Assembly (NCBI GenBank): GCA_030068145.1
Contig: JAPJBO010001050.1
Coordinates: 1-64,000, forward strand
DNA length: 64,000 nt
From: Diplonema papillatum
Taxonomy: Eukaryota > Euglenozoa > Diplonemea > Diplonemida > Diplonemidae
Reading direction: 5' to 3'
Positions 1-64,000 of this stretch are shown piece by piece. Within the stretch, counting starts at the first letter, position 1, and each line of letters begins with the position of its first letter. Below the pieces are notes generated by a model. It worked only from the letters and a program-made list of their open reading frames with translations, ran no database searches and was not told where the DNA came from. A program made the translations under genes and the position numbers.

Positions 1-1260
1 GCGTTGCATCTGGCGGGCATCGTTTAGGCTTGCATCCAGTCAACGTCTGGACCTTTCAACCGTAAGCCAGACCGACACAGAAGGCGCAACTCTTACGACG
101 ATGACAACGCCTGTCTGACGCCTCAGGGGACTCAGGCGAGACGAAGAGGAGGACGCGGACCCTAAAGAACCCGTGTTTTGCGGGGGTTCTACGACGTGGA
201 CCTGTACATCGTCGTGTTCCCGGAAGGGACGAAAAACGGGTTCAAGCGGGCGTACGCCGCGATGTGGGAAGACGGCACCGCGATGCGGCCCCTGCGGGTG
301 TCGATGAAGGAGTACTGGATCGGACAGACCGACAAAGGAAGTGCAACTCCGACGACGAGGACAACGCGTCTGACGGAGACGACGACGGTGGGGCCGACGA
401 CGTGTCGGGCGGCGACTCGGCGGAGGAAGGGGAGGACGCGGACCCCGAGAACCCGCACTGGCGGGGGTTCTACTGCACCGTGCCGGTGCGGCCGGACGTC
501 GTGTACTGCTACCGGATCGTCGTCGACAAGCGCATGTACGTCACGCCGACGAAGTCGAAGCAGAACCGCCTGCGGTACTGCAAAAAGTTCAGAATTTCAC
601 CGTCGGTGGGTCCTTGGTCCCTCAACGCGTTGCAGCTGGCGGGCATCGTTTAGGCTTGCATCCAGTCAACGTCTGGACCTTTCTACCGTAAGCCAGACCG
701 ACACAGAAGGCGCAACTCTTACGACGATGACAACGCCTGTCTGACGCCTCAGGACCCTCCGGGAAGGCGAAGAGGAGGACGCCGACCCCAGCAACCCGTG
801 TTTTACGTGGACCTGTACATCGTCGTGTTCCCGGAAGGGACGAAAAACGGGTTCAAACGGGTGGTACGCCGCGGTGTGGGAAGAGGGCACCTCGGCGAGG
901 CCCCTGCGGGTGTCGATGAAAGAGTACTGGATTGGGCAGACCGACGAAGGAGTGCAACTCCGACGACGAGGAAAACGCTTCGAGGACGACGAGGGCAACG
1001 CGGGTTATAACCCTGCCGGCCCGGCCGGACGTCGTTGGACTGCTTATACGTCGAACTTTGAGTGCGTGAGCCCCTCCAAAGAAGGGCCCATCGCACTGGT
1101 TCCAGGCTGCTTAGCTCGGGTCTCCGGGTCGTGTCCCCTTCCTTCTCTTGGTTGCCTGGTCTTTATTCTCGCTGGTTCGTCCGGGCTAGTTGCTTCGTTG
1201 TACTGCTACCGGATCGTCGTCGACAAGCGCGCCGACGAAGTCGAAGCAGCGCCTTCGTGA
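1..1260 (+). repeat. tandem segmental duplication (~625 bp) with broken coding remnants
   Basis: The first ~125 bases recur at 626-750, and the segment at 178-340 (frame containing VVFPEGTKNGFK and MKEYWIGQTD) recurs at 798-950. This is a tandem duplication with a period near 625 bp. Each copy carries the same short peptide stretches joined by an acidic Asp/Glu-rich linker and then a stretch containing YCYRIVVDK (510-535 and 1201-1230). The reading frame shifts within and between copies, so no continuous gene is present. I do not recognise the peptide. It looks like a decayed, repeat-borne coding segment. No start or splice pattern could be fixed. Confidence 0.6.
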
Positions 1261-1969
1261 AAGAAAGTCAAGCGGAGACTTCAAAAACCCGACCACTTAA
1301 TGCAAGAACGAAAGTAGAAGTGGGTAGCCGCCAGGCCTTGGCGAACACAGGAGGGGGAAGCTGTCCTGGCACATTTAGACTGAGAAAAAGCACACGCGAG
1401 TCTATCTTCCTTCTTCGTCTTTTTTTATTTGTGAATACAAAACTGCTTTGTTGGAAGTACCCGCCGTCATTTACAATGCACGAAGAAAGAAAAAAGAATG
1501 TGTTGCACCTCTTTGAGACTATCTCTTTCCCTTTCTGAAATAAGCACAACGAAATCCTCGAGGAGGCCGCCAGTGTTGTCAAAATCTAACCAAGTCTCAG
1601 TTTTGGACTATTGCACCCCAAGAGTCAAAATCTCAAAGGAGGAAAAGTTCTGCAGCCCGCGGGCCCTCGAGTGTTTTGCCCCTGCTTTTGAAGGAAATCC
1701 TTGAGAATGGTCGCCAGTTGCGAATTCAACGACCCACCGTCAAGCACCTACCTGCGTCCGCCAGCACAGCGACACGTCACTGTCCACAACAACTAATCCA
1801 GTCCACCCCTATCCCCCTGGAACTGCATCAAATTGCGTGCCGCTGTTTGTCGAGGTGCACCACGGTTTACCGCGGTATCAGGTCCATCCCTATGGGCTGG
1901 TGCTGCATTGAGCTGCCTGAAACTCTTTCTATAATGTCTATTCATGATAACCAACTACATCTCTGAAAG
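1261..1969. other. no recognisable gene
   Basis: A stretch of mixed composition with no homology that I recognise. Only short unsupported open frames are present. Confidence 0.5.
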
Positions 1970-2082
1970 GTGTCACGGGATGAGCCGGCAGCCGCTGCTT
2001 TACGGCAGCGCATGCTGATCCGTCTGGTCCGTGTACTTAAAAGTTCCCAGTGCTTATCGGCTTCGTCACGTGGGCGGCCCTG
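1970..2082 (+). mobile_element. solo LINE 3' tail (diverged)
   Basis: This segment matches the 3' untranslated tail of the full LINE (53012-53100) and the tail at 54112-54198. It shares the GTGTCACGG opening with the latter, a CGCTGC/GCAGCG hairpin, the TACTTAAAAG block and the CACGTGGGCGG end. No LINE coding sequence precedes it, so it reads as a very short 5'-truncated insertion. It is the most diverged of the three tails and probably the oldest. Confidence 0.6.
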
Positions 2083-3180
2083 AGATTACCCCACTCAGGT
2101 GACACCACTTTATCTTTAGCCATACTTCAACTGTCTTTGACGGTCGACACAGACCAGTTGATGCAGACCATCATCAACTGGTTCAACATGAGGGTTGTGG
2201 TGTAGGCAAGTGCTTACTATCGAATGTGGGGACGGGGGTAAACTACCTGCTGGACCGCACCACCTGGCTGGTGTCCAGCCCCGCGTCTCACCGAAAAAGA
2301 GGGAGTAGCCCACCCTCTTTAACAGCAGCCTTAGCTCCAGGTTTTGGGGTTGGACTCCACCGTGTAGTAGTACTTGAAGCGTTTTCTTGTCCTTTTCTTC
2401 TTTTTCTCTCTCTCTTTTTTTTTTTTTTTTGTTTGAGGGCGGAATTTTTCTAAGTTTCCTCCCCCATCCCCCGCCCCACGCACCCCTTTGCCCTATCGAA
2501 CACCACGGATTCTTCCGTGCTCGTTCCCAAAAGGGGGGGTCGTTGAGCCGCAGAAAAGCGGGCCGCACCTGGCGGTGTGCAAAACATGTGTACACTTTAC
2601 ACGCGTTTTGGTAAGCGCGCACCTGCTTACCGGTCGAGGCTAGGACACACCCTCTTCAATTCCAGCTTCCGAGGCTGGATCCTGCGGTGCTTACCCACAG
2701 TTCGGGTGTTGCACGAATCATGAACTGTGCGCACACGTAGGAGTAGTTGTAACGAAGCCCGCGAACGGTGGGTGGTGACCCCTCCGAACAGCCTCCCTGG
2801 CCCTGGCTAACGCCTGATGCCGCAACCCCCTAACCCGGGCGGCGGCGCTTTGGCATGAGCCGGGAACCTCAAGGGGAGCAGCGCGAGAGGCATCATCCAC
2901 GCTTCAAAGGCCCACACGCACACGTAGGAGTACTTGCAACGAGTCCTTAGACGAAACTCAAATGAGGACCGCTAAGAACTTCGCATTGATTGTTCCTTCT
3001 CGGGTTAAGAGACCAACAAAAAGAGTCGAGAGGACCGTCCCCTTGTTATTCCATGCTTTATGATAAATTCACGGCGAACGCCTGCTTTGGGCACGCTGAT
3101 TTGTTCACAGTAACATCGGTGGTCGATCCCGATGAAGAGATTCCTTGCAAAGCACCATTACCAGACAGCAGCAAAACGTT
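2083..3180. other. non-coding, no recognisable gene
   Basis: Contains a T-rich run at 2405-2435 and two short similar segments near 2725-2760 and 2918-2945 (cacgtaggagta followed by aacgaag or aacgagt). No coding signal was recognised on either strand. Confidence 0.45.
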
Positions 3181-3181
3181 G

Positions 3182-3500
3182 ACATGTCTTTTGTCTCTGG
3201 ACCACCATACCGCGCCGTGGATACGTCAGTACAAAAAAGGAAGCTGGCGGTTTGTTGGGCGTCCTTGACGTTCATGCTTTGGGCAACTCCTGCAGGCAGT
3301 TCCTCACAACTGGCTGAAAAAACTTTGTCTCACGACATTGCATGTGGCCAACTGTAGTGGAAACAAAACAGGGGGAAGCAAACCTTTCGAGGTCTGCGTG
3401 TTCAAAGTTCTGATGGTCCTTAATCGGTGGAAGTTTTGGCGTTGGAACCTGGCGCCGTGCCAAGATACAAAACAGGTCCTTCGCACACTTTCATTCCTTT
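3182..3500 (+). mobile_element. decayed, interrupted copy of the terminal repeat of YR element 2
   Basis: Bases 3195-3250 match the first half of the 105-bp repeat flanking YR element 2 (37951-38055 and 41973-42077), including GTCAGTACAAAAAA. Bases 3434-3487 match the second half, including AAGATACAAAACAGGTCC. About 185 unrelated bases split the two halves. This is a relic of another family member or a solo repeat that later received an insertion. Confidence 0.6.
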
Positions 3501-3840
3501 TTTGTTTTCAGCCTCACGTCATGTCTTGGGGTCTGATCATCTGACCAGTTTCCACTTGAAACGACGTCCCGGATTTGGTTCAGGGTGATCTTTCCGGCTC
3601 TCGCGAATTACGAGTTTTCTTCGTGCTTACATTCATGCGGGTAGCCCTGCAATGTGTTCGAAAGCTGAACGTGGCAGAACCGAACCCGAACGACAACAAC
3701 AATATGCGCAGGGCCACAAACAAGTGAGAACCGTCGGCCACCGGCACGTACAAACAATCCGAAGCGCCTTTTTTGTTTTTATAGACCGGAAAGTCGGAAA
3801 ATCCCCCCCGGAGAGTTCCCTACACTATTTCTCCGCCTCT

Positions 3841-4172
<332 letters not shown>

Positions 4173-4561
4173 GTCACTTTTCACTCTTTGCCAAACAAAA
4201 TCATGTTGGAGGAATTGCGAAGCTCGTCACCGCAAGCCCCTGAACACAGCCTCACGTGAACACAGCCAGGCGCTGCGTTCAACGATCCCCTATCATTATC
4301 AGTTTTGTATCAGCCGCGGTTGTGCGGGTGACGAGTCCTGTCTTCATTTCGTATTTATTAAAGTCAGCAGCGGACTCTGGAAGACTGCGGAAACGGCGGA
4401 CAGGGCTGCGCAGCACAATGCGGAAGGTGAACGCGCTGAAGTGCTTCGACGAACTTACCGGTATCTGCGCAGCGTCGACACACTCACCTTAGCAGAGGGA
4501 TACCTGCCGATTAGCTCAGCATTCCCACAAACTGAGCGACTCGTGCTAGCAAGGAGTTAGC

Positions 4562-4990
4562 CAACACTGGCTCGTCGAGGAAATACGGGACTCTCACCCT
4601 CTGTGGGTTCCAGGAGACCTACCTCGACCAGTGGAGTTCACAGCATGGCTTGTCGAGAACATACGGGACTCTCAGCTTCTGTGGATACTCCATTCCAGGA
4701 GACTTACCCTGACGCCAGTTGTAGTAGCACGGACTTAACAACATGGCTTGTCGAGGAAATACGGGACTCTCAGCTTCTGTGGATACTCCATTCCAGGAGA
4801 CTTACCTCGACGCCAGTTGTAGTAGCACGGACATGGCTTGTCGAGGAACTACGGGACTCTCACCCTCTGTGGATTCCCGGAGACCTACCTCGACGCCAGT
4901 TGTAGAAGCACGGAGTTAACAGCATGGCTTGTCAAGAAAATTCATTCTAGCGTTCCGGGAGACTTACTTCGACGCCAGTTGTGTCCCCAA
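4562..4990 (+). repeat. minisatellite, ~91-99 bp units, about 5 copies
   Basis: The block GGCTTGTCGAGGAA..TACGGGACTCTCA recurs near 4570, 4645, 4744, 4835 and 4925. It is followed each time by a CAGGAGACTTACCTCGACGC-like block. Spacing varies between 77 and 99 bp because of internal deletions. No coding function is evident. Confidence 0.75.
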
Positions 4991-5344
4991 GCAGCTTGCA
5001 TGCCACGCCCAAGCTTGTTTCCGACGCGTCGCTGCTGGTGCGAGCGCTCGGATTGGCGCCGCCCAGGCCGCTGCATCGAGAGAGTCTTTTGTCTACAAAC
5101 ATTGCACTGTTCTTCCTACCCAGACTCGCCCTCGACACATACGCGACGCCAATGTCGGGAGAAATTGCTCCCGATGGTTCCACCTGTCGTTTGACCAAGC
5201 TGATCTCAACGAGTGGCTGGACAGTTTTTGCTTCTCGGGGGGGCACCTGGCGCAGGGACAAGAACTGCCGCGAAAGGTTGTTCGCCCAAGGTGCGAAGGA
5301 CCCCTCTCCCAACGCAAACCAAAACCGTCTTCACTACAGGGTGT

Positions 5345-5500
5345 AGAGTGAAGGTCTCCTCCTTTCTCTTCTTTAGCCACATCACGGCCGGAGTGGGACC
5401 CTCTGATCATGATAAACGGCCACCTGCAACCGCGTCCAGGATTTGGAACTCGGGGGTAGGTGCGGTCAACGAAAAACCTCTGGATTTTTAGTTTTTCCTT
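5345..5500 (-). repeat. dispersed repeat family R1, inverted copy
   Basis: Read on the minus strand this matches 18005-18150 and 42545-42715. It shares a CGTTGACCGCAC block, AATCCTGGACG, then ATCATGATCAGA. There are three copies in the window with modest identity, which points to an old interspersed repeat. No coding capacity was recognised. Confidence 0.5.
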
Positions 5501-5613
5501 CTTCTCTCCTACTTCTCGCGGCGTACGGCTTTCTTCTCGACACGTAAAACCCAAATGTTTTGCAAATAAACACAGCCCACAGTCGAGGAGGCCGCCGGTT
5601 GCCAACTCACAAT

Positions 5614-5991
5614 GAGGAGATGTGCTGAAACACCGGTCTTTCAAATCTGGGTCTAGTTCCCGGGCGTAAGCGTTCTGAGGAGATGTGCTGAAACACCGGT
5701 CTTTCAAATCTGGGTCTAGTTCCCGGGCGTAAGCGTTCTGAGGAGATGTGCTGAAACACCGGTCTTTCAAATCTGGGTCTAGTTCCCGGGCGTAAGCGTT
5801 CTGAGGAGATGTGCTGAAACACCGGTCTTTCAAATCTGGGTCTAGTTCCCGGGCGTAAGCGTTCTGAGGAGATGTGCTGAAACACCGGTCTTTCAAATCT
5901 GGGTCTAGTTCCCGGGCGTAAGCGTTCTGAGGAGATGTGCTGAAACACCGGTCTTTCAAATCTGGGTCTAGTTCCCGGGCGTAAGCGTTCA
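5614..5991 (-). repeat. 63-bp minisatellite, 6 near-identical copies
   Basis: Six head-to-tail 63-bp units (GAGGAGATGTGCTGAAACAC and following) are essentially identical. Because 63 is divisible by 3, two minus-strand frames stay open as 21-residue repeats. This explains the long antisense open frames over 5093-6094. The high identity indicates recent expansion or homogenisation. There is no evidence that either peptide repeat is expressed. Confidence 0.9.
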
Positions 5992-6119
5992 ACAAAAAAA
6001 AAAAGACCCATTTTTTTTTTTTTTTTTTTTGCGTTGAACTTGTTTTTTGGTTCTCCCCCCCTCTAGCCTCCGTCGAAATGAGCGCTCCGACCATTTGATT
6101 GGAAAGTCGTGGTTGGCAG

Positions 6120-6434
6120 CAGGGCTTACGCTCCGTTTTCGGTCTCAGAGAAAATACGTGTGGTCCACATGTGGGCGCTTAAGGTCCGAGGGGAAAAACA
6201 CCTTTCCCCTCATGTGCGACGGCAAAAAAAAAATAGCGTCGCTAGGTGGCTACTGGACTTGGCGACACCTGGCTGTGCGGCCTTGACCACAGTGCATCCT
6301 CTGGACTCCCCTGCATGTGGCCAATAAATCAAAATCCACACGTGGTACCTGTGGATCCACACGTGGGGGAACAAAATCCAAAAAGAATTAACGTGTGGAA
6401 ATCCACACGTTCCACACGTGGAGCGTAAGCCCTG
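6120..6434. mobile_element. hAT-type MITE, 315 bp, with intact TIRs and 8-bp TSD
   Basis: Perfect 15-bp terminal inverted repeats CAGGGCTTACGCTCC (6120-6134) and its complement (6420-6434) are flanked on both sides by the 8-bp direct duplication GTTGGCAG (6112-6119 and 6435-6442). An 8-bp target duplication with CAGGG termini is the signature of hAT DNA transposons. The interior has no transposase ORF but is rich in the palindromic subterminal motif CCACACGTGG and variants. It is therefore a non-autonomous element that depended on a transposase encoded elsewhere. Confidence 0.88.
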
Positions 6435-6449
6435 GTTGGCAGTGTGCAG

Positions 6450-7480
6450 CTTCCAAACGGGTGGTTCCACTAGATACATGCCGGCTAGCTGTGTCAAACT
6501 AGCAAGTCTCACTGAACGGGATATGTGTCAACGTGAGGGGCCCGATCCTAAATCGCTCGGAATTTTCAGTCAACCTTCCCGCAAGCTGAACACCAAAGCA
6601 GACCGAGGCGTTAGGACGGTGCGAGTCCAAAAGTGATACTACCACTCCGACACGGGAGCACAACCCGATGGCAGCCAAGCAGACCTCCCAGGGCAGGGGG
6701 GAACCTGCGGCGGTGAAGTAACGAAGCTCATCCGAGTGTCCGATGAAACCCCTTGTGTCAATACCACCCAACCGACTGCAACACACGTGCACAACGGCAG
6801 ACGCCAGCATCTGTCAAGGGCATGCGTAACACAGCCGTGGCTTAAACGTGAGATGAGAGGCATTGGTTCTCTCTGCCAAAGGTACATACTACATAGGCTT
6901 GGGGTGTCAAATCCACAAGCCTCAGGAGCCCGAACCTGATTCGCTGGAAAGGGATTTGCGGTCAACTGCACTTGTTGAGGCCCGAAAGATGGTGAACTAT
7001 GCCTGGATAGCACAAAACCGGATGACGGCTGGTCGATCTCCTCAAAGGACCCCGACACGACCAAAAGATCATGGTCACCATCAATGGTCCGGCCAGAACC
7101 TAACACCAAATAACGCTACCAAAAGGCGCACTGTGGACCTCATTTCTTCGTTGGCCAGGTTTCGCAACGAAGAACAAGAAGCGAGACTTGTGAAGCTGTG
7201 TGTGCTGAACATCCATTTTGAAGCCACAAGCAATGCTGAAAAAGAATCAGGGGAAAAACAAGTGGGTCGTCGATCAGTGCACACGCAAACAAAATGTACG
7301 AATATATACCTGGTAGTGAAAGTCGCCCAGAGACTTTATGCCCTCGGAGTTTCCAAAGCGAACCTCCCAGAATGGCTGCGCTGCCTAAGACGGAAGACAA
7401 TTTCGTCCCAGATGTCGTTGACTGGGAGGAGGTCGCCCTGAATGGGACCTGGGGAACGCCGCGCATTTCTTGTCATATAT
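6450..7480 (+). pseudogene. decayed repeat-borne coding region, unknown protein
   Basis: The frame at 6863-7441 encodes a stretch ending in ARKMVNYAWIAQNR. A related peptide (TRKIVNYAWIGRSR) is encoded on the minus strand at 26575-26690. A shorter peptide at 6505-6560 (SLTERDMCQ) also has a counterpart there (TEREICQ). The two loci therefore descend from the same coding repeat, now carrying stops and frameshifts. I do not recognise the family. A decayed transposon gene is one possibility. Confidence 0.4.
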
Positions 7481-7689
7481 GATCCTCGGGTCTTAGAACA
7501 TCTCAACCTTTTCCGACCAACAACGAAACTGCAGAGCAGGGCTTCTCTTCTCTCTCTCTCTCTCCTCTTGCTCCTCTGCCCTCGCTCTCGCAGACAAGCA
7601 ATAGCTATTTAATTCTCGAGAGAAAGTAGCGTTCTAGCGCGCATAGTTTTCTGGTGGGCCACGAAGGGCCGGTAGGTCACGAGGGCCAG

Positions 7690-7983
7690 GCACTTCTCTC
7701 TCTTTTCTCACTCTCTCTTTTTTGTTACAGAATGGTACCCCCCGAAAACCGAAGCAACGAAGTACGCAAGAACTCCGCGCAAACTACGCAGAAGGCAGAA
7801 CAGAAAAGGCGGGCGCGATCGGCGCACTCGGATAGGGCAACGAGTACGGAGCAATCGACGCGCAGACGAGCAGTAAAGCCGCCCGCGTCGCAGGTGGCAC
7901 AAACCGAAGAAGCCCGTGCGGCAGGGAGTGGAGAGCGAGGTGGTGTAAGACGAAGGGAAAGCGCGAAGCGACCCGCCGGTTAG
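7690..7983 (+). CDS. possible small basic protein exon behind a splice acceptor
   Basis: A strong CT-rich tract ends in TTTTTTGTTACAG at 7730, followed at once by ATG (7732) and an 83-codon frame to TAG at 7983. The predicted peptide is very Arg/Lys/Ala/Ser-rich and has no recognised domain. The last codons run into an inverted repeat that pairs with the downstream 70-bp array. The acceptor-like context is the only support; it could be a terminal exon or chance. Confidence 0.25.
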   Translation, partial: ALLSLFSLSLFCYRMVPPENRSNEVRKNSAQTTQKAEQKRRARSAHSDRATSTEQSTRRRAVKPPASQVAQTEEARAAGSGERGGVRRRESAKRPAG

Positions 7984-8379
7984 CCACCAGCTGCATACGG
8001 AGTATGAACGGTCTAAACCCCTGGTAGGGCTACATTATTATACTCTGTATGCAGCTGGTGGCTAACTGAGTCTATGAACGGTCTAAACCCCTGGTAGGGC
8101 TACATTATTATACTCTGTATGCAGCTGGTGGCTAACTGAGTCTATGAACGGTCTAAACCCCTGGTAGGGCTACATTATTATACTCTGTATGCAGCTGGTG
8201 GCTAACTGAGTCTATGAACGGTCTAAACCCCTGGTAGGGCTACATTATTATACTCTGTATGCAGCTGGTGGCTAACTGAGTCTATGAACGGTCTAAACCC
8301 CTGGTAGGGCTACATTATTATACTCTGTATGCAGCTGGTGGCTAACTGAGTCTATGAACGGTCTAAACCCCTGGTAGGG

Positions 8380-8383
<4 letters not shown>
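7979..8383 (+). repeat. 70-bp tandem array (about 5.5 copies) with an inverted lead copy
   Basis: The block GTCTAAACCCCTGGTAGGGC recurs at 8011, 8081, 8151, 8221, 8291 and 8361, an exact period of 70 bp. The leading edge (about 7979-8005) is the reverse complement, with one mismatch over about 27 bp, of the segment ending each unit (CTGTATGCAGCTGGTGGCTA). The array can thus form hairpins. The last unit stops at GGGCTAC and merges directly into the TAC microsatellite. Confidence 0.85.
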
Positions 8384-8982
<599 letters not shown>

Positions 8983-8991
<9 letters not shown>

Positions 8992-9291
8992 TTATACGTC
9001 TTTACCAGGCTCAAGTGCTGGTTGATTTCGGCGGCGACGACAGACGGCTGGGAAAGCTGCCCCGAACAGGTGAGGCTCGGCAACGACCTTCTCCTTGACC
9101 TCCGTGCACAGCGCGTCTACGTCGAGGAGGGGATAAGCCGAAAGTCCGTCATGCGTGGTCTCCAGCAATTGACGGATGATCCGTTCGACAAGGTCGTGGC
9201 CGGGATTCGAGGACAACGGGAAAAGACGGAGCGTCCGAGGCGGCAGTACAAGAAGTCGCAGGGAAACGGAAAGGCCGGAGGAAAACATTGA
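8983..9291 (+). CDS. YR element 1 ORF1, small basic protein (Gag position)
   Basis: This frame is open from the stop at 8980 to TGA at 9289-9291. There is no AUG before codon ~56 (ATG near 9149), so initiation is non-AUG or the message is spliced. The C-terminal third is Arg/Lys/Gln/Gly-rich (ending KAGGKH), as in nucleic-acid-binding Gag-like proteins. No zinc knuckle is visible. The stop codon is directly followed by CTG, and the same frame then continues into the recombinase without another stop. Confidence is moderate because the product is short and unrecognised. Confidence 0.5.
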
Positions 9292-10515
9292 CTGGCCGTC
9301 CTCCGGCCCCAAAAACCCTTGCCAGTTACAAAGTCTGTCCATCCGGGCAAAATCAAGCAAACTCACGTCCTCACGCCCCAGATCGTGGAGCCTCGCCAGA
9401 CCCTTCACGCAAGGAGAGACCTCCCTCTTCCGAAACCGCCTGGTCGTGCAAGAGCTGTGCCTGCATTGGCGCCTTCTTCGACGTTGCTGAGCGGCTGTCC
9501 GACGTTGCTGAGACCCTCCAGCGTGTCCTCTCAGGCGCCAGGGTTGGCGAGCCGTCCGCAAACAGCTTTAGGCCGCGCCATCCACAGTCTGCTGACGGGT
9601 TGGACACCTGGGCGCACGATCCGTACGGGGGAGGCGCGAGTGACGGTGCCGCAGGCGGAAGCGCGCTTGACGGCACTCGCGCAGACGATCTGGGCCGAGA
9701 CCACCCTCCAGGAGCGCCGTGGCTTGTGGCGTCGGCTCCAGGCCTGGACATCGGAGCGCGGCCTCCTGATCGATGCGAATGTCGCGTGTGTCTTTCTGGC
9801 GGCTACGGGCGTGAGGCCCCAAGGGCTACTCACGTATGCGAAGTCTCTGTCGGCGGTATTTGGGTCGATGGGCCTCGACAACAGTCCCCTGCGTGTGCTC
9901 TCTTCGGCACTGCGCAATACGGGCGCGGCAGTTCCCCTGTGCCAAGCTACCCCGGTAAAGAAGCAGACCCTCCTTTCGTGGGCGGAGGGCCAGCCGGCCA
10001 CGATCAGGCTCGGGGTTTTTCTGTGTTGGAAGGCGGCAGCCCGTTGGGGGGAGGTAGCGTCGCTGTCGTCGCACCAGTTCCTGCTTGTTACGGCGGAGGA
10101 AGTCATCGTCGACTGGATGCAGACGCCAAAGGGCCGCCGCCGCAACCCCTTCAGAGCGTCGAGGTTCACTGTCGTGAAGGGGCACCTGACCGCCGAGATT
10201 GCGGCCCTCTATCAGGTCTGTGCGCCGTTCCGGCAGCTCTCGGCGATGACGGCAACGACCTTGGACGCTACCTGGGCCCGGACCCCGACGATGAACGGGT
10301 TCTCCGCCCACTCGATCAAGAGAGGGGCGATGACGCACCTCTTCGCGCTGATGGCACGCGGGGAACCGATCTCGCCGTACCTCGTCGATCGCCTGGGCAA
10401 GCACGAGGAGAAGGGCGGCCCGGGGACGCTATCCGACATGACGATTCGGTACGGCGGTGGCCTCGTCGACATGGCACGCGCCCTGGAGACGGGGAAGGTC
10501 ACGATCTTTCTGTGA
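9292..10515 (+). CDS. tyrosine recombinase of YR element 1
   Basis: This is the integrase-like recombinase expected to insert the circular element DNA. The frame follows ORF1's TGA directly (TGA at 9289-9291) and runs to TGA at 10515. The catalytic region holds an Arg in AARWGEVASL (codon 10042), HSIKRG (His codon 10309, Lys where Arg is usual) and a terminal Tyr in TIRYGG (codon 10450). These are the R..HxxK/R..Y positions of DIRS/Ngaro-type recombinases. The N-terminal ~100 residues are Pro/Arg/Ser-rich. No AUG occurs upstream of the catalytic domain, so synthesis probably depends on UGA readthrough, non-AUG initiation or splicing. The RT frame is also open throughout this gene. Confidence 0.8.
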   Translation: MAVLRPQKPLPVTKSVHPGKIKQTHVLTPQIVEPRQTLHARRDLPLPKPPGRARAVPALAPSSTLLSGCPTLLRPSSVSSQAPGLASRPQTALGRAIHSLLTGWTPGRTIRTGEARVTVPQAEARLTALAQTIWAETTLQERRGLWRRLQAWTSERGLLIDANVACVFLAATGVRPQGLLTYAKSLSAVFGSMGLDNSPLRVLSSALRNTGAAVPLCQATPVKKQTLLSWAEGQPATIRLGVFLCWKAAARWGEVASLSSHQFLLVTAEEVIVDWMQTPKGRRRNPFRASRFTVVKGHLTAEIAALYQVCAPFRQLSAMTATTLDATWARTPTMNGFSAHSIKRGAMTHLFALMARGEPISPYLVDRLGKHEEKGGPGTLSDMTIRYGGGLVDMARALETGKVTIFL

Positions 10516-10646
10516 CCAGCTTCTTGCGGTCGGATGTCTTCGAGAAGTCGGGCGGGCATTCGATCACCAGACGAGGCGGCTCGACACGGCTCCCTCGGAC
10601 GAAGGAAGAGAAGGAGGCTCCCCTTCACGCAGCATCCATCGACTGT

Positions 10647-12185
10647 ATGGACGTGGAGAAGTTGAAGAATCGGATGACACCGGCGGCGCGCAAGCGTTTT
10701 GACGATACGTGGCGCCTGACGTTTTCACCGGAAACCGGCGACCTTCTACCGTCAATGGGATCGCCTTCCCGACTCGATCCTAGACATGCGCGCGAGCTGT
10801 CCAAACACGGTATCGCCAGACGAGCGCCTGGTCCGGGCCCTCTGGTAAACGTGCCCTTCACCGTCATCGAGGAGAAGGACGGGGCGTTGCGCCAGCGATT
10901 CATTTTGTGGTCGTTCGATGGGAATCGTGTGGCCGACGCCCAGGGTTACGAAGCGCACGTGCCATTGGGGCATGTGTCCAAGTACCTTACCGCGGTACAT
11001 GAGGAGTGTGGCACGACGCGGGACTTCAGAACGGGGTTCTACGCAGTGGCCATTCCTCCAGGCGCAACTCGGCTCTTCCGGTTCTGCGACGCGGAGGGCG
11101 CATGGTGGGAGTTGACACGTCTCCCCATGGGGCATTCGTGTGCCCCGGAGATAATGCACACTCTTGCCGCCGTTTCGGCCGGGCATCCGGACTACGTGAT
11201 GCCCGAGTTTGCGGAGCGCTCTGTGGTTGTCGATGTGTGGGTCGACAACATCAGATACGCCGGAACAAAGAAGTCCGTCGTCGAAGCCACTCGACGTTTG
11301 GATCGGACCGCCTCCGACTGCGGCCTAACTTGGAAAGAGACGGATTCGCAAACTGCCTCACGGCAGTACGAGTTCATCGGAGTCCGGTGGGATCATGTGT
11401 CACACCAGGTGGCGCTGTGCCGCAAGCTCAAGCGGAAGCTGTTGGAAACGCGCTACGTGCTGGGTGCTGCGACCGTTCCGGCGCATGAGTTGGAAACCTT
11501 GGGAGGGCGCCTGCTGCACGCATCGGCCATCGCGGGGATTTTCCCCGGGTCCTTCTGGTTTTCGCTGAAGTTTCTCCGACGTGTCACCAACGCGTTGAAT
11601 CGAGGAGCCAAGCTGCCGTCCGATTACGTGTCGATTTCCCCGTGCGTGCGGGCGTCTCTGCAAACCTGGATTGATTCGGTTTTGAAACCTCGCAGTCTTC
11701 CAACCGGAGCGGCGAGGCCGTCTATAACGGCCTTTGTAGATGCCAGTAAAAAAGGTTGGGGGGGCGTCCTCGTCGACTCTCGCACATCAGAGGTGACTAT
11801 CCTTGGTGCGGCGTGGTCCCGCGAGGAGTCCCTCTTTCATATAAACGAGCTCGAGGCGCTGGCTTTCGAGCGTGTTCTTTTGTGCTTGCCCGATACTGTG
11901 TCTGGGGGTCGGGTTGACGTTGTCGTCGACAACACAACCGTCAAAGGAGTCGCGCGGAAAGGTGCGTGTCTGCGGAGTTCCGTGTTGAACAACGCGGTGG
12001 TTGCAGGTTTGAAGCGGGTGCAGTCCTTGAACTGCGCTATATCGGTTCGATGGGTGAGGAGTGCAGGAAATCCCGCTGATCTCCCATCCCGGGTTCCCTT
12101 GACGGCCTTCACTCCTCAGTCCGTGGCGGCGGTGACACAAGCGGTGAGGACGTTTTTCACTGGCGGAGTGGTGGATGGATTGTGA
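10647..12185 (+). CDS. reverse transcriptase-RNase H of YR element 1
   Basis: A polymerase for element replication. The ATG at 10647 (MDVEKL) is a plausible start; the same frame is open back to 9288 across the recombinase gene. RT motif A is DFRTGFYAV, motif B is LPMGHSCAPE, and motif C is WVDN (codons from 11238) in place of the usual YxDD, so the second Asp is Asn. RNase H follows: FVDAS, HINELEAL, VVDNTT and NPADLPSR supply the D-E-D-D set. The stop TGA (12183-12185) lies inside the B1 repeat. No methyltransferase domain is present, unlike many DIRS elements. Confidence 0.85.
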   Translation: MDVEKLKNRMTPAARKRFDDTWRLTFSPETGDLLPSMGSPSRLDPRHARELSKHGIARRAPGPGPLVNVPFTVIEEKDGALRQRFILWSFDGNRVADAQGYEAHVPLGHVSKYLTAVHEECGTTRDFRTGFYAVAIPPGATRLFRFCDAEGAWWELTRLPMGHSCAPEIMHTLAAVSAGHPDYVMPEFAERSVVVDVWVDNIRYAGTKKSVVEATRRLDRTASDCGLTWKETDSQTASRQYEFIGVRWDHVSHQVALCRKLKRKLLETRYVLGAATVPAHELETLGGRLLHASAIAGIFPGSFWFSLKFLRRVTNALNRGAKLPSDYVSISPCVRASLQTWIDSVLKPRSLPTGAARPSITAFVDASKKGWGGVLVDSRTSEVTILGAAWSREESLFHINELEALAFERVLLCLPDTVSGGRVDVVVDNTTVKGVARKGACLRSSVLNNAVVAGLKRVQSLNCAISVRWVRSAGNPADLPSRVPLTAFTPQSVAAVTQAVRTFFTGGVVDGL

Positions 12186-12400
12186 TCTCGCCTGGTTGGC
12201 CCATTGACATGGTCAACAGGCACACTCTATCCCATTCGCTAGTTGCAAGTTATCAAGGTTCTGTCTGACTTCTCTTTCCTCCCCTTTCCGATGATGAATA
12301 CTCCGGATGGCGTAGGTAGCCAAGCCCACCCTGAGTACAATGACCGAAGACCTAAGCCGAGACCGAGTGCGATGAGGCCAGAAGCTAGCTGCCAATTCCT
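12179..12400 (+). repeat. B1 split direct repeat of YR element 1
   Basis: About 222 bp from ATTGTGATCTCGCC to GCCAATTCCT, identical by eye to B2 at 12538-12759. It includes the last codons and the stop of the RT-RNase H gene. Confidence 0.88.
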
Positions 12401-12515
12401 TTAGTACACGGTAGGAACTGGAGCAAAGCGCATGGCAGGATGAGCACACCACCCGAGCCTACAACAGGAGACTTCGGGTGGGCTGAGGTGGGTCTTCTGA
12501 GACTGAATTCTTCTT
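12400..12515 (+). repeat. A2 split direct repeat of YR element 1
   Basis: A 116-bp copy identical to A1. The B1-A2 junction (TTCCT|TTAG) recreates the circular-intermediate junction, as expected of the Ngaro/VIPER template arrangement. Confidence 0.88.
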
Positions 12516-12537
12516 CTTCCCGCCCTCCCTTGCCCCC

Positions 12538-14660
<2,123 letters not shown>

Positions 14661-14664
14661 CTGG

Positions 14665-14880
14665 TCCAGGAACGTGACGGTCAACCACAGCTTGCAAAGC
14701 TTGAGTCGGAGGCAGCACAGTGCCACAACCCCGTCCGCTCTGCCCTGCGGCTGACCGTCTCGACGAGCTTGTGTTCAGCGCGAGCGCCAAGCCCCAAGGT
14801 GCGCCAAGCCTTGTTGCTTTAGTTTGGGTAATCGGTAGCCACTTGACCCGTAGGCCCGTGGCTCTGCAGTACCGCCGAAC
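14665..14880 (+). repeat. dispersed repeat R2, plus copy
   Basis: About 200 bp here are the reverse complement of 27625-27830 with moderate divergence. Shared blocks include GAGTCGGAGGCAGCACAGTG and GGTAGCCACTTGACCC. It is an old interspersed repeat without a recognised ORF. Confidence 0.65.
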
Positions 14881-15594
14881 ACGTGAAGCTTGGCTCCCGT
14901 GTAGCAGGCTTTCCCTGGTACCTTTCTTCACCAAAAAAGAAAAAAGTATTCTCAAAACAGACCGGTTAAAAAAGGGTTTTTAACCACGGGAGTTTCTGGT
15001 GAAAACGTTTTGTGCTTGCAAGGTCAGAGGCATGGAGGCTAGAGAACCCGCAAGACCCACAAGTGGGGTCTACAGCAAGGTGGCAAAGCAGCAACACGCC
15101 CACGAAGGTCGCATGCCAGGCTTCCAGGTCATCAAAAAACCCTCGCTCAACGTGGAAAAATAAAAAAAGCTTTCCGGCCATGCTACAGACTTTTTAACCA
15201 TGGTTTTCCCGTATTTCGGGGATTAGAATAACCCCTGCGTCGGGGGGCGAAAAAAAAGGGGAGGCCGGGGTCCAGCGAGCCCCTCAAAAAAAAATTGAGA
15301 GTCAGCTAATGGGGTCCAACTACTTTCCAGATCGTCAGAAAGCCTGTGTCCCACTGCTGCAATGATCATGTCTGCTCTGTACGGGAACTCCACCTGACAC
15401 TGCCATGCAATTGCACTTGAAAGAGGAAGAGCTGGACTTCACCTTCACCTGCAGGAGTGTCCGAGTAAGTGAGTTTGACTAACACTGTGCGGAAGAAAGA
15501 TTTATCCGGCACAGAGCCAGACCCTTCAAAACCGAAATCCAGAATCCTAGATAACACCCTGAGGGGGGAGGCAAAACATAATAGGGAATGCAGG
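14881..15594. other. no recognisable gene
   Basis: Low-complexity A and G runs at 15250-15300 and otherwise featureless sequence. Confidence 0.4.
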
Positions 15595-16221
15595 ATGGCC
15601 CGGCAGCTCCGATCCGGCTACCACTACCTGCAGCGCGCCGGCATCGAGACGGGCGAGTTGAAGCTGCACGGGGACCGGCTGGGCACGTCGGGCAGCGCTA
15701 GGGAGCGGTGCGCCGAAGCGTCGGACCAGTTGGTGAAGTCGCTGGCGGAAATCGGCGGCGGCGCCAGCCAGGCGCGGCTGGGAACCATCGGCCCGCTGAT
15801 GACCCTCCGGAACCCGCGGGTGGTGCAGCAAGTGCTGAGGGGCGACAAAAGGCTGGTGGCTGGCGTGTCGATGGCCCACCCGACGAGGCAGCCTGCCACG
15901 GTGAAGACCGAGTTGTACCGGTTGCACAACGTGTGCAAGACCCTGAACGAGCCGGTCACCTTCGACGGCGATGCGACCGTCAGCGGGCACGAGCTCTGTG
16001 CGGCAGTCACGCCCCGGCCTCTGCTTCGCTTTCGCCCCGAGGATGCACTTAGCCAGTTCACCGCCATCGTCGACTCATCCTTCCCATTCGACCACTTCGG
16101 CCGTCTCGCGGCAATGTATGCCACTTTCCTGCCTCCTATCCGTGCAACCGATGAACCTAGACGAGCCAACGAAGGAGAAGCGAAGCACCAAACGCGCGCC
16201 CGAGCGCGATGCTCAAGATGA
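15595..16221 (+). CDS. GC-rich ORF of unknown function (~208 aa)
   Basis: ATG at 15595 (MARQLRSGYHY) opens a frame to TGA at 16221. Codons up to about 16010 end almost always in G or C, like the host-type genes of this window. After that the bias weakens, so a splice donor near 16000-16010 and a shorter first exon are possible. No signal peptide, membrane segment or known motif was seen. The middle is rich in short amphipathic stretches (GTIGPLMTLRNPRVVQQVLR). I do not recognise the family. It may be a host exon or a repeat-borne one. Confidence 0.45.
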   Translation: MARQLRSGYHYLQRAGIETGELKLHGDRLGTSGSARERCAEASDQLVKSLAEIGGGASQARLGTIGPLMTLRNPRVVQQVLRGDKRLVAGVSMAHPTRQPATVKTELYRLHNVCKTLNEPVTFDGDATVSGHELCAAVTPRPLLRFRPEDALSQFTAIVDSSFPFDHFGRLAAMYATFLPPIRATDEPRRANEGEAKHQTRARARCSR

Positions 16222-16402
16222 GCGGAAGAGGCGAACGCATGATACGTCACGTGCGAAGAGAGAGCCGGCGATGCAGATTATCACCAGATTCTTTGCCGTG
16301 CCCTTCGGCACATATTTAGTCGAAGTTTCCAGGACCTGAGCTGGAATTCGAACGCTGCTTACAGAGTAAAGAGACGTCAAAAGGGATCAAAGGTTTGCTG
16401 TT

Positions 16403-16860
16403 GTGAAGAGGCGCAGGGCCTGTGTCCAAAAAAGGAAACAACGCCCGGCAACAAGAAGCCCAAGAAACATCTTTCACATGTTTAAAAACGACCATCCAGC
16501 AATTAGACACAAAGCTATGGGCATATTTTTGTGGTGCCAAAGATGCAGCGGCGAAAACGTTGTGGTTCAATTCAAAATCGAACCATGCTGCTCTAGCCGT
16601 TGTCTGGGGAACATTGTCGCCAACAGTTTGAGAACTGCCGAAGGTCAGTTCTTACCTCTTGGTGGCCCGGGGCGTGTCCTGGAACTCGACGAGTTTTCTA
16701 TTGGGCACACGTCAAGGGGTAGAGAAGAATACTCTCGTACCTGCGCTTCATTGGAATGGTGGAGCGCGGGTCACCGTATTTTGTTGTTCGTCAGCTCCCC
16801 GAAAAGTGAAGGTTCCAACGAGCTACTTACCTTGGCCTCAAAAGATAACTGAATGAGTCT
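16403..16860 (+). pseudogene. Merlin-like (IS1016/ISXO2 type) transposase relic
   Basis: The stretch GGPGRVLELDEFSIGH followed by TSRGRE (about 16660-16720) matches the first catalytic Asp region of ISXO2-like DDE transposases (pattern GGPG..VEIDE..fg....RGR). These are found in eukaryotic Merlin DNA transposons. After a frameshift near 16725-16740 another frame continues with GMVERGSPYFVV, matching the next beta-strand region, and is then ended by TGA near 16809. Upstream (16480-16630) the coding sense also changes frame. The third catalytic residue is not visible and no terminal repeats were found. This is a dead, partial copy. Confidence 0.5.
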
Positions 16861-17467
16861 AACAAACCACCATGATCCCGGGGGACAAAACGAGATGATG
16901 GTATTATGCGTTCACAGTTTGCTTGGCGTTGCTGAACGGTGACAAGCGGCTTGTAGTCAACTCGACCTACACGTGAGGCTCAGTGTAATTAAACCTGAAA
17001 CAACCGAACTTCCTTCAGGACTTGGGTCACACAAAACCCCCCTGTCATCCCACCGCCTCCGCCGAAGCCGTACTTGGCGAAGGGTTGATTGAGCTGGGAC
17101 GTGCGGATGCCCCACTCATGCTGACCACTGAGAGAGTCCAGGCTTACCGAAGCCAACGAGGTCGTTCCCTGCATCGTTGTGTTTGCGCGCACTAGTGGAA
17201 GTCACCTTGCTAAAGCAAGTTGCATGTAGTACGCTGCAACCAATTATTAGTACACAACAGCGGTTGTGACCTCAAGAAAGCCCCGCCAAAACAAGCAAGC
17301 AAAGTGTACACGAAAGACGTGCATGCATGTCTCCTCCCAACCTCCCCCTAATACGTATTGAAAGGAACCCACATATGACGAAGACCCGGGGACTCTGAAA
17401 TCTCGGATTCGCAAGCGAACCTGAACTCTATAAAACAGATGCCACGCGCACCAAATCGGCTCCATCC
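16861..17467. other. no recognisable gene
   Basis: Non-coding by composition. It ends in a pyrimidine-rich stretch, CTCCATCCTTGTCCCAG, at 17457-17473, which could be a splice acceptor for the following ORF. Confidence 0.35.
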
Positions 17468-17473
17468 TTGTCC

Positions 17474-17898
17474 CAGCCGACGGCGTGGCTTCGTATGACA
17501 TTCTCGGGCCTGAGGTGCTGGCCGACAGCGGCGGCCACGTCGACAGGATCGACGTCCACTCCGTGGAAGGTCCGTCGGTCGTCTTGAGGCGGGCGAAGCA
17601 GGAAGGATTCACGGTCTACGGCATCGACGACGGGGCGCCCGCCGACGGCGCAAACACCATCCCCGTGGACTCGCTGGAGGAGCTGGCGGAAGGCGCGCGC
17701 GCCATATTCGTGCTCGGCGGGCCGCAGGCGTCCCTGGGACACCTGCGGCAGTACTGCGACCGGGTCGTCACGCTGCCTTCCACTTGCAAGCCGTGTGTAC
17801 CCGGCGCGGCTGCCCTCGCGCCCGCGAACCTGATGTGCATCGCACTCTCGCGGCTGTCGCCAAAGCGGCGTGCGAAGGCCGGGCGGCGCCCGCGGTAG
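17474..17898 (+). pseudogene. SpoU/TrmH-like RNA methyltransferase fragment (tentative)
   Basis: An open GC-rich frame encodes RRAKQEGFTVYGID, then SLEELAEGARAIFVLGG, then CDRVVTLPS. The order and spacing resemble the knotted SpoU (TrmH) 2'-O-methyltransferase fold: residue after AxxxGF, then an LVFG.E-like strand, then a VxIP strand. The family's final SLNVxxAxxI motif is replaced by a poor equivalent (ALAPANLMCIAL). The cofactor Glu after the glycines is also absent (GGPQ). A splice-acceptor-like CCCAG at 17469-17473 suggests an internal exon, but the missing motifs suggest decay. Identification rests on fold pattern only. Confidence 0.3.
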
Positions 17899-18004
17899 AG
17901 CCGCTGCCACACGCGACGCTCCGGGGGGGGGGGAGCGCACGAGGCAGTCAGCAACAAAAAGGAGGAAAGATGAGGAAAAACCGTGCACCGCGAGAGTAGG
18001 AGAA

Positions 18005-18150
18005 AGTAGAAAGGGAAACTAGAGTTTTCGTTGACCGCACTATCCTGAGGTCGTCGTTTCAGGTGGCAACTTGGCAAAGGATCATGATTAGAAGGTTCAA
18101 CTTGGGCGGTTCAGTTTCCTCACACATTGCATGTGGCTAAAAAAAAAGCA
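18005..18150 (+). repeat. dispersed repeat R1, plus copy
   Basis: Matches 42545-42715 in the same orientation and 5345-5500 inverted. Shared blocks are GGGAAACTAGAG, CGTTGACCGCAC, GGGCGGTTCAGTTTCCTC and TGCATGTGG. Confidence 0.6.
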
Positions 18151-18774
18151 ACAGAGTGGGCCACTTGGCTAATGCACGAGATAGTCTAGCTCGGAGATAT
18201 GGCGTGTGCAGTGTCCGCCAAAAGTGGTTGGTAAGAGTCGTGTGACACTCTTGTCTGCCACGTTGCTTCCACTCTGCAAGCCGCGTGTTTGCGGTGATCA
18301 CCCATCCAAACACCGCTGCGTCAGATCCACGAGCATGGTTTCAGGGTTGATGATGATTTGCTGCTTTACAAATCACCGTACCTTGCACAAGGCAGTTGGT
18401 AACAAAAATGTGGCGCGTGCAGTCTCGGCGGGAGATACCGACCGTTTGAAACGCTTCGGACAAGGTTAGCCGTCCTGGAGTGCTGCACTGTGTCTTGTGG
18501 GAGAAAACCCCCAGGAAACTATCTTATTCTCTTGAACCTTCGCGAGACGCCGTCACCGATCCCTTTTTTTTTCACGATGAGACTCTTTAGCCTCGACAAA
18601 AAAGGGTGCCTCTTCTCAGTTCGGTCGTTTGGCCCAAGTCTTCTTTTTTTCATTTGCTGAATTCACGACCACGCACGTGCGCCCGCCGGTCCACGCTTCC
18701 GGGATCTAGATGCGAACTTTCCGCCCGCCGAAGCTCAGTCAGCAAGATCCTCCTACCTGTTGTTGAATGCTCGA
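18151..18774. other. no recognisable gene
   Basis: Featureless sequence with short open frames only. Confidence 0.35.
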
Positions 18775-19285
18775 ACCCTGCACTGAATCCAGCTATCTTT
18801 CATGTGTTTGGACTGCTGTTGCATTGGATGCGCGACTGCACCGTGGCAGCACAGTACGCTGAGCAACACTTTTGAGTACCATGCACCCATCACACCTTTG
18901 AGTACCAGGAAGCACACTCATAACACTCTTGTGTACCAGGAAGTGCAATCATGGGCTCAACAGCAGACGAAGCTACAGCCAGGTAGTGTGCCGCAGCATA
19001 CTTAGTAAACAAATGCGTACCAGCGAGGCAACCCTGCACTGCATCCAGCTTTCTTTCATGTGTTTGGACTGCTGTTGCATTGGATGCGCGACTGCACCGT
19101 GGCAGCACAGTACGCTGAGCAACACTTTTGAGTACCATGCACCCAGTACACCTTTGAGTACCACGAAGCACACTCAGAACACTCTTGTGTACCAGGAAGT
19201 GCAACCACGGGCTCAACAGCAGACGAAGCTACAGCCAGGTAGTGTGCCGCAGCATACTTAGTAAACAAATGCGTACCTGCGCTGC
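18775..19285 (+). repeat. tandem duplication, 256-bp unit, 2 copies
   Basis: Unit starts ACCCTGCACTG at 18775 and 19031 and the copies match over nearly their full length, including the GAGCAACACTTTTGAGTACC block. Within each unit a shorter motif (TTTGAGTACCA or CTTGTGTACCAGGAAG) is itself repeated three times. No ORF of note. Confidence 0.85.
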
Positions 19286-19685
19286 TCCATCCTTAAAAGA
19301 AGGCCGCCGCCGGAGAGCACGACTGCGCGGAGGTCAGCTCTCACAACCGAAGCCACCACCAGTCTTCCTTTCCAAGCAAAGAAAGGTCGTACACTACCGA
19401 ACTACTCGTCCCCTCGGGATTACCGACGCACGTTAATTTTTTGTGTTGCCGTCAAAGACCAGCGCCCAGCAAGACTAGAAGCAGCAGTTAAAGTTTTGGG
19501 GTAGCAGAAAAGTTGGGGTGAAGCAAAGCAGAGTTCGGGCGAAGCTAAGTTCCGGTAGACTGACTCAAATTACCAAGATGACCCCAGAATCCGCGAGATA
19601 CCGAGAACTCTGCAACAAACGCTTATTTCGGGCACATTTGACCCCGAAAACCAACAAACCCCGAAAATCATTTTCGACTGGAAAA

Positions 19686-19759
19686 GTGTCCTCGCCCGGG
19701 TTCGAACCGGGGACCTCCAGCCCTGAAAGGCTTGCGCCGTTCACTCCGCCATCACGGTG
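19686..19759 (-). other. tRNA-like sequence with pol III A and B boxes (degenerate)
   Basis: On the minus strand, TGGCGGAGTGAACGG (19738-19752) fits an A box and GGTTCGAACCC (19697-19707) fits a B box. The T arm is perfect (CCCGG TTCGAAC CCGGG). The anticodon loop would read CTTTCAG, but its stem is mispaired. The 5' acceptor strand does not pair with the 3' strand CGAGGAC. It is therefore a tRNA pseudogene or the head of a tRNA-derived SINE rather than a working tRNA. Confidence 0.45.
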
Positions 19760-19961
19760 TCAATTTCCAGGGGGAAAAAGCCCTATCGAGACCCCTTCCC
19801 CAAAAAAACACCCAAAACTGACTGTGAAAAAGTGCTGCCGGGCTTCGCCAGCGACGCCCAAAGTGGGGTTGGCTCGACAGAGCTATTAGCATATCTGTAT
19901 TCTCGGATCAACCCTGCAAACAAAGCAAGCACGCAAGGACGAAAAGGAACCTGCAGCAACG

Positions 19962-20399
19962 ATGAACCACCGGATGCTGGTCGTGCTGTCGGTAGGCCTC
20001 GTTGGGCTGCTGGTTTTGGGCCTGTCGGATAGCAGGAAGGAGAAGCAGCAGCCCCCCGCGCAAGGGCAGATCGTGCACATTGGCGCCGTCGAGGTGCAGG
20101 CCGTCAGCCACAACCCGCGCATCAAGAAGCAGGTCATCCTCTCCGAGCACGCGGTGCCGCACCTCATCTTTCTGAGCCGGTCCGTCTTCAAGACGGGCGA
20201 TTCGGCCCCGGGGCACTCCCACGCCGACATGCACGAGGTCTTCCACGTCGCCGCAGGCACAGGCACGTTCACCATCAACGGCGTCAACCGAACGTTGCAA
20301 GCAGGAGACACTGCGCACCTTGCCCCCTTTGAAACGCACGAAGTCAGCAACAACGGTCCAGAGGACCTCGTTCTCGTGTACTTTGCGATTCGCCCTTGA
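19962..20399 (+). CDS. membrane-anchored cupin-2 domain protein
   Basis: ATG at 19962 opens a 145-aa frame ending TGA at 20399. Residues 5-21 (LVVLSVGLVGLLVLGL) are a hydrophobic signal peptide or signal anchor, so the product is likely secreted or luminal. Residues ~65-142 form a single small beta-barrel cupin. Motif 1 contains GHSHADMHEVFHV (metal-ligand His residues and a Glu) and GTFTING; motif 2 contains GDTAHLAPFETHEVSN. Single-domain cupins bind a divalent metal; the substrate cannot be inferred. Downstream, its last codons (CGATTCGCCCTTGA) form part of the unit of a 55-bp array. Further on, decayed copies of its motif-2 region form another array. Confidence 0.8.
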   Translation: MNHRMLVVLSVGLVGLLVLGLSDSRKEKQQPPAQGQIVHIGAVEVQAVSHNPRIKKQVILSEHAVPHLIFLSRSVFKTGDSAPGHSHADMHEVFHVAAGTGTFTINGVNRTLQAGDTAHLAPFETHEVSNNGPEDLVLVYFAIRP

Positions 20400-20835
20400 A
20401 GAGGTCTTGCCGCTCCTTCTTGGGTGGCACCCCTTCTTTGCGATTCGCCCTTGAAGAAGTCTTGCCGCCCCTTCTTGTGTGGCACCCCTTCTTTGCGATT
20501 CGCCCTTGAAGAAGTCTTGCCGCTCCTTCTTGTGTGGCACCCCTTCTTTGCGATTCGCCCTTGAAGAAGTCTTGCCGCTCCTTCTTGTGTGGCACCCCTT
20601 CTTTGCGATTCGCCCTTGAAGAGGTCGCTCCTTCTTGTGTGGCACTCCTTCTTTGCGATTCGCCCTTGAAGAAGTCTTGCCGCTCCTTCTTGTGTGGCAC
20701 CCCTTCTTTGCGATTCGCCCTTGAAGAGGTCTTGCCGCTCCTTCTTGTGTGGCACCCCTTCTTTGCGATTCGCCCTTGAAGAGGTCTTGCCGCTCCTTCT
20801 TGTGTGGCACTCCTTCTTTGCGATTCATCCTGGCA
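20386..20835 (+). repeat. 55-bp minisatellite derived from the end of the cupin CDS
   Basis: The unit CGATTCGCCCTTGAAGA..TGTGGCACCCCTTCTTTG recurs from 20386 at 20441, 20496, 20551 and 20606 and on to about 20820. One copy, at about 20631, is shortened. The first unit is the final coding segment and stop of the cupin gene. The array therefore grew from the gene's 3' end. Antisense open frames over 19908-20858 are shadows of this array. Confidence 0.9.
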
Positions 20836-21114
20836 AGGTCTGAACACCCTTTGTGCACTTCGCGACTCGCCTCAGATGAGGTCTTACCACCCTTCTTGTG
20901 CCCGCTAGCAGCACCCTTGGTCGTGGAGATTTCAGGCTTCGCGGTGGATTTTGCTACGTTTCATGATCGTCTGGTGCTCGTGGGGGTTTGTCCCGCTCTT
21001 TGCGGTCCCTCGCACTTCTGTCATGTTCAGCCGACGGGGCTTCGGGAACGATTGGTTAATGTTGCAATGAACCACTGAAGTTGGCAACCTTTGTTAGTAA
21101 AGACTTAAGAGACT

Positions 21115-22675
21115 GGCGCCTGCATTGTCGCAGAGGGCTCGCAGTAATAGGCACGTGACGCTCCGCGCACCTCTCGCCCCCCTTTCGAAACGCATTCAGT
21201 CACGACACACCGCATCGTTGTTTATGGTGCAGGCGCGCTGGTGCAGCCTGCATTACTACAGAGGCCTTGCAGTAAAAAGCACGTGACGCACCGCGCACCT
21301 CTCGCCCCCCCTTTCGAAACGCATTCAGTCACGACACACCGCATCGTTGTTTATGGTGCAGGGGCGTTGGTGCAGCCTGCATTACTACAGAGGCCTTGCA
21401 GTTAAACGCAGGTGACGCACCGCGCACCTCTCGCCCCCCTTTCGAAACGCATTCAGTCACGACACACCGCATCGTTGTTTATGGTGCAGGCGCGCTGGTG
21501 CAGCCTGCATTACTACAGAGGCCTTGCAGTAAAAAGCACGTGACGCACCGCGCACCTCTCGCCCCCCCTTTCGAAACGCATTCAGTCACGACACACCGCA
21601 TCGTTGTTTATGGTGCAGGGGCGTTGGTGCAGCCTGCATTACTACAGAGGCCTTGCAGTTAAACGCCGGTGACGCACTGCGCCCTTCGTAATGCATGAAA
21701 GACACACTGCGAAAATGTTTATAGTTGAGGGGCACTGGCGAAGCCTGCATTCCTACAGAGGTCATGCAGTTAAAAGCAAGTGAGCACGCCCCCCCCCTGT
21801 TTTTAAAACGAATGAAGGAAGGAGAAACACAATGAAACCAAGTTGTGCTACCAGAAAACAGGACTAAAACTCCCCATCCAAAGGACCCACTGATGAGCTC
21901 TGACTTTGGATAGGTCTGCGTTCCAAAGCGAAACCTGAGACGAAGAACGAGTTGCACACAACACCGCGGTGAAAAAATACAGGGCTAGTTCATCAAGGTT
22001 TCATACCCCACTTTTGGAGCCGTACACTCCCCTTTTTACCTTTTTCTATTTTTGCATCCCTTTTCTAGACAACATCTTCCTTGAAGAAGACTTGATGCTA
22101 GCATCAACCATATATGAGAGGCAGTGCTCTGCCTAAACATTAAACTAAGATTTTTCCCCCACTGGCGGAGCCGAAATCCCGAGCCACCATGTTGAAAGCG
22201 GGCGACACACTGCGCACCTCTCGCCCCCCTTGGAAACGCACGACGTCACGCCGCATCGTTGTCCACGGTGAAGGCGCACTGGTGAAAGCCTGCATTATCA
22301 CAAAATCTTGCAGTTAAAAGCAGGCGACGCACTGCACACCTCTCTGCCCCCCCTTCGAAACGCATGCAGTCTCCAATAATGCCCCAAATGACCGGGCCAT
22401 TGTCCAAGGTGAAGGCGCAGTGGCGAAACCTAAGGCTTACGCTTGCATTGCTACAGAGGTCTTGCGAGTAAAAGCAGGTGACACACTGCGCACCTCATCT
22501 CCTTTCCCTTCGAGACGCGTGAAGTCACCAACAGCAGCCCAGAAGGCCGTATCATTGTCTACTATGATGAAGGCGCACTGGCGAAACCCGAATCCTAATA
22601 CGCCTGCATCGGCCGCATCTTAGAAGCAGGCGCTACCATGCGTATCTCGCTCCCCCCTTTCGAAACGCGTGAACC
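21115..22675 (+). repeat. array of ~10 decayed copies of a cupin 3' coding segment
   Basis: Units of about 128 bp start near 21121, 21248, 21377, 21504 and 21632 with high similarity. More diverged ones follow near 21747, 22186, 22289, 22442 and 22600. Conceptual translation of individual units gives a GDxxRTSxPPFETHxV..IVVY pattern. This parallels GDTAHLAPFETHEVSN..LVLVY in the intact cupin at 19962-20399. The most cupin-like copy (22460-22560) reads PFETREVTNSSPEGRIIVYY. Each unit is preceded by a CATTNCTACAG-like block that resembles a 3' splice site. The copies carry stops and frameshifts. Confidence 0.7.
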
Positions 22676-23339
22676 CCATTATCTATCACCGGCCCACCTT
22701 TTTTTTTTAATATAAGCATCTGCGTTGTAGGAAATACTTGAGGCTGCCAGTTGCTTTTTTTGAGATCTCGATTGTCCTGTAGCCCACACGAAAAACTCAG
22801 ATAATCTGAAGGGTCGTTCTACAAAAAATACCACTTTGTAGTTGTATTGTTTTCTCCCCGCCGAAATAAGCACAAGGCAGTCCCTCGAGTGTTTCTTCTC
22901 TACTTCGTTGTTTGTAGTCCTGCACGAGACTTGGGCACGTGCCTCGTGTAGGGCAGGTGGCCTGTGACCCGCTTTGAGAACTCTGGAGTCCGCACGTATG
23001 CCGTTTACGGAATGCATGCCGGCTTCTTACTCATGGGGGGCCAAGGTAGGCACTCTCACACCTCAAACACAGGGCAAAACACTGCATGATCAAGGGCCAA
23101 AAGTCGAGCGCGGATGGGTAGGTATTTCTCCGTACGCAACCCTCGGGACAAGCATACACGGGCGTCGCGCACCCTGGTCCCTCCGGGAGACACCAACAGC
23201 TTCCAGCTGCGACCCTCCATCCGTACGCAGAGCAGTCTTTTGGGACAAAGCCCTGCGGCACTGCCTGGAGAAAGTAGAGTTTGGAAGAAAAAAATGTCAT
23301 TCCACACGGTGTATTCCAGCACCGGGTGGGGGGGGTTAA
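22676..23339. other. no recognisable gene; dispersed repeat segments
   Basis: Bases 22780-22905 share blocks (CCCACACGAAA, TTGTATTGTTTTCTCCCC, GAGCACAAGGCAGTCCCTCGAG-like) with 42120-42290. This is another interspersed repeat also partly present at 5995-6085. A terminus related to the 43.1-43.4 kb MITE lies at 23303-23330. Confidence 0.45.
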
Positions 23340-23356
23340 CTGCGCGGTTAGAGTGT

Positions 23357-24895
23357 CAAATCCAGTGTGCCACACCCACAAAATCCAGTGTGCCACCCAC
23401 AAATCCAGTGTGCCGCACCCGCAAATACAGTGCAAATACAGTGCAAATACAGTGTCACACCCGCAAATCCAGTGTACCACACCCACAAATCCAGTGTGCC
23501 ACACCCGCAAATTCAGTGTGCCACACCCGCAAATGCAGTGTGCCACACCCGCAAATCCAGTGTGCCACACCCGCAAATCCAGTGTGCCACACCCACAAAC
23601 CCAGTGTGCCACACCCGCAAATCCAGTGTGCCACACCCGCAAATTCAGTGTGCCACACCCGCAAATGCAGTGTGCCACACCCGCAAATCCAGTGTGCCAC
23701 ACCCGCAAATCCAGTGTGCCACACCCGCAAATCCAGTGTGCCACACCCGCAAATCCAGTGTGCCACACCCGCAAATCCAGTGTGCCACACCCGCAAATCC
23801 AGTGTGCCACACCCGCAAATCCAGTGTGCCACACCCGCAAATCCAGTGTGCCACACCCGCAAATCCAGTGTGCCACACCCGCAAATCCAGTGTGCCACAC
23901 CCGCAAATCCAGTGTGCCACACCCGCAAATCCAGTGTGCCACACCCGCAAATCCAGTGTGCCACACCCGCAAATCCAGTGTGCCACACCCGCAAATCCAG
24001 TGTGCCACACCCGCAAATCCAGTGTGCCACACCCGCAAATCCAGTGTGCCACACCCGCAAATCCAGTGTGCCACACCCGCAAATCCAGTGTGCCACACCC
24101 GCAAATCCAGTGTGCCACACCCGCAAATCCAGTGTGCCACACCCGCAAATCCAGTGTGCCACACCCGCAAATCCAGTGTGCCACACCCGCAAATCCAGTG
24201 TGCCACACCCGCAAATCCAGTGTGCCACACCCGCAAATCCAGTGTGCCACACCCGCAAATCCAGTGTGCCACACCCGCAAATCCAGTGTGCCACACCCGC
24301 AAATCCAGTGTGCCACACCCGCAAATCCAGTGTGCCACAACCGCAAATCCAGTGTGCCACACCCGCAAATCCAGTGTGCCACACCCGCAAATCCAGTGTG
24401 CCACACCCGCAAATCCAGTGTGCCACACCCGCAAATCCAGTGTGCCACACCCGCAAATCCAGTGTGCCACACCCATAAATCCAGTGTGCCACACCCGCAA
24501 ATCCAGTGTGCCACACCCGCAAATCCAGTGTGCCACACCCGCAAATCCAGTGTGCCACACCCGCAAATCCAGTGTGCCACACCCGCAAATCCAGTGTGCC
24601 ACACCCGCAAATCCAGTGTGCCACACCCGCAAATCCAGTGTGCCACAACCGCAAATCCAGTGTGCCACACCCGCAAATCCAGTGTGCCACACCCGCAAAT
24701 CCAGTGTGCCACACCCGCAAATCCAGTGTGCCACACCCGCAAATCCAGTGTGCCACACCCACAAACCCAGTGTGCCACACCCGCAAATCCAGTGTGCCAC
24801 ACCCGCAAATCAAGTGTGCCACACCCGCAAATCAAGTGTGCCACACCCGCAAATCAAGTGTGCCACACCCACAAATCCAGTGTGCCGCACCCGCA
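23357..24895 (+). repeat. 22-bp satellite, roughly 70 copies
   Basis: The unit CCAGTGTGCCACACCCGCAAAT is repeated for ~1.5 kb with few variants (CCCATAAAT, CAACCGC, TCAAGTG). The period 22 is not a multiple of 3 and the unit lacks stop triplets in most registers. Long frames are therefore open in several phases on both strands (up to 629 codons), which I treat as artefacts. Homogeneity is highest in the centre and decays at both ends, typical of unequal-exchange satellites. Confidence 0.95.
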
Positions 24896-24940
24896 AATAC
24901 CACCGTGCAGACTTCGTCAAAACGTTGCGTATATGGTACG

Positions 24941-25040
24941 ATGCCAAAACACCCCCCTCCCGCGAAGAAGACTTGATGCTGGCATCAAACATACATGATA
25001 GGGAAACGCGTCAGTCAGACCCCGGGGGGGGGTTTGGCAT
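24941..25040. mobile_element. small foldback/MITE with ATGCCAAA termini
   Basis: ATGCCAAAACACCCCCCTCC (24941-24960) is an imperfect inverted match to GGGGGGGGGTTTGGCAT (25024-25040). The same termini occur in the larger foldback element 58791-59052. The interior holds the palindrome TTGATGCTGGCATCAA. The target duplication could not be fixed. Confidence 0.5.
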
Positions 25041-25565
25041 TGACCCATATCTTTCTGGAAGTAGCTGTGCTCACGAGGACGTGCAAAGGCTGAACCGGGG
25101 TAGCACGCAGGGCGCTTCCATTTTTGTTTCCGTTTGCAGTGCCGATCCTCCGCGCTGGCCTGACCCCTAAACCGCAGGGAGTCACCGACGACAGCCCCGG
25201 ACGGCCGATCCAGTGACTTATCCACCCTTTCCCTCGCCAGGCTACGCACGCGAATTGAATTGTCTCCCGTCCGCAGTCTTCTTGCCGATTCAAGAGGAGA
25301 CTTAACGTGTGCTTTTTAACGTGTGCAATTCTGCATTTTCTTAAGATTCCCTTTGAGCCCCGCAGTTCTTCTTGTGTGGCACATCGATGTCAACAAATAG
25401 TATTTGACAGTGTGCCACGTGGCCACTTACCGAAGCAAGTGCGTTCGGTAGTTGCACACAAACAATAGAAAGCGCTATTTGGTCTTGTAGGTATAGTCAC
25501 GGTGAACTACCGGGAACTGGCCTTGGGGGTGTCCACTTTGTTTGTAGTGGACTTGAACCTCATAG
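25041..25565. other. no recognisable gene
   Basis: Featureless sequence between the small foldback element and the 44-bp arrays. Confidence 0.35.
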
Positions 25566-25950
25566 CCGGTGGAACCCCTGGACATCGACCGGATCCGGTG
25601 ACCAAAAGCCAGGTAAACCCCTGGACAGTCGACTGGGTCCGGAGTCCGAAGCCGGGCAAAACCCCTGGACATCGACCGGATCCGGTGACCAAAGTCGGGT
25701 AAACCCCCTGGACAGTCGACTGGGTCCAGAGTCCGAAGCCGGGCAAAACCCCTGGACATCGACCGGATCCGGTGACCAAAGTCGGGTAAACCCCCTGGAC
25801 AGTCGACTGGGTCCGGAGTCCGAAGCCGGGTGAACCCCGTGGACAGTCGACTGGGTCCGGAGTCCGAAGCCGGGCAAAACCCCTGGACATCGACCGGATC
25901 CGGTGACCAAAGTCGGGTAAACCCCCTGGACAGTCGACTGGGTGGCGGCA
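25566..25950 (+). repeat. 44-bp repeats arranged as ~88-bp dimers
   Basis: Two related 44-bp types alternate. One is CTGGACATCGACCGGATCCG with GTGACCAAA; the other is TGGACAGTCGACTGGGTCCG with GAGTCCGAAGCCGGG. They occur about four times each, giving a higher-order dimer. Inverted copies lie at 26104-26250. Confidence 0.8.
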
Positions 25951-26103
25951 CCGGAGTTGGTGCTGCAGCGGGCGCTCTGGCCGGCGGGTGAGCTCGTCTC
26001 GCGGGGGATCGCCGCCTTGTAATGCTGCGGGCCCTCTTCTTTTCTCGCGACTGCGCAGCCTACGGCGGCGGCAAAGCGAAAAGATTGAGACAAAATGCCC
26101 CCT

Positions 26104-26250
26104 TATTGGTGCGTCACCGGACCCGGTCGACTGTCCACGGGTTTCACCCGGCTTCGGACTCCGGACCCAGTCGACTGTCTAGCGGGTTTACCCGGCTTTT
26201 GGTCACCGGATCCGGTCGATGTCCAGGGGTTTCACCGCCGGGGAGAAGGT
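26104..26250 (-). repeat. inverted copies of the 44-bp repeats
   Basis: GGACCCGGTCGACTGTCCAC, then CGGCTTCGGACTCCGGACCC, then GGTCACCGGATCCGGTCGAT are reverse complements of units in 25566-25950. With ~150 bp between the arms the locus can form a cruciform. A further short inverted copy occurs near 26405-26465. Confidence 0.75.
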
Positions 26251-26574
26251 CACCAACACCCCGTCCATCAGCGGGTACCAGTGGTCTCCGCTCCCTTCGA
26301 CGCCTCGCCAACAGACATAGCCCGGGTCGTGTCCAGCAAGTCCGACGAAGGAGCCGACTCGGATGCCGGCCTTTTGATGCGAAGCAACCGGCGGCGTCCC
26401 GGGCTTTGGTCACCGGACGTTTTACCCGACTTCGGACTCCGGATCCAGGCTGTCCAGGGGGTTCACCAGCTTTGGTCTCTCCACGCGTACTTTCACCATG
26501 CCCAGCTTTGACGAGCGATTTGCACGTCAACACCGCAACGGATCTCCACCAGGGTTTCCCCCGGCTTCGTCCTA

Positions 26575-26912
26575 TCCAGGCATAGTTCACTATCTTTCGG
26601 GTCCCAAGAAGTGTACTTAACCTCAAGTCCGTTTCCAGTAAATCAAGATCGGGCTGTGTTGCATCCTCAAGGATTGGCATATCTCCCTTTCAGTGCGGCT
26701 TGTGAGCTTGACACCCTAAGCCTCGCACACGTGTTACACCTCTCGTGTCACTGCACAAAGTCAGACTAGAGGCAAACTCAACAGGGTCTTCTTTCCCCGC
26801 TGACAGTTTCAAGTCCGTTCCCTTGACTGCTGTTTCGCCAGATAGTAGGTAGGGACAGAAGGAATCTTATTGGTCCATTCATGCGCGTCTTTAATTAGAA
26901 GACGAGGCATTC

Positions 26913-26954
<42 letters not shown>

Positions 26955-26960
26955 TGCTTG
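26575..26960 (-). pseudogene. minus-strand copy of the unknown coding repeats seen at 6.5-7.1 and 13.4-13.6 kb
   Basis: The minus strand carries peptides parallel to those at 6863-7010 (TRKIVNYAWIGRSR). Adjacent sequence at 26795-26955 is the reverse complement of 13380-13580. Segments that are separate elsewhere are therefore joined here in one unit, implying a larger parent element. Stops interrupt all frames. Confidence 0.4.
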
Positions 26961-27099
26961 ACCTGATCTCTCAGCGTTGACATTCAGGGCACTGGGCAGA
27001 AGTCTCCACTCGCCACCGCTGTAGACTCCTTGGTCCGTGTTTCAAGACGGGTAGTAGAAGACACACCAGGTTGGGGGGTGTACGAACAAGAAGGAGACT

Positions 27100-27717
27100 A
27101 TGGATGCCGACGCCTTCACGGCGTTGGAGCTGCTTCGAGATCGTGCCGCGTTGAAGACGAAGGTGCCTGTGCAAGCGCCGGTGAAGCTGCCGCTGTCGGT
27201 TGATGAAGCCATCGCTGGGTTGGACGCGGCGGTGGTCAGGATGGTGGCGTCGGGTGTCAGTCTCGTGGCCGACGGGGAGCTGCCGGCCGCGATAGATTAT
27301 TTCCTGCGCGCGCAATCCCTGCGCCCGAGAGATGAGCATATCATGTACATGCTTTCCTGCGCATACGCCCTCAAAGGCGCCCCCGACCTCTGCATGCGGT
27401 GGCTGCAGGCAGCCGTCGTCGCCGCCTCCGAGCACGCGGATGCCCGCCTCGGCGCGAAGAAACTGGCGCTGTCCGTCAAATACCACGTGTCCCCGTGCGC
27501 CTCCCGCAGCTGCTCGTCCCCCGCCGAGCAGAGGCCGCAGTCGAGCTTCCCGGCTTTGCGTCTTTCGACCTGCGCCGACGAGATGTGCCGGTGTGCGGCC
27601 CTTTCATTTCTTTTTAGTTCTACGCCAGAGCCACGGGCCTACGGGTCAAGTGGCTACCGATTTCCCAAACTAAAGCATCAAAGCGTGGCGCAACTTGGGA
27701 TTTGGCGCTCGCGCTGA
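27100..27717 (+). CDS. small TPR-like protein (tentative)
   Basis: ATG at 27100 (MDADAFTALELL) opens a frame with strong GC3 bias until about 27500. Residues ~55-120 contain GELPAAIDYFLRAQSLRP followed by MLSCAYALKGAPDLCMRWLQ. This is the paired-helix A/G/Y/P spacing of tetratricopeptide repeats. Beyond about 27600 the frame enters TTCTTTTTAG and then the dispersed repeat R2 (27625-27830). The last ~40 codons are therefore probably not genuine, and a splice donor in 27480-27600 is likely. Function is unknown beyond a possible protein-interaction role. Confidence 0.5.
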   Translation: MDADAFTALELLRDRAALKTKVPVQAPVKLPLSVDEAIAGLDAAVVRMVASGVSLVADGELPAAIDYFLRAQSLRPRDEHIMYMLSCAYALKGAPDLCMRWLQAAVVAASEHADARLGAKKLALSVKYHVSPCASRSCSSPAEQRPQSSFPALRLSTCADEMCRCAALSFLFSSTPEPRAYGSSGYRFPKLKHQSVAQLGIWRSR

Positions 27718-27830
27718 ACACAAGCTCGTCGAAACGGTCAGCCACAGGGCAGAGCGGACGGGGTTGTAGCACTGTGCTGCCTCCGACTCAAGCTTTGCGA
27801 GCTGCGGTTGACCGTCGCGTTCCTGGGGGC
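27625..27830 (-). repeat. dispersed repeat R2, inverted copy
   Basis: Reverse complement of 14665-14880. It overlaps the 3' end of the TPR-like open frame. Confidence 0.65.
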
Positions 27831-27917
27831 TCAGTCTCCCGGTGACGAAAGGCCACCGGGAAACTCCAACAGTTCTACTTTCAATGAACGCTAAAACTAA
27901 CAGGGAAGCCAACGCAG

Positions 27918-29294
27918 GTGCAGTATGCGCGAAGAAAGCCGCAGCAGCAGAAGTACAAAGTCTTAGCACGGGAAAAGAAGGCGCCGGCGGCGGTTCGAAA
28001 GCGGGTGGTGGCTGGCCGCGTGACGGACGACGACTTCAAGGTCTTGATCGACGGCGTGCGCTGGGTGGTGGAGAACACGACCATCCCGGACATCCCGCAC
28101 CGCGTCGCAGAGCGGCTGGCGTGCCCTTGGGCTCCCAGCACCGCCCGCCTCGTCGAAGCAGTCGTCGGAAGCAACAACTCACCTCGACTTTATCCCTGGC
28201 CAGCTCGCAGCGCCACCGCACCGCCCCAAGAGTCAGTTAACCTAAGACATCGAAAAGACTTCTCGAACCTCAGAAAGTCATCTTTTTATTCGACCGCACA
28301 AAAAAAAACCGACCTTCTATTGTTACCTACCTACAGTGGGACCCCAAGTCTAACTAGTATTCCACTTGCAACGAACGCTAAACACAACAGGGAAACCAGC
28401 GCAGGCGCAGTATGCGCGAAGAAAGCCGGGTCGCAGCAGCAGAAGTACAAAGTGTTGGCACGGGAGAAGAAGGCGCCGGCGGCGGTTCGAAAGCGGGTGG
28501 TGGCTGGCCGCGTGACGGACGAAGACTTCAAGGTCTTGATCGACGGCGTGCGCTGGGTGGTGGAGAACACGACCATCCCGGACATCCCGCACCGCGTCGC
28601 AGAGCGGCTGGCGTGCCCTTGGGCTCCCCGCACCGCCCGCCTCGTCGAAGCAGTCGTCGAAAGCGAAGAGCTCGAGGCTTTAGCCCTGGCCAGCTCGCAG
28701 CGCCACCGCTCCCGCCTCAAGAAGTCGTCTGAAAAACCCGCGTCGGAGGCGTCGTTCCCGCCCCTCTTCGCCGCCCTGCCGCCGCTGCCCTTCCCCGCCA
28801 CGCCCGGCCCGCACCCACACGGCGTTTTGAACCGCCGAAAATCCGGGGCCCCCGGCGTCAAGCGAAAACCCCAGGGCCCCCCTGCCCTGCCTCAGTTCAC
28901 CCCTGCGCCCCAGCTGCCTCCGCCGGTCTCCACCGAGAAGCGGAAGCGGGGGGACCCGCTGAAGGGGGTGGTCACGTCCATCGCCACCGCGATGCAGCAC
29001 GTCAAAAAGGCGAGCCGGGGGGCTGCCTGTGGCGCGGAGCTATCCGCAGACCAGCCGCTGCTGCCTGTTCTGATGGTGGACATCGGCACCGGGTGGGCGC
29101 CGTTCACGAAGCGCGTCGTCGGCAACTGGTCCGACGTGTCGAACGGCAAAGCGGTGCCGCCTTGGTACGGGCACTCGAGCAGCGAGAAGCTGTCGTCCTT
29201 CAAAGGGCTGCCTGCGGACCCCGGGAAGGAAGGGTTCGGGCTCAGCGGCTTGCAGTGCTTGCCCCAGTTCTCTGCGCGGAACAAAGCGCGGTAG
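27918..29294 (+). CDS. unknown protein with a tandemly duplicated ~100-aa exon
   Basis: A 458-codon frame contains two near-identical ~100-residue blocks. One is at 27920-28190 and the other at 28405-28680; both include KYKVLAREKKAPAAVRKRV and VVENTTIPDIPHRVAERLAC. A ~200-bp AT-richer stretch between them looks intronic. The second copy continues into a Pro-rich basic region and a C-terminal block (GTGWAPFTKRVVGNWSDV). No AUG is near the start of either block, so each is more likely an internal exon or a decayed duplicate than one continuous CDS. I do not recognise the domain. Confidence 0.4.
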   Translation: MQYARRKPQQQKYKVLAREKKAPAAVRKRVVAGRVTDDDFKVLIDGVRWVVENTTIPDIPHRVAERLACPWAPSTARLVEAVVGSNNSPRLYPWPARSATAPPQESVNLRHRKDFSNLRKSSFYSTAQKKTDLLLLPTYSGTPSLTSIPLATNAKHNRETSAGAVCAKKAGSQQQKYKVLAREKKAPAAVRKRVVAGRVTDEDFKVLIDGVRWVVENTTIPDIPHRVAERLACPWAPRTARLVEAVVESEELEALALASSQRHRSRLKKSSEKPASEASFPPLFAALPPLPFPATPGPHPHGVLNRRKSGAPGVKRKPQGPPALPQFTPAPQLPPPVSTEKRKRGDPLKGVVTSIATAMQHVKKASRGAACGAELSADQPLLPVLMVDIGTGWAPFTKRVVGNWSDVSNGKAVPPWYGHSSSEKLSSFKGLPADPGKEGFGLSGLQCLPQFSARNKAR

Positions 29295-30600
29295 CTTTCC
29301 GGGAACCAAGGTTTTGGCTTGCAGTGCTTGCCTCAGCTCTCTGTGGAACAGTGTGCAGAGAAGCTTTTCTGGTTCACAGTAACGGTAGGAAGCAAGGCTT
29401 CGGGTTTAATAGCTTGCAGTGCTCGCCTCAGTTCTCTGCAGAACAGTGTGAGGAAGCTTCTGGGTCAAAGTGATGATGGGAAACAAGGCTTCGGTATCGG
29501 CTTGCAGCTTGCCTCAGCTCTCCGCAGACCAGAGCCGCTGCTGCCGGTTCTGAAGGTTGCCATCGCACCGGGCGGGCGCCGTTCACGAAGCGCGCCGCCG
29601 GCAACTGGTCCGACGTGTCGAACGGCAAAGCGGTGCCGCCTTGGTACGGGCACTCGAGCAGCGAGAAGCTGTCGTCCTTCAAAGGGCTGCCTGCGGACCC
29701 CGGGAAGGGAGGGTTCGGGCTCAGCGGCTTGCATTGCTTGCCCCAGTTCTCTGCGCGGAACAAAGCGCGGTAGCTTTCCGGGAACCAAGGTTTTGGCTTG
29801 CAGTGCTTGCCTCAGCTCTCTGTGGAACAGTGTGCAGAGAAGCTTTTCTGGTTCACAGTAACGGTAGGAAGCAAGGCTTCGGGTTTAATAGCTTGCAGTG
29901 CTCGCCTCAGTTCTCTGCAGAACAGTGTGAGGAAGCTTCTGGGTCAAAGTGATGATGGGAAACAAGGCTTCGCGTTCGGCTTGCAGCTTGCCTCAGCTCT
30001 CCGCAGACCAGCCGCTGCTGCCGGTTCTGATAGTTGCCATCGCACCGGGCGGGCGCCGCTCACGAAGCACGTCGCCGGCAACTGGTCCGACGTGTCGAAC
30101 GGCAAAGCGGTGCCGCCTTGGTACGGACACTCGAGCAGCGAGAAGCTGTCGTCCTTCAAAGGGCTACCTGCGGACCCCGGGAAGGAAGGGTTCGGGCTCA
30201 GCGGCTTGCATTGCTTGCCCCAGTTCTCTGCGCGGAACAAAGCGCGGTAGCAAGGTTGGCTTACAGTGCTTGCCTCAGTTCTCTGTGGAACAGTGTGAAG
30301 GGAAGCTTTTCTGGTTACAGTGACGGTAGGATGCAAGGCTTCGGGTTCAATAGGTAGCAGTGCTTGCCTCAGTTCTCTGTGGAACAAGTGGCGCGAGGCA
30401 GTTTCTGGTTCACAGTGACGGTAGGATGCAAGGATTCGGGTTCAATACCTTGCAGTGCTCGCCCCAGTTCTCTGCCCAGTGCGCGATGGCTGGCCTCCCG
30501 AGAAAGCAAGGCTTCAGGCTCCATGGTTTGGAGTGCTTGCCTCATTTCTCTGTGGAACCGTGTGCAGGGAAGCTTCTGGGTGGCAAGCGAGGCTTCTGAC
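29041..30600 (+). repeat. tandem copies of the 3' part of the preceding gene
   Basis: The segment containing CACTCGAGCAGCGAGAAGCT and its flanks occurs three times (about 29041-29310, 29520-29790 and 29998-30250), a period of 470-480 bp. The first copy is coding in the 458-codon frame; the others have small indels that shift frames. From 29310 to 30600 shorter remnants of TGCTTGCCTCAGTTCTCTGT recur many times, giving a graded decay. Confidence 0.8.
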
Positions 30601-32453
30601 TTGCAGTGCTTAGTCAATCTGCCCGATCTTTCGCTGCTTTTATCAGTGCGGAAGGTGAATGCCAGCCAAAATAGCGGTTAGTCTGGGTTGTCAGGCGGCT
30701 GTTCGTTTCGGGTTCAATGGTTTGCAGTGCTTGCTTCAGTTCCCAGCGTGGAAAGCCCACGAGGGCCGCTGGTGGATCTCGGGAAGAAGGCCCAACGTTT
30801 CGTTCAGCATTCGGCTCATATCAGCACAAGCGCGGGTTTCAGAGGTTGCCGATGGCAGGCATGGCTAACGCCCTTGCTTACTGTGCCGCCGGCCCCCTTT
30901 TCAGGGGTGCCGCGGCCGTCCCCTCTGCGCGAATTGCCAGGGTCACACTCCGCAATGTTGTAGCCCTTCCCAGCGCGGCATATCGGCTGTACCCTGCATC
31001 TAGTAAGGACCCACAAACCAGCCATGCGTTTCGGCCAGTTTCGATCTATGGCTGCGTGCCACCCAATATGAGGTAAAGGGGGGGGTCGAATAATACCACC
31101 TGTGTTATTATTCGACCCCCCCCTCTGTCGAATACTAAAAAAAGTTCCGGGTAGTAAAACTTGACTGTTTCTTTGAACGAACCACACCCTGAAGGCTGTG
31201 TAGAGTTCTCTAATCGACTTTCGTGGTGCATCAACTCCCTCAGTGAAACTGTGATAGCAGGATCGAACAGGGGTAGTGTTTTTAGACAACCAGCCGCGTG
31301 TCAAATAACTGTTATTATTCGACTTCCCCCCTTTACAGCGAGCCCAATCCCAAGTCCCACTTACCACGGCGCCTTTCCAATTTTCTTGACCATTTGCTCG
31401 CAGAGTTAGCACGACGTACGAGTATGCTAACTCGGATCTGGAACGAGTCCATGGAGGAGGAACGGTCTTGACTTTTGCATTTTCATTGGCACATGACCGA
31501 TTCATTTGCATTCCCTCCATGTCTTTCGAGCATGTGGTATGTCATTCTAATCGGCATCCCTCTTCTTGAATCGCGAACGACGCTATGTCACTAGAGCGGA
31601 GTGCTGCTCCGATTCAGAATGTGATTGACTCACTCTAGTGATTAGCTTGACTTCGGCATTTTCGTGCCGCATGGCCGATTCATTTTATAACCCAGTACGT
31701 GGGCCCACCGCCGTTTCCGACCCATGACGAGTTATGCTACAACAATGCTGCTTCCAACTCAAACGAGTGCAACTTGTTCGCGCGCCTCTTCTTATCCCGA
31801 CGAGCGTTTCTAGCCCGCCTCTGCCTCTTTGTTTCCGTCCGCCATTTACACGGAGTGCTCCGCCTCTCTTCGCCGGAGTAGTACGACCAAAGGAAAAAAA
31901 TACGAGCTATTTTGATTCGCAGAACCTTTTGACACCCGGCAAACAAAGAACCACAATGCGCAAGTTAGTGCCTAAGGGCCTCTCTCAGAACCTCTTCAAT
32001 GACCCGCAAATCCGCATACCCTGATTGTTTCCACACGAGACCCGCAAAACCTCTCATTGAGAACCCCTGGGCCTCCCGAGGCCAGTTTCCTGCACTTCAC
32101 GGCTATCTTGCTGAAGGAACGTTAAGAAACGCAATACGCCCTTCTTCTCCTGATGTCGAATTCGGGCGCGCGGATGCCGACAGGGAGGAGAAGATCCGCG
32201 AGCTGAGGCCATGCGCGAAGAAATCCGCACGCTTCTTTCTAATGGGCAATTAATCGGCAAAATACAAAGTTGGGTTTCTCATTATTTAGAGTGTAAGTTC
32301 ACTTAGAGATCCGGGGTCTTCGGGTGACATGTATTTGCTTTGCGCGCATACTACGGTTATTGTTATTTCAACCTACTCCATCATCAGAGGGTCGCCTGGC
32401 GTGGCGCGGGCGTGGAGACGGAGTGGGGGTGGTAAGCAGAGGGGGGAAAACCG
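30601..32453. other. no intact gene; hairpin and duplicated fragment
   Basis: Bases 31077-31125 form a strong hairpin: GGGGGGTCGAATAATA pairs with its complement after a ~14-bp loop. A related half-site occurs at 31310-31330. Bases 32166-32226 duplicate an internal piece of the downstream gene (32703-32770, encoding ADADREEQKIRELRAMREEI) with two small deletions. This is a broken exon copy. Nothing else was recognised. Confidence 0.5.
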
Positions 32454-35400
32454 ATGTGCGACGCGCGCGAGGAAGAGGTCGTGGACTGCCTGCTGCGGCT
32501 TCTGCCGGCGGGGGGCTGTGTGTCGGTCGGCCACCTCGAAACCTACTGGCGGGCGAAGGGGCTCGACGACACCCGCGGCAGCGCGATCGACTTCATAAAA
32601 AAGCGAAGCTCCGACTTCGAGCTCGCGCCGGGCGGCGTCATCCGCAGGACGATGACCGCAAGATCCCCACCCCCACTAGTCAGCGTCAAATCCCCGGACG
32701 CCTGGCGCGCGGATGCCGACAGGGAGGAGCAGAAGATCCGCGAGCTGAGGGCCATGCGCGAAGAGATCCGGCAAGCCTCCTTCCAGCTGAGCTGCGCCCG
32801 CGCCGATGATGATGACGACGTCAACGCCTTCCCGTCCCTCCCGTCGGTGGCCAGCACCCAGGCAACCCAGCACCGCCGGTCCAACATCGACCCCGCGACG
32901 CCTGAGTTCCACCCACAGTCAAACCCCAGCTCGCACGCGTCCACCGCCACTGCGTACCAACCCGATGGGTACAGCCCGGTTCGTGATGCGATGTGCCACG
33001 GCGGTCTCGTAGCTCGCACGAGCGAGTTTGCGTCTTGCGCCGGCAGCGCTACCACCGGCCAGGGCGCGCGGGAGTCGATGATGCGCTGCCCCGTGTCCAG
33101 CGGCACCGCCGCCGACGTCCCGCTGAACCCGCCGAGCGGCAGCTCCTTTTTCTCGATAGTCGCCCCGGCCGCCGCAGCCACCGGAGGCGACCAGAGGCAG
33201 GCCCCGTCTCCGAAGCGCCCGGCCCCCGTCCGCTTCCCCAACACCACCAGCAACCTGCCCCGGCGGACGCCGGGGGCTGACGGGGAGGACGGGTTGATGG
33301 GCCTGAGCAGCTCTACTACGCCGAGTGCAGCGCACCCGCCCGCGAGGAACAGGGGGTGCGCGGACTACCGCCCGCAGCCAACCCACGACGCGTTCGACGA
33401 GCCGGCGCCGCGCTGCCGCGACGAGCTCCACGAGGCGGGCTCCGCCGGGCTGCCTCGGCGGCATGCCGATGGGGGGTATCCGGGCGCCGTGCGGGAGTGT
33501 CCCCGTGAAATCGCGCATCTGCGACCTGGGGCGCTTGCGGAATGTGGTGATCTCGATAGTAAGCGCGGGGCGATGCATGCCCGTGAAACCGCGTATTCGC
33601 GACCTGGCACGCCCGCAGAATATGGGGGCGATCTCGATAGCAAGCGCAGAGCCGTGCATGGCCTTGGCCGCGACGACACCCGGAGTTTGGGGTATGGCGC
33701 ACATGCCCGTGAAACCGCGTATCTGCGACCTGGCACGCCCGCAGAATATGGGGGCGATCTCGATAGTAAGCGCGGGGCTCTGCATGACCACGGCCACTCC
33801 TCCGTCTGCCAACAGCAACGCGACGACACTGGGGGTTCGGGGTATGGCCACGCACTGCGGCCTGGTACGCCCGCGGAATATGGTGGCGATCTTGATAGCA
33901 AGCGCAGAGTCATACAGAACCATGACCATGCCTCCGTCTACCAACAGCAACGCGGCGACACCGGGGGGTCCGGGTGTGGCGCACATGCCCGTGAAACCGC
34001 GCATCCGCGGCCTGGGACGCCTACGCGTGACCGTGACAACGCCCCCGTCTACCAACAGCAACGCGGTGACAACAGAGGTTCCGTGTATGGCGCGCACGCC
34101 CGTGAAACCCCGCAGCTGGCCCCCAGTCCGCTGGCTGCGGCTCGCGGAGGCGCCGCGCCCGACGACGACGAGCGCAGAGCCATGCGCGACCGCTACCAGC
34201 ACCGGCCCGGGGCGGCGGCGAAGCACCGGATCGATCAAAGCCCGCCGCTGACGGCGGCTGCGGACCCCGGGCCAACCCGGGCGCCGGGCGGAAGGGGGCC
34301 TCCGGCGCCGGCGGGCGGCGGCGACTGCCTTCCTCCGAATACAAAAGAGCAGGGAGCCGCGGCGCCGGCGGCGGAGGGCGCGACCGCCGTCAGCCGGGAG
34401 CTGTTCGACGGCAGCCCGGCGCGGCCGGCGGAGAATGCCGGCGCGGGGGCCCGGGCTTCGGGCGTGCACACACAGCGGGGCGCTTCGCATCGGACAGACG
34501 GCGTCGCGAAGGACGAAAGCACGACTTCGTTTGAACACCAAACTGCTTCGTATCGAGAAGACGGCGTTGCGGGGAACGACGGAATGACTTCGTTTGCACA
34601 GCAAGCCACTTCGCATCGGACGGACGGTTTCGCGAAGAACGAAAGCACGACTTCGTTCGAGCATCAAACCGCTTCGTATCAAGCAGACGGCGTTGCGAGG
34701 AACGAATCGACGGCCTCGTTTGAGCAGCGAATCGCTTCGTACCGGACAGAAGACGACGCTGCGAAGATCGACAGCACGACTTCGTTCGGACAGCAAACCG
34801 CTTCGTACCAAGCGGGCGGCGTTGCGAGGGGGAACGAACACATGGCCTCGTCCGGGCAGCAAACCGCGCCGCATCCAGCAGCCGGCGCCGCGGGGACCGA
34901 AGGGCCAGCTTTGTTGGAGCAGGGCGCCACGCCGCACCGGCCCGGCGGCGCCGCTGCGGCGGGCGAAGGCGCGACGTCCTTCGAGCAACGCATCGCGTCG
35001 TACCAAACGTTCCCGATCGAGCCGGGCTCCGCGCAGAAGCCCGCGGCGGCCGCGACGCCGGAGCAGCTTCTTGGCGCCTCTCCCGGCGGCGACCGCTCCT
35101 CCCCCGCGCTGCGGCGGACGGCGGCCAACGAGGCCAACGCGCCACGCTGCAACAGGTCGCCGACCCTGCAGCCCGGTGGGCGCGCGTTGAACAACCCCGC
35201 GTTCGCGGGTGGGGCTGGCGCCAGTCCCTCGTCGACCGCCGGAGAGGAAGGGGGCGAGCTCGTGGCCTGCGTGCCAGTCGGCGACCGCTCGCGACGTTCC
35301 GAGGTGGCGCCGCTAGTCCTCCACCAGGGCGGTGGTTGTTGCGTTGCACGCTCGGACTCTGTTGGAGGTGGGGCAGGCCAGGCGGGCGGGGGAAACGGGT

Positions 35401-37294
35401 GTTGTGTCCCGGCACTGCAGCCAACCGGGGGGTGCAAGCCGGCGAGCGAAAGCGACGGTTGGCCTCCTGGGGAGTGCGGCGGGCTGCCTGGCCACATCGA
35501 GCGGGAGATCTCCGCGATCTCGACGCGGCAGGAGATCCTCCTCGGCCTCCTCCGTGGCCACCGCTGCGGCAGCTCGGCGGCGTCTCCGGCCGCGGGGCCC
35601 AAGCAGCACCCGGCGCCCCCATCCTTCTCGTGCCTGCACCTCCCCACCGCCGCGCAGCAGCCCACGAACGCGTCGAGCCTCCCAAGCAGCAGGCGGAGCT
35701 CTCACCACAGGCACCCGTCGCCCCCCCCGTCGGTGTCCAGCGTCCAGCCCTCCCGAATCGCGCTGCCCGGGCAGGTCCCGGGGTTTATGGAGAGGCAAAG
35801 TCCGTCTCCGGCCAAAGGCTGTTCGTGGGAGCAGAGCGTCGTCGTTTTCATGGAGCAGGCCGTCGCAGACCGCGGGTTCGAACCGGTTGCAAGGGTCGTA
35901 GGCAAGTGGCTGGGTGCCCGGGTCGAGCAGTACAAGAGGACCCACAGCCTCGCGACGTCGCCCGCGGCTTCTCCGTCAGCTGACACACAACAACTCCGGC
36001 CGCTGGCGGACTCCAATCTGCCGAGGCGCCACGAACACCATGCGCCGTGCGTTGCTCAGGGTAATAGTCGGAGGCCCTACCAACCCGCTGATGCAACGAA
36101 TTCAAACCTGGCGGCGGCCCGCAACGAAGAACTCGTCGACGCCGTTCTGCCGAGGCGCCACGAACACCTGGCGCAGTGCGTTGCTCAGGGTAGTCGGAGG
36201 CCTGACCAACACGCTGATGCAACAAATTCGCACCTGGTGGTGGCGGCGGCCCGCAACGAGCAACCCGATGTGCACCCGGGTCAAACGACGCACATCCTCC
36301 GCTCGGCCGCGCGGGGCTCGGAACACACCCGAGTCGAACCCCGGGGGAAGCAGCAAGCTTTCGAGTCGGACAGCGGCAGCCAGTGCAGCCCATCTCACAG
36401 GGGACTGCAAGCCACCCCCTATCCCGACGAAGCAGGCGAAGCCCACCCGCTGCCGCCAGCGACGCCGCCGCAAGACTTTCTCGCACACCCTTCCTCCTCC
36501 TCCGCGAAGGCAGCGCCGACGACGGCAACGCCAACAGCAGCGGCCCCCGGAGCCGGGGGCGGAGGGCACCAGGAGACCCGGCGCGCCGCCGGCGGGTTCT
36601 GGGGCGGCGAGGACGCGCACCGGTCCGATTCGAAGCAGGCGAGGGACGACGACGCGGGCGGCGCCTGCGTGCCGCCGGGCGACAGCCAAACCGCGAGGAA
36701 GCTGCCGCCGAGGCCGCCGGGGAAGGCCGGCGGGGGGGTGCAGAGGCCAGGGGAGGAGGCGGCGAAGAAGCAGCCGCCGACGTCGCCGCCGGTGGGCGGG
36801 AGCCTTGGAGGCAAGCTGCTCATCCCGCTGGCGTACACTCCGCACCAGGAGTACCGCGGGGTGATCGACTACCTCAGCAAGCAGCCGTTCGGGCCTTCGT
36901 CGCAGCCGCCGAAGGACCGGATTAACCCCGTGTACACGCACAGCGTGCAGGTGTCCGTCAGCAGCCTCGCCGCCGGCGCCCCGCGCGACATCGTGGCATG
37001 CGCGCCGAAGCTGTTCTCCACCGACGACGGCGCCGCCGGGCAGTGGTTCAGCGTGCGGCTGCTGCACTGCCGCGTGGTCCCGACGCACTACACCCTCGCC
37101 TACTCGGTGCCCCCGGACGTCAGGGCCGGAGAGCAGCCGTGCCGGAAGCCGCGGACCTGGTCCCTCGAAGCGTCGGCCGACGGCGTCGACTACCGCTCGC
37201 TCTGCACGCACGCCGACGACGACGCGTTCGGCCCCGGCGACCGGCCGCACGACGTCGTCGTGTCGTTCAAGCTGCACAACCCCGACCAGGACAG
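32454..37294 (+). CDS. exon 1 of a ~1648-aa protein with C-terminal discoidin-like (F5/8C) domain
   Basis: ATG at 32454 opens a frame read here to a donor at 37294|GTGTGC. Joined to the exon at 42382-42487 it restores frame exactly (4947 nt, 1649 codons with stop). N-terminal residues ~5-60 (LLRLLPAGGCVSVGHLETYW) resemble a small winged-helix or LOTUS-like fold. The middle is low-complexity and disordered. One block at residues ~350-550 carries 30-50-aa repeats (RETAYLRPGTPAEYGGDLDS). A second at ~675-850 carries ~25-aa repeats (TTSFEHQTASY). Residues ~1450-1648 form a galactose-binding-like beta-sandwich of the kind seen in BTB- or HECT-linked proteins (GVIDYL, NPVYT, WFSVRL, PTHYTLAYS, LEASADGVDY). 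The repeats are in frame and GC3-biased. Confidence 0.72.
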
Positions 37295-37950
37295 GTGTGC
37301 GCCCCTTCGCGCGAAAACGCGGCGTTTCTTTGGTAGGAAAAGAAACTTGTTTATTTTCCTACCAAACCACTTCATGTGGTCAGCAGCAAGATTAGCAGCT
37401 TTCTGGCTTCACCTTTTACTCCAACCATACGGCGCGCGGCAAGCAGAGCAGGAGCGGTGGACGAACTAAAAACTAGTAGCTGGCAGCGTGCTACATGAAA
37501 CTTACCAAAGCAGGTGAGTTCCGCTAGTGCGCACAAACAAAATATGAGCACCTGCTTTGTAAGAAATGCTTGAGAAGACTGCCAGTTGCGAAAAAATCAA
37601 GTGGTCAGTAACATGCAGGGTCAAAAGTTTGTGTCTTTTTTTGACCTCACCTGCGGGGAAAAAAACACCCACATTTTGGGACAAGAGGCCCCTGCCCATG
37701 ACAAAACCATTTTTTTTGGAGTGAAAGTTCGCTTTTTGGTGGAAAAAAGTGTGTCCATGGGGTGCAATTTTTTTCCGGGGTTTTTGGCTGGGGCTCCGGT
37801 TACGAAGCACATTTTGCCGGGGGCCAGTCGGCAAACCTGCCGCGGGGCCGACGGCCCCCAAGATTTTTTTTTTGGAAAAAAAAAAAAGAGTTGCTCAACT
37901 TCATCAAAAAGCACCGCAGTTTTTGTTCCAAAAAATGGGTGGCCATTTTT

Positions 37951-38055
37951 TTTTTTGGAACAACATACCACGCTGGACATGTCAGTACAAAAAAGAAAGT
38001 TGGCAGCGTTGGAACCTGCCATGTAAAGATACAAAACAGGTCCTTCGCACACACA
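37951..38055 (+). repeat. A1 direct repeat of YR element 2
   Basis: 105 bp from TTTTTTGGAACAACATACC to TCCTTCGCACACACA; matches A2 at 41973-42077 with one difference (GCTGGAC versus GCTAGAC). Confidence 0.88.
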
Positions 38056-38076
38056 AATAAAACACGTGCAAAAAAT

Positions 38077-39057
38077 ATGTCCGTTCTGAGAAGCGACTTC
38101 GACGGGGGCTCTTTCGACTGGTCTTCGATCCAGACGAAGGTGTCGGTGCCCCCGGGAATTATCCGAGCCGAGGAAGACGGCGCTTGTATTTTCCCGATGT
38201 GCTCAAAGAGCCATGCCGGGGAAGGGCTGACCCACTGCTTCAGATGCGGCCTCACGGCGATCGCGTATTGCCTGAAGGCAAACCTGGGGTGCAAGAGCAC
38301 TGCCCAGGGCTTCGTGGACCGAATGGGGGAAGACGAATGGGTCTGCCCGGTCTGTACGTGGCTTCTGCAGCGGGGTCAGAAGTGGGAGGACGATCGGGAG
38401 ATGGAAGGCGTGGACGCAGTACTCGAGAGCCGTCCGAACCCGGGCTCAAACATCGCCGGCGTCGACGTCGACGAATTGCTCGAACAAACACCACCAGGGC
38501 CCTTAAAGGCGCTCGTAGAACATCTTCTTGCCCAAACCAAAACCCAAGAGGGAATTGGAGAGTTTGACATACGAATGGCAAACTCATGGGTACCGAAGGT
38601 TGCAACCTCTAACCAGAAGAGTCAGATGATGACCGAAGTGCGCTACCGTTACGGGCCCATTGAAGAAGACTTCAAGGCCAGTGTACCTGCGTACGTGCAC
38701 GAGACCCGTGTCCTGTTTTCTGTCTTGGACAGACTCCTCCCTGTGCCGAAGGACTCGAGACAAGTCCTACAGGTTGCCCATCAACTGCTGGTTCGCCTCG
38801 AGGCCCTAAGAATCCGCAAGCTGCAGGGTATGCCTCAACAACTGGCTTGGGAGTCCAAGCTGCAGTTGGTAGATGCCTCTGAGTTCTCTCGCACAGTGTT
38901 AAGAAACGCCCTGCGAGCTGTCGAGGTGGCCAACGAGGAGGACAGGAGAAGGAGGAACACGGACGGGCTCAAGAGAGCCTCGTCCGAAGGTGAATTCTCC
39001 AAGAGGAGAAGGACCGAAACCCTCTCGAAGTCGGGAAACGGGCGGAAGTCCGTATGA
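38077..39057 (+). CDS. YR element 2 ORF1, zinc-finger Gag-like protein (326 aa)
   Basis: ATG at 38077, 22 bp after the A1 repeat, is the first AUG after the repeat and a natural start. Residues ~30-95 hold a Cys/His cluster (CIFPMCS, HCFRCGL, CKS, WVCPVC) with spacing like a PHD/RING-type treble-clef finger. This is not a retroviral CCHC knuckle. The middle is helical and charged; the C-terminus is basic (KRRRTETLSKSG), fitting nucleic-acid binding. The TGA stop (39055-39057) overlaps an ATG in the RT frame (ATGA). It is also the only stop between this ORF and the in-frame recombinase. Confidence 0.7.
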   Translation: MSVLRSDFDGGSFDWSSIQTKVSVPPGIIRAEEDGACIFPMCSKSHAGEGLTHCFRCGLTAIAYCLKANLGCKSTAQGFVDRMGEDEWVCPVCTWLLQRGQKWEDDREMEGVDAVLESRPNPGSNIAGVDVDELLEQTPPGPLKALVEHLLAQTKTQEGIGEFDIRMANSWVPKVATSNQKSQMMTEVRYRYGPIEEDFKASVPAYVHETRVLFSVLDRLLPVPKDSRQVLQVAHQLLVRLEALRIRKLQGMPQQLAWESKLQLVDASEFSRTVLRNALRAVEVANEEDRRRRNTDGLKRASSEGEFSKRRRTETLSKSGNGRKSV

Positions 39058-41576
39058 ACGACTCCCCCCGCGCCAAGTCCTCTCCAACCGCTGAAGCGGA
39101 GTCGGGGCCGCCCCCAGAAGGCCGACTACCTGATCAGCCCAGAGGCTGTCCAGGGGCTGCGTCAAGAGACGTTGAGAACGCTGGCCGAGTGTTACAAAGA
39201 CACTACCTCCTCGGCTATGACGTCGGTGGTGACCCGGGCTCAGCTATTCATTCAGCAGCTACGACAGTTGGACCCGGAAATCTCAAGAGAGATGGGTTTC
39301 CTCATGTGGCTGCAACGAAAAATCGATGCGAAGGAAATCCAACCAGGCTCAGCCAGCCAGTACGTGACATACTGGATGATGGCCGATATCCCCCCGCTAA
39401 AGGCTTTTCGAAAAGCACTGCACTTGAAGGAGAGAGAGCTCGAGAGAAGGGAACTCCTGGAGACGAAACTGGTCTCCAAGAGCCAGGTTCTTGGACTGCT
39501 GGCGAAATCCACAGGGTTATACAAGGTGGCGTTGGCCGCCCAATGGAGCCTCGCGTCTCGTTTTGTGGACCTGGAACGTCTCCAGGTCGGACACATAAAG
39601 GAGAAACAAGAGTTTTTCCTCGTACTTCTCGTAGGGGGGAAGACCGACCCTACGCACCAAGGTCAAGGGATCCTCATACCGAAGACGGGATGGGTGTTCC
39701 AGACCGTGATCAGCTGGTGGAGACGACAGAGATCAACTCTCCTGCTTCCGGGCCTAAGCATCGCAGCCTACAACAAGTGGCTCAGAGGCCATCTTGGGGT
39801 CACCAGTCACATGATTCGCCACAGTGCACTCACCGAGATCGCCCGGGTGGGTGGCGAACAAGCGGCGCAAGCAATGGGGAGGCACGTAGACGTGAAGAAC
39901 GTGAGGTTCTATACCCCGATGGAGACTTGGGAGTCGACGAGCGGAACAATCCGGGGGGCCGGAATTCTGCAGTAGGTTTCGACCGTCCCTTCTGGGCTCC
40001 TAATGTGGCCCGCAGCTTAAGTAAACTGCATACATATGATTACGCCATGAGGTGGGTGGACCACGAGATGCCCCGAGGCTCCCGTGCCACAAAGGCCTGC
40101 TTTGAGGGCCTCGTCGACAGCATCACTGAATCGTGGGTGGACACTGACCTGTTGCTACGAGACTTCCCTGCCTTAGAGATCAATTTGAAGTGGTTTCGAA
40201 ATCCCGCTTTCCTCGAGGATATCCTTTCGACCGAGTTCAAGAACGCCCCAGGCCCCCCTAACACTAAGTTGAAACAGCACCTTAAAAGACTAGAGGAAAT
40301 CGGTCTCTGTGAGGCAGTCCCCCGGTCGGAGGCGGAAAGATCCTGGTTCCACGGCGCCTTCACAGTTGCTAAAAAGAAGGCCGGGGTACTCAGGTTCATT
40401 CTCTCGTGCAAGGGGGTGAATGAAGCGGTGAGAATGTCGGGACACCCGGTTCCGCCATGCCACCTTCCCTCGTACAACTCAATGCTGCTGAAACTCATGC
40501 AATGTAACTTCGTTTGTGAGAATGACGCGAAAGGTTTTTTTTACCAGTTTTTGCTGCCGACCTCAGTGAGAAAGTTTTTCTCGTTTAGAGTCGGGTCTGC
40601 GAAACGCAGGTTAACTCGGCTACCGATGGGTTACTCGCCAGCACCTCAAGCGAGCCAAGCTGTGGCCGAGTCTATCGGTGGACTTGCGGCGAAGAGTTCT
40701 CCTTCTTCGGTTCACATCGAGTGGATCGACAATTTCATACTCGGAGACATACACGAGGAAAAGTTGTGGAACACCCAAAGACGATTGTGTTCGCTGTGCG
40801 ACCGATACGGAATTGTACTTGGTGAGGAAGGCCGACCGACGTCCGAAGCCTCGCTCCTTGGAATGGAAGTGAATCTCCAAGACAAGAAGTGGAGACTGAG
40901 CACTACGTGGGTTCAAAACGTTGTGCCAGCCCTCCAATTGGTACTCCGCTGCAGGTCCCCGTTGAGAGATTTTTGGCGAGTCGCAGGCTGTATCATGTGG
41001 CGGTACCACGTCATGGCTCGGCCTCTCCACCACGTCAAGACGTTGTTGGGCTGGATGTCCTCCGTTTCCGCTCCGGACATCGCTTGGAGCGCCCTCTGCG
41101 ATATCCCGGACCCTGTCCGTTCCATACTCACGAGAGAGGTCGACATACTAGCCTCGAACAGCTGGAAACGGTGGCTGCGGCCGGAATGCACGGTTCGGAC
41201 TGTCTCCGACGCGTCTATGTCGGGATGGGCTTACGTTCTTACCGAAAAGAGCATTGCCCACGGTGTTTTCCCGAATCGCTATACTAAAAGCCACATCAAC
41301 ATAAAAGAGTTATACGCGGCGGTCCAGGCAGTAAAACGAATTTGCGTACCGGGCATCCGGTTCAGGATTCAGATCGAGGTGGACAACACAACTGTGGTCG
41401 CTATCCTGAATAAAGGTTATTCCCTGATATCTGAGACGCAAGAACTACTCGATGAGCTGGTTGAACTTCTGGACCGAAATTTTGTCGAGGCTATGCACGT
41501 CCCTGGATCCCTTAATGTGGCCGATAAATTCACCCGGATGGCCTACCAAAGACGCTGGTCTGGGTCCCTCCTCTAG
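39054..41576 (+). CDS. reverse transcriptase-RNase H of YR element 2
   Basis: The frame opens at ATG 39054, which overlaps ORF1's stop (ATGA), and stays open through the whole recombinase gene. RT similarity begins only after ~39960, and another in-frame AUG is at 40047 (MRWVDHEMPRG). Whether the first ~300 codons are translated is unclear. Motif A is NDAKGFFYQF, motif B is LPMGYSPAPQ and motif C is WIDN (codons from 40722), again Asn for the second Asp. RNase H carries SDASMSGW, NIKELYA, VDNTT and NVADKFTR. The gene ends TAG at 41576. Confidence 0.85.
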   Translation: MNDSPRAKSSPTAEAESGPPPEGRLPDQPRGCPGAASRDVENAGRVLQRHYLLGYDVGGDPGSAIHSAATTVGPGNLKRDGFPHVAATKNRCEGNPTRLSQPVRDILDDGRYPPAKGFSKSTALEGERAREKGTPGDETGLQEPGSWTAGEIHRVIQGGVGRPMEPRVSFCGPGTSPGRTHKGETRVFPRTSRRGEDRPYAPRSRDPHTEDGMGVPDRDQLVETTEINSPASGPKHRSLQQVAQRPSWGHQSHDSPQCTHRDRPGGWRTSGASNGEARRREEREVLYPDGDLGVDERNNPGGRNSAVGFDRPFWAPNVARSLSKLHTYDYAMRWVDHEMPRGSRATKACFEGLVDSITESWVDTDLLLRDFPALEINLKWFRNPAFLEDILSTEFKNAPGPPNTKLKQHLKRLEEIGLCEAVPRSEAERSWFHGAFTVAKKKAGVLRFILSCKGVNEAVRMSGHPVPPCHLPSYNSMLLKLMQCNFVCENDAKGFFYQFLLPTSVRKFFSFRVGSAKRRLTRLPMGYSPAPQASQAVAESIGGLAAKSSPSSVHIEWIDNFILGDIHEEKLWNTQRRLCSLCDRYGIVLGEEGRPTSEASLLGMEVNLQDKKWRLSTTWVQNVVPALQLVLRCRSPLRDFWRVAGCIMWRYHVMARPLHHVKTLLGWMSSVSAPDIAWSALCDIPDPVRSILTREVDILASNSWKRWLRPECTVRTVSDASMSGWAYVLTEKSIAHGVFPNRYTKSHINIKELYAAVQAVKRICVPGIRFRIQIEVDNTTVVAILNKGYSLISETQELLDELVELLDRNFVEAMHVPGSLNVADKFTRMAYQRRWSGSLL
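39058..39975 (+). CDS. tyrosine recombinase of YR element 2
   Basis: Same frame as ORF1, separated only by TGA at 39055-39057, running to TAG at 39975. An AT-hook-like RGRP (39103-39114) in a basic stretch opens the frame; the first AUG is at 39217. The catalytic set is complete: Arg in SLASRFVDL (codon 39559), HMIRH (His 39808, Arg 39817), His in GRHVDV, and Tyr in RFYTP (codon 39910). The domain is compact, about 250 residues after the AUG. It should catalyse integration of circular element DNA. Expression could be by reinitiation at 39217, UGA readthrough or splicing. Confidence 0.82.
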   Translation, partial: TTPPAPSPLQPLKRSRGRPQKADYLISPEAVQGLRQETLRTLAECYKDTTSSAMTSVVTRAQLFIQQLRQLDPEISREMGFLMWLQRKIDAKEIQPGSASQYVTYWMMADIPPLKAFRKALHLKERELERRELLETKLVSKSQVLGLLAKSTGLYKVALAAQWSLASRFVDLERLQVGHIKEKQEFFLVLLVGGKTDPTHQGQGILIPKTGWVFQTVISWWRRQRSTLLLPGLSIAAYNKWLRGHLGVTSHMIRHSALTEIARVGGEQAAQAMGRHVDVKNVRFYTPMETWESTSGTIRGAGILQ

Positions 41577-41972
41577 AAGCTTTGATTTTCTTTGACGCAA
41601 CCCATTGTGCTGGCCCTTGCTTGACCTCGGCCTCGTAGCGCCTTACTGGCAGCTCATTGCCGTTATCACAAGCGCTTCTCCGAGTGATGTGACGCGTCTG
41701 CAACATGTCTCACAGTCCCCAGTAAGAACTGAGGACCAGCCTGCGAAGATTCTTTCGGCAGTCCCGACAGAGTTTTCCAGCAAACAATGCCGAGAGGCCA
41801 CAACGAGCGAAGTTGTTATATGACAAGACTAAAATTACTGCACGGCAAGAGCCAACAAGCAGCAGTACTAAAAAAGACCGAAGAGTGGTCCGGCGATCTT
41901 CCTCTTCCAACTTCCAACGACTCTTGTACTTACCGACGTAAAAGGGGTACACGTGCTCAACGACGCCTTTTC

Positions 41973-42077
41973 TTTTTTGGAACAACATACCACGCTAGAC
42001 ATGTCAGTACAAAAAAGAAAGTTGGCAGCGTTGGAACCTGCCATGTAAAGATACAAAACAGGTCCTTCGCACACACA
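41973..42077 (+). repeat. A2 direct repeat of YR element 2
   Basis: Second copy of the 105-bp repeat, about 400 bp after the RT-RNase H stop. Confidence 0.88.
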
Positions 42078-42381
42078 CATTTTGAAAGACACAAGGTTTT
42101 GACCCTGCATGGTAAATGTGCTGTAACCCACACGAAATCTCTTCTAATCCACAAATAACGCTAGAAACACAGGTAAATCTGGGTTGGCGAAAGCGTTCAA
42201 CAAAAAAGACCCACCTTGTATTGTTTTCTCCCCCTCTAGCCTCCTTCGAAATGAGCACAAGGCAGTCCCTCGAGTATTTTGGCGTCCAACAAACGCAAGG
42301 ACAGTATGTACACGCAGTACCACATACCACGCCGCAAAGGTACATTGTACTAAAACATCCACCTCCCGCACACATTCACAG

Positions 42382-42487
42382 GTTCTATCAGTACTTCCGC
42401 GTCGTCCAGCAGGGCCCCAACGCCGCTGGAACCCACCACTTCTGCGCCTCTGGTTTCGAAGTCTACGGGATCCTGGACATGAGCTAG
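42382..42487 (+). CDS. terminal exon completing the discoidin-like domain
   Basis: Following acceptor CACATTCACAG, this 106-bp exon encodes YFRVVQQGPNAAGTH and then FEVYGILDMS, stop TAG at 42485-42487. The pattern YFRxxQxGxNxxG..LxGFExYGxL is the last strand region of the galactose-binding-like domain begun in the upstream exon. The codon split (AG from exon 1 plus G from this exon) gives Arg and keeps frame. Confidence 0.72.
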
Positions 42488-42544
42488 TGTAAGGAGACGT
42501 AAGAAGGCTTTGGGGAAGTGTCCATTCCAAAAATTATACGTCCT

Positions 42545-42715
42545 TGGAGCAGGAGAAAGAAGGGCAAGGGGAAACTAGAGGATTCGTTGACCGCACCACG
42601 CTGAACCCAAATCCTGGACGTGGTTTCCGGTGGTGGCAAATTGGGAAAGGATCACGATCAGAAGGTCCTTCTCGGGCGGTTCAGTTTCCTCGCACACTGC
42701 ATGTGGGAAAAAGAA
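42545..42715 (+). repeat. dispersed repeat R1, plus copy
   Basis: Matches 18005-18150 and, inverted, 5345-5500. It starts ~60 bp after the stop of the discoidin gene, so it lies in or near its 3' UTR. Confidence 0.6.
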
Positions 42716-43097
42716 AATTGTAGAAGTGTCATTCCATCCTTTAGATAAATCTGCGAGCGTCTTTCTCAGCCTGATACATCCGATGTGCCCTGAGAAGCGT
42801 GGGTTCTGACTTTCAGAGGTTTTCGGCCATATCATCCGCGCGGTCCGATCGAACAACCGTAGCCACCAGAAACGGTGCTTCATCTAGTGCACTAGTGTTG
42901 CTGTCGGGCCAGACGGACTCGTACGGCTGGCAGAAAAAAGCAAACAGAAGCTGGCAGGTGTCATTGCGAGCCGGCCGGCGGAGAACAAGTTCAGGTGCCA
43001 ACCTCCGCCGCCCGGGGCTCTTCCGTTGTAAAGTTCTCCGCGGAGATTCAAAAGAAAAAAGTGAAGGAAAGAAGCCGTAAACCCCCCCCCCCCACAC

Positions 43098-43385
43098 GGT
43101 GAACTCCAGCAAGTTTTGCTCGAGCTAAAGTCCGGCCTCAAGTGTGCGGGTGTGCCACACCCGGAAATAGGGTATGCACACTCTATTGCACGGTGAACAC
43201 CAGCAACTTTTGCTCGAGCTAAAGTCCGGCCTCAAGTGCGGGTGTCACACCCTATTTCACACCCTATCTCACACCCTATTTCACACCCTATCTCACACCC
43301 TATTTCCGGGTGTGGCACACCCACTTTTGGAGAGGTCTGGTTTCACTCGAGCAAACGTTGCTGGAGTTCACCGTGCATCATACCG
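43098..43385. mobile_element. MITE-like element with internal duplication and 12-bp repeats
   Basis: GCACGGTGAACACCAGCAAC (43190-43209) is an imperfect inverted match to GTTGCTGGAGTTCACCGTGC (43358-43377). A second copy of the left terminus occurs at 43098. Between them lie GTGTGCCACACCCGGAAAT-like motifs, close to the 22-bp satellite unit, and a run of CACACCCTATTT/CACACCCTATCT 12-mers (43245-43300). Target duplication not resolved. Confidence 0.5.
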
Positions 43386-43494
43386 AACGCGTCCCTCCCC
43401 CCCCCTCCGACGGTGACCCCAAAACCTTTTCCAACTTTCCAATTCCTTTCAAGCCAAAACCATTATACCAACGACCCCCCCCCCCCCCCCTTCC

Positions 43495-43690
43495 GGGACA
43501 CGGTTTAGGAACCTCCTCCCGTGACGGATTCGCCTGTGCTCTGGTAGCACGCGTGGCCTGGCTGTGACGAGCTACGAACAGCCTGCTGACAAACCAGACT
43601 CAACCGCTGTCCTGTCTGCAGACACTCAGGTTGATGATGGTTCGCCTTCTGTGTCCGTGGCTGGAAGGACCGAAACACGGTGCAGACGGA
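43495..43690 (+). repeat. dispersed repeat R3, copy 1
   Basis: About 190 bp shared with 53340-53530, including GGATTCGCCTGTGCTCTGGT, GACAAACCAGACTCA and GGACCGAAACACGG. Two copies, both in plus orientation. Confidence 0.75.
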
Positions 43691-43848
43691 CCGCCGGTTC
43701 AGCCGACGCTGCTGACCCACCAAACTTCGCGGGGGGAGCGGCCCGTCGTTCGTCATGGATACGCACAGCGACAACAAGTAGAGTGCCTTTTCCTTTTCTC
43801 CCTTCGAGACGCGTTTCCCGGTGAATCCTTGCCTTCCACACAATCGCC

Positions 43849-43889
<41 letters not shown>
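43849..43889 (+). repeat. poly-C tract of about 40 bp
   Basis: An uninterrupted C run, likely length-variable and error-prone in assembly. Confidence 0.9.
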
Positions 43890-43890
<1 letters not shown>

Positions 43891-44164
43891 CGCCCGCCTG
43901 AACACGAAACTAAGATTTTCCCCCCTCTTCCAGCCGGAGTTGTCCCGTGTATTTCCGGCATGTCTTTTCTAGATACCTTTATAGAGCCCACGAGCAGCGG
44001 TAAAAAAGTAATTGCGTTCGAAAAGAGCAGCTCCTCCGTTTTTTCCCTTCCCCTGCATTTCCTTCTTGAACGTATGCTAGTGTACCGCAAGGAATTTGCG
44101 GTTGCGCGTGGCAGGATAAACGAAGCAAACCGAAAACGTGCTGGCACCGGGGGTGAACGCGCAG

Positions 44165-44520
44165 CGAGCAACATTCTTTGCTGCATCAATGCTACAGAGC
44201 TAACTTTGGATTGGTCTGCGTTCACGAGAACCCGAGACAACATTCTCTGCTGTATCAATGCTACCGTGCTAACTTTGGATTGGTCTGCGTTCACGAGAAC
44301 CCGAGACAACATTCTCTGCTGTATCAATGCTACCGTGCTAACTTTGGATTGGTCTGCGTTCACGAGAACCCGAGACAACATTCTCTGCTGTATCAATGCT
44401 ACCGTGCTAACTTTGGATTGGTCTGCGTTCACGAGCGAAACCGAGACAACATTCTCTGCTGTATCAATGCTGTAGTGCTAACTTTGGATTGACCTGCGTT
44501 CACAAGCGAAACCCGAGACG
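44165..44520 (+). repeat. 69-bp minisatellite, ~5 copies
   Basis: The unit CATTCTCTGCTGTATCAATG and following recurs every 69 bp. A 23-residue repeat frame (NILCCINATVLTLDWSAF) stays open as a by-product. The final unit and its flank (to about 44610) match 21880-22010, so the array grew within an interspersed repeat. Confidence 0.85.
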
Positions 44521-45172
44521 AAGAACAAGGTGCACACAACACCCGCGGTGCAAAAAAGAGTGAAGAGGCACTGGTCCCTCAGGGTTTCATACCCAACCTG
44601 CAGGGAGTCTTACACTCCCTGCACTTTTCCCGCCTGGGGGTTTTCTGTTTTTTTTACATAAGCGGCAGCTTGAAAGGAAATGCTCGACGATGCTGCCCGA
44701 CAAAGAACAGAAGGGATCCCAAGTGCTGCAACTACTAAACCACGTGTTGAACGGACGTGAGGTCATGCGGGTCTACCCCCTACACGACAAATCACACAAA
44801 CACAACAGGTCAAAATCCTGAGTGAGAAACAACACACGGTGGTGAAGAACAAATCAGATTGTGTTTGTCTTGTATGTGCCCCCCCCCAGAACCGAGAAAG
44901 AACAAAAAAGAAGAATACTACGCACCAAACCCACCACCCTCCCCAACCCGGGCTTCCTTTTTACCCCTGCAAACCCGTGAATAGGTGCTACGGGAGTATC
45001 TGGCAACCGCTGCTTAACACCAACGATTTAAAAGCTACAGTTTCTGTACTTTATTGGCTGCTCACGCGGCCGGTAAAGTGCGCCCGGAATTCATCCAGGA
45101 CAAACACCCTCCATAACACAACAGCGGTACCCATCCGCGAAAAGAACGCGGGCTACCCGTACCTCCGTCAAA
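44521..45172 (+). other. presumed LINE 5' UTR / flank
   Basis: No gene. Bases 44998-45065 (GGCAACCGCTGCTTAAC and, further on, CTCACGCGGCCGG) faintly resemble the LINE 3' tails (GGCAGCCGCTGCTTAACC, CACGTGGGCGG). The full-length LINE may thus abut an older tail. The 5' end of the element was not located. Confidence 0.35.
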
Positions 45173-47032
45173 ATGGACAGGATTAACGCCCTGATCCAGG
45201 AAGCGCGCGGGATGGCGGAACGCGCCAACCGCGACCAGCTGGATGCCGTTTTCGGCATCCTCGACGTCGCCACGACGCTGCTCCGGCGTCAGATCGAGGC
45301 GAACAGCGGGGAGCCGGCGCAACAACGGCCGCCACTGCAGCAACAGCAGCAACCGAAGCAGCAGCAGCAGCAACCGAGGCAGCAGCAGCAGCCGAAGCAG
45401 CAGCGGCAGCAACCGAAGCAGCAGCAACCGCAGCAGCAACCGCAACCGCAACAGCAGCAGCAACAGCAACAGCAAACGCAGCAGCGCCGCCCGCAGGAGC
45501 AGCAACAACCGCAACCGCAACAGCAACAGCAACAGCAAACGCAGCAGCGCCGCCCGCAGGAGCAGCAACAACCACAACAGCGGCCCCGGCAGGGGTACGC
45601 GCCCACCTGGGCAGAAGTGACCAGGCGGCCCCCGCCACCCGGTAAAATCGACGCCGCCGACTGGGACGCGCCGGTACTCCCCTCCCCCGACTTCGAAGCT
45701 GTCGAAGCTGGCCTCTGGGTCGCCCCGAGCGCCGCCGCAGCCGAAGAAGCGAAGGGTCCCGCAGCAGATGCGGTGGACGTCGCAGAGCGCGACGGGAAGC
45801 GGGTGCGCCTCGGCGTGCTGTGCCGGGAGGCCTTCGACGACGCACGCCGGGGCCCAGTGCTGCTGGAAGGCGGGCGGGTACAGGATATGTACCTGTGGGC
45901 GGGCGGCGGGCCGGTATGCCAGCGGGGCCAGGTGAAGGTCCAGAAGATGCCCGTCAGCGCGGTGAAGCCGAACGCCGCGACGACGGTACTGGCCTTCGTC
46001 GTGGCCAGGAAGCACGCCTCGCCGGAGACCTGGGAGTGCGTCGAGAGGGACCCGCGCACGGCCCTGACTCGCCTGTGCCGGAGGGCTGTCAAGACGGCCC
46101 TGAAGACGGAGGTCCGCGTCCCCGACGACGCCATGTGGGGCGTGTCGTCGCAGCAGGGGAGGCGCGAGCTGGTCGTGCGGGTGCCCCGCGCGCAGGCCGA
46201 AGCGATCCTGGCCAGCTCCGGCCGGGACGGCGGATTCTGGCGGTCGACGGAGAAGGCCTGCCGGGACGCCATGCCGGTGGTCGCCCTGCAAAAGGGGGTC
46301 ACGAGGGCGGTCGCGCTGGCGGTAGCTGAGCGGGCAGGCGCGGCGGCAGCCGGTCTCGTGCTCACGGGCAGCCGCCTCCTCGTGCGCGCACGCAGCGGCG
46401 CTGTGCTGGAGGAGGTGCGTGCGGCGGCCGCCGAACACGCTGCTGCCCCCCTCGAGTCGAAGCCGCGCTTCCTCGTGGTGGGTGCGACGCCGCGGGAGCA
46501 CGAGGCGGACGTCGAGTACGTCCTGCGGGAGGCCGGCTGGCAGGTCGACGTCGCCACGTCGTTCCTGCGAAGTGGGGCCCGGGTTTGCGTGGTGACGTCG
46601 GCGGCCGACCCTCCCTTCAGGGTGCTGCAGCGGGAGGGGGCACCCGACCTCCGGGTAAACCCGTACGACGGAGGTGAGCTGCCGAGGGAGCGGCGCAGGC
46701 GGCTCGCTGCCGCCCCCAGCGGGAAGCGGCGGATGCGGCTGCCGGCGGCGGAGGTGGACGAGCTACCGCAGCCGGCGGCCCCGCCAGCGGACGCGGCCGG
46801 ACAGAAGAAGAGGAAGACGCCGGAGCCGGCAGCGGACGGGCCGGAACCCGCTGGGGACGATGTCCCAATGGACGGTGCAGAGGCGGGCGGGCACGTCCAC
46901 GCCTTCGGGAGCCCGGCGAAGGCCACCGCCGGTTTCTCCTGCGCCCTATGCGGGAAGAAGAAGGCGAAGGGCCAGATCCGCACGACATGCGAGGGCTGCA
47001 ACGTCGGCGCGTGCAAGGCGTGTGCGGGTTGA
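45173..47032 (+). CDS. LINE ORF1, Gag-like RNA-binding protein (619 aa)
   Basis: The ATG at 45173 follows CGTCAAA. Residues 1-45 are helical (DQLDAVFGILDVATTLLRRQ), then a long Gln/Pro-rich region (about 48-140) built from CAG/CAA codons. Residues ~200-480 include two segments that could be RRM-like folds (VKVQKMPVSAV; PRFLVVGATPREHEADVEYV). The C-terminus has a basic patch (KKRKTPEP) and a Cys cluster (CALCGKKK, CEGCNVGACKAC) suited to a zinc-binding module. By position it is the element's RNP protein. It ends TGA at 47030-47032 with CTG following, and the frame beyond is ORF2. Confidence 0.72.
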   Translation: MDRINALIQEARGMAERANRDQLDAVFGILDVATTLLRRQIEANSGEPAQQRPPLQQQQQPKQQQQQPRQQQQPKQQRQQPKQQQPQQQPQPQQQQQQQQQTQQRRPQEQQQPQPQQQQQQQTQQRRPQEQQQPQQRPRQGYAPTWAEVTRRPPPPGKIDAADWDAPVLPSPDFEAVEAGLWVAPSAAAAEEAKGPAADAVDVAERDGKRVRLGVLCREAFDDARRGPVLLEGGRVQDMYLWAGGGPVCQRGQVKVQKMPVSAVKPNAATTVLAFVVARKHASPETWECVERDPRTALTRLCRRAVKTALKTEVRVPDDAMWGVSSQQGRRELVVRVPRAQAEAILASSGRDGGFWRSTEKACRDAMPVVALQKGVTRAVALAVAERAGAAAAGLVLTGSRLLVRARSGAVLEEVRAAAAEHAAAPLESKPRFLVVGATPREHEADVEYVLREAGWQVDVATSFLRSGARVCVVTSAADPPFRVLQREGAPDLRVNPYDGGELPRERRRRLAAAPSGKRRMRLPAAEVDELPQPAAPPADAAGQKKRKTPEPAADGPEPAGDDVPMDGAEAGGHVHAFGSPAKATAGFSCALCGKKKAKGQIRTTCEGCNVGACKACAG

Positions 47033-50000
47033 CTGCCACCGCGACCCGTCCCCGGCGCCAGTTGTGGCCCCGCCAGGCCGGTGCAGGCCGCCCAGCGCGT
47101 GAGTCCCAGCACGCAGTTCGACGATGGAGCAGGCGAAGGTGGTGGCGATCCCTCTTCTTCTTCTTCTTCTTTTTGCCCCCCTCTCTCCCACAATGCGCCA
47201 GGCCTCATTAGCCCGGGAAATTTACCCGCAGCGCACAAACAATCCCCCCACAAAGGCCAGCGTGCCTGCGGGGGGGGCCCTGTCAGGGTGGAGGGAGCAA
47301 TCCCCGGACTAAGCTTCCAGACGATCCCTCGGGATCTTCTGGACAGACTGAGCCGAGTACCCGAGCTTGGGCCGAAAGCCACTTGGAGGAGGCTGGGGGG
47401 AGAACAAAGCAGAGAGACCCAGCAGTGGGGACACGCCTACCGACAGGGCGGACCCCCGGTCAGACTGGAACGGGGTATCCCCGAGGGGCCCCTGAAAGAA
47501 GCGGCGGATCTCATACGTGACCGTCTCGGGTGGGAACCGGACCAGTTGCTGGCCAACTGGTACCGGAGGGGAGTGGGGATCAACCCCCACAAAGACCAGA
47601 GAGAACTGGGTCCGAGGGTAGCGACCATATCGCTCTTGAGCGACACGGTCATGGAGTGGGAGAGGGGGAGCCGGAGAGTGAGAACCCCCCTGCCGGTCGG
47701 CACACTGTGCCACATGGAAGGCGAGGCCAGGAGCCTGTGGACACACGGGATTCGTCCCGATGATGTCGCACGCGACCGGGTCTCGCTCACCTACAGGGCC
47801 GTGCGCGAGGCCGCCTCCCAACGTTTGCAAGGCCGGGACACCCCGCAAGAAACTCCCCCCATGCCCCCCCCGCCCCGCCCTCAGGCGTCCTCCCCACCCC
47901 CCCAGCAACAGTTCAGCCCCGCGCCACGTACTGACTTGTGTAATCGCCAAAGAACTCTTATATCTATTAAGGAAACTACTAGACAGCAGCTGTTAAGCGC
48001 TGGAGACATCGAACAGAACCCGGGCCCCGGCCGCACGGAGATGAAGTTCGCGACGTTGAACGTAACTAGCTTACTTCAATATCTCCCAGCGGCCGACGCG
48101 GTGGAAGCGGATCTTCTCTGCTGCCAGGAGGTGACACTCCTTCCGTGCAAACGGGCGCAGGCGGAGGAATACCTGCGGAAATGGTGCTGCCACTGGGGCC
48201 TGCCGCCTCCCGGAAGACTCTGTAGAAACTCCGGTAGTCGCTCGACGGTGAACGCCGCGAACGGGGGGCTCTCCACTCTAGTACTGAGACCGATACCTGC
48301 GTACGATACGATGACGGCGCTCTCGCACGCAGCAATACGGTCCCCGGACCGAGTGAGCCATACGGTAGTAGCAACAGGGGCCGGCAACACGTTCGTGCAC
48401 GTGTTCAATGTCTACTGCCCTTCCGGAAACGGGAGGGCGGAGAGCGAGGAGCGTGAGGACATGCTGGAGAAGATCCTCTTCGCAGCGGCAGATAGCCTCG
48501 GTGACGTCCCCATAATGGTGATGGGTGACCTGAACACGGAAGAAGACCGGTCCCCTGTGCTGCGGAAGGCACTAAGGAACGGATGGTCCGACGCAGCGGA
48601 ACTGCACCATGCGCGTACCGGTGACACACCGCCACCACCGACCTTTACCAGCGCCCGGACGACAGGCACGAGGATCGACCGCATACTCCTCAACCGAATA
48701 ACGACGGGAGCTTTCCGTCAATGCGTCACCACCGCGGTGAACGTACCGGGACACCGGCTCGTGACAATGACCCTGGACATTGCGGCGCTGCGCCAAATCG
48801 TGTGGCGATTTAAAGTACCGCGGGAAATCCCTACCGAGGGGGGACCCAAGTGGGGCCTCTCGGACACAGAAGCTAACAGGGAAGCCGTACAGAGACTGAC
48901 CAACTCCGATTTCGCAGAACGGCTGGCAGCACAGCGAGTGGAAGAGGCCTGGCTCGAGTGGTCACGAGTCAGTGAGCAGTACTTGCAGGATGCCTTCGGA
49001 ATCCCTGCGGAAGAAAGGGGAAGGAGTACCGGCCGGGGGATAAAGACGTCGCCTAAGAGAGTCTGTATCACGGCAAGCACTGCGAGCGACGGGTCGGGGG
49101 CGGCGAACAGCAGACAGCTACGGCTCCGGAAGGCCATCCACAGGATGGAACGCATCTGCAGCTACCTTGCGCAGCGACGCGGGCCGGAGGCAGTTCCGCA
49201 TGAAGTATCCCGTTGCTGGCAGAACAGCAGACGGCTGGCACAGGCGTGCATGAAAGGTGGCCAAGGGACAGAAGGATTCCCGGATCATGAGGAGGCGAAG
49301 CAGCTTCTCACGGCATTGCGGGAAGAGACGAGTAGGCTCGGAAGGGAAGGATCGGCGGCCAGGTTTACGAAGTACCGAGACAAGCTGAACGAGAGGGCCG
49401 ATGCGAGCAGACGATGTCTGACAACCATCTGCGCCGGACGCGCTGAGCCGTCGGGGGTGTTGCGAACGGGGGCGGGAGTGACTGCAAATGTTGACGAGAT
49501 GGACGAGGCGCTGAACACTGCGTGGGACCCTATCCTGCGTAAGTACAAGGACGGGCCAGAGCCGGAGTACGAGCCGTTTCGGGATCGGTTCCAGGATCAC
49601 ATCGGCCCACACTTGATGGAAGCCGGAACAATCACGGGGGAGGAGCTGCGAATTCTGCTGAGGAAGAAGCCGAAGAAAAGCGCGTCAGGGGTGGATGGCT
49701 GGCGCATGGCTGAACTGCGGGAGTTGCCGCTCCCCCTGCTGAATGCACTTGCAGACGTCATGAACCTGGTCGAAGCGACTGGGGACTGGCCGGCAAGCAT
49801 GACAACTGCGCTGGTGTCGATGGTGCCGAAAGATGAGAGCCAAGACCCGCTGCACACGAGGCCGATAACCGTCACGTCCGCCGTGTACCGCTTGTGGGCC
49901 TGCCGCAGGCTTGCGGACATTGTCCTGTGGCAGGAGGGGTGGATCGAAGAAGGACAGAAAGGCTTTCGGCCGGGCCACCGGATCGAGGACGTCTTGATGG

Positions 50001-53000
50001 AGATAGGGCTCGAGGTGGAGGACGCCTTGCTGGACGGAGAGCCGCTCTACGGAGTGGCGCTGGACTTCCGGAAGTGTTTCGACATGGTCCCGCGAGAGGT
50101 AGTGCTACGCCTGGCTGAGGACTTAGGACTGCACGGTCGGGTTCTCAAGCCGCTGAGGGCGATTTACAGTCTGCTCGCAAGACGCTTCAAGTTGCCGCTA
50201 GGGGTGGGCAGGGAGTTTAGTGTGACCAACGGTATCCTTCAAGGGTGCCCTGTGTCCGTCATACTCATCAATGCCCTGCTGTCGGTAGTGATGAAAGCGG
50301 TCAAAAAAGAAGCTGAGGGTGTGAGTCCTAAGTCGTACGCGGATGATGCCACACTACTGTCCAGGCTGTCGGAGGCCGCACTGCAAAAGGGAGTCGACAT
50401 TGTTGACGAGTTCTGCACACTCACCGGAATGCAGCTAAACCTCGAGAAGACCATCGCATTCTCGACGAGGCAGAGGCACCAGTCGACGCTCAGACTCCGA
50501 AGCGGAAATGCGCTGCTGCGATTTAGCAAGTCCGTCACGTGTCTGGGGGCCCTAGTCTCAACGGCGAAGAACAGAAAGGAGAGGTCCGACTCTAAGAGGG
50601 TAGAGAGGGCGGCGGCCCTAGCGGAGGGCCTCCGCCACGCGCCATTCCGGTACGAAAAGCGGGTCCGTATTGTGCAGTCGAATGTGTTGCCGGCAGCGCT
50701 ATCGGGCTGCTCCTTCGCGCCGGTGTCAAAGGTGGCGATGAAGCGGTTGACGACGTCGGTGATGGGTCTGATCTGGGGTGGAGCAAACCCGAAGCGCGCG
50801 AGAGAAATGGTCCTGAACTTCCAGGAGAAGGGCCACCTGACGGACCCCGGTACGTGTTTAGCGTACCGGGTGACGACGGCGTTCTACGCGGCGTGCGAGA
50901 GGCTGCCGCGACTGCTACCTCTGATGGAGAGTATCCGGGGGCGGTACGCCGAGGGGGACCAACCCCTCGGCCCAGTCGGGCTGGCGATGAGGAGCATGGA
51001 GGAGTGTGGACACATATGGGAGCCTGGGCCCCTATCTCGCACGCTACGACGGAATGGTGCAGTGTTCGACCCGCTGGCCTCGTCGCCCTCGAAGAGGGGG
51101 CACGAAGTGAGGGCGGACCTGAGAACGAGGACGTGGGCCCGACTGATGGCGAGAAGGCCAGGATATCAGGGGCTGGAAAGAGCCGACTTGGAGCGCACGA
51201 ATGCGTTCTGGAAGACGAGGGAATGTTCCGCGCACACGGCGAAGCTAATTCGAGTTGCGATTGCGGGGGGTGTGAACACGGCGGAGTTCACGTCGCGGAT
51301 GAGGCAGGCTGGAGCTGAGCCGCAGGCGCCCAGCTGCAAGCACTGTGGGAGCGGCGTGACGGAGAACGAACAGCATATCTACTGGGACTGCGACGCATAC
51401 TCACACATTCGCCGGCGGGAAGCACACGCCGGGCTGATGGCGGCCAACCGAACCGAGTGGCCCCGATGCACGCTGGAACATGGTGTGGTTGTACCGGGGA
51501 ACGCCCACTTATCGAGGCGGCTCCAGGAGATGATGGCTGAAATCCTTGCGGAACGGGCAGGGCTCGAAGCACGTGGCTGGGTAGCCAGGAACCCCACGAC
51601 CCCCTGGTCGAGAGCGGATGCGATGCCTGCCGAGAAATTTGACCACCCCTTTGCGCGGATTGCCCCGGCATGGACGTGGGAGCGAAACAAGACCTGGGGA
51701 CTACCGACGTTTTATGCGTTGGTAGCGTGGCTGTCTGACATGCAGTGGACCGAGAGCGGGCAGGCGTCAATGCTAGAGCTTGCGATCGACTTTGAACTCT
51801 TCTCGGGCCTCAGCATGCCGCTGCACGGGAATGCGCCGAAGGGGGTGAGAGAACGGGGAAACGTCCTGCGCTGCATGATGAGCGCGTTGGACAAGCTGGC
51901 GGCACAGCAAGGGCTGGGAAGCTGCATGAGAGGGGAGAGGGTGTGCCCGACGACGTCGCTGTCGTTCATGGGCATCTCGGGGATATCGGGTGTACGGCCC
52001 AGGCCACGCTTTCGCGAGGCACACACGGGGACGATACTTGAGGAACAAGTGAAAGGAAGCGATGTAGGGACGCAGTGCCCGGCGTACCCTGACTGGACGA
52101 TCGGGAGAGCGGCGAGGTGGGCCCTGCCTGCCCCACCACAACTGCACCCAGACCCCGTGCATATGCCGGGTGTCGATATAGAGAAGGCACTCGTCACGTG
52201 CGCGACCCATCACAAAGGGAAGTGTGAGGCGTGCAGAGCACTCGTCCGAAGGGACGTGCCCACGGTAGAGATGTGCTGCCGGCACCATCACCACGCGAAC
52301 GATGGGCAGCCGATCGCGGTGTGCACAGAGCACAGCACGACGAAGTGCGGCGAGTGCAAGACGGCGGCGGCGTGTTGCCGCAGCGGGCATCATGCCTGCC
52401 GCACGCATGGCAGAGGAACCTGCCAAGAGTGCAAGAGGCTCCCTACGCTGACGCAGAGGCGACCGGCGGCATGTTGCCGCCGCGGCCACCACCAGTCCAA
52501 CGAACCGAACGTCCCGTCAACCCCCGGACGCAACAAGAAGAAGAGGCCCTCCTCACCCACCCAGGTGGGCGTACAACGGGGAACGCCAGTTGGAAAGCGA
52601 GCGGCGCAAGCGCCGCCCGCGGCAACGAAAAAGGAGACGGCGACGACCGGACGGGCGACCAAGAGGCCGCCACCAACGCCAGGAACCAGCGAACGACCAG
52701 CGCTGAAGAAAAGGGTGCTAGGCACCCCGAAGGAAGGCCCGATCGCCGGCCGCAAGCGGAAGAAGACGAAGGCGACCACCCCCGACTCAGGGGTGCATCG
52801 AAGGAAGAAGAAGGTACCGAGGGCAAGCAGCTCTCAGAAACGACCGGGGACCACGGGCACACCAATGCCCTCGAAAGTGAAAAACGGACACACGTGCCCG
52901 CCCTCGTACTCGCCGACTCAGTCTCTGGAATCGCAAGAAAGCCAAACCCCGCTAGCTCCACAAATGCTCGACCTTGACGACGCAATGGCAGGTGACGACG

Positions 53001-53011
53001 TCATCCGATAA
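47033..53011 (+). CDS. LINE ORF2: AlkB-like dioxygenase - 2A - AP endonuclease - reverse transcriptase
   Basis: Residues are counted from GTG at 47081. AlkB domain ~80-245: NWYRRGVGINPHKD gives N159/Y161 and HxD (H170, D172); distal His is H222; RVSLTYR (R233, R239) fits the family's RxNLTFR. 2A motif 309-316 (DIEQNPGP). AP endonuclease ~320-560: TLNVTSL, QEV, GDLNTE, TRIDRILLN and PGHRLV give the catalytic set. RT ~870-1150: DFRKCFD, GILQGCP and YADD (1086-1089). CCHC finger C1419-C1437; Cys/His-rich module ~1707-1820 (CCRHHHH); basic tail to 1976. No in-frame AUG precedes H170 (the first is Met just after it), so the AlkB part needs UGA readthrough, frameshifting or non-AUG initiation. After 2A skipping, the endonuclease-RT would start at Pro316. 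Confidence 0.85.
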   Translation: MPPRPVPGASCGPARPVQAAQRVSPSTQFDDGAGEGGGDPSSSSSSFCPPLSHNAPGLISPGNLPAAHKQSPHKGQRACGGGPVRVEGAIPGLSFQTIPRDLLDRLSRVPELGPKATWRRLGGEQSRETQQWGHAYRQGGPPVRLERGIPEGPLKEAADLIRDRLGWEPDQLLANWYRRGVGINPHKDQRELGPRVATISLLSDTVMEWERGSRRVRTPLPVGTLCHMEGEARSLWTHGIRPDDVARDRVSLTYRAVREAASQRLQGRDTPQETPPMPPPPRPQASSPPPQQQFSPAPRTDLCNRQRTLISIKETTRQQLLSAGDIEQNPGPGRTEMKFATLNVTSLLQYLPAADAVEADLLCCQEVTLLPCKRAQAEEYLRKWCCHWGLPPPGRLCRNSGSRSTVNAANGGLSTLVLRPIPAYDTMTALSHAAIRSPDRVSHTVVATGAGNTFVHVFNVYCPSGNGRAESEEREDMLEKILFAAADSLGDVPIMVMGDLNTEEDRSPVLRKALRNGWSDAAELHHARTGDTPPPPTFTSARTTGTRIDRILLNRITTGAFRQCVTTAVNVPGHRLVTMTLDIAALRQIVWRFKVPREIPTEGGPKWGLSDTEANREAVQRLTNSDFAERLAAQRVEEAWLEWSRVSEQYLQDAFGIPAEERGRSTGRGIKTSPKRVCITASTASDGSGAANSRQLRLRKAIHRMERICSYLAQRRGPEAVPHEVSRCWQNSRRLAQACMKGGQGTEGFPDHEEAKQLLTALREETSRLGREGSAARFTKYRDKLNERADASRRCLTTICAGRAEPSGVLRTGAGVTANVDEMDEALNTAWDPILRKYKDGPEPEYEPFRDRFQDHIGPHLMEAGTITGEELRILLRKKPKKSASGVDGWRMAELRELPLPLLNALADVMNLVEATGDWPASMTTALVSMVPKDESQDPLHTRPITVTSAVYRLWACRRLADIVLWQEGWIEEGQKGFRPGHRIEDVLMEIGLEVEDALLDGEPLYGVALDFRKCFDMVPREVVLRLAEDLGLHGRVLKPLRAIYSLLARRFKLPLGVGREFSVTNGILQGCPVSVILINALLSVVMKAVKKEAEGVSPKSYADDATLLSRLSEAALQKGVDIVDEFCTLTGMQLNLEKTIAFSTRQRHQSTLRLRSGNALLRFSKSVTCLGALVSTAKNRKERSDSKRVERAAALAEGLRHAPFRYEKRVRIVQSNVLPAALSGCSFAPVSKVAMKRLTTSVMGLIWGGANPKRAREMVLNFQEKGHLTDPGTCLAYRVTTAFYAACERLPRLLPLMESIRGRYAEGDQPLGPVGLAMRSMEECGHIWEPGPLSRTLRRNGAVFDPLASSPSKRGHEVRADLRTRTWARLMARRPGYQGLERADLERTNAFWKTRECSAHTAKLIRVAIAGGVNTAEFTSRMRQAGAEPQAPSCKHCGSGVTENEQHIYWDCDAYSHIRRREAHAGLMAANRTEWPRCTLEHGVVVPGNAHLSRRLQEMMAEILAERAGLEARGWVARNPTTPWSRADAMPAEKFDHPFARIAPAWTWERNKTWGLPTFYALVAWLSDMQWTESGQASMLELAIDFELFSGLSMPLHGNAPKGVRERGNVLRCMMSALDKLAAQQGLGSCMRGERVCPTTSLSFMGISGISGVRPRPRFREAHTGTILEEQVKGSDVGTQCPAYPDWTIGRAARWALPAPPQLHPDPVHMPGVDIEKALVTCATHHKGKCEACRALVRRDVPTVEMCCRHHHHANDGQPIAVCTEHSTTKCGECKTAAACCRSGHHACRTHGRGTCQECKRLPTLTQRRPAACCRRGHHQSNEPNVPSTPGRNKKKRPSSPTQVGVQRGTPVGKRAAQAPPAATKKETATTGRATKRPPPTPGTSERPALKKRVLGTPKEGPIAGRKRKKTKATTPDSGVHRRKKKVPRASSSQKRPGTTGTPMPSKVKNGHTCPPSYSPTQSLESQESQTPLAPQMLDLDDAMAGDDVIR
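48005..48028 (+). other. 2A ribosome-skipping motif DIEQNPGP
   Basis: Codons 48005-48028 encode DIEQNPGP, preceded by QQLLSAG. This is the canonical 2A consensus D(V/I)ExNPGP, with skipping expected between Gly (48023-48025) and Pro (48026-48028). It sits exactly in the linker between the AlkB domain and the start of the endonuclease (MKFATLNV, 48041). 2A peptides are established in some trypanosome and animal non-LTR elements. Confidence 0.88.
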
Positions 53012-53100
53012 CCTGACTTTCAAGGCAGTGCATGCTAATCCATGTGGTTCATGTACTTAAAAGAACTCAATGCTTAACAGTGCTCACGTGGGCGGTGTCT
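53012..53100 (+). other. LINE 3' UTR/tail
   Basis: Starts at TAACCTGACTTTCAAGGCAG and contains TGCATGCTAATCCATGTGG, TACTTAAAAGAACTCAATGC and CACGTGGGCGG. It is conserved at 55019-55107, 54112-54198 (partial) and 1970-2082 (diverged). This is a candidate recognition site for the element's RT. Confidence 0.7.
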
Positions 53101-53339
53101 TCGGACAGCACTTCGTGATGTTCGCATCACAAAACAAAGAAGACAGTGAAATGGTCGTTACCTAGTCGGGTTTCGCTCGCGACCGTTTCCTGAACAATCC
53201 TTCACTAAATCCGCGGTTAAATAACCTAGCCTCAGTGGTGCAAGCACCACGCGCTCTTCAAACCCAAGAAACATTTTCCCCCCTACAATCAGGGAGTGCC
53301 CTGAGTTTTTTAACTGATTGCTCAGACACGGTTGTAGGG

Positions 53340-53530
53340 GCCTTCTCCCCGGGACGGATTCGCCTGTGCTCTAGTAGCACGGGTGGTCCTGGCTGTGACG
53401 AGCTACGAACAGCCGCCTGACAAACCAGACTCACACCGCAGTCCTGTCTGCAGACACTCAGGTTCCGCGCTGATGATGGTCCGCCTTATGTGTCCGTGGC
53501 TTAAAGGACCGAAACACGGCGCAGACGGGA
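53340..53530 (+). repeat. dispersed repeat R3, copy 2
   Basis: Same ~190-bp sequence as 43495-43690 with about 10 percent differences and small indels. Confidence 0.75.
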
Positions 53531-53734
53531 CCAGTGCGGTGTTGAGCACATACCCATCCCAAGCACGTTCTTGCAATCCCCCCTACCTCCCTTCCATTCG
53601 GAGTCGAAGCAGCTACGTCGAGTATTTTACGTTTTCTTCGGAGGAAGACTTGATGCTGGCGTCAACAGGCATGAGAAGCAAAATAAACGTTTAACCAAGA
53701 TTTTCCGTAAGGTGGTGGGGGGGTACAGGTGGCG

Positions 53735-54109
53735 ATGGGTCGTTACAGAAAGCAGGTCTGGGTGAAGATCTACGGCACGCCTTGGTGGCCCGGGAAGCTG
53801 TGCGAGGGGGTAGAATGCCCGCCCGACAAAGACGGGTATGTCGCTCACTACCAGTCGGGCGACGGTGCCTACATCAAAAAAGACGACGCCAACGAAGTGA
53901 CTGACATCCTGCCGGGCCAGCTATCGAACGAGGCAATCGAGAAGTGGGGCGAAGGCGGAAGTGACGCTCTGAAGGCGGCCCTGCGGGAGGCCGCTGCCGA
54001 CGCTGAAGACGGGCTGACGATGCCGCTGCTGGAAAGGATGTGGGCAAAGGTCTTAGCCAACCAGCTAGTAGCCCTTTCTCGGGGTATGCGCGTTTTTCCT
54101 TTACTTTGA
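53735..54109 (+). CDS. PWWP-domain protein, first exon (partial)
   Basis: ATG at 53735 (MGRYRKQVW) is preferred over the GTG six bases earlier. Residues 6-55 form a PWWP domain: VWVKIYGTPWWPGKL gives the PWWP core in full, followed by GYVAHYQSGDGAYIKKDD with the beta-barrel aromatic positions. PWWP modules read methylated histone tails and DNA. Residues ~65-115 are acidic and helical. The frame is GC3-biased until CTCGGG|GTATGC (about 54085), a good splice donor, after which coding character is lost. A LINE tail begins at 54112, so later exons are displaced or absent from this window. TGATGCTGGCGTCAA, a motif repeated in the window, lies ~85 bp upstream. Confidence 0.7.
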   Translation: MGRYRKQVWVKIYGTPWWPGKLCEGVECPPDKDGYVAHYQSGDGAYIKKDDANEVTDILPGQLSNEAIEKWGEGGSDALKAALREAAADAEDGLTMPLLERMWAKVLANQLVALSRGMRVFPLL

Positions 54110-54111
54110 TC

Positions 54112-54198
54112 ATAGGTGTCACGGCAAGTTTTGGCAGCCGCTGCTTAACCAGCAGTGCATGCTAATCCATGTGGTTCATGTCCTTAAAAGAACTCAAT
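54112..54198 (+). mobile_element. LINE 3' tail fragment
   Basis: Begins GTGTCACGGCAAG as at 1970 and continues through TGCATGCTAATCCATGTGG and AACTCAATGCTTAACC. It stops at CACGTG, where the truncated LINE copy begins. The conserved continuation GGGCGG is missing. Confidence 0.75.
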
Positions 54199-55107
54199 GC
54201 TTAACCACGTGCGCGACCCATCACAAAGGGAAGTGTGAGGCGTGCAGAGCACTCGTCCGAAGGGACGCTCCCACGGTAGAGATGTGCTGCCGGCACCATC
54301 ACCACGCGGACGATGGGCAGCCGATCGCGGTGTGCTCAGAGCACAGCACGACGAAGTGCGGCGAGTGCAAGACGGCGGCGGCGTGTTGCCGCAGCGGGCA
54401 TCATGCCTGCCGCACGCATGGTAGAGGAACCTGCCAAGAGTGCAAAAGGCTCCCTACGCTGACGCAGAGGCGACCGGCGGCATGTTGCAGCCGCGGCCAC
54501 CACCAGTCCAACAAGCCGAACGTCCAGTCAACCCCCGGACGCAACAAGAAGAAGAGGCCCTCCTCACCCACCCAGGTGGGCGTACAACGGGAACGCCAGT
54601 AGGAAAGCGAGCGGCGCAAGCGCCGCTCGCGGCAACGAAAAAGGAGACGGCGACGACCGGACGGGCGACCAAGAGGCCGCCACCAACGCCAGGAACCAGC
54701 GAACGACCAGCGCTGAAGAAGAGGGTGCTCGGCACCCCGAAGGAAGGCCCGATCGCCGGCCGCAAGCGGAAGAAGACGAAGCCGATCACACCCGACTCAG
54801 GGGTGCATCGAAGGAAGAAGAAGGAACCGAGGGCAAGCAGCTCTCAGAAACGACCGGGGACCACGGGCACACCAATGCCCTCGAAAGTGGAAAACGGGCA
54901 CTCCTGCCCGCCCTCGTACTCGCCGACTCAGTCTTTGGAATCGCAAGAAAGCCAAACCCCGCTAGCTCCACAAATGCTCGACCTTGACGACGCAATGGCA
55001 GGTGACGACGTCATCCGATAACCTGACTTTCAAGGCAGTGCATGTTAATCCGTGTGGTTCATGTACTTAAAAGAACTCAATCCTTAACCAAATTTGACGT
55101 GGGCGGC
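54199..55107 (+). mobile_element. 5'-truncated LINE copy (last ~270 codons of ORF2 plus 3' UTR)
   Basis: From CACGTGCGCGACCC this copy matches 52195-53100 at high identity, with a few substitutions and one small indel region near 54590. The Cys/His module and basic tail remain an open frame to TAA at 55019. It is joined to the preceding tail at a shared CACGTG. The AlkB, endonuclease and RT domains are absent. Confidence 0.88.
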
Positions 55108-55690
55108 TTTGGATTTACATCTATATAATGACACCTCAATACAAAAAAAGTTGTCGACAACGAACAAGTAGTAGTAGTAGTAGTAGTATGTGTCGTCTGC
55201 CGAAGCAGCCGGAGACAGCAGACGCAGGGGGCAGGTCTTGCTTTACTTTTCTCTTCTTCATGGAGACCCGCCCCCGGCATCCCGACTGTCCAATCACTGT
55301 CGAGAAAGGTTTGCGCCTATTGTGATGAGGTGGTTGACCAGGCCCCCACGAAGTCTTATACACAACACGGCTACAACACGAGGATGCAGCCCTGCTTAGG
55401 TGTGCACTGCCATCGGCCATTGGCTGCTAAGCACCCCCCGACCGGTCGATTTGCCACTTTTGCGGCTCTATTCGCCGGGCGGTGCTGTCAGCACTTATTT
55501 CGCGTCGCATCAAGTACATGATGCTGGCGGTTGGGGGATCGGCGACCGCGACTCAATTAAGGTGCGGTCAACAGCGTCGCCACGTGAAGGCCCCTCCATG
55601 ACACCTGAATGACACCTCAATACAAAAAAGGTTGTCGACAACGAACAAGTAAAATAATAAAACAATACTACGTATTTCTTTTTTCGAGAC
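55108..55690 (+). repeat. dispersed/duplicated segment around TGACACCTCAATACAAAAAA
   Basis: ATGACACCTCAATACAAAAA, followed by GTTGTCGACAACGAACAAGT, occurs at 55128-55170 and again at 55610-55650. GTTGTCGACAAC is a perfect 12-bp palindrome in both. A GTA-repeat follows the first copy (55167-55188). No gene was recognised between them. Confidence 0.6.
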
Positions 55691-55894
55691 ATTGCGTGGG
55701 GGAGCCAGTCAGTTGTGAGACTGGCAGGTGAGCAACGCCACCTCCCCTAGCGAGCTCTCGGATCAAGCTGCGTCTGATGCAGCTGTTGTATGAATCGCTT
55801 ACATACACTCAGAATAGTGGCAACCTGTTTTTGGGCCAAAAGGGCCTGCCAGCACTGATGGGACATCTTTGTCATTTCTTTATAAAGAAGGAGC

Positions 55895-56270
55895 GCACTT
55901 CAAAAAAAGTCGAATTATTAGTCGGTAATAAGCAACAATACAATCCCGCGGATTGAACTTTAACTCTAGAAACACACCCAAAACACTCTAAAACATAGAT
56001 GGCGAGTTGGAAGACGGGGGCGGTGACGGAGAGGAGCTGTCTCCGATTCTGTATCGGGACCCCTACGACGCGCTCGGCATCCACCCGGACGACGACCCGA
56101 ACGTCGACCTGGACACCGGCTTCGTGGTCAGGGTGAGTGTACCGGCCGACGTGGAAGCCGCCGCGGAGGAGGAGCGGGAGCGGGCGGCGCTGCGGTGACG
56201 CTCTAAGCGGACTGCATCGCGGTCGCCCCGGAAATGACAAGACCCAAACAGGAACTGGGAGCGCACTTCA
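55895..56270 (+). pseudogene. truncated upstream duplicate of the following ORF
   Basis: About 345 bp duplicate 56250-56600, including the non-coding leader (GGAGCGCACTTCAAAA) and the first ~55 codons (LSPILYRDPYDALGIHPDDD). After AALR the frame ends in TGA at 56198 and homology stops. The copy is a tandem, truncated duplication. Confidence 0.75.
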
Positions 56271-56368
56271 AAATAAGTTCGAATTATTAGCCGGTAGTAA
56301 GCAACAATTCAATCCCGCGGATTCTCATGCGAACTTTAACTCCAGAAACACACCCCAAAAAACTCTAA

Positions 56369-57496
56369 AACACAGATCGCGAGTTGGAAGACGGGGACGA
56401 TGACGAAGAGGAGCTGTCTCCGATTCTGTATCGGGACCCCTACGACACGGTCGGAATCCACCCGGACGACGACCCGAACGTCGGTCAGGACACCGGCTTC
56501 GTGGTCAGGGTGATCCCGGCCGACGCGAGTCCTGCTGACGTGGAAGCCGCCGCGAAGGAGGAGCGGGAGCGGGCGGCGCTGGCGGAGAAGCTGGCGGCGC
56601 TGCGGTGGACGCTCTGCGTGGACTGCATCGCGGTCGCCCGGCCGGAGTTCCGGAGGGAGGCCGAGGTGCTACGGGATGAGGGGGTGCAGGTGCAGCCGGC
56701 GTTCACCTTCGAGAACATCAAGGAGCAGGCCCGGAGCTTGGTCCTCAGGCAGCACCTCATCGCCAAACCGGACTCAGCGGAGATCGTTCGAAGCATCACC
56801 CTCCGCGCCGCCAAGGAAGGCGACCAACCATGGGAATTTTTCACGGAAGATCTCCTCTCCGAAACCGCAGCGGCGGGTGAAGTGATCTCGCTGATGGTGG
56901 TGTTCACCCCTGTCGAGACCGCTGCGATGAAGCGGGATCGGCAGCAGTTGGAGTACTACCGCGCCGAGCGCGTCTCTAAGACGCAGTCGGCGGCGCTGTT
57001 CAGGGACCTGATGGAGGACAGTCTAAACAGCGCACTTGCGGAGCGTTGGACGTACATGGTGCATCTAGTCACCGCACTCAAGGCGCGCTGTGTGTGCTGC
57101 GGGGTGGTGCTTGAACCGTTGAAGAGCCGCCGACACAACTACGCGTTCGCAGACAGAATCATCGGCCATCTCGCCGAGCACGCTGAAGCCATCGCGCGGG
57201 GGCCCCTCGAAAACAGAGAGGCGCTGACCGCCGCGGGAAGCCGGCTGCCTGTCTTGGCAGAGGTGCCGTGCCTGTCGCTGCTCGCGACCGACGACGAAAT
57301 CCTCGCCGCGAGTGAGAGCTACGGGGTCAGCAAGCCTCAGGCGCAGCAGGCTATCGCCGAGGCTTTCGACGTGGTCCACCCCATCCTCGACGAGTACCCT
57401 TCGCCCCCGGTGCTCGGAGAGACCGGCAAGCGCAACGTCGTGCTCACGTACGAAAAACCCCGCAGCCGCCGCAGAAGAAACGCGATGCTGACGTGA
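56369..57496 (+). CDS. unknown acidic-to-helical protein (~370 aa), start uncertain
   Basis: The frame is open from a TAA at 56366 to TGA at 57496. No AUG lies near the N-terminus, and the region opens with a splice-acceptor-like AAAACACAG at 56367-56375. It is probably an internal or terminal exon. The N-terminal ~30 residues are strongly acidic (DDDEEELSPILYRDPYD). The rest is helical with Ala/Glu/Arg-rich stretches and a Cys pair (ARCVCCGVVLEP), and ends very basic (RSRRRR). GC3 bias is strong and uniform, supporting real coding. I do not recognise the family. Confidence 0.55.
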   Translation, partial: NTDRELEDGDDDEEELSPILYRDPYDTVGIHPDDDPNVGQDTGFVVRVIPADASPADVEAAAKEERERAALAEKLAALRWTLCVDCIAVARPEFRREAEVLRDEGVQVQPAFTFENIKEQARSLVLRQHLIAKPDSAEIVRSITLRAAKEGDQPWEFFTEDLLSETAAAGEVISLMVVFTPVETAAMKRDRQQLEYYRAERVSKTQSAALFRDLMEDSLNSALAERWTYMVHLVTALKARCVCCGVVLEPLKSRRHNYAFADRIIGHLAEHAEAIARGPLENREALTAAGSRLPVLAEVPCLSLLATDDEILAASESYGVSKPQAQQAIAEAFDVVHPILDEYPSPPVLGETGKRNVVLTYEKPRSRRRRNAMLT

Positions 57497-57504
57497 TTCG
57501 CTTC

Positions 57505-57905
57505 CTGCGTGGACCACTTCCAGTACACGGTGCTGGTCCTTGGGGACGGGGCTGTCGGGAAGATGATCCTGATCAACTGGTTCTGCAACGGTTTGTTCAA
57601 GGAGTCCTACAAGCAGACCATCGGCCTTGACTTCTTCGTGAAGCGCGTCTTGCTCCCCGGCAACGTGCACGACGACCCTGCAGATCTGGGACATCCGCAG
57701 GCAGAGTCGGAAGCTGGGAATGTACGGCAGCCACTGCATCGTGCTGCAAGTCCGGGACTGCCACGCTGCGTTCCGACTCTTGCAGACGGCCGCTATGTGT
57801 TTCACGAGCACGTCCGCCTTCTCTTTACGGAAAAGACACATTTGAACCTGTGCACTTACACTCCGGACTTCGAAGCTGTACGGCTGGGCCTTCTTTATTC
57901 CTGAT
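57505..57905 (+). pseudogene. Rab28-like GTPase pseudogene
   Basis: YTVLVLGDGAVGK followed by KQTIGLDFFVKRVLLPGN matches the P-loop and switch I region of Rab28-type small GTPases. The P-loop Ser/Thr that binds Mg is Met here (GKM). After VLLPGNVH the open frame loses homology, but a shifted frame at ~57680 reads LQIWDI, the next conserved strand. A frameshift has therefore occurred. The WDxxGQ switch II Gly/Gln and the later G4 and G5 motifs are missing. It starts within 20 bp of the preceding ORF's stop. It is a dead partial copy. Confidence 0.6.
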
Positions 57906-58790
57906 GTCTGCACGTCCGCATGAAGGATACCCAAGCAAGCTGACCTGCAGGCCGATCCCGCAGACGCGTCTGCGTTTTCAAAATCTGCAGAATGAAGTAA
58001 CCCCGAGCTCACGCCCATTTAAAGTTTGAGAATAGGTCGAGGAAGCGATTTCCCCAATGCCTCCAATCATTCGCTTTACCTGGCGTAACTCCTGTTTTGG
58101 TTCTAGCTATCCTGAGGGAAACTTCGGAGTGAACCAGCTACTACAGACGTCTTGGGGGGGGGGGACTTCCGAAATAGCGCAAGTCATGTCGAATAAGCAA
58201 ACCCGCTTTTTTTTGCCGGGAATACTCGAAGGAGGCCGCATGTCCGCGAATCTTTCAGAATCTCGCGAGTAGTCGTGCTCATCATCACGCAGCATGCCGG
58301 TGACGACTCCCCGCGTGCACCGCGAGGAAGCCCCGAATCTTCGAGGAGCTGTGCTGTGGCCCGCAGGAAACACACGGGGGGATTCGCGGTTAGTGCCAGC
58401 CTAGTGCCGCAGCGTTGCGGTCGATTGATTCAGGTGGCTTCCGGCAGACTGTGAACCGGCAACGCAGCCCGGGGTCGATGAGCTGCCCTGTTTCGTCGAC
58501 CAGCAACGCATAATATTTCCTTTGGGTTGATCCTTGTCATCTCACACGAAGATTCCGGGAGAAAAAGAGGTGGGGCGATCCAGAGCGGGAAATCTTGGGA
58601 GGAGGGGAAAACTTGATCCAACGGGTAGGCAGAAGACTTCTTTTCAGACGTGCTGCATACCAACGTCAAGTCTTCTTCGTAGAAAGAGAGAGGAAGTGCA
58701 AGGCGTCCCAAAGTTAGGTACAATGACCCGATGCGGGACTTGAACCCTTCCGGGCTATCCTCTTTCACTGCAGGGGATATCACATGATAA
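57906..58790. other. no recognisable gene
   Basis: Contains a G-run at 58154-58163 and, inverted, the block CGTCAAGTCTTCTTC (58662-58676) related to the repeated GAAGACTTGATGC motif. Nothing else supported. Confidence 0.4.
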
Positions 58791-59052
58791 GATGCCAAAA
58801 AACCCCCCCTCCCCTTTGCACTAATAAAACATTTTTTGACGTCATCCTATACTGTATGCCGGCCCCGAAACCCTGTCTGTGCGGCCGAAAACGGGCCCTA
58901 AACGGTTTTCGGCGGGTTAAGTGGAGGTAAAGGAAAGGGGCCTCAGAAGGCACACCAGTGGGCCCAGATGGGGTTTCGGGGCCAGTCAGGGGGGACGTCG
59001 AAAAGTAGTTTATTAGTGCAAAGGGGACGGGGGGGGGGGGGGGTTTGGCATC
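58791..59052. mobile_element. foldback MITE, 262 bp, with ~50-bp inverted repeats
   Basis: GATGCCAAA (58791) pairs with TTTGGCATC (ending 59052). The arms continue through CCCCCCTCCCCTTTGCACTA / TAGTGCAAAGGGGACGGGGG and GACGTC on both sides. A second paired block (GGCCCCGAAACCC near 58863; GGGTTTCGGGGCC near 58971) extends the foldback. The termini match the small element at 24941-25040. No ORF; non-autonomous. Confidence 0.75.
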
Positions 59053-59149
59053 GTCTCATATTGTCGATCGTGAGAGACGATCAGTTGGGTATCTTGCGAA
59101 CTTTGTTTGATTAAAAAGAAGTTTGCTATTATGCCAGCTAGGCGGGCCG

Positions 59150-60375
59150 GCGGTGCCCGGGTCGTAGCTCCGGACCCACAGGTAGAACCCAACGGACGCA
59201 GCCCGGCGCCGCCGAGCACCAGCCGGCGGCCCCACACACGAGCGCCCTGCTCCGCATCGGGGGGTCTCATGAAAACCAGTCAAGGCCGTGGAGGGGGGAG
59301 CTGCGTCGGGCGATCGTTGACAACCCCAAGCGTGTCTACGACTGGTGCAAGCAGCCGGAGAGGCACAGCACCCTGTTCGTTGAGAGGGAGGACGGGTCGG
59401 TGACCGCCGATCTCCATGAGAATGAGATCCTGCGAGGCGAGAAAGCGTGGAGAGGCGTGTTCCAGATGTACAGGGAAGTACGCCGAGCACCAGCCGGCGG
59501 CCCCACACACGAGCGCCCTGCTCCGCATCGGGGGGTCTCCCGAAAACCAGTCAAGGCCGTGGAGGGGGGAGCTGCGTCGGGCGATCGATGACAACCCCAA
59601 GCGTGTCTACGACTGGTGCAAGCAGCCGGAGAGGCACAGCACCCTGTTCGCTGAGAGGGAGGACGGGTCGGTGACCGCCGATCTCCATGAGAATGAGATC
59701 CTGCGAGGCGAGAAAGCGTGGAGAGGCGTGTTCCAGATGTACAGGGCAAGTACGCCGAGCACCAGCCGGCGGCCCCACACACGAGCGCCCTGCTCCGCAT
59801 CGGGGGGTCTCCCGAAAACCAGTCAAGGCCGAGGAGGGGGGAGCTGCGTCGGGCGATCGATGACAACCCCAAGCGTGTCTACGACTGGTGCAAGCAGCCG
59901 GAGAGGCACAGCACCCTGTTCGCTGAGAGGGAGGACGGGTCGGTGACCGCCGATCTCCATGAGAATGAGATCCTGCGAGGCGAGAAAGCGTGGAGAGGCG
60001 TGTTCCAGATGTACAGGGAAGTACGCCGAGCACCAGCCGGCGGCCCCACACACGAGCGCCCTGCTCCGCATCGGGGGGTCTCCCGAAAACCAGTCAAGGC
60101 CGAGGAGGGGGGAGCTGCGTCGGGCGATCGATGACAACCCCAAGCGTGTCTACGACTGGTGCAAGCAGCCGGAGAGGCACAGCACCCTGTTCGCTGAGAG
60201 GGAGGACGGGTCGGTGACCGCCGATCTCCATGAGAATGAGATCCTGCGAGGCGAGAAAGCGTGGAGAGGCGTGTTCCAGATGTACAGGGAAGTACGCCGA
60301 GCACCAGCCGGCGGCCCCACACACGAGCGCCCTGCTCCGCATCGGGGGGTCTCCCGAAAACCAGTCAAGGCCGGC
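59150..60375 (+). repeat. 272-bp tandem array (~4.5 copies) of a LINE-like coding fragment
   Basis: The block GGGCGATCGATGACAACCCC recurs near 59309, 59580, 59852 and 60123, a period of ~271-272 bp, with very few differences. One frame reads NPKRVYDWCKQPERHSTLFA, then DLHENEILRGEKAWRGVF, resembling the linker between endonuclease and RT in LINE ORF2 proteins. The unit is not a multiple of 3, so the frame shifts at each junction and stops follow. It is not a functional gene. Confidence 0.75.
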
Positions 60376-61080
60376 TCGTGTGCCGGCGCGCTCCTGACGC
60401 AACGGTTCTGTCGCAAAACCTTCCCACCTCCCCACCCCTTCCCTGGCTCTTGTTCGACCACCGCGGCACCGTGAGTTCAGTTCTCGTAGATCCACCCGTC
60501 ATCGTCACGGAATCGCATTCGAAAACATCCCCACCAGCTCCGGCGGGGATGCGTGTCTGTGGGCACGACGCAACAGTAAGTACGTTTACTCCCATCCGAT
60601 CCACGTGAATCCCCCCACGAAACCAGCGCCTCCCCTTCGTTCTCCGTTTCCCCCCCTTTTTTTTAGTACTAACAACCTTGCGGGTTGCCCTTCAATGTAT
60701 TGTGCAGGCTAAAAAGACGTAGGCAGCAGTGTTTTGGTGGTTGATCAGGATTCCTTACCTGAATACACACAAGGGTAAATACATGTGGGAAAACAACGAT
60801 CAACCGGCACGCACAAACAATACGAAGCACCTGTCTTTTTTTTACATGAACGCCAGCTTGAAAGGAAATGCTAGACAAAAGCTGCCAGACAAAGAACCGA
60901 AGGGATTCCCAAGTGCTGTGAAATGTGACCCATCGCATGCTCAGCGCCAGCCAGCGACTTTGCACCCTGGGGTGCCATGCACGCGTCGTCCAAGTAGAAT
61001 AGTAGTAGTATGTGTCATCCTAATCCGGGAACAAGTCAGGGAGAAGAACGGAGCAATCTTTACAAACGAACGAGTGACAT
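60376..61080. other. no intact gene; one possible exon end
   Basis: An open stretch at 60440-60571 (containing DPPVIVTESHSK) ends at ACGCAACA|GTAAGTACG, a consensus splice donor, so it may be an exon of unknown identity. The rest is non-coding. Confidence 0.3.
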
Positions 61081-61152
61081 GAGGTGACATAAGGTGACAT
61101 AAGGTGACATAAGGTGACATAAGGTGACATAAGGTGACATAAGGTGACATAT
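61081..61152 (+). repeat. 10-bp minisatellite GGTGACATAA, 7 copies
   Basis: Head-to-tail GGTGACATAA/GGTGACATGA units. Confidence 0.95.
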
Positions 61153-61830
61153 GGTGGCCGCTTGAGCGGCGCCAATCCGAGCGCGTCGTCTAAAAAAAAA
61201 AAAAAGCCCGAAGCAGACCTGGCGAGAATTTATGGACAATGCAACGTGACGTACTGGCAAATCATGGACGACTTAGCAGCGCGCAACGCCACTGTAATGA
61301 AACGTGTATGCGAGCGGATCAGCTACCAAGAGCCCAGCGGAAAGGCTGCGGAGTGGGCATCCTGGCTCAAGCATGAATTAAAGTCTAGCCCGATACAGTA
61401 GAGCTTCCTAACCAACCCCCACCGACCACACGCACCAAGCTGAACCTCACAAACAAACAAAGGTCGAAAGACACCAATCTGCACGTCCCACGGGATCGTC
61501 GGAAACACAAAAAAAACCCACACAAGAAGCTTTGGACCGGAAGGAGACCCGCGAAAATCTACGGGCGCCGTGATGCGACGTCCTGGACGATTTCGCAGCA
61601 CGAAATGCCGCAGTCATGAAGTGTGTATGCGAAAGGGTACGCTTTCAGGAGCCTAGCGATAAGGCAGCAGAGTGGGCAATCTGGCTGAAGCATGAGTTAA
61701 AGTCCAGCCCGATACAGTAAAGCTTCCCACCCCCCCATTCCCCTCACACTGTCACACCACAAAGCTGAACCCTACAAGCACAAAACGTCGAAAGACACCA
61801 ATCTGTACGCCCATACGGGATCGTCGGAAA
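61153..61830 (+). pseudogene. duplicated unknown coding fragment (two ~310-bp copies)
   Basis: Copy 1 (61190-61401) keeps an open frame with YGQCNVTYWQIMDDLAARN and EWASWLKHELKSSPIQ, stop TAG at 61401. Copy 2 (61550-61720) has the same sequence with an early frameshift and the same 3' flank (GTCGAAAGACACCAATCTG). The peptide is helical and not recognised. Copy 1 could be a terminal exon. Confidence 0.5.
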
Positions 61831-62071
61831 CACAAACACGGACGGGGGGGATCAGGTCGAGATAAAGAAAGCAGTTTCTCGCACGATAGCGCCCCGCCAC
61901 CACGGGTAGCAAAGGCCAGACTACCCGTGTTTCGTGTCTGGGCTACAACGGCGTTGCCTCCTTCGAGATTTCGCAAGTGGCAGCTTCCTCTTCCTGTCTC
62001 GCTCTAGTATCTCCTCAACTCAGGTGCTAAACAACAAACACAAAAGCAAAAGACAAAAAATAAGCCCCAAG

Positions 62072-62816
62072 ATGCGAAGGACGATCTGTTCGCTGAAGGC
62101 GTACGACTACGTGGTCGTGGGCGGGGGGAGCGCTGGGTGTGTGATGGCCAACCGCCTGTCGCAGGATCCGAACGTGTTGGTGTGCCTACTGGAGGCAGGG
62201 CCGGCGGCAGACGACTCCGTGCTCGTCAGCATGCCGCTGGGGTGCGGGTTCTTACTCCCGACGTGGGGCAACGACGGCAAGTACCGCCTTACCGGAAGGC
62301 AGAAGCTGAACTGGGGGTACTGGAGCGAGCCCGGCCTGAATGGGAAACCTACGTACTTGCCGCGCGGGCGGTGCCTCGGGGGTTCTTCGTCCATCAACGC
62401 GCTGATATACAACCGAGGGAACAAAGGGGACTACGACGCGATGGAGGAGCGGTTCAAACTGCGGGGGTGGAACTGGAAAGAGTGCCTGCGCGCCTTCAAA
62501 ACGCAGGAAGCCAACGCCGCGTTCAACGGCAAGCCGCCGTGCGTCAACTCGGTCGCGATCGACGAGGAGTTCCACGGGGCCAGCGGTGAGCTGGTCGTTG
62601 AAAACGGGCCGCAGTTCGGCCTCTACGGGGAGCTTGAGGAGGCCTTCTTGGCGGCGGTGGGCAAGGAGCTTGACCTGCCGCTCGTCGACTACAACACGGG
62701 CAGCAACGAGGGCAGGTTCTACTACCAGAGCAACACGAACGACGGTGTCCGCTGGAACGGGTCTCGTGCATTTCTTCAGCCGGTCAGGGGGCGCTCAAAC
62801 CTGACCATCATCACAG
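62072..62816 (+). CDS. GMC-family oxidoreductase (FAD), first exon
   Basis: ATG at 62072 begins a 248-codon exon ending ATCACAG|GTGTGTG at 62816. Residues 12-43 form the FAD-binding Rossmann segment: YDYVVVGGGSAGCV (GxGxxG at 17-22) and LLEAGP (Glu41 for the ribose). The GMC signature follows as RGRCLGGSSSINALIYNRG, then WNWKECLRAFKTQE and the substrate-side segment up to AFLQPVRGRSNLTIITG. This is about the first 45 percent of a normal ~540-600-aa choline/glucose dehydrogenase-type flavoprotein. The missing part includes the catalytic His/Asn region and lies beyond the intron. The substrate cannot be inferred. The N-terminal MRRTICSLK is short, with no clear transit peptide. Confidence 0.82.

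Positions 62817-64000
<1,184 letters not shown>

Follow-up and report, generated by a model that had tools for sequence, protein, structure and literature searches.

An APE-type LINE of Diplonema papillatum with an AlkB-type domain between ORF1 and a 2A-endonuclease-reverse transcriptase unit

Anatomy of the element

Why should a LINE encode an AlkB-type dioxygenase in the same reading frame as its endonuclease and reverse transcriptase (RT)? The question is raised by a 64,000-nucleotide stretch of the genome of the marine diplonemid Diplonema papillatum (contig JAPJBO010001050.1, hereafter the window), in which a whole element copy, 45019-53023, is inserted in a repeat. The features are as follows.

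44980-45018, + strand: target repeat, 5' half, ending in TGGCAACCGCTGCTTAAC
45019-45056, + strand: element 5' end, 38 of the 39 nt of the host spliced leader (SL), exact match
45057-45172, + strand: 5' UTR, between the SL and the ORF1 ATG
45173-47032, + strand: ORF1, 619 aa, with a TGA stop at 47030-47032 followed by CT
47033-47269, + strand: spacer past the TGA, open in frame, weakly constrained by dN/dS
47270-47842, + strand: AlkB-type 2OG-Fe(II) dioxygenase domain, Pfam core 47501-47797
47963-48028, + strand: 2A-like ribosome-skipping sequence ending in D-I-E-Q-N-P-G-P, motif 48005-48028
48056-48697, + strand: APE-type endonuclease (PF03372)
49850-50464, + strand: reverse transcriptase (PF00078)
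52253-53011, + strand: C-terminal tail, Cys/His-rich and basic, with the ORF2 stop TAA
53012-53023, + strand: element 3' end, without poly(A)
53024-53100, + strand: target repeat, 3' half, from flank alignment
54206-55033, + strand: second element copy, 5'-truncated, from sequence identity and flanking duplication

The ORF2 frame is open from 47033 to 53011 (1992 aa), and a Pfam search of ORF2 identified both the endonuclease (PF03372, E 1.4e-8) and the RT (PF00078, E 1.1e-18), in agreement with the initial annotation of this locus, which had the AlkB frame running on into these two domains. The solved structure nearest to the RT by sequence is LINE-1 ORF2p. An Exo_endo_phos endonuclease and an RT sharing one frame, together with the existence of 5'-truncated copies such as 54206-55033, place the element among the APE-type LINEs. 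No RNase H match was listed by Pfam over the whole ORF2 frame at E values up to 10, a search in which filters drop most weak matches. The ORF1 protein has a Q-rich N-terminal part and a Cys-rich motif towards its C terminus; its sequence is 99.5% identical in P0009, a protein from another locus, and ORF1 is shortened in two of the fetched copies (L012 and L025). At the gathering threshold, Rfam returned nothing but LSU rRNA fragments in the window.

The AlkB-type domain

Within the first 322 aa of ORF2, Pfam matched PF13532 with an E value of 6.2e-13 and 49.8 bits, well above the curated cut-off of 31.2, which was the profile check proposed for the domain. The motif residues (P0001 numbering) are N-W-Y, H186-K-D, H238 and R249-x5-R255; they lie where the initial annotation had put its AlkB fingerprint, the numbering of which counts from 47081. 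An AlkB profile of three rows gave ALKBH8 as the best match (3thp, E 2.9e-11), followed by ALKBH6 and S. pombe P8A3.02c. Two AlphaFold models were of low confidence (mean pLDDT 34.7 and 49.5), and strands were predicted in the latter. No prokaryotic or viral relatives of the AlkB were found in scans of genome contigs and viral contigs, and none in phages by tblastn; the scan of viral contigs likewise gave no relatives of the endonuclease-RT. The ORF2 segment is an AlkB-type domain ahead of an endonuclease-RT, as first observed. The further statement that ORF2 begins with AlkB stands in so far as AlkB precedes the endonuclease-RT; ORF2 itself has no start ATG but continues ORF1, and a 2A motif lies between the two parts.

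Genomic copies and selection

Genome-wide, 150 AlkB hits were scored; open frames of 1960-2050 aa, on many contigs, hold 66 of them, and 2 of the 150 have stops inside the domain. The iron triad HxD...H and the Rx5R motif are kept in 21/21 copies checked, although these were picked for long frames, so that their intactness is no fair sample. The element family is recently active. The expectation that other copies retain the domain was borne out by the full-length-sized frames, but some near-identical elements have an OTU-like domain instead.

A comparison of the window with P0003 as proteins alone gave a weak selection signal: all seven residues survived without a stop in 226 of 4000 neutral simulations, and the changes did not stand out in their mean similarity, 988 of 4000 simulations reaching as high a score. 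This test was replaced by DNA comparisons between subfamilies, in which three subfamily pairs gave dN/dS of 0.21-0.31 for AlkB, 0.13-0.17 for the endonuclease, 0.04-0.07 for the RT and 0.49-0.80 for the spacer after the TGA. The coding character of this spacer does not appear strong, a point against the reading proposed below. The close pair L017-L023 gave a dN/dS of 2.0 for AlkB, a value resting on just 7 changes. The AlkB is under purifying selection, and the predicted dN/dS below 1 over this segment was observed in all three subfamily pairs.

These data bear on two rival readings. The gene models of the near relatives P0006, P0007 and P0009 begin past AlkB or omit it, as might be expected if the window held a chance fusion or an assembly artefact of one copy. 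Against this stand the full-length-sized frames on many contigs and the conserved 2A motif (20/20 fetched copies) and junction; a single-copy artefact was rejected, and we give this reading as a whole next to no probability. AlkB-type domains bind nucleic acid, and a catalytically dead or purely structural binding module is therefore conceivable. We regard it as improbable, given that the window and P0003 agree at every one of the seven catalytic or 2OG-binding positions examined and that the motifs persist in every copy checked.

The ORF1-ORF2 junction and the 2A motif

AlkB is in frame with ORF1, with one stop between them. UGA-CU is a leaky stop context, and TGA-CT was found at the ORF1/ORF2 junction in 21/21 copies, even though no alignment of the junction peptides is possible across subfamilies A, B and C/D. 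The identical TGA-CT occurs at 6/6 loci of the OTU variant. The stop of ORF2 itself, on the other hand, is TAA-CC in 20/21 copies. A conserved in-frame stop in a leaky context is what programmed UGA readthrough calls for, and because TGA-CT is invariant amid unalignable surroundings and differs from the context at the ORF2 end, readthrough yielding an ORF1-AlkB protein is likely. Other ways into ORF2 are possible. Copies L014-L016 have an in-frame ATG at ORF2 residue 32, upstream of AlkB; the OTU variant has an ATG a few codons past the stop, which would allow reinitiation; and a polypyrimidine tract at about 47150-47200 could serve separate trans-splicing into ORF2.

The sequence DIEQNPGP at 48005-48028, between AlkB and the endonuclease-RT, fits the 2A motif D(V/I)ExNPGP as defined in PMC4981915. 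With the motif in this position, AlkB is probably no longer attached to the mature endonuclease-RT and probably rides on ORF1p instead.

Element ends and target repeat

The SL sequence at the element 5' end is listed as a Euglenozoa SL, with no species named at that place (PMC3795323), and the D. papillatum genome contains a tandem SL array. The 5' ends of 11/21 copies lie within SL sequence, four of them with 38/39 nt. Genome-wide there are 52 5' ends of the 38-nt SL type, joined to a C/D-type 5' UTR; 27 of these lack the first SL nucleotide, and 25 have A there (binomial p 0.0003 if a quarter is taken as the chance value). The four copies had hinted at a block at SL nucleotide 1, an idea weakened by these 25 ends.

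The joined flanks of the element align with an empty repeat copy at about 1964-2077 with a score of 128, the maximum in 500 shuffles being 38. The truncated copy at 54206-55033 shows 96.3% identity over 902 bp including flank, and a target-repeat duplication of about 55 bp (54151-54205 and 55034-55089) surrounds it. There is no poly(A) at either 3' end in the window; both end in CTGACTTTCAA, followed by the target repeat.

Module exchange and AlkB in other mobile elements

In near-identical LINE elements an OTU-like domain takes the place of AlkB ahead of the same 2A-endonuclease-RT; the modules before the 2A are swappable. OTU matches in D. papillatum P0003, P0005 and L035 are below the Pfam cut-off, and none is listed for P0033. 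The same AlkB clade is also represented in an R2-like retroelement and among Helitrons, one of which also encodes a USP-type deubiquitinase. The R2-like element of this genome combines AlkB with an OTU-like domain, and its AlkB is 79-80% (L035) or 73-76% (P0003) identical to that of the window. It differs from the LINE in that its RT is nearest R2 among solved structures and in that no APE match and no 2A were found.

We tentatively suggest, while holding it doubtful, that the APE-type LINE, the R2-like element and the Helitrons of D. papillatum, although unrelated in kind, share one transferable counter-defence toolkit, made up of the mobile-element AlkB clade and deubiquitinase-type domains (OTU-like, USP). 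Lying between the leaky UGA-CU and the 2A site in the LINEs, such a toolkit would be exchangeable with the endonuclease-RT left untouched.

A proposed role for the AlkB-type domain

The reading that we consider reasonably probable is that of an APE-type LINE in which one SL-capped mRNA carries ORF1, the leaky UGA-CU, AlkB, the 2A skip site and the endonuclease-RT, the AlkB being a nucleic-acid demethylase delivered on ORF1p. The majority of ribosomes would terminate after ORF1, and a minority would read through to give ORF1-AlkB, separate at the 2A and then make endonuclease-RT. The ORF1 protein, by analogy with other LINEs an RNA-binding partner, would thereby carry AlkB into the element's own ribonucleoprotein in proportion to RT. 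There the AlkB may act in repair or in the removal of methyl marks, oxidatively taking methyl groups off the bases of element RNA and/or cDNA. Either lesions or marks at which reverse transcription stops would be cleared, or a mark that the host directs against mobile elements would be erased.

Two rival explanations were weighed. In one, AlkB counters silencing by erasing a methyl mark with which D. papillatum restrains mobile elements (on transposon mRNA m6A, on DNA 6mA or some other mark), and the OTU-like and USP-type domains counter a ubiquitin arm. The presence of one AlkB clade in three element classes and its alternation with an OTU-like domain ahead of the same 2A-endonuclease-RT speak for this, as does the m6A-type demethylase activity in vitro of an orchid gypsy element protein (PMC9289625). 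Since ALKBH8 and ALKBH6, rather than ALKBH5 or FTO, score best among the solved relatives, and the OTU matches are subthreshold, we hold this explanation to be plausible, though somewhat short of an even chance. In the other, AlkB strips m1A, m3C or cap-4-like SL methylation so that the RT reaches the 5' end. The SL-type 5' ends are consistent with it, and the kinetoplastid cap 4 contains N6,N6-dimethyl-A1 and m3U4 (PMC11417388). However, the SL of this element has C at position 4, and with the first SL nucleotide absent in over half of the 38-nt-type ends a relief of a block at A1 is not obvious. The related AlkBs occur in Helitrons, which to our knowledge have no RNA intermediate, and these argue against a role on the RNA template alone. 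We consider template repair or cap clearing unlikely, but not negligibly so.

If the enzyme is active, LINEs bring their own nucleic-acid demethylase, and restraint of a retrotransposon by base methylation becomes directly testable through mutation of a single histidine in the element. Within a single genome, related AlkBs recur in a LINE, an R2-like element and Helitrons, which points to a common host pressure. Carrying an enzyme of a kind that takes methyl groups off DNA or RNA may give the element a means of protecting its genetic material or of erasing host silencing marks; a shared toolkit, if real, would imply an undiscovered host defence in which base methylation marks on transposon nucleic acid are combined with ubiquitin. 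As a modular way of expressing LINE genes, the UGA-CU/2A cassette is unusual. A dozen AlkB-type genes have been reported in D. papillatum (PMC10161547); transposon genes may be among them, a caution for annotators.

Comparison with known systems

Among the papers listed in our literature search, none described a LINE with AlkB. New beyond the initial annotation are the 2A motif, the TGA-CT junction, the SL 5' end, the genome-wide copies with their dN/dS and the module swapping. Plant RNA viruses have AlkB domains in their polyprotein, and thus likewise within the polyprotein of a replicating genetic element, but they are RNA viruses with an unrelated replicase. The AlkB domains of ALKBH8 and ALKBH6, the nearest solved structures by sequence, share the sequence family and catalytic residues; these are host proteins, whereas the D. 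papillatum AlkB is part of a mobile-element polyprotein.

The L1Tc/INGI elements of trypanosomes are also euglenozoan APE-type LINEs, and L1Tc has an in-frame 2A; their features include the Pr77 promoter, unspliced transcripts (L1Tc), RNase H and a poly(A) tail (PMC4748587, PMC12278014). The D. papillatum element differs in its SL 5' end, separate ORF1 and AlkB, and two marks of the INGI clade were not seen in it, there being no RNase H match in its frame and no poly(A) at the 3' ends examined; the passages of PMC12278014 that define this clade do not mention AlkB. Ty3/gypsy elements of the orchid Phalaenopsis are likewise retrotransposons coding for an AlkB-family protein, for which m6A-type demethylase activity was shown in vitro (PMC9289625). 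Those are LTR elements of a plant host with AlkB in an additional ORF (PMC9289625), whereas the D. papillatum element is an APE-type LINE with AlkB placed between ORF1 and the 2A-endonuclease-RT.

Domain composition of ORF2

The ORF2 frame of the element (47033-53011) runs for 1992 aa without a stop, and Pfam identifies in it PF13532 (AlkB), PF03372 (APE-type endonuclease) and PF00078 (RT), each exceeding its own Pfam cut-off. The initial annotation had claimed an AlkB fingerprint at particular residues of a frame continuing into an AP endonuclease and RT; the residues were found where it had placed them, the profile match it called for was obtained, and its AlkB-endonuclease-RT observation is correct. 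By sequence, the closest solved structures to this AlkB are ALKBH8, ALKBH6 and S. pombe P8A3.02c. A structure model built from one sequence had a mean pLDDT of 34.7, and one built from four rows reached 49.5, with strands present and a confidence too weak for a fold call. The function of the domain is most likely nucleic-acid demethylation benefiting the element.

Element anatomy and insertion sites

Features of the window
45019-53023, plus strand: element
First 38 bases of the element, plus strand: host spliced leader (SL) minus its first base, by sequence match
45173-47032, plus strand: ORF1, preceded by a short 5' UTR and ending in TGA
48005-48028, plus strand: 2A motif DIEQNPGP, between AlkB and endonuclease
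54206-55033: second, 5'-truncated element copy, flanked by a duplication of ~55 bp; repeat type and 3' junction as at the first copy
About 1964-2077; 44980-45018 plus 53024-53100; 54114-54205: target repeat of both LINE insertions

After the TGA the frame encodes, in order, a spacer, AlkB, 2A, endonuclease, RT and a Cys/His-rich tail. A codon-usage score trained on the endonuclease-RT region of the window rated AlkB as coding (+0.16) and the spacer and linker as non-coding (-0.28 and -0.24). When joined, the flanks of the element form a near-seamless copy of a repeat, an empty copy of which lies at about 1964-2077 (score 128; best of 500 shuffles, 38), and no target duplication is seen at this insertion. 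Because the truncated copy sits in a like repeat with the same 3' junction, both insertions in the window (2/2) share one target. This repeat had no Rfam match at the gathering threshold. Dispersed LSU rRNA fragments also occur in the window (14414-14551, plus; 26874-27001 and 57843-58121, minus), fitting the scattered 28S pieces that portions of PMC10161547 report for this genome.

Genomic copies and selection

Genome-wide (271 Mb, with the window on contig C1050), PF13532 gave 250 candidates, of which 150 were scored and every one of these exceeded the cut-off; the counts are lower bounds. Grouped by frame length, 66 of the 150 scored hits fall within open frames 1960-2050 aa long, and 2 of the 150 are interrupted by stops; the top-scoring matches are probably host AlkB genes. 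We fetched 20 copies, picked for long frames, which represent three subfamilies additional to that of the window: A (L009-L016), B (L017-L022) and C (L023-L028). The 2A motif is present in 20/20 of these long-frame copies, and the AlkB motifs and YADD are kept in all 21 copies once the window is included. Within subfamilies, ORF2 identity is 98.7-99.97% in five pairs (minimum, L009-L014), and this near-identity indicates a recently active family. The prediction of a dN/dS below 1 over AlkB held in three pairs between subfamilies, with Nei-Gojobori values of 0.31 (window-L023), 0.21 (window-L009) and 0.22 (L023-L009); the same pairs gave 0.13-0.17 for the endonuclease, 0.04-0.07 for RT, 0.49-0.80 for the spacer and 0.52-0.71 for the linker. 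The L017-L023 pair, too close for judgement, gave an AlkB value of 2.0 on 7 changes. The AlkB-LINE architecture represents a genuine family of elements that is abundant, under selection and was active recently. Three proteins match the AlkB region of the window, all from Diplonema papillatum, which also accounts for 30 of the 54 matching the endonuclease-RT region. About 2500 retroelement-type gene models and a dozen AlkB-type genes are described for this euglenozoan diplonemid, and the two are not linked in the portions of that paper examined (PMC10161547).

The ORF1/ORF2 junction

ORF1 and ORF2 share one frame with a single TGA-CT stop between them in 21/21 copies, and the OTU variant, a near-identical element in which an OTU-like domain replaces AlkB, has an in-frame TGA-CTG in 6/6 loci. 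Peptides around the stop cannot be aligned among subfamilies A, B and C/D, and in B a 15-nt difference directly precedes the stop with the frame and TGA-CT retained. ORF2 itself terminates in TAA-CC in 20 of the 21 copies, the exception being L018, which ends early at TGA-CG. If A, B, C/D and OTU were independent, the rough chance of three further junctions all being TGA-CT, ignoring frame, would be 9e-6.

UGA-CU is a leaky stop context, and if ribosomes read through TGA-CT and then skip at 2A, the products would be ORF1, ORF1-AlkB and endonuclease-RT. The first in-frame ATG downstream of the TGA in the window, at 47651, falls within AlkB. Speaking against readthrough are an ATG at ORF2 residue 32, upstream of AlkB, in L014-L016 and another a few codons past the stop in the OTU variant. 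ORF2 could instead be trans-spliced separately via a polypyrimidine tract, and one lies near 47150-47200, but this region is still present in the retrotransposed RNA itself.

Spliced leader at 5' ends

The leader sequence of the element is listed for Euglenozoa, species unspecified, in the relevant part of PMC3795323. On contig C1335, spliced-leader sequences recur in tandem about every 1240 bp, as expected for SL RNA genes, which this array probably represents. SL was found at the 5' end in 11 of 21 copies and was not found there in the other 10. Among the 11, four begin with 38 nt of the leader, and in seven the truncation point falls within it; SL in four of these seven was identified solely with 2-3 mismatches over a 19-nt stretch. 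Genome-wide, the 38-nt SL is joined to a C/D-type 5' UTR in 52 places (reversed control, 0), preceded by A in 25 of them. The presence of SL at element 5' ends shows that the elements are copied from trans-spliced RNA.

Module exchange and AlkB in other mobile elements

P0005, a related protein, has an OTU-like domain, then 2A, then an endonuclease 97% identical to that of the window. P0005 and P0033 share 83% identity across 106 aa of their OTU parts; the endonuclease of P0033 is 34% identical. A genome search with P0005 scored 97 of 1749 candidates; of the 98 matches, 13 extend uninterrupted by stops over at least residues 1-410, and four of these 13 lie in 1856-aa frames. An endonuclease tree places the AlkB form as sister to the OTU form (support 100/97). 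Among the OTU matches examined, only that of P0026 exceeds the Pfam cut-off; P0043 has a weak Josephin match below it. L017 (B) and L023 (C) are 96-100% identical per 250-bp step from 100 bp into ORF2 onward, whereas 42-50% of nucleotides agree between their ORF1 regions, so ORF1 has been exchanged as well. Two NPGP-type motifs (GDVHPNPGP) occur between ORF1 and endonuclease in P0020, a related retroelement protein (residues 298-389).

AlkB is also found in other kinds of element. In L035 (contig C641) a single frame, at least 2189 aa long, encodes AlkB together with an OTU match below threshold and an RT whose closest relative among solved structures is R2; its AlkB is 79-80% identical to that of the window. 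Two further loci are Helitron-like.

AlkB-bearing Helitron-like loci (genome G000)
L040, C166:17200-26900, minus strand: 2986-aa frame with N-terminal AlkB, Helitron_like_N, PIF1 helicase and C-terminal USP-type UCH
L041, C1735:9500-15900: N-terminal AlkB and Helitron_like_N in the fetched stretch

Their AlkB domains are 45% (L040) and 42% (L041) identical to that of the window and 67% identical to each other. In a 14-row AlkB tree, with long branches that leave detail unsure, the LINEs, L035, P0003 (of the R2-like kind) and L008 (representing the Helitron kind, with L040 and L041 left out) cluster apart from seven other sampled genomic AlkBs (99/99). In the gene model P0004 (residues 1-540), an N-terminal region that is tyrosine-recombinase-like by eye, with no PDB or Pfam support, is joined to AlkB.

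Comparison with known elements

The open-access titles and abstract openings surveyed contained no AlkB-carrying LINE, R2-like element or Helitron. The nearest precedent is an orchid Ty3/gypsy AlkB, for which portions of PMC9289625 describe demethylase activity in vitro, and 2A is already known in non-LTR retrotransposons, as stated in part of PMC4981915. L1Tc of T. cruzi has unspliced transcripts according to passages of PMC4748587, whereas the D. papillatum element is copied from trans-spliced RNA.
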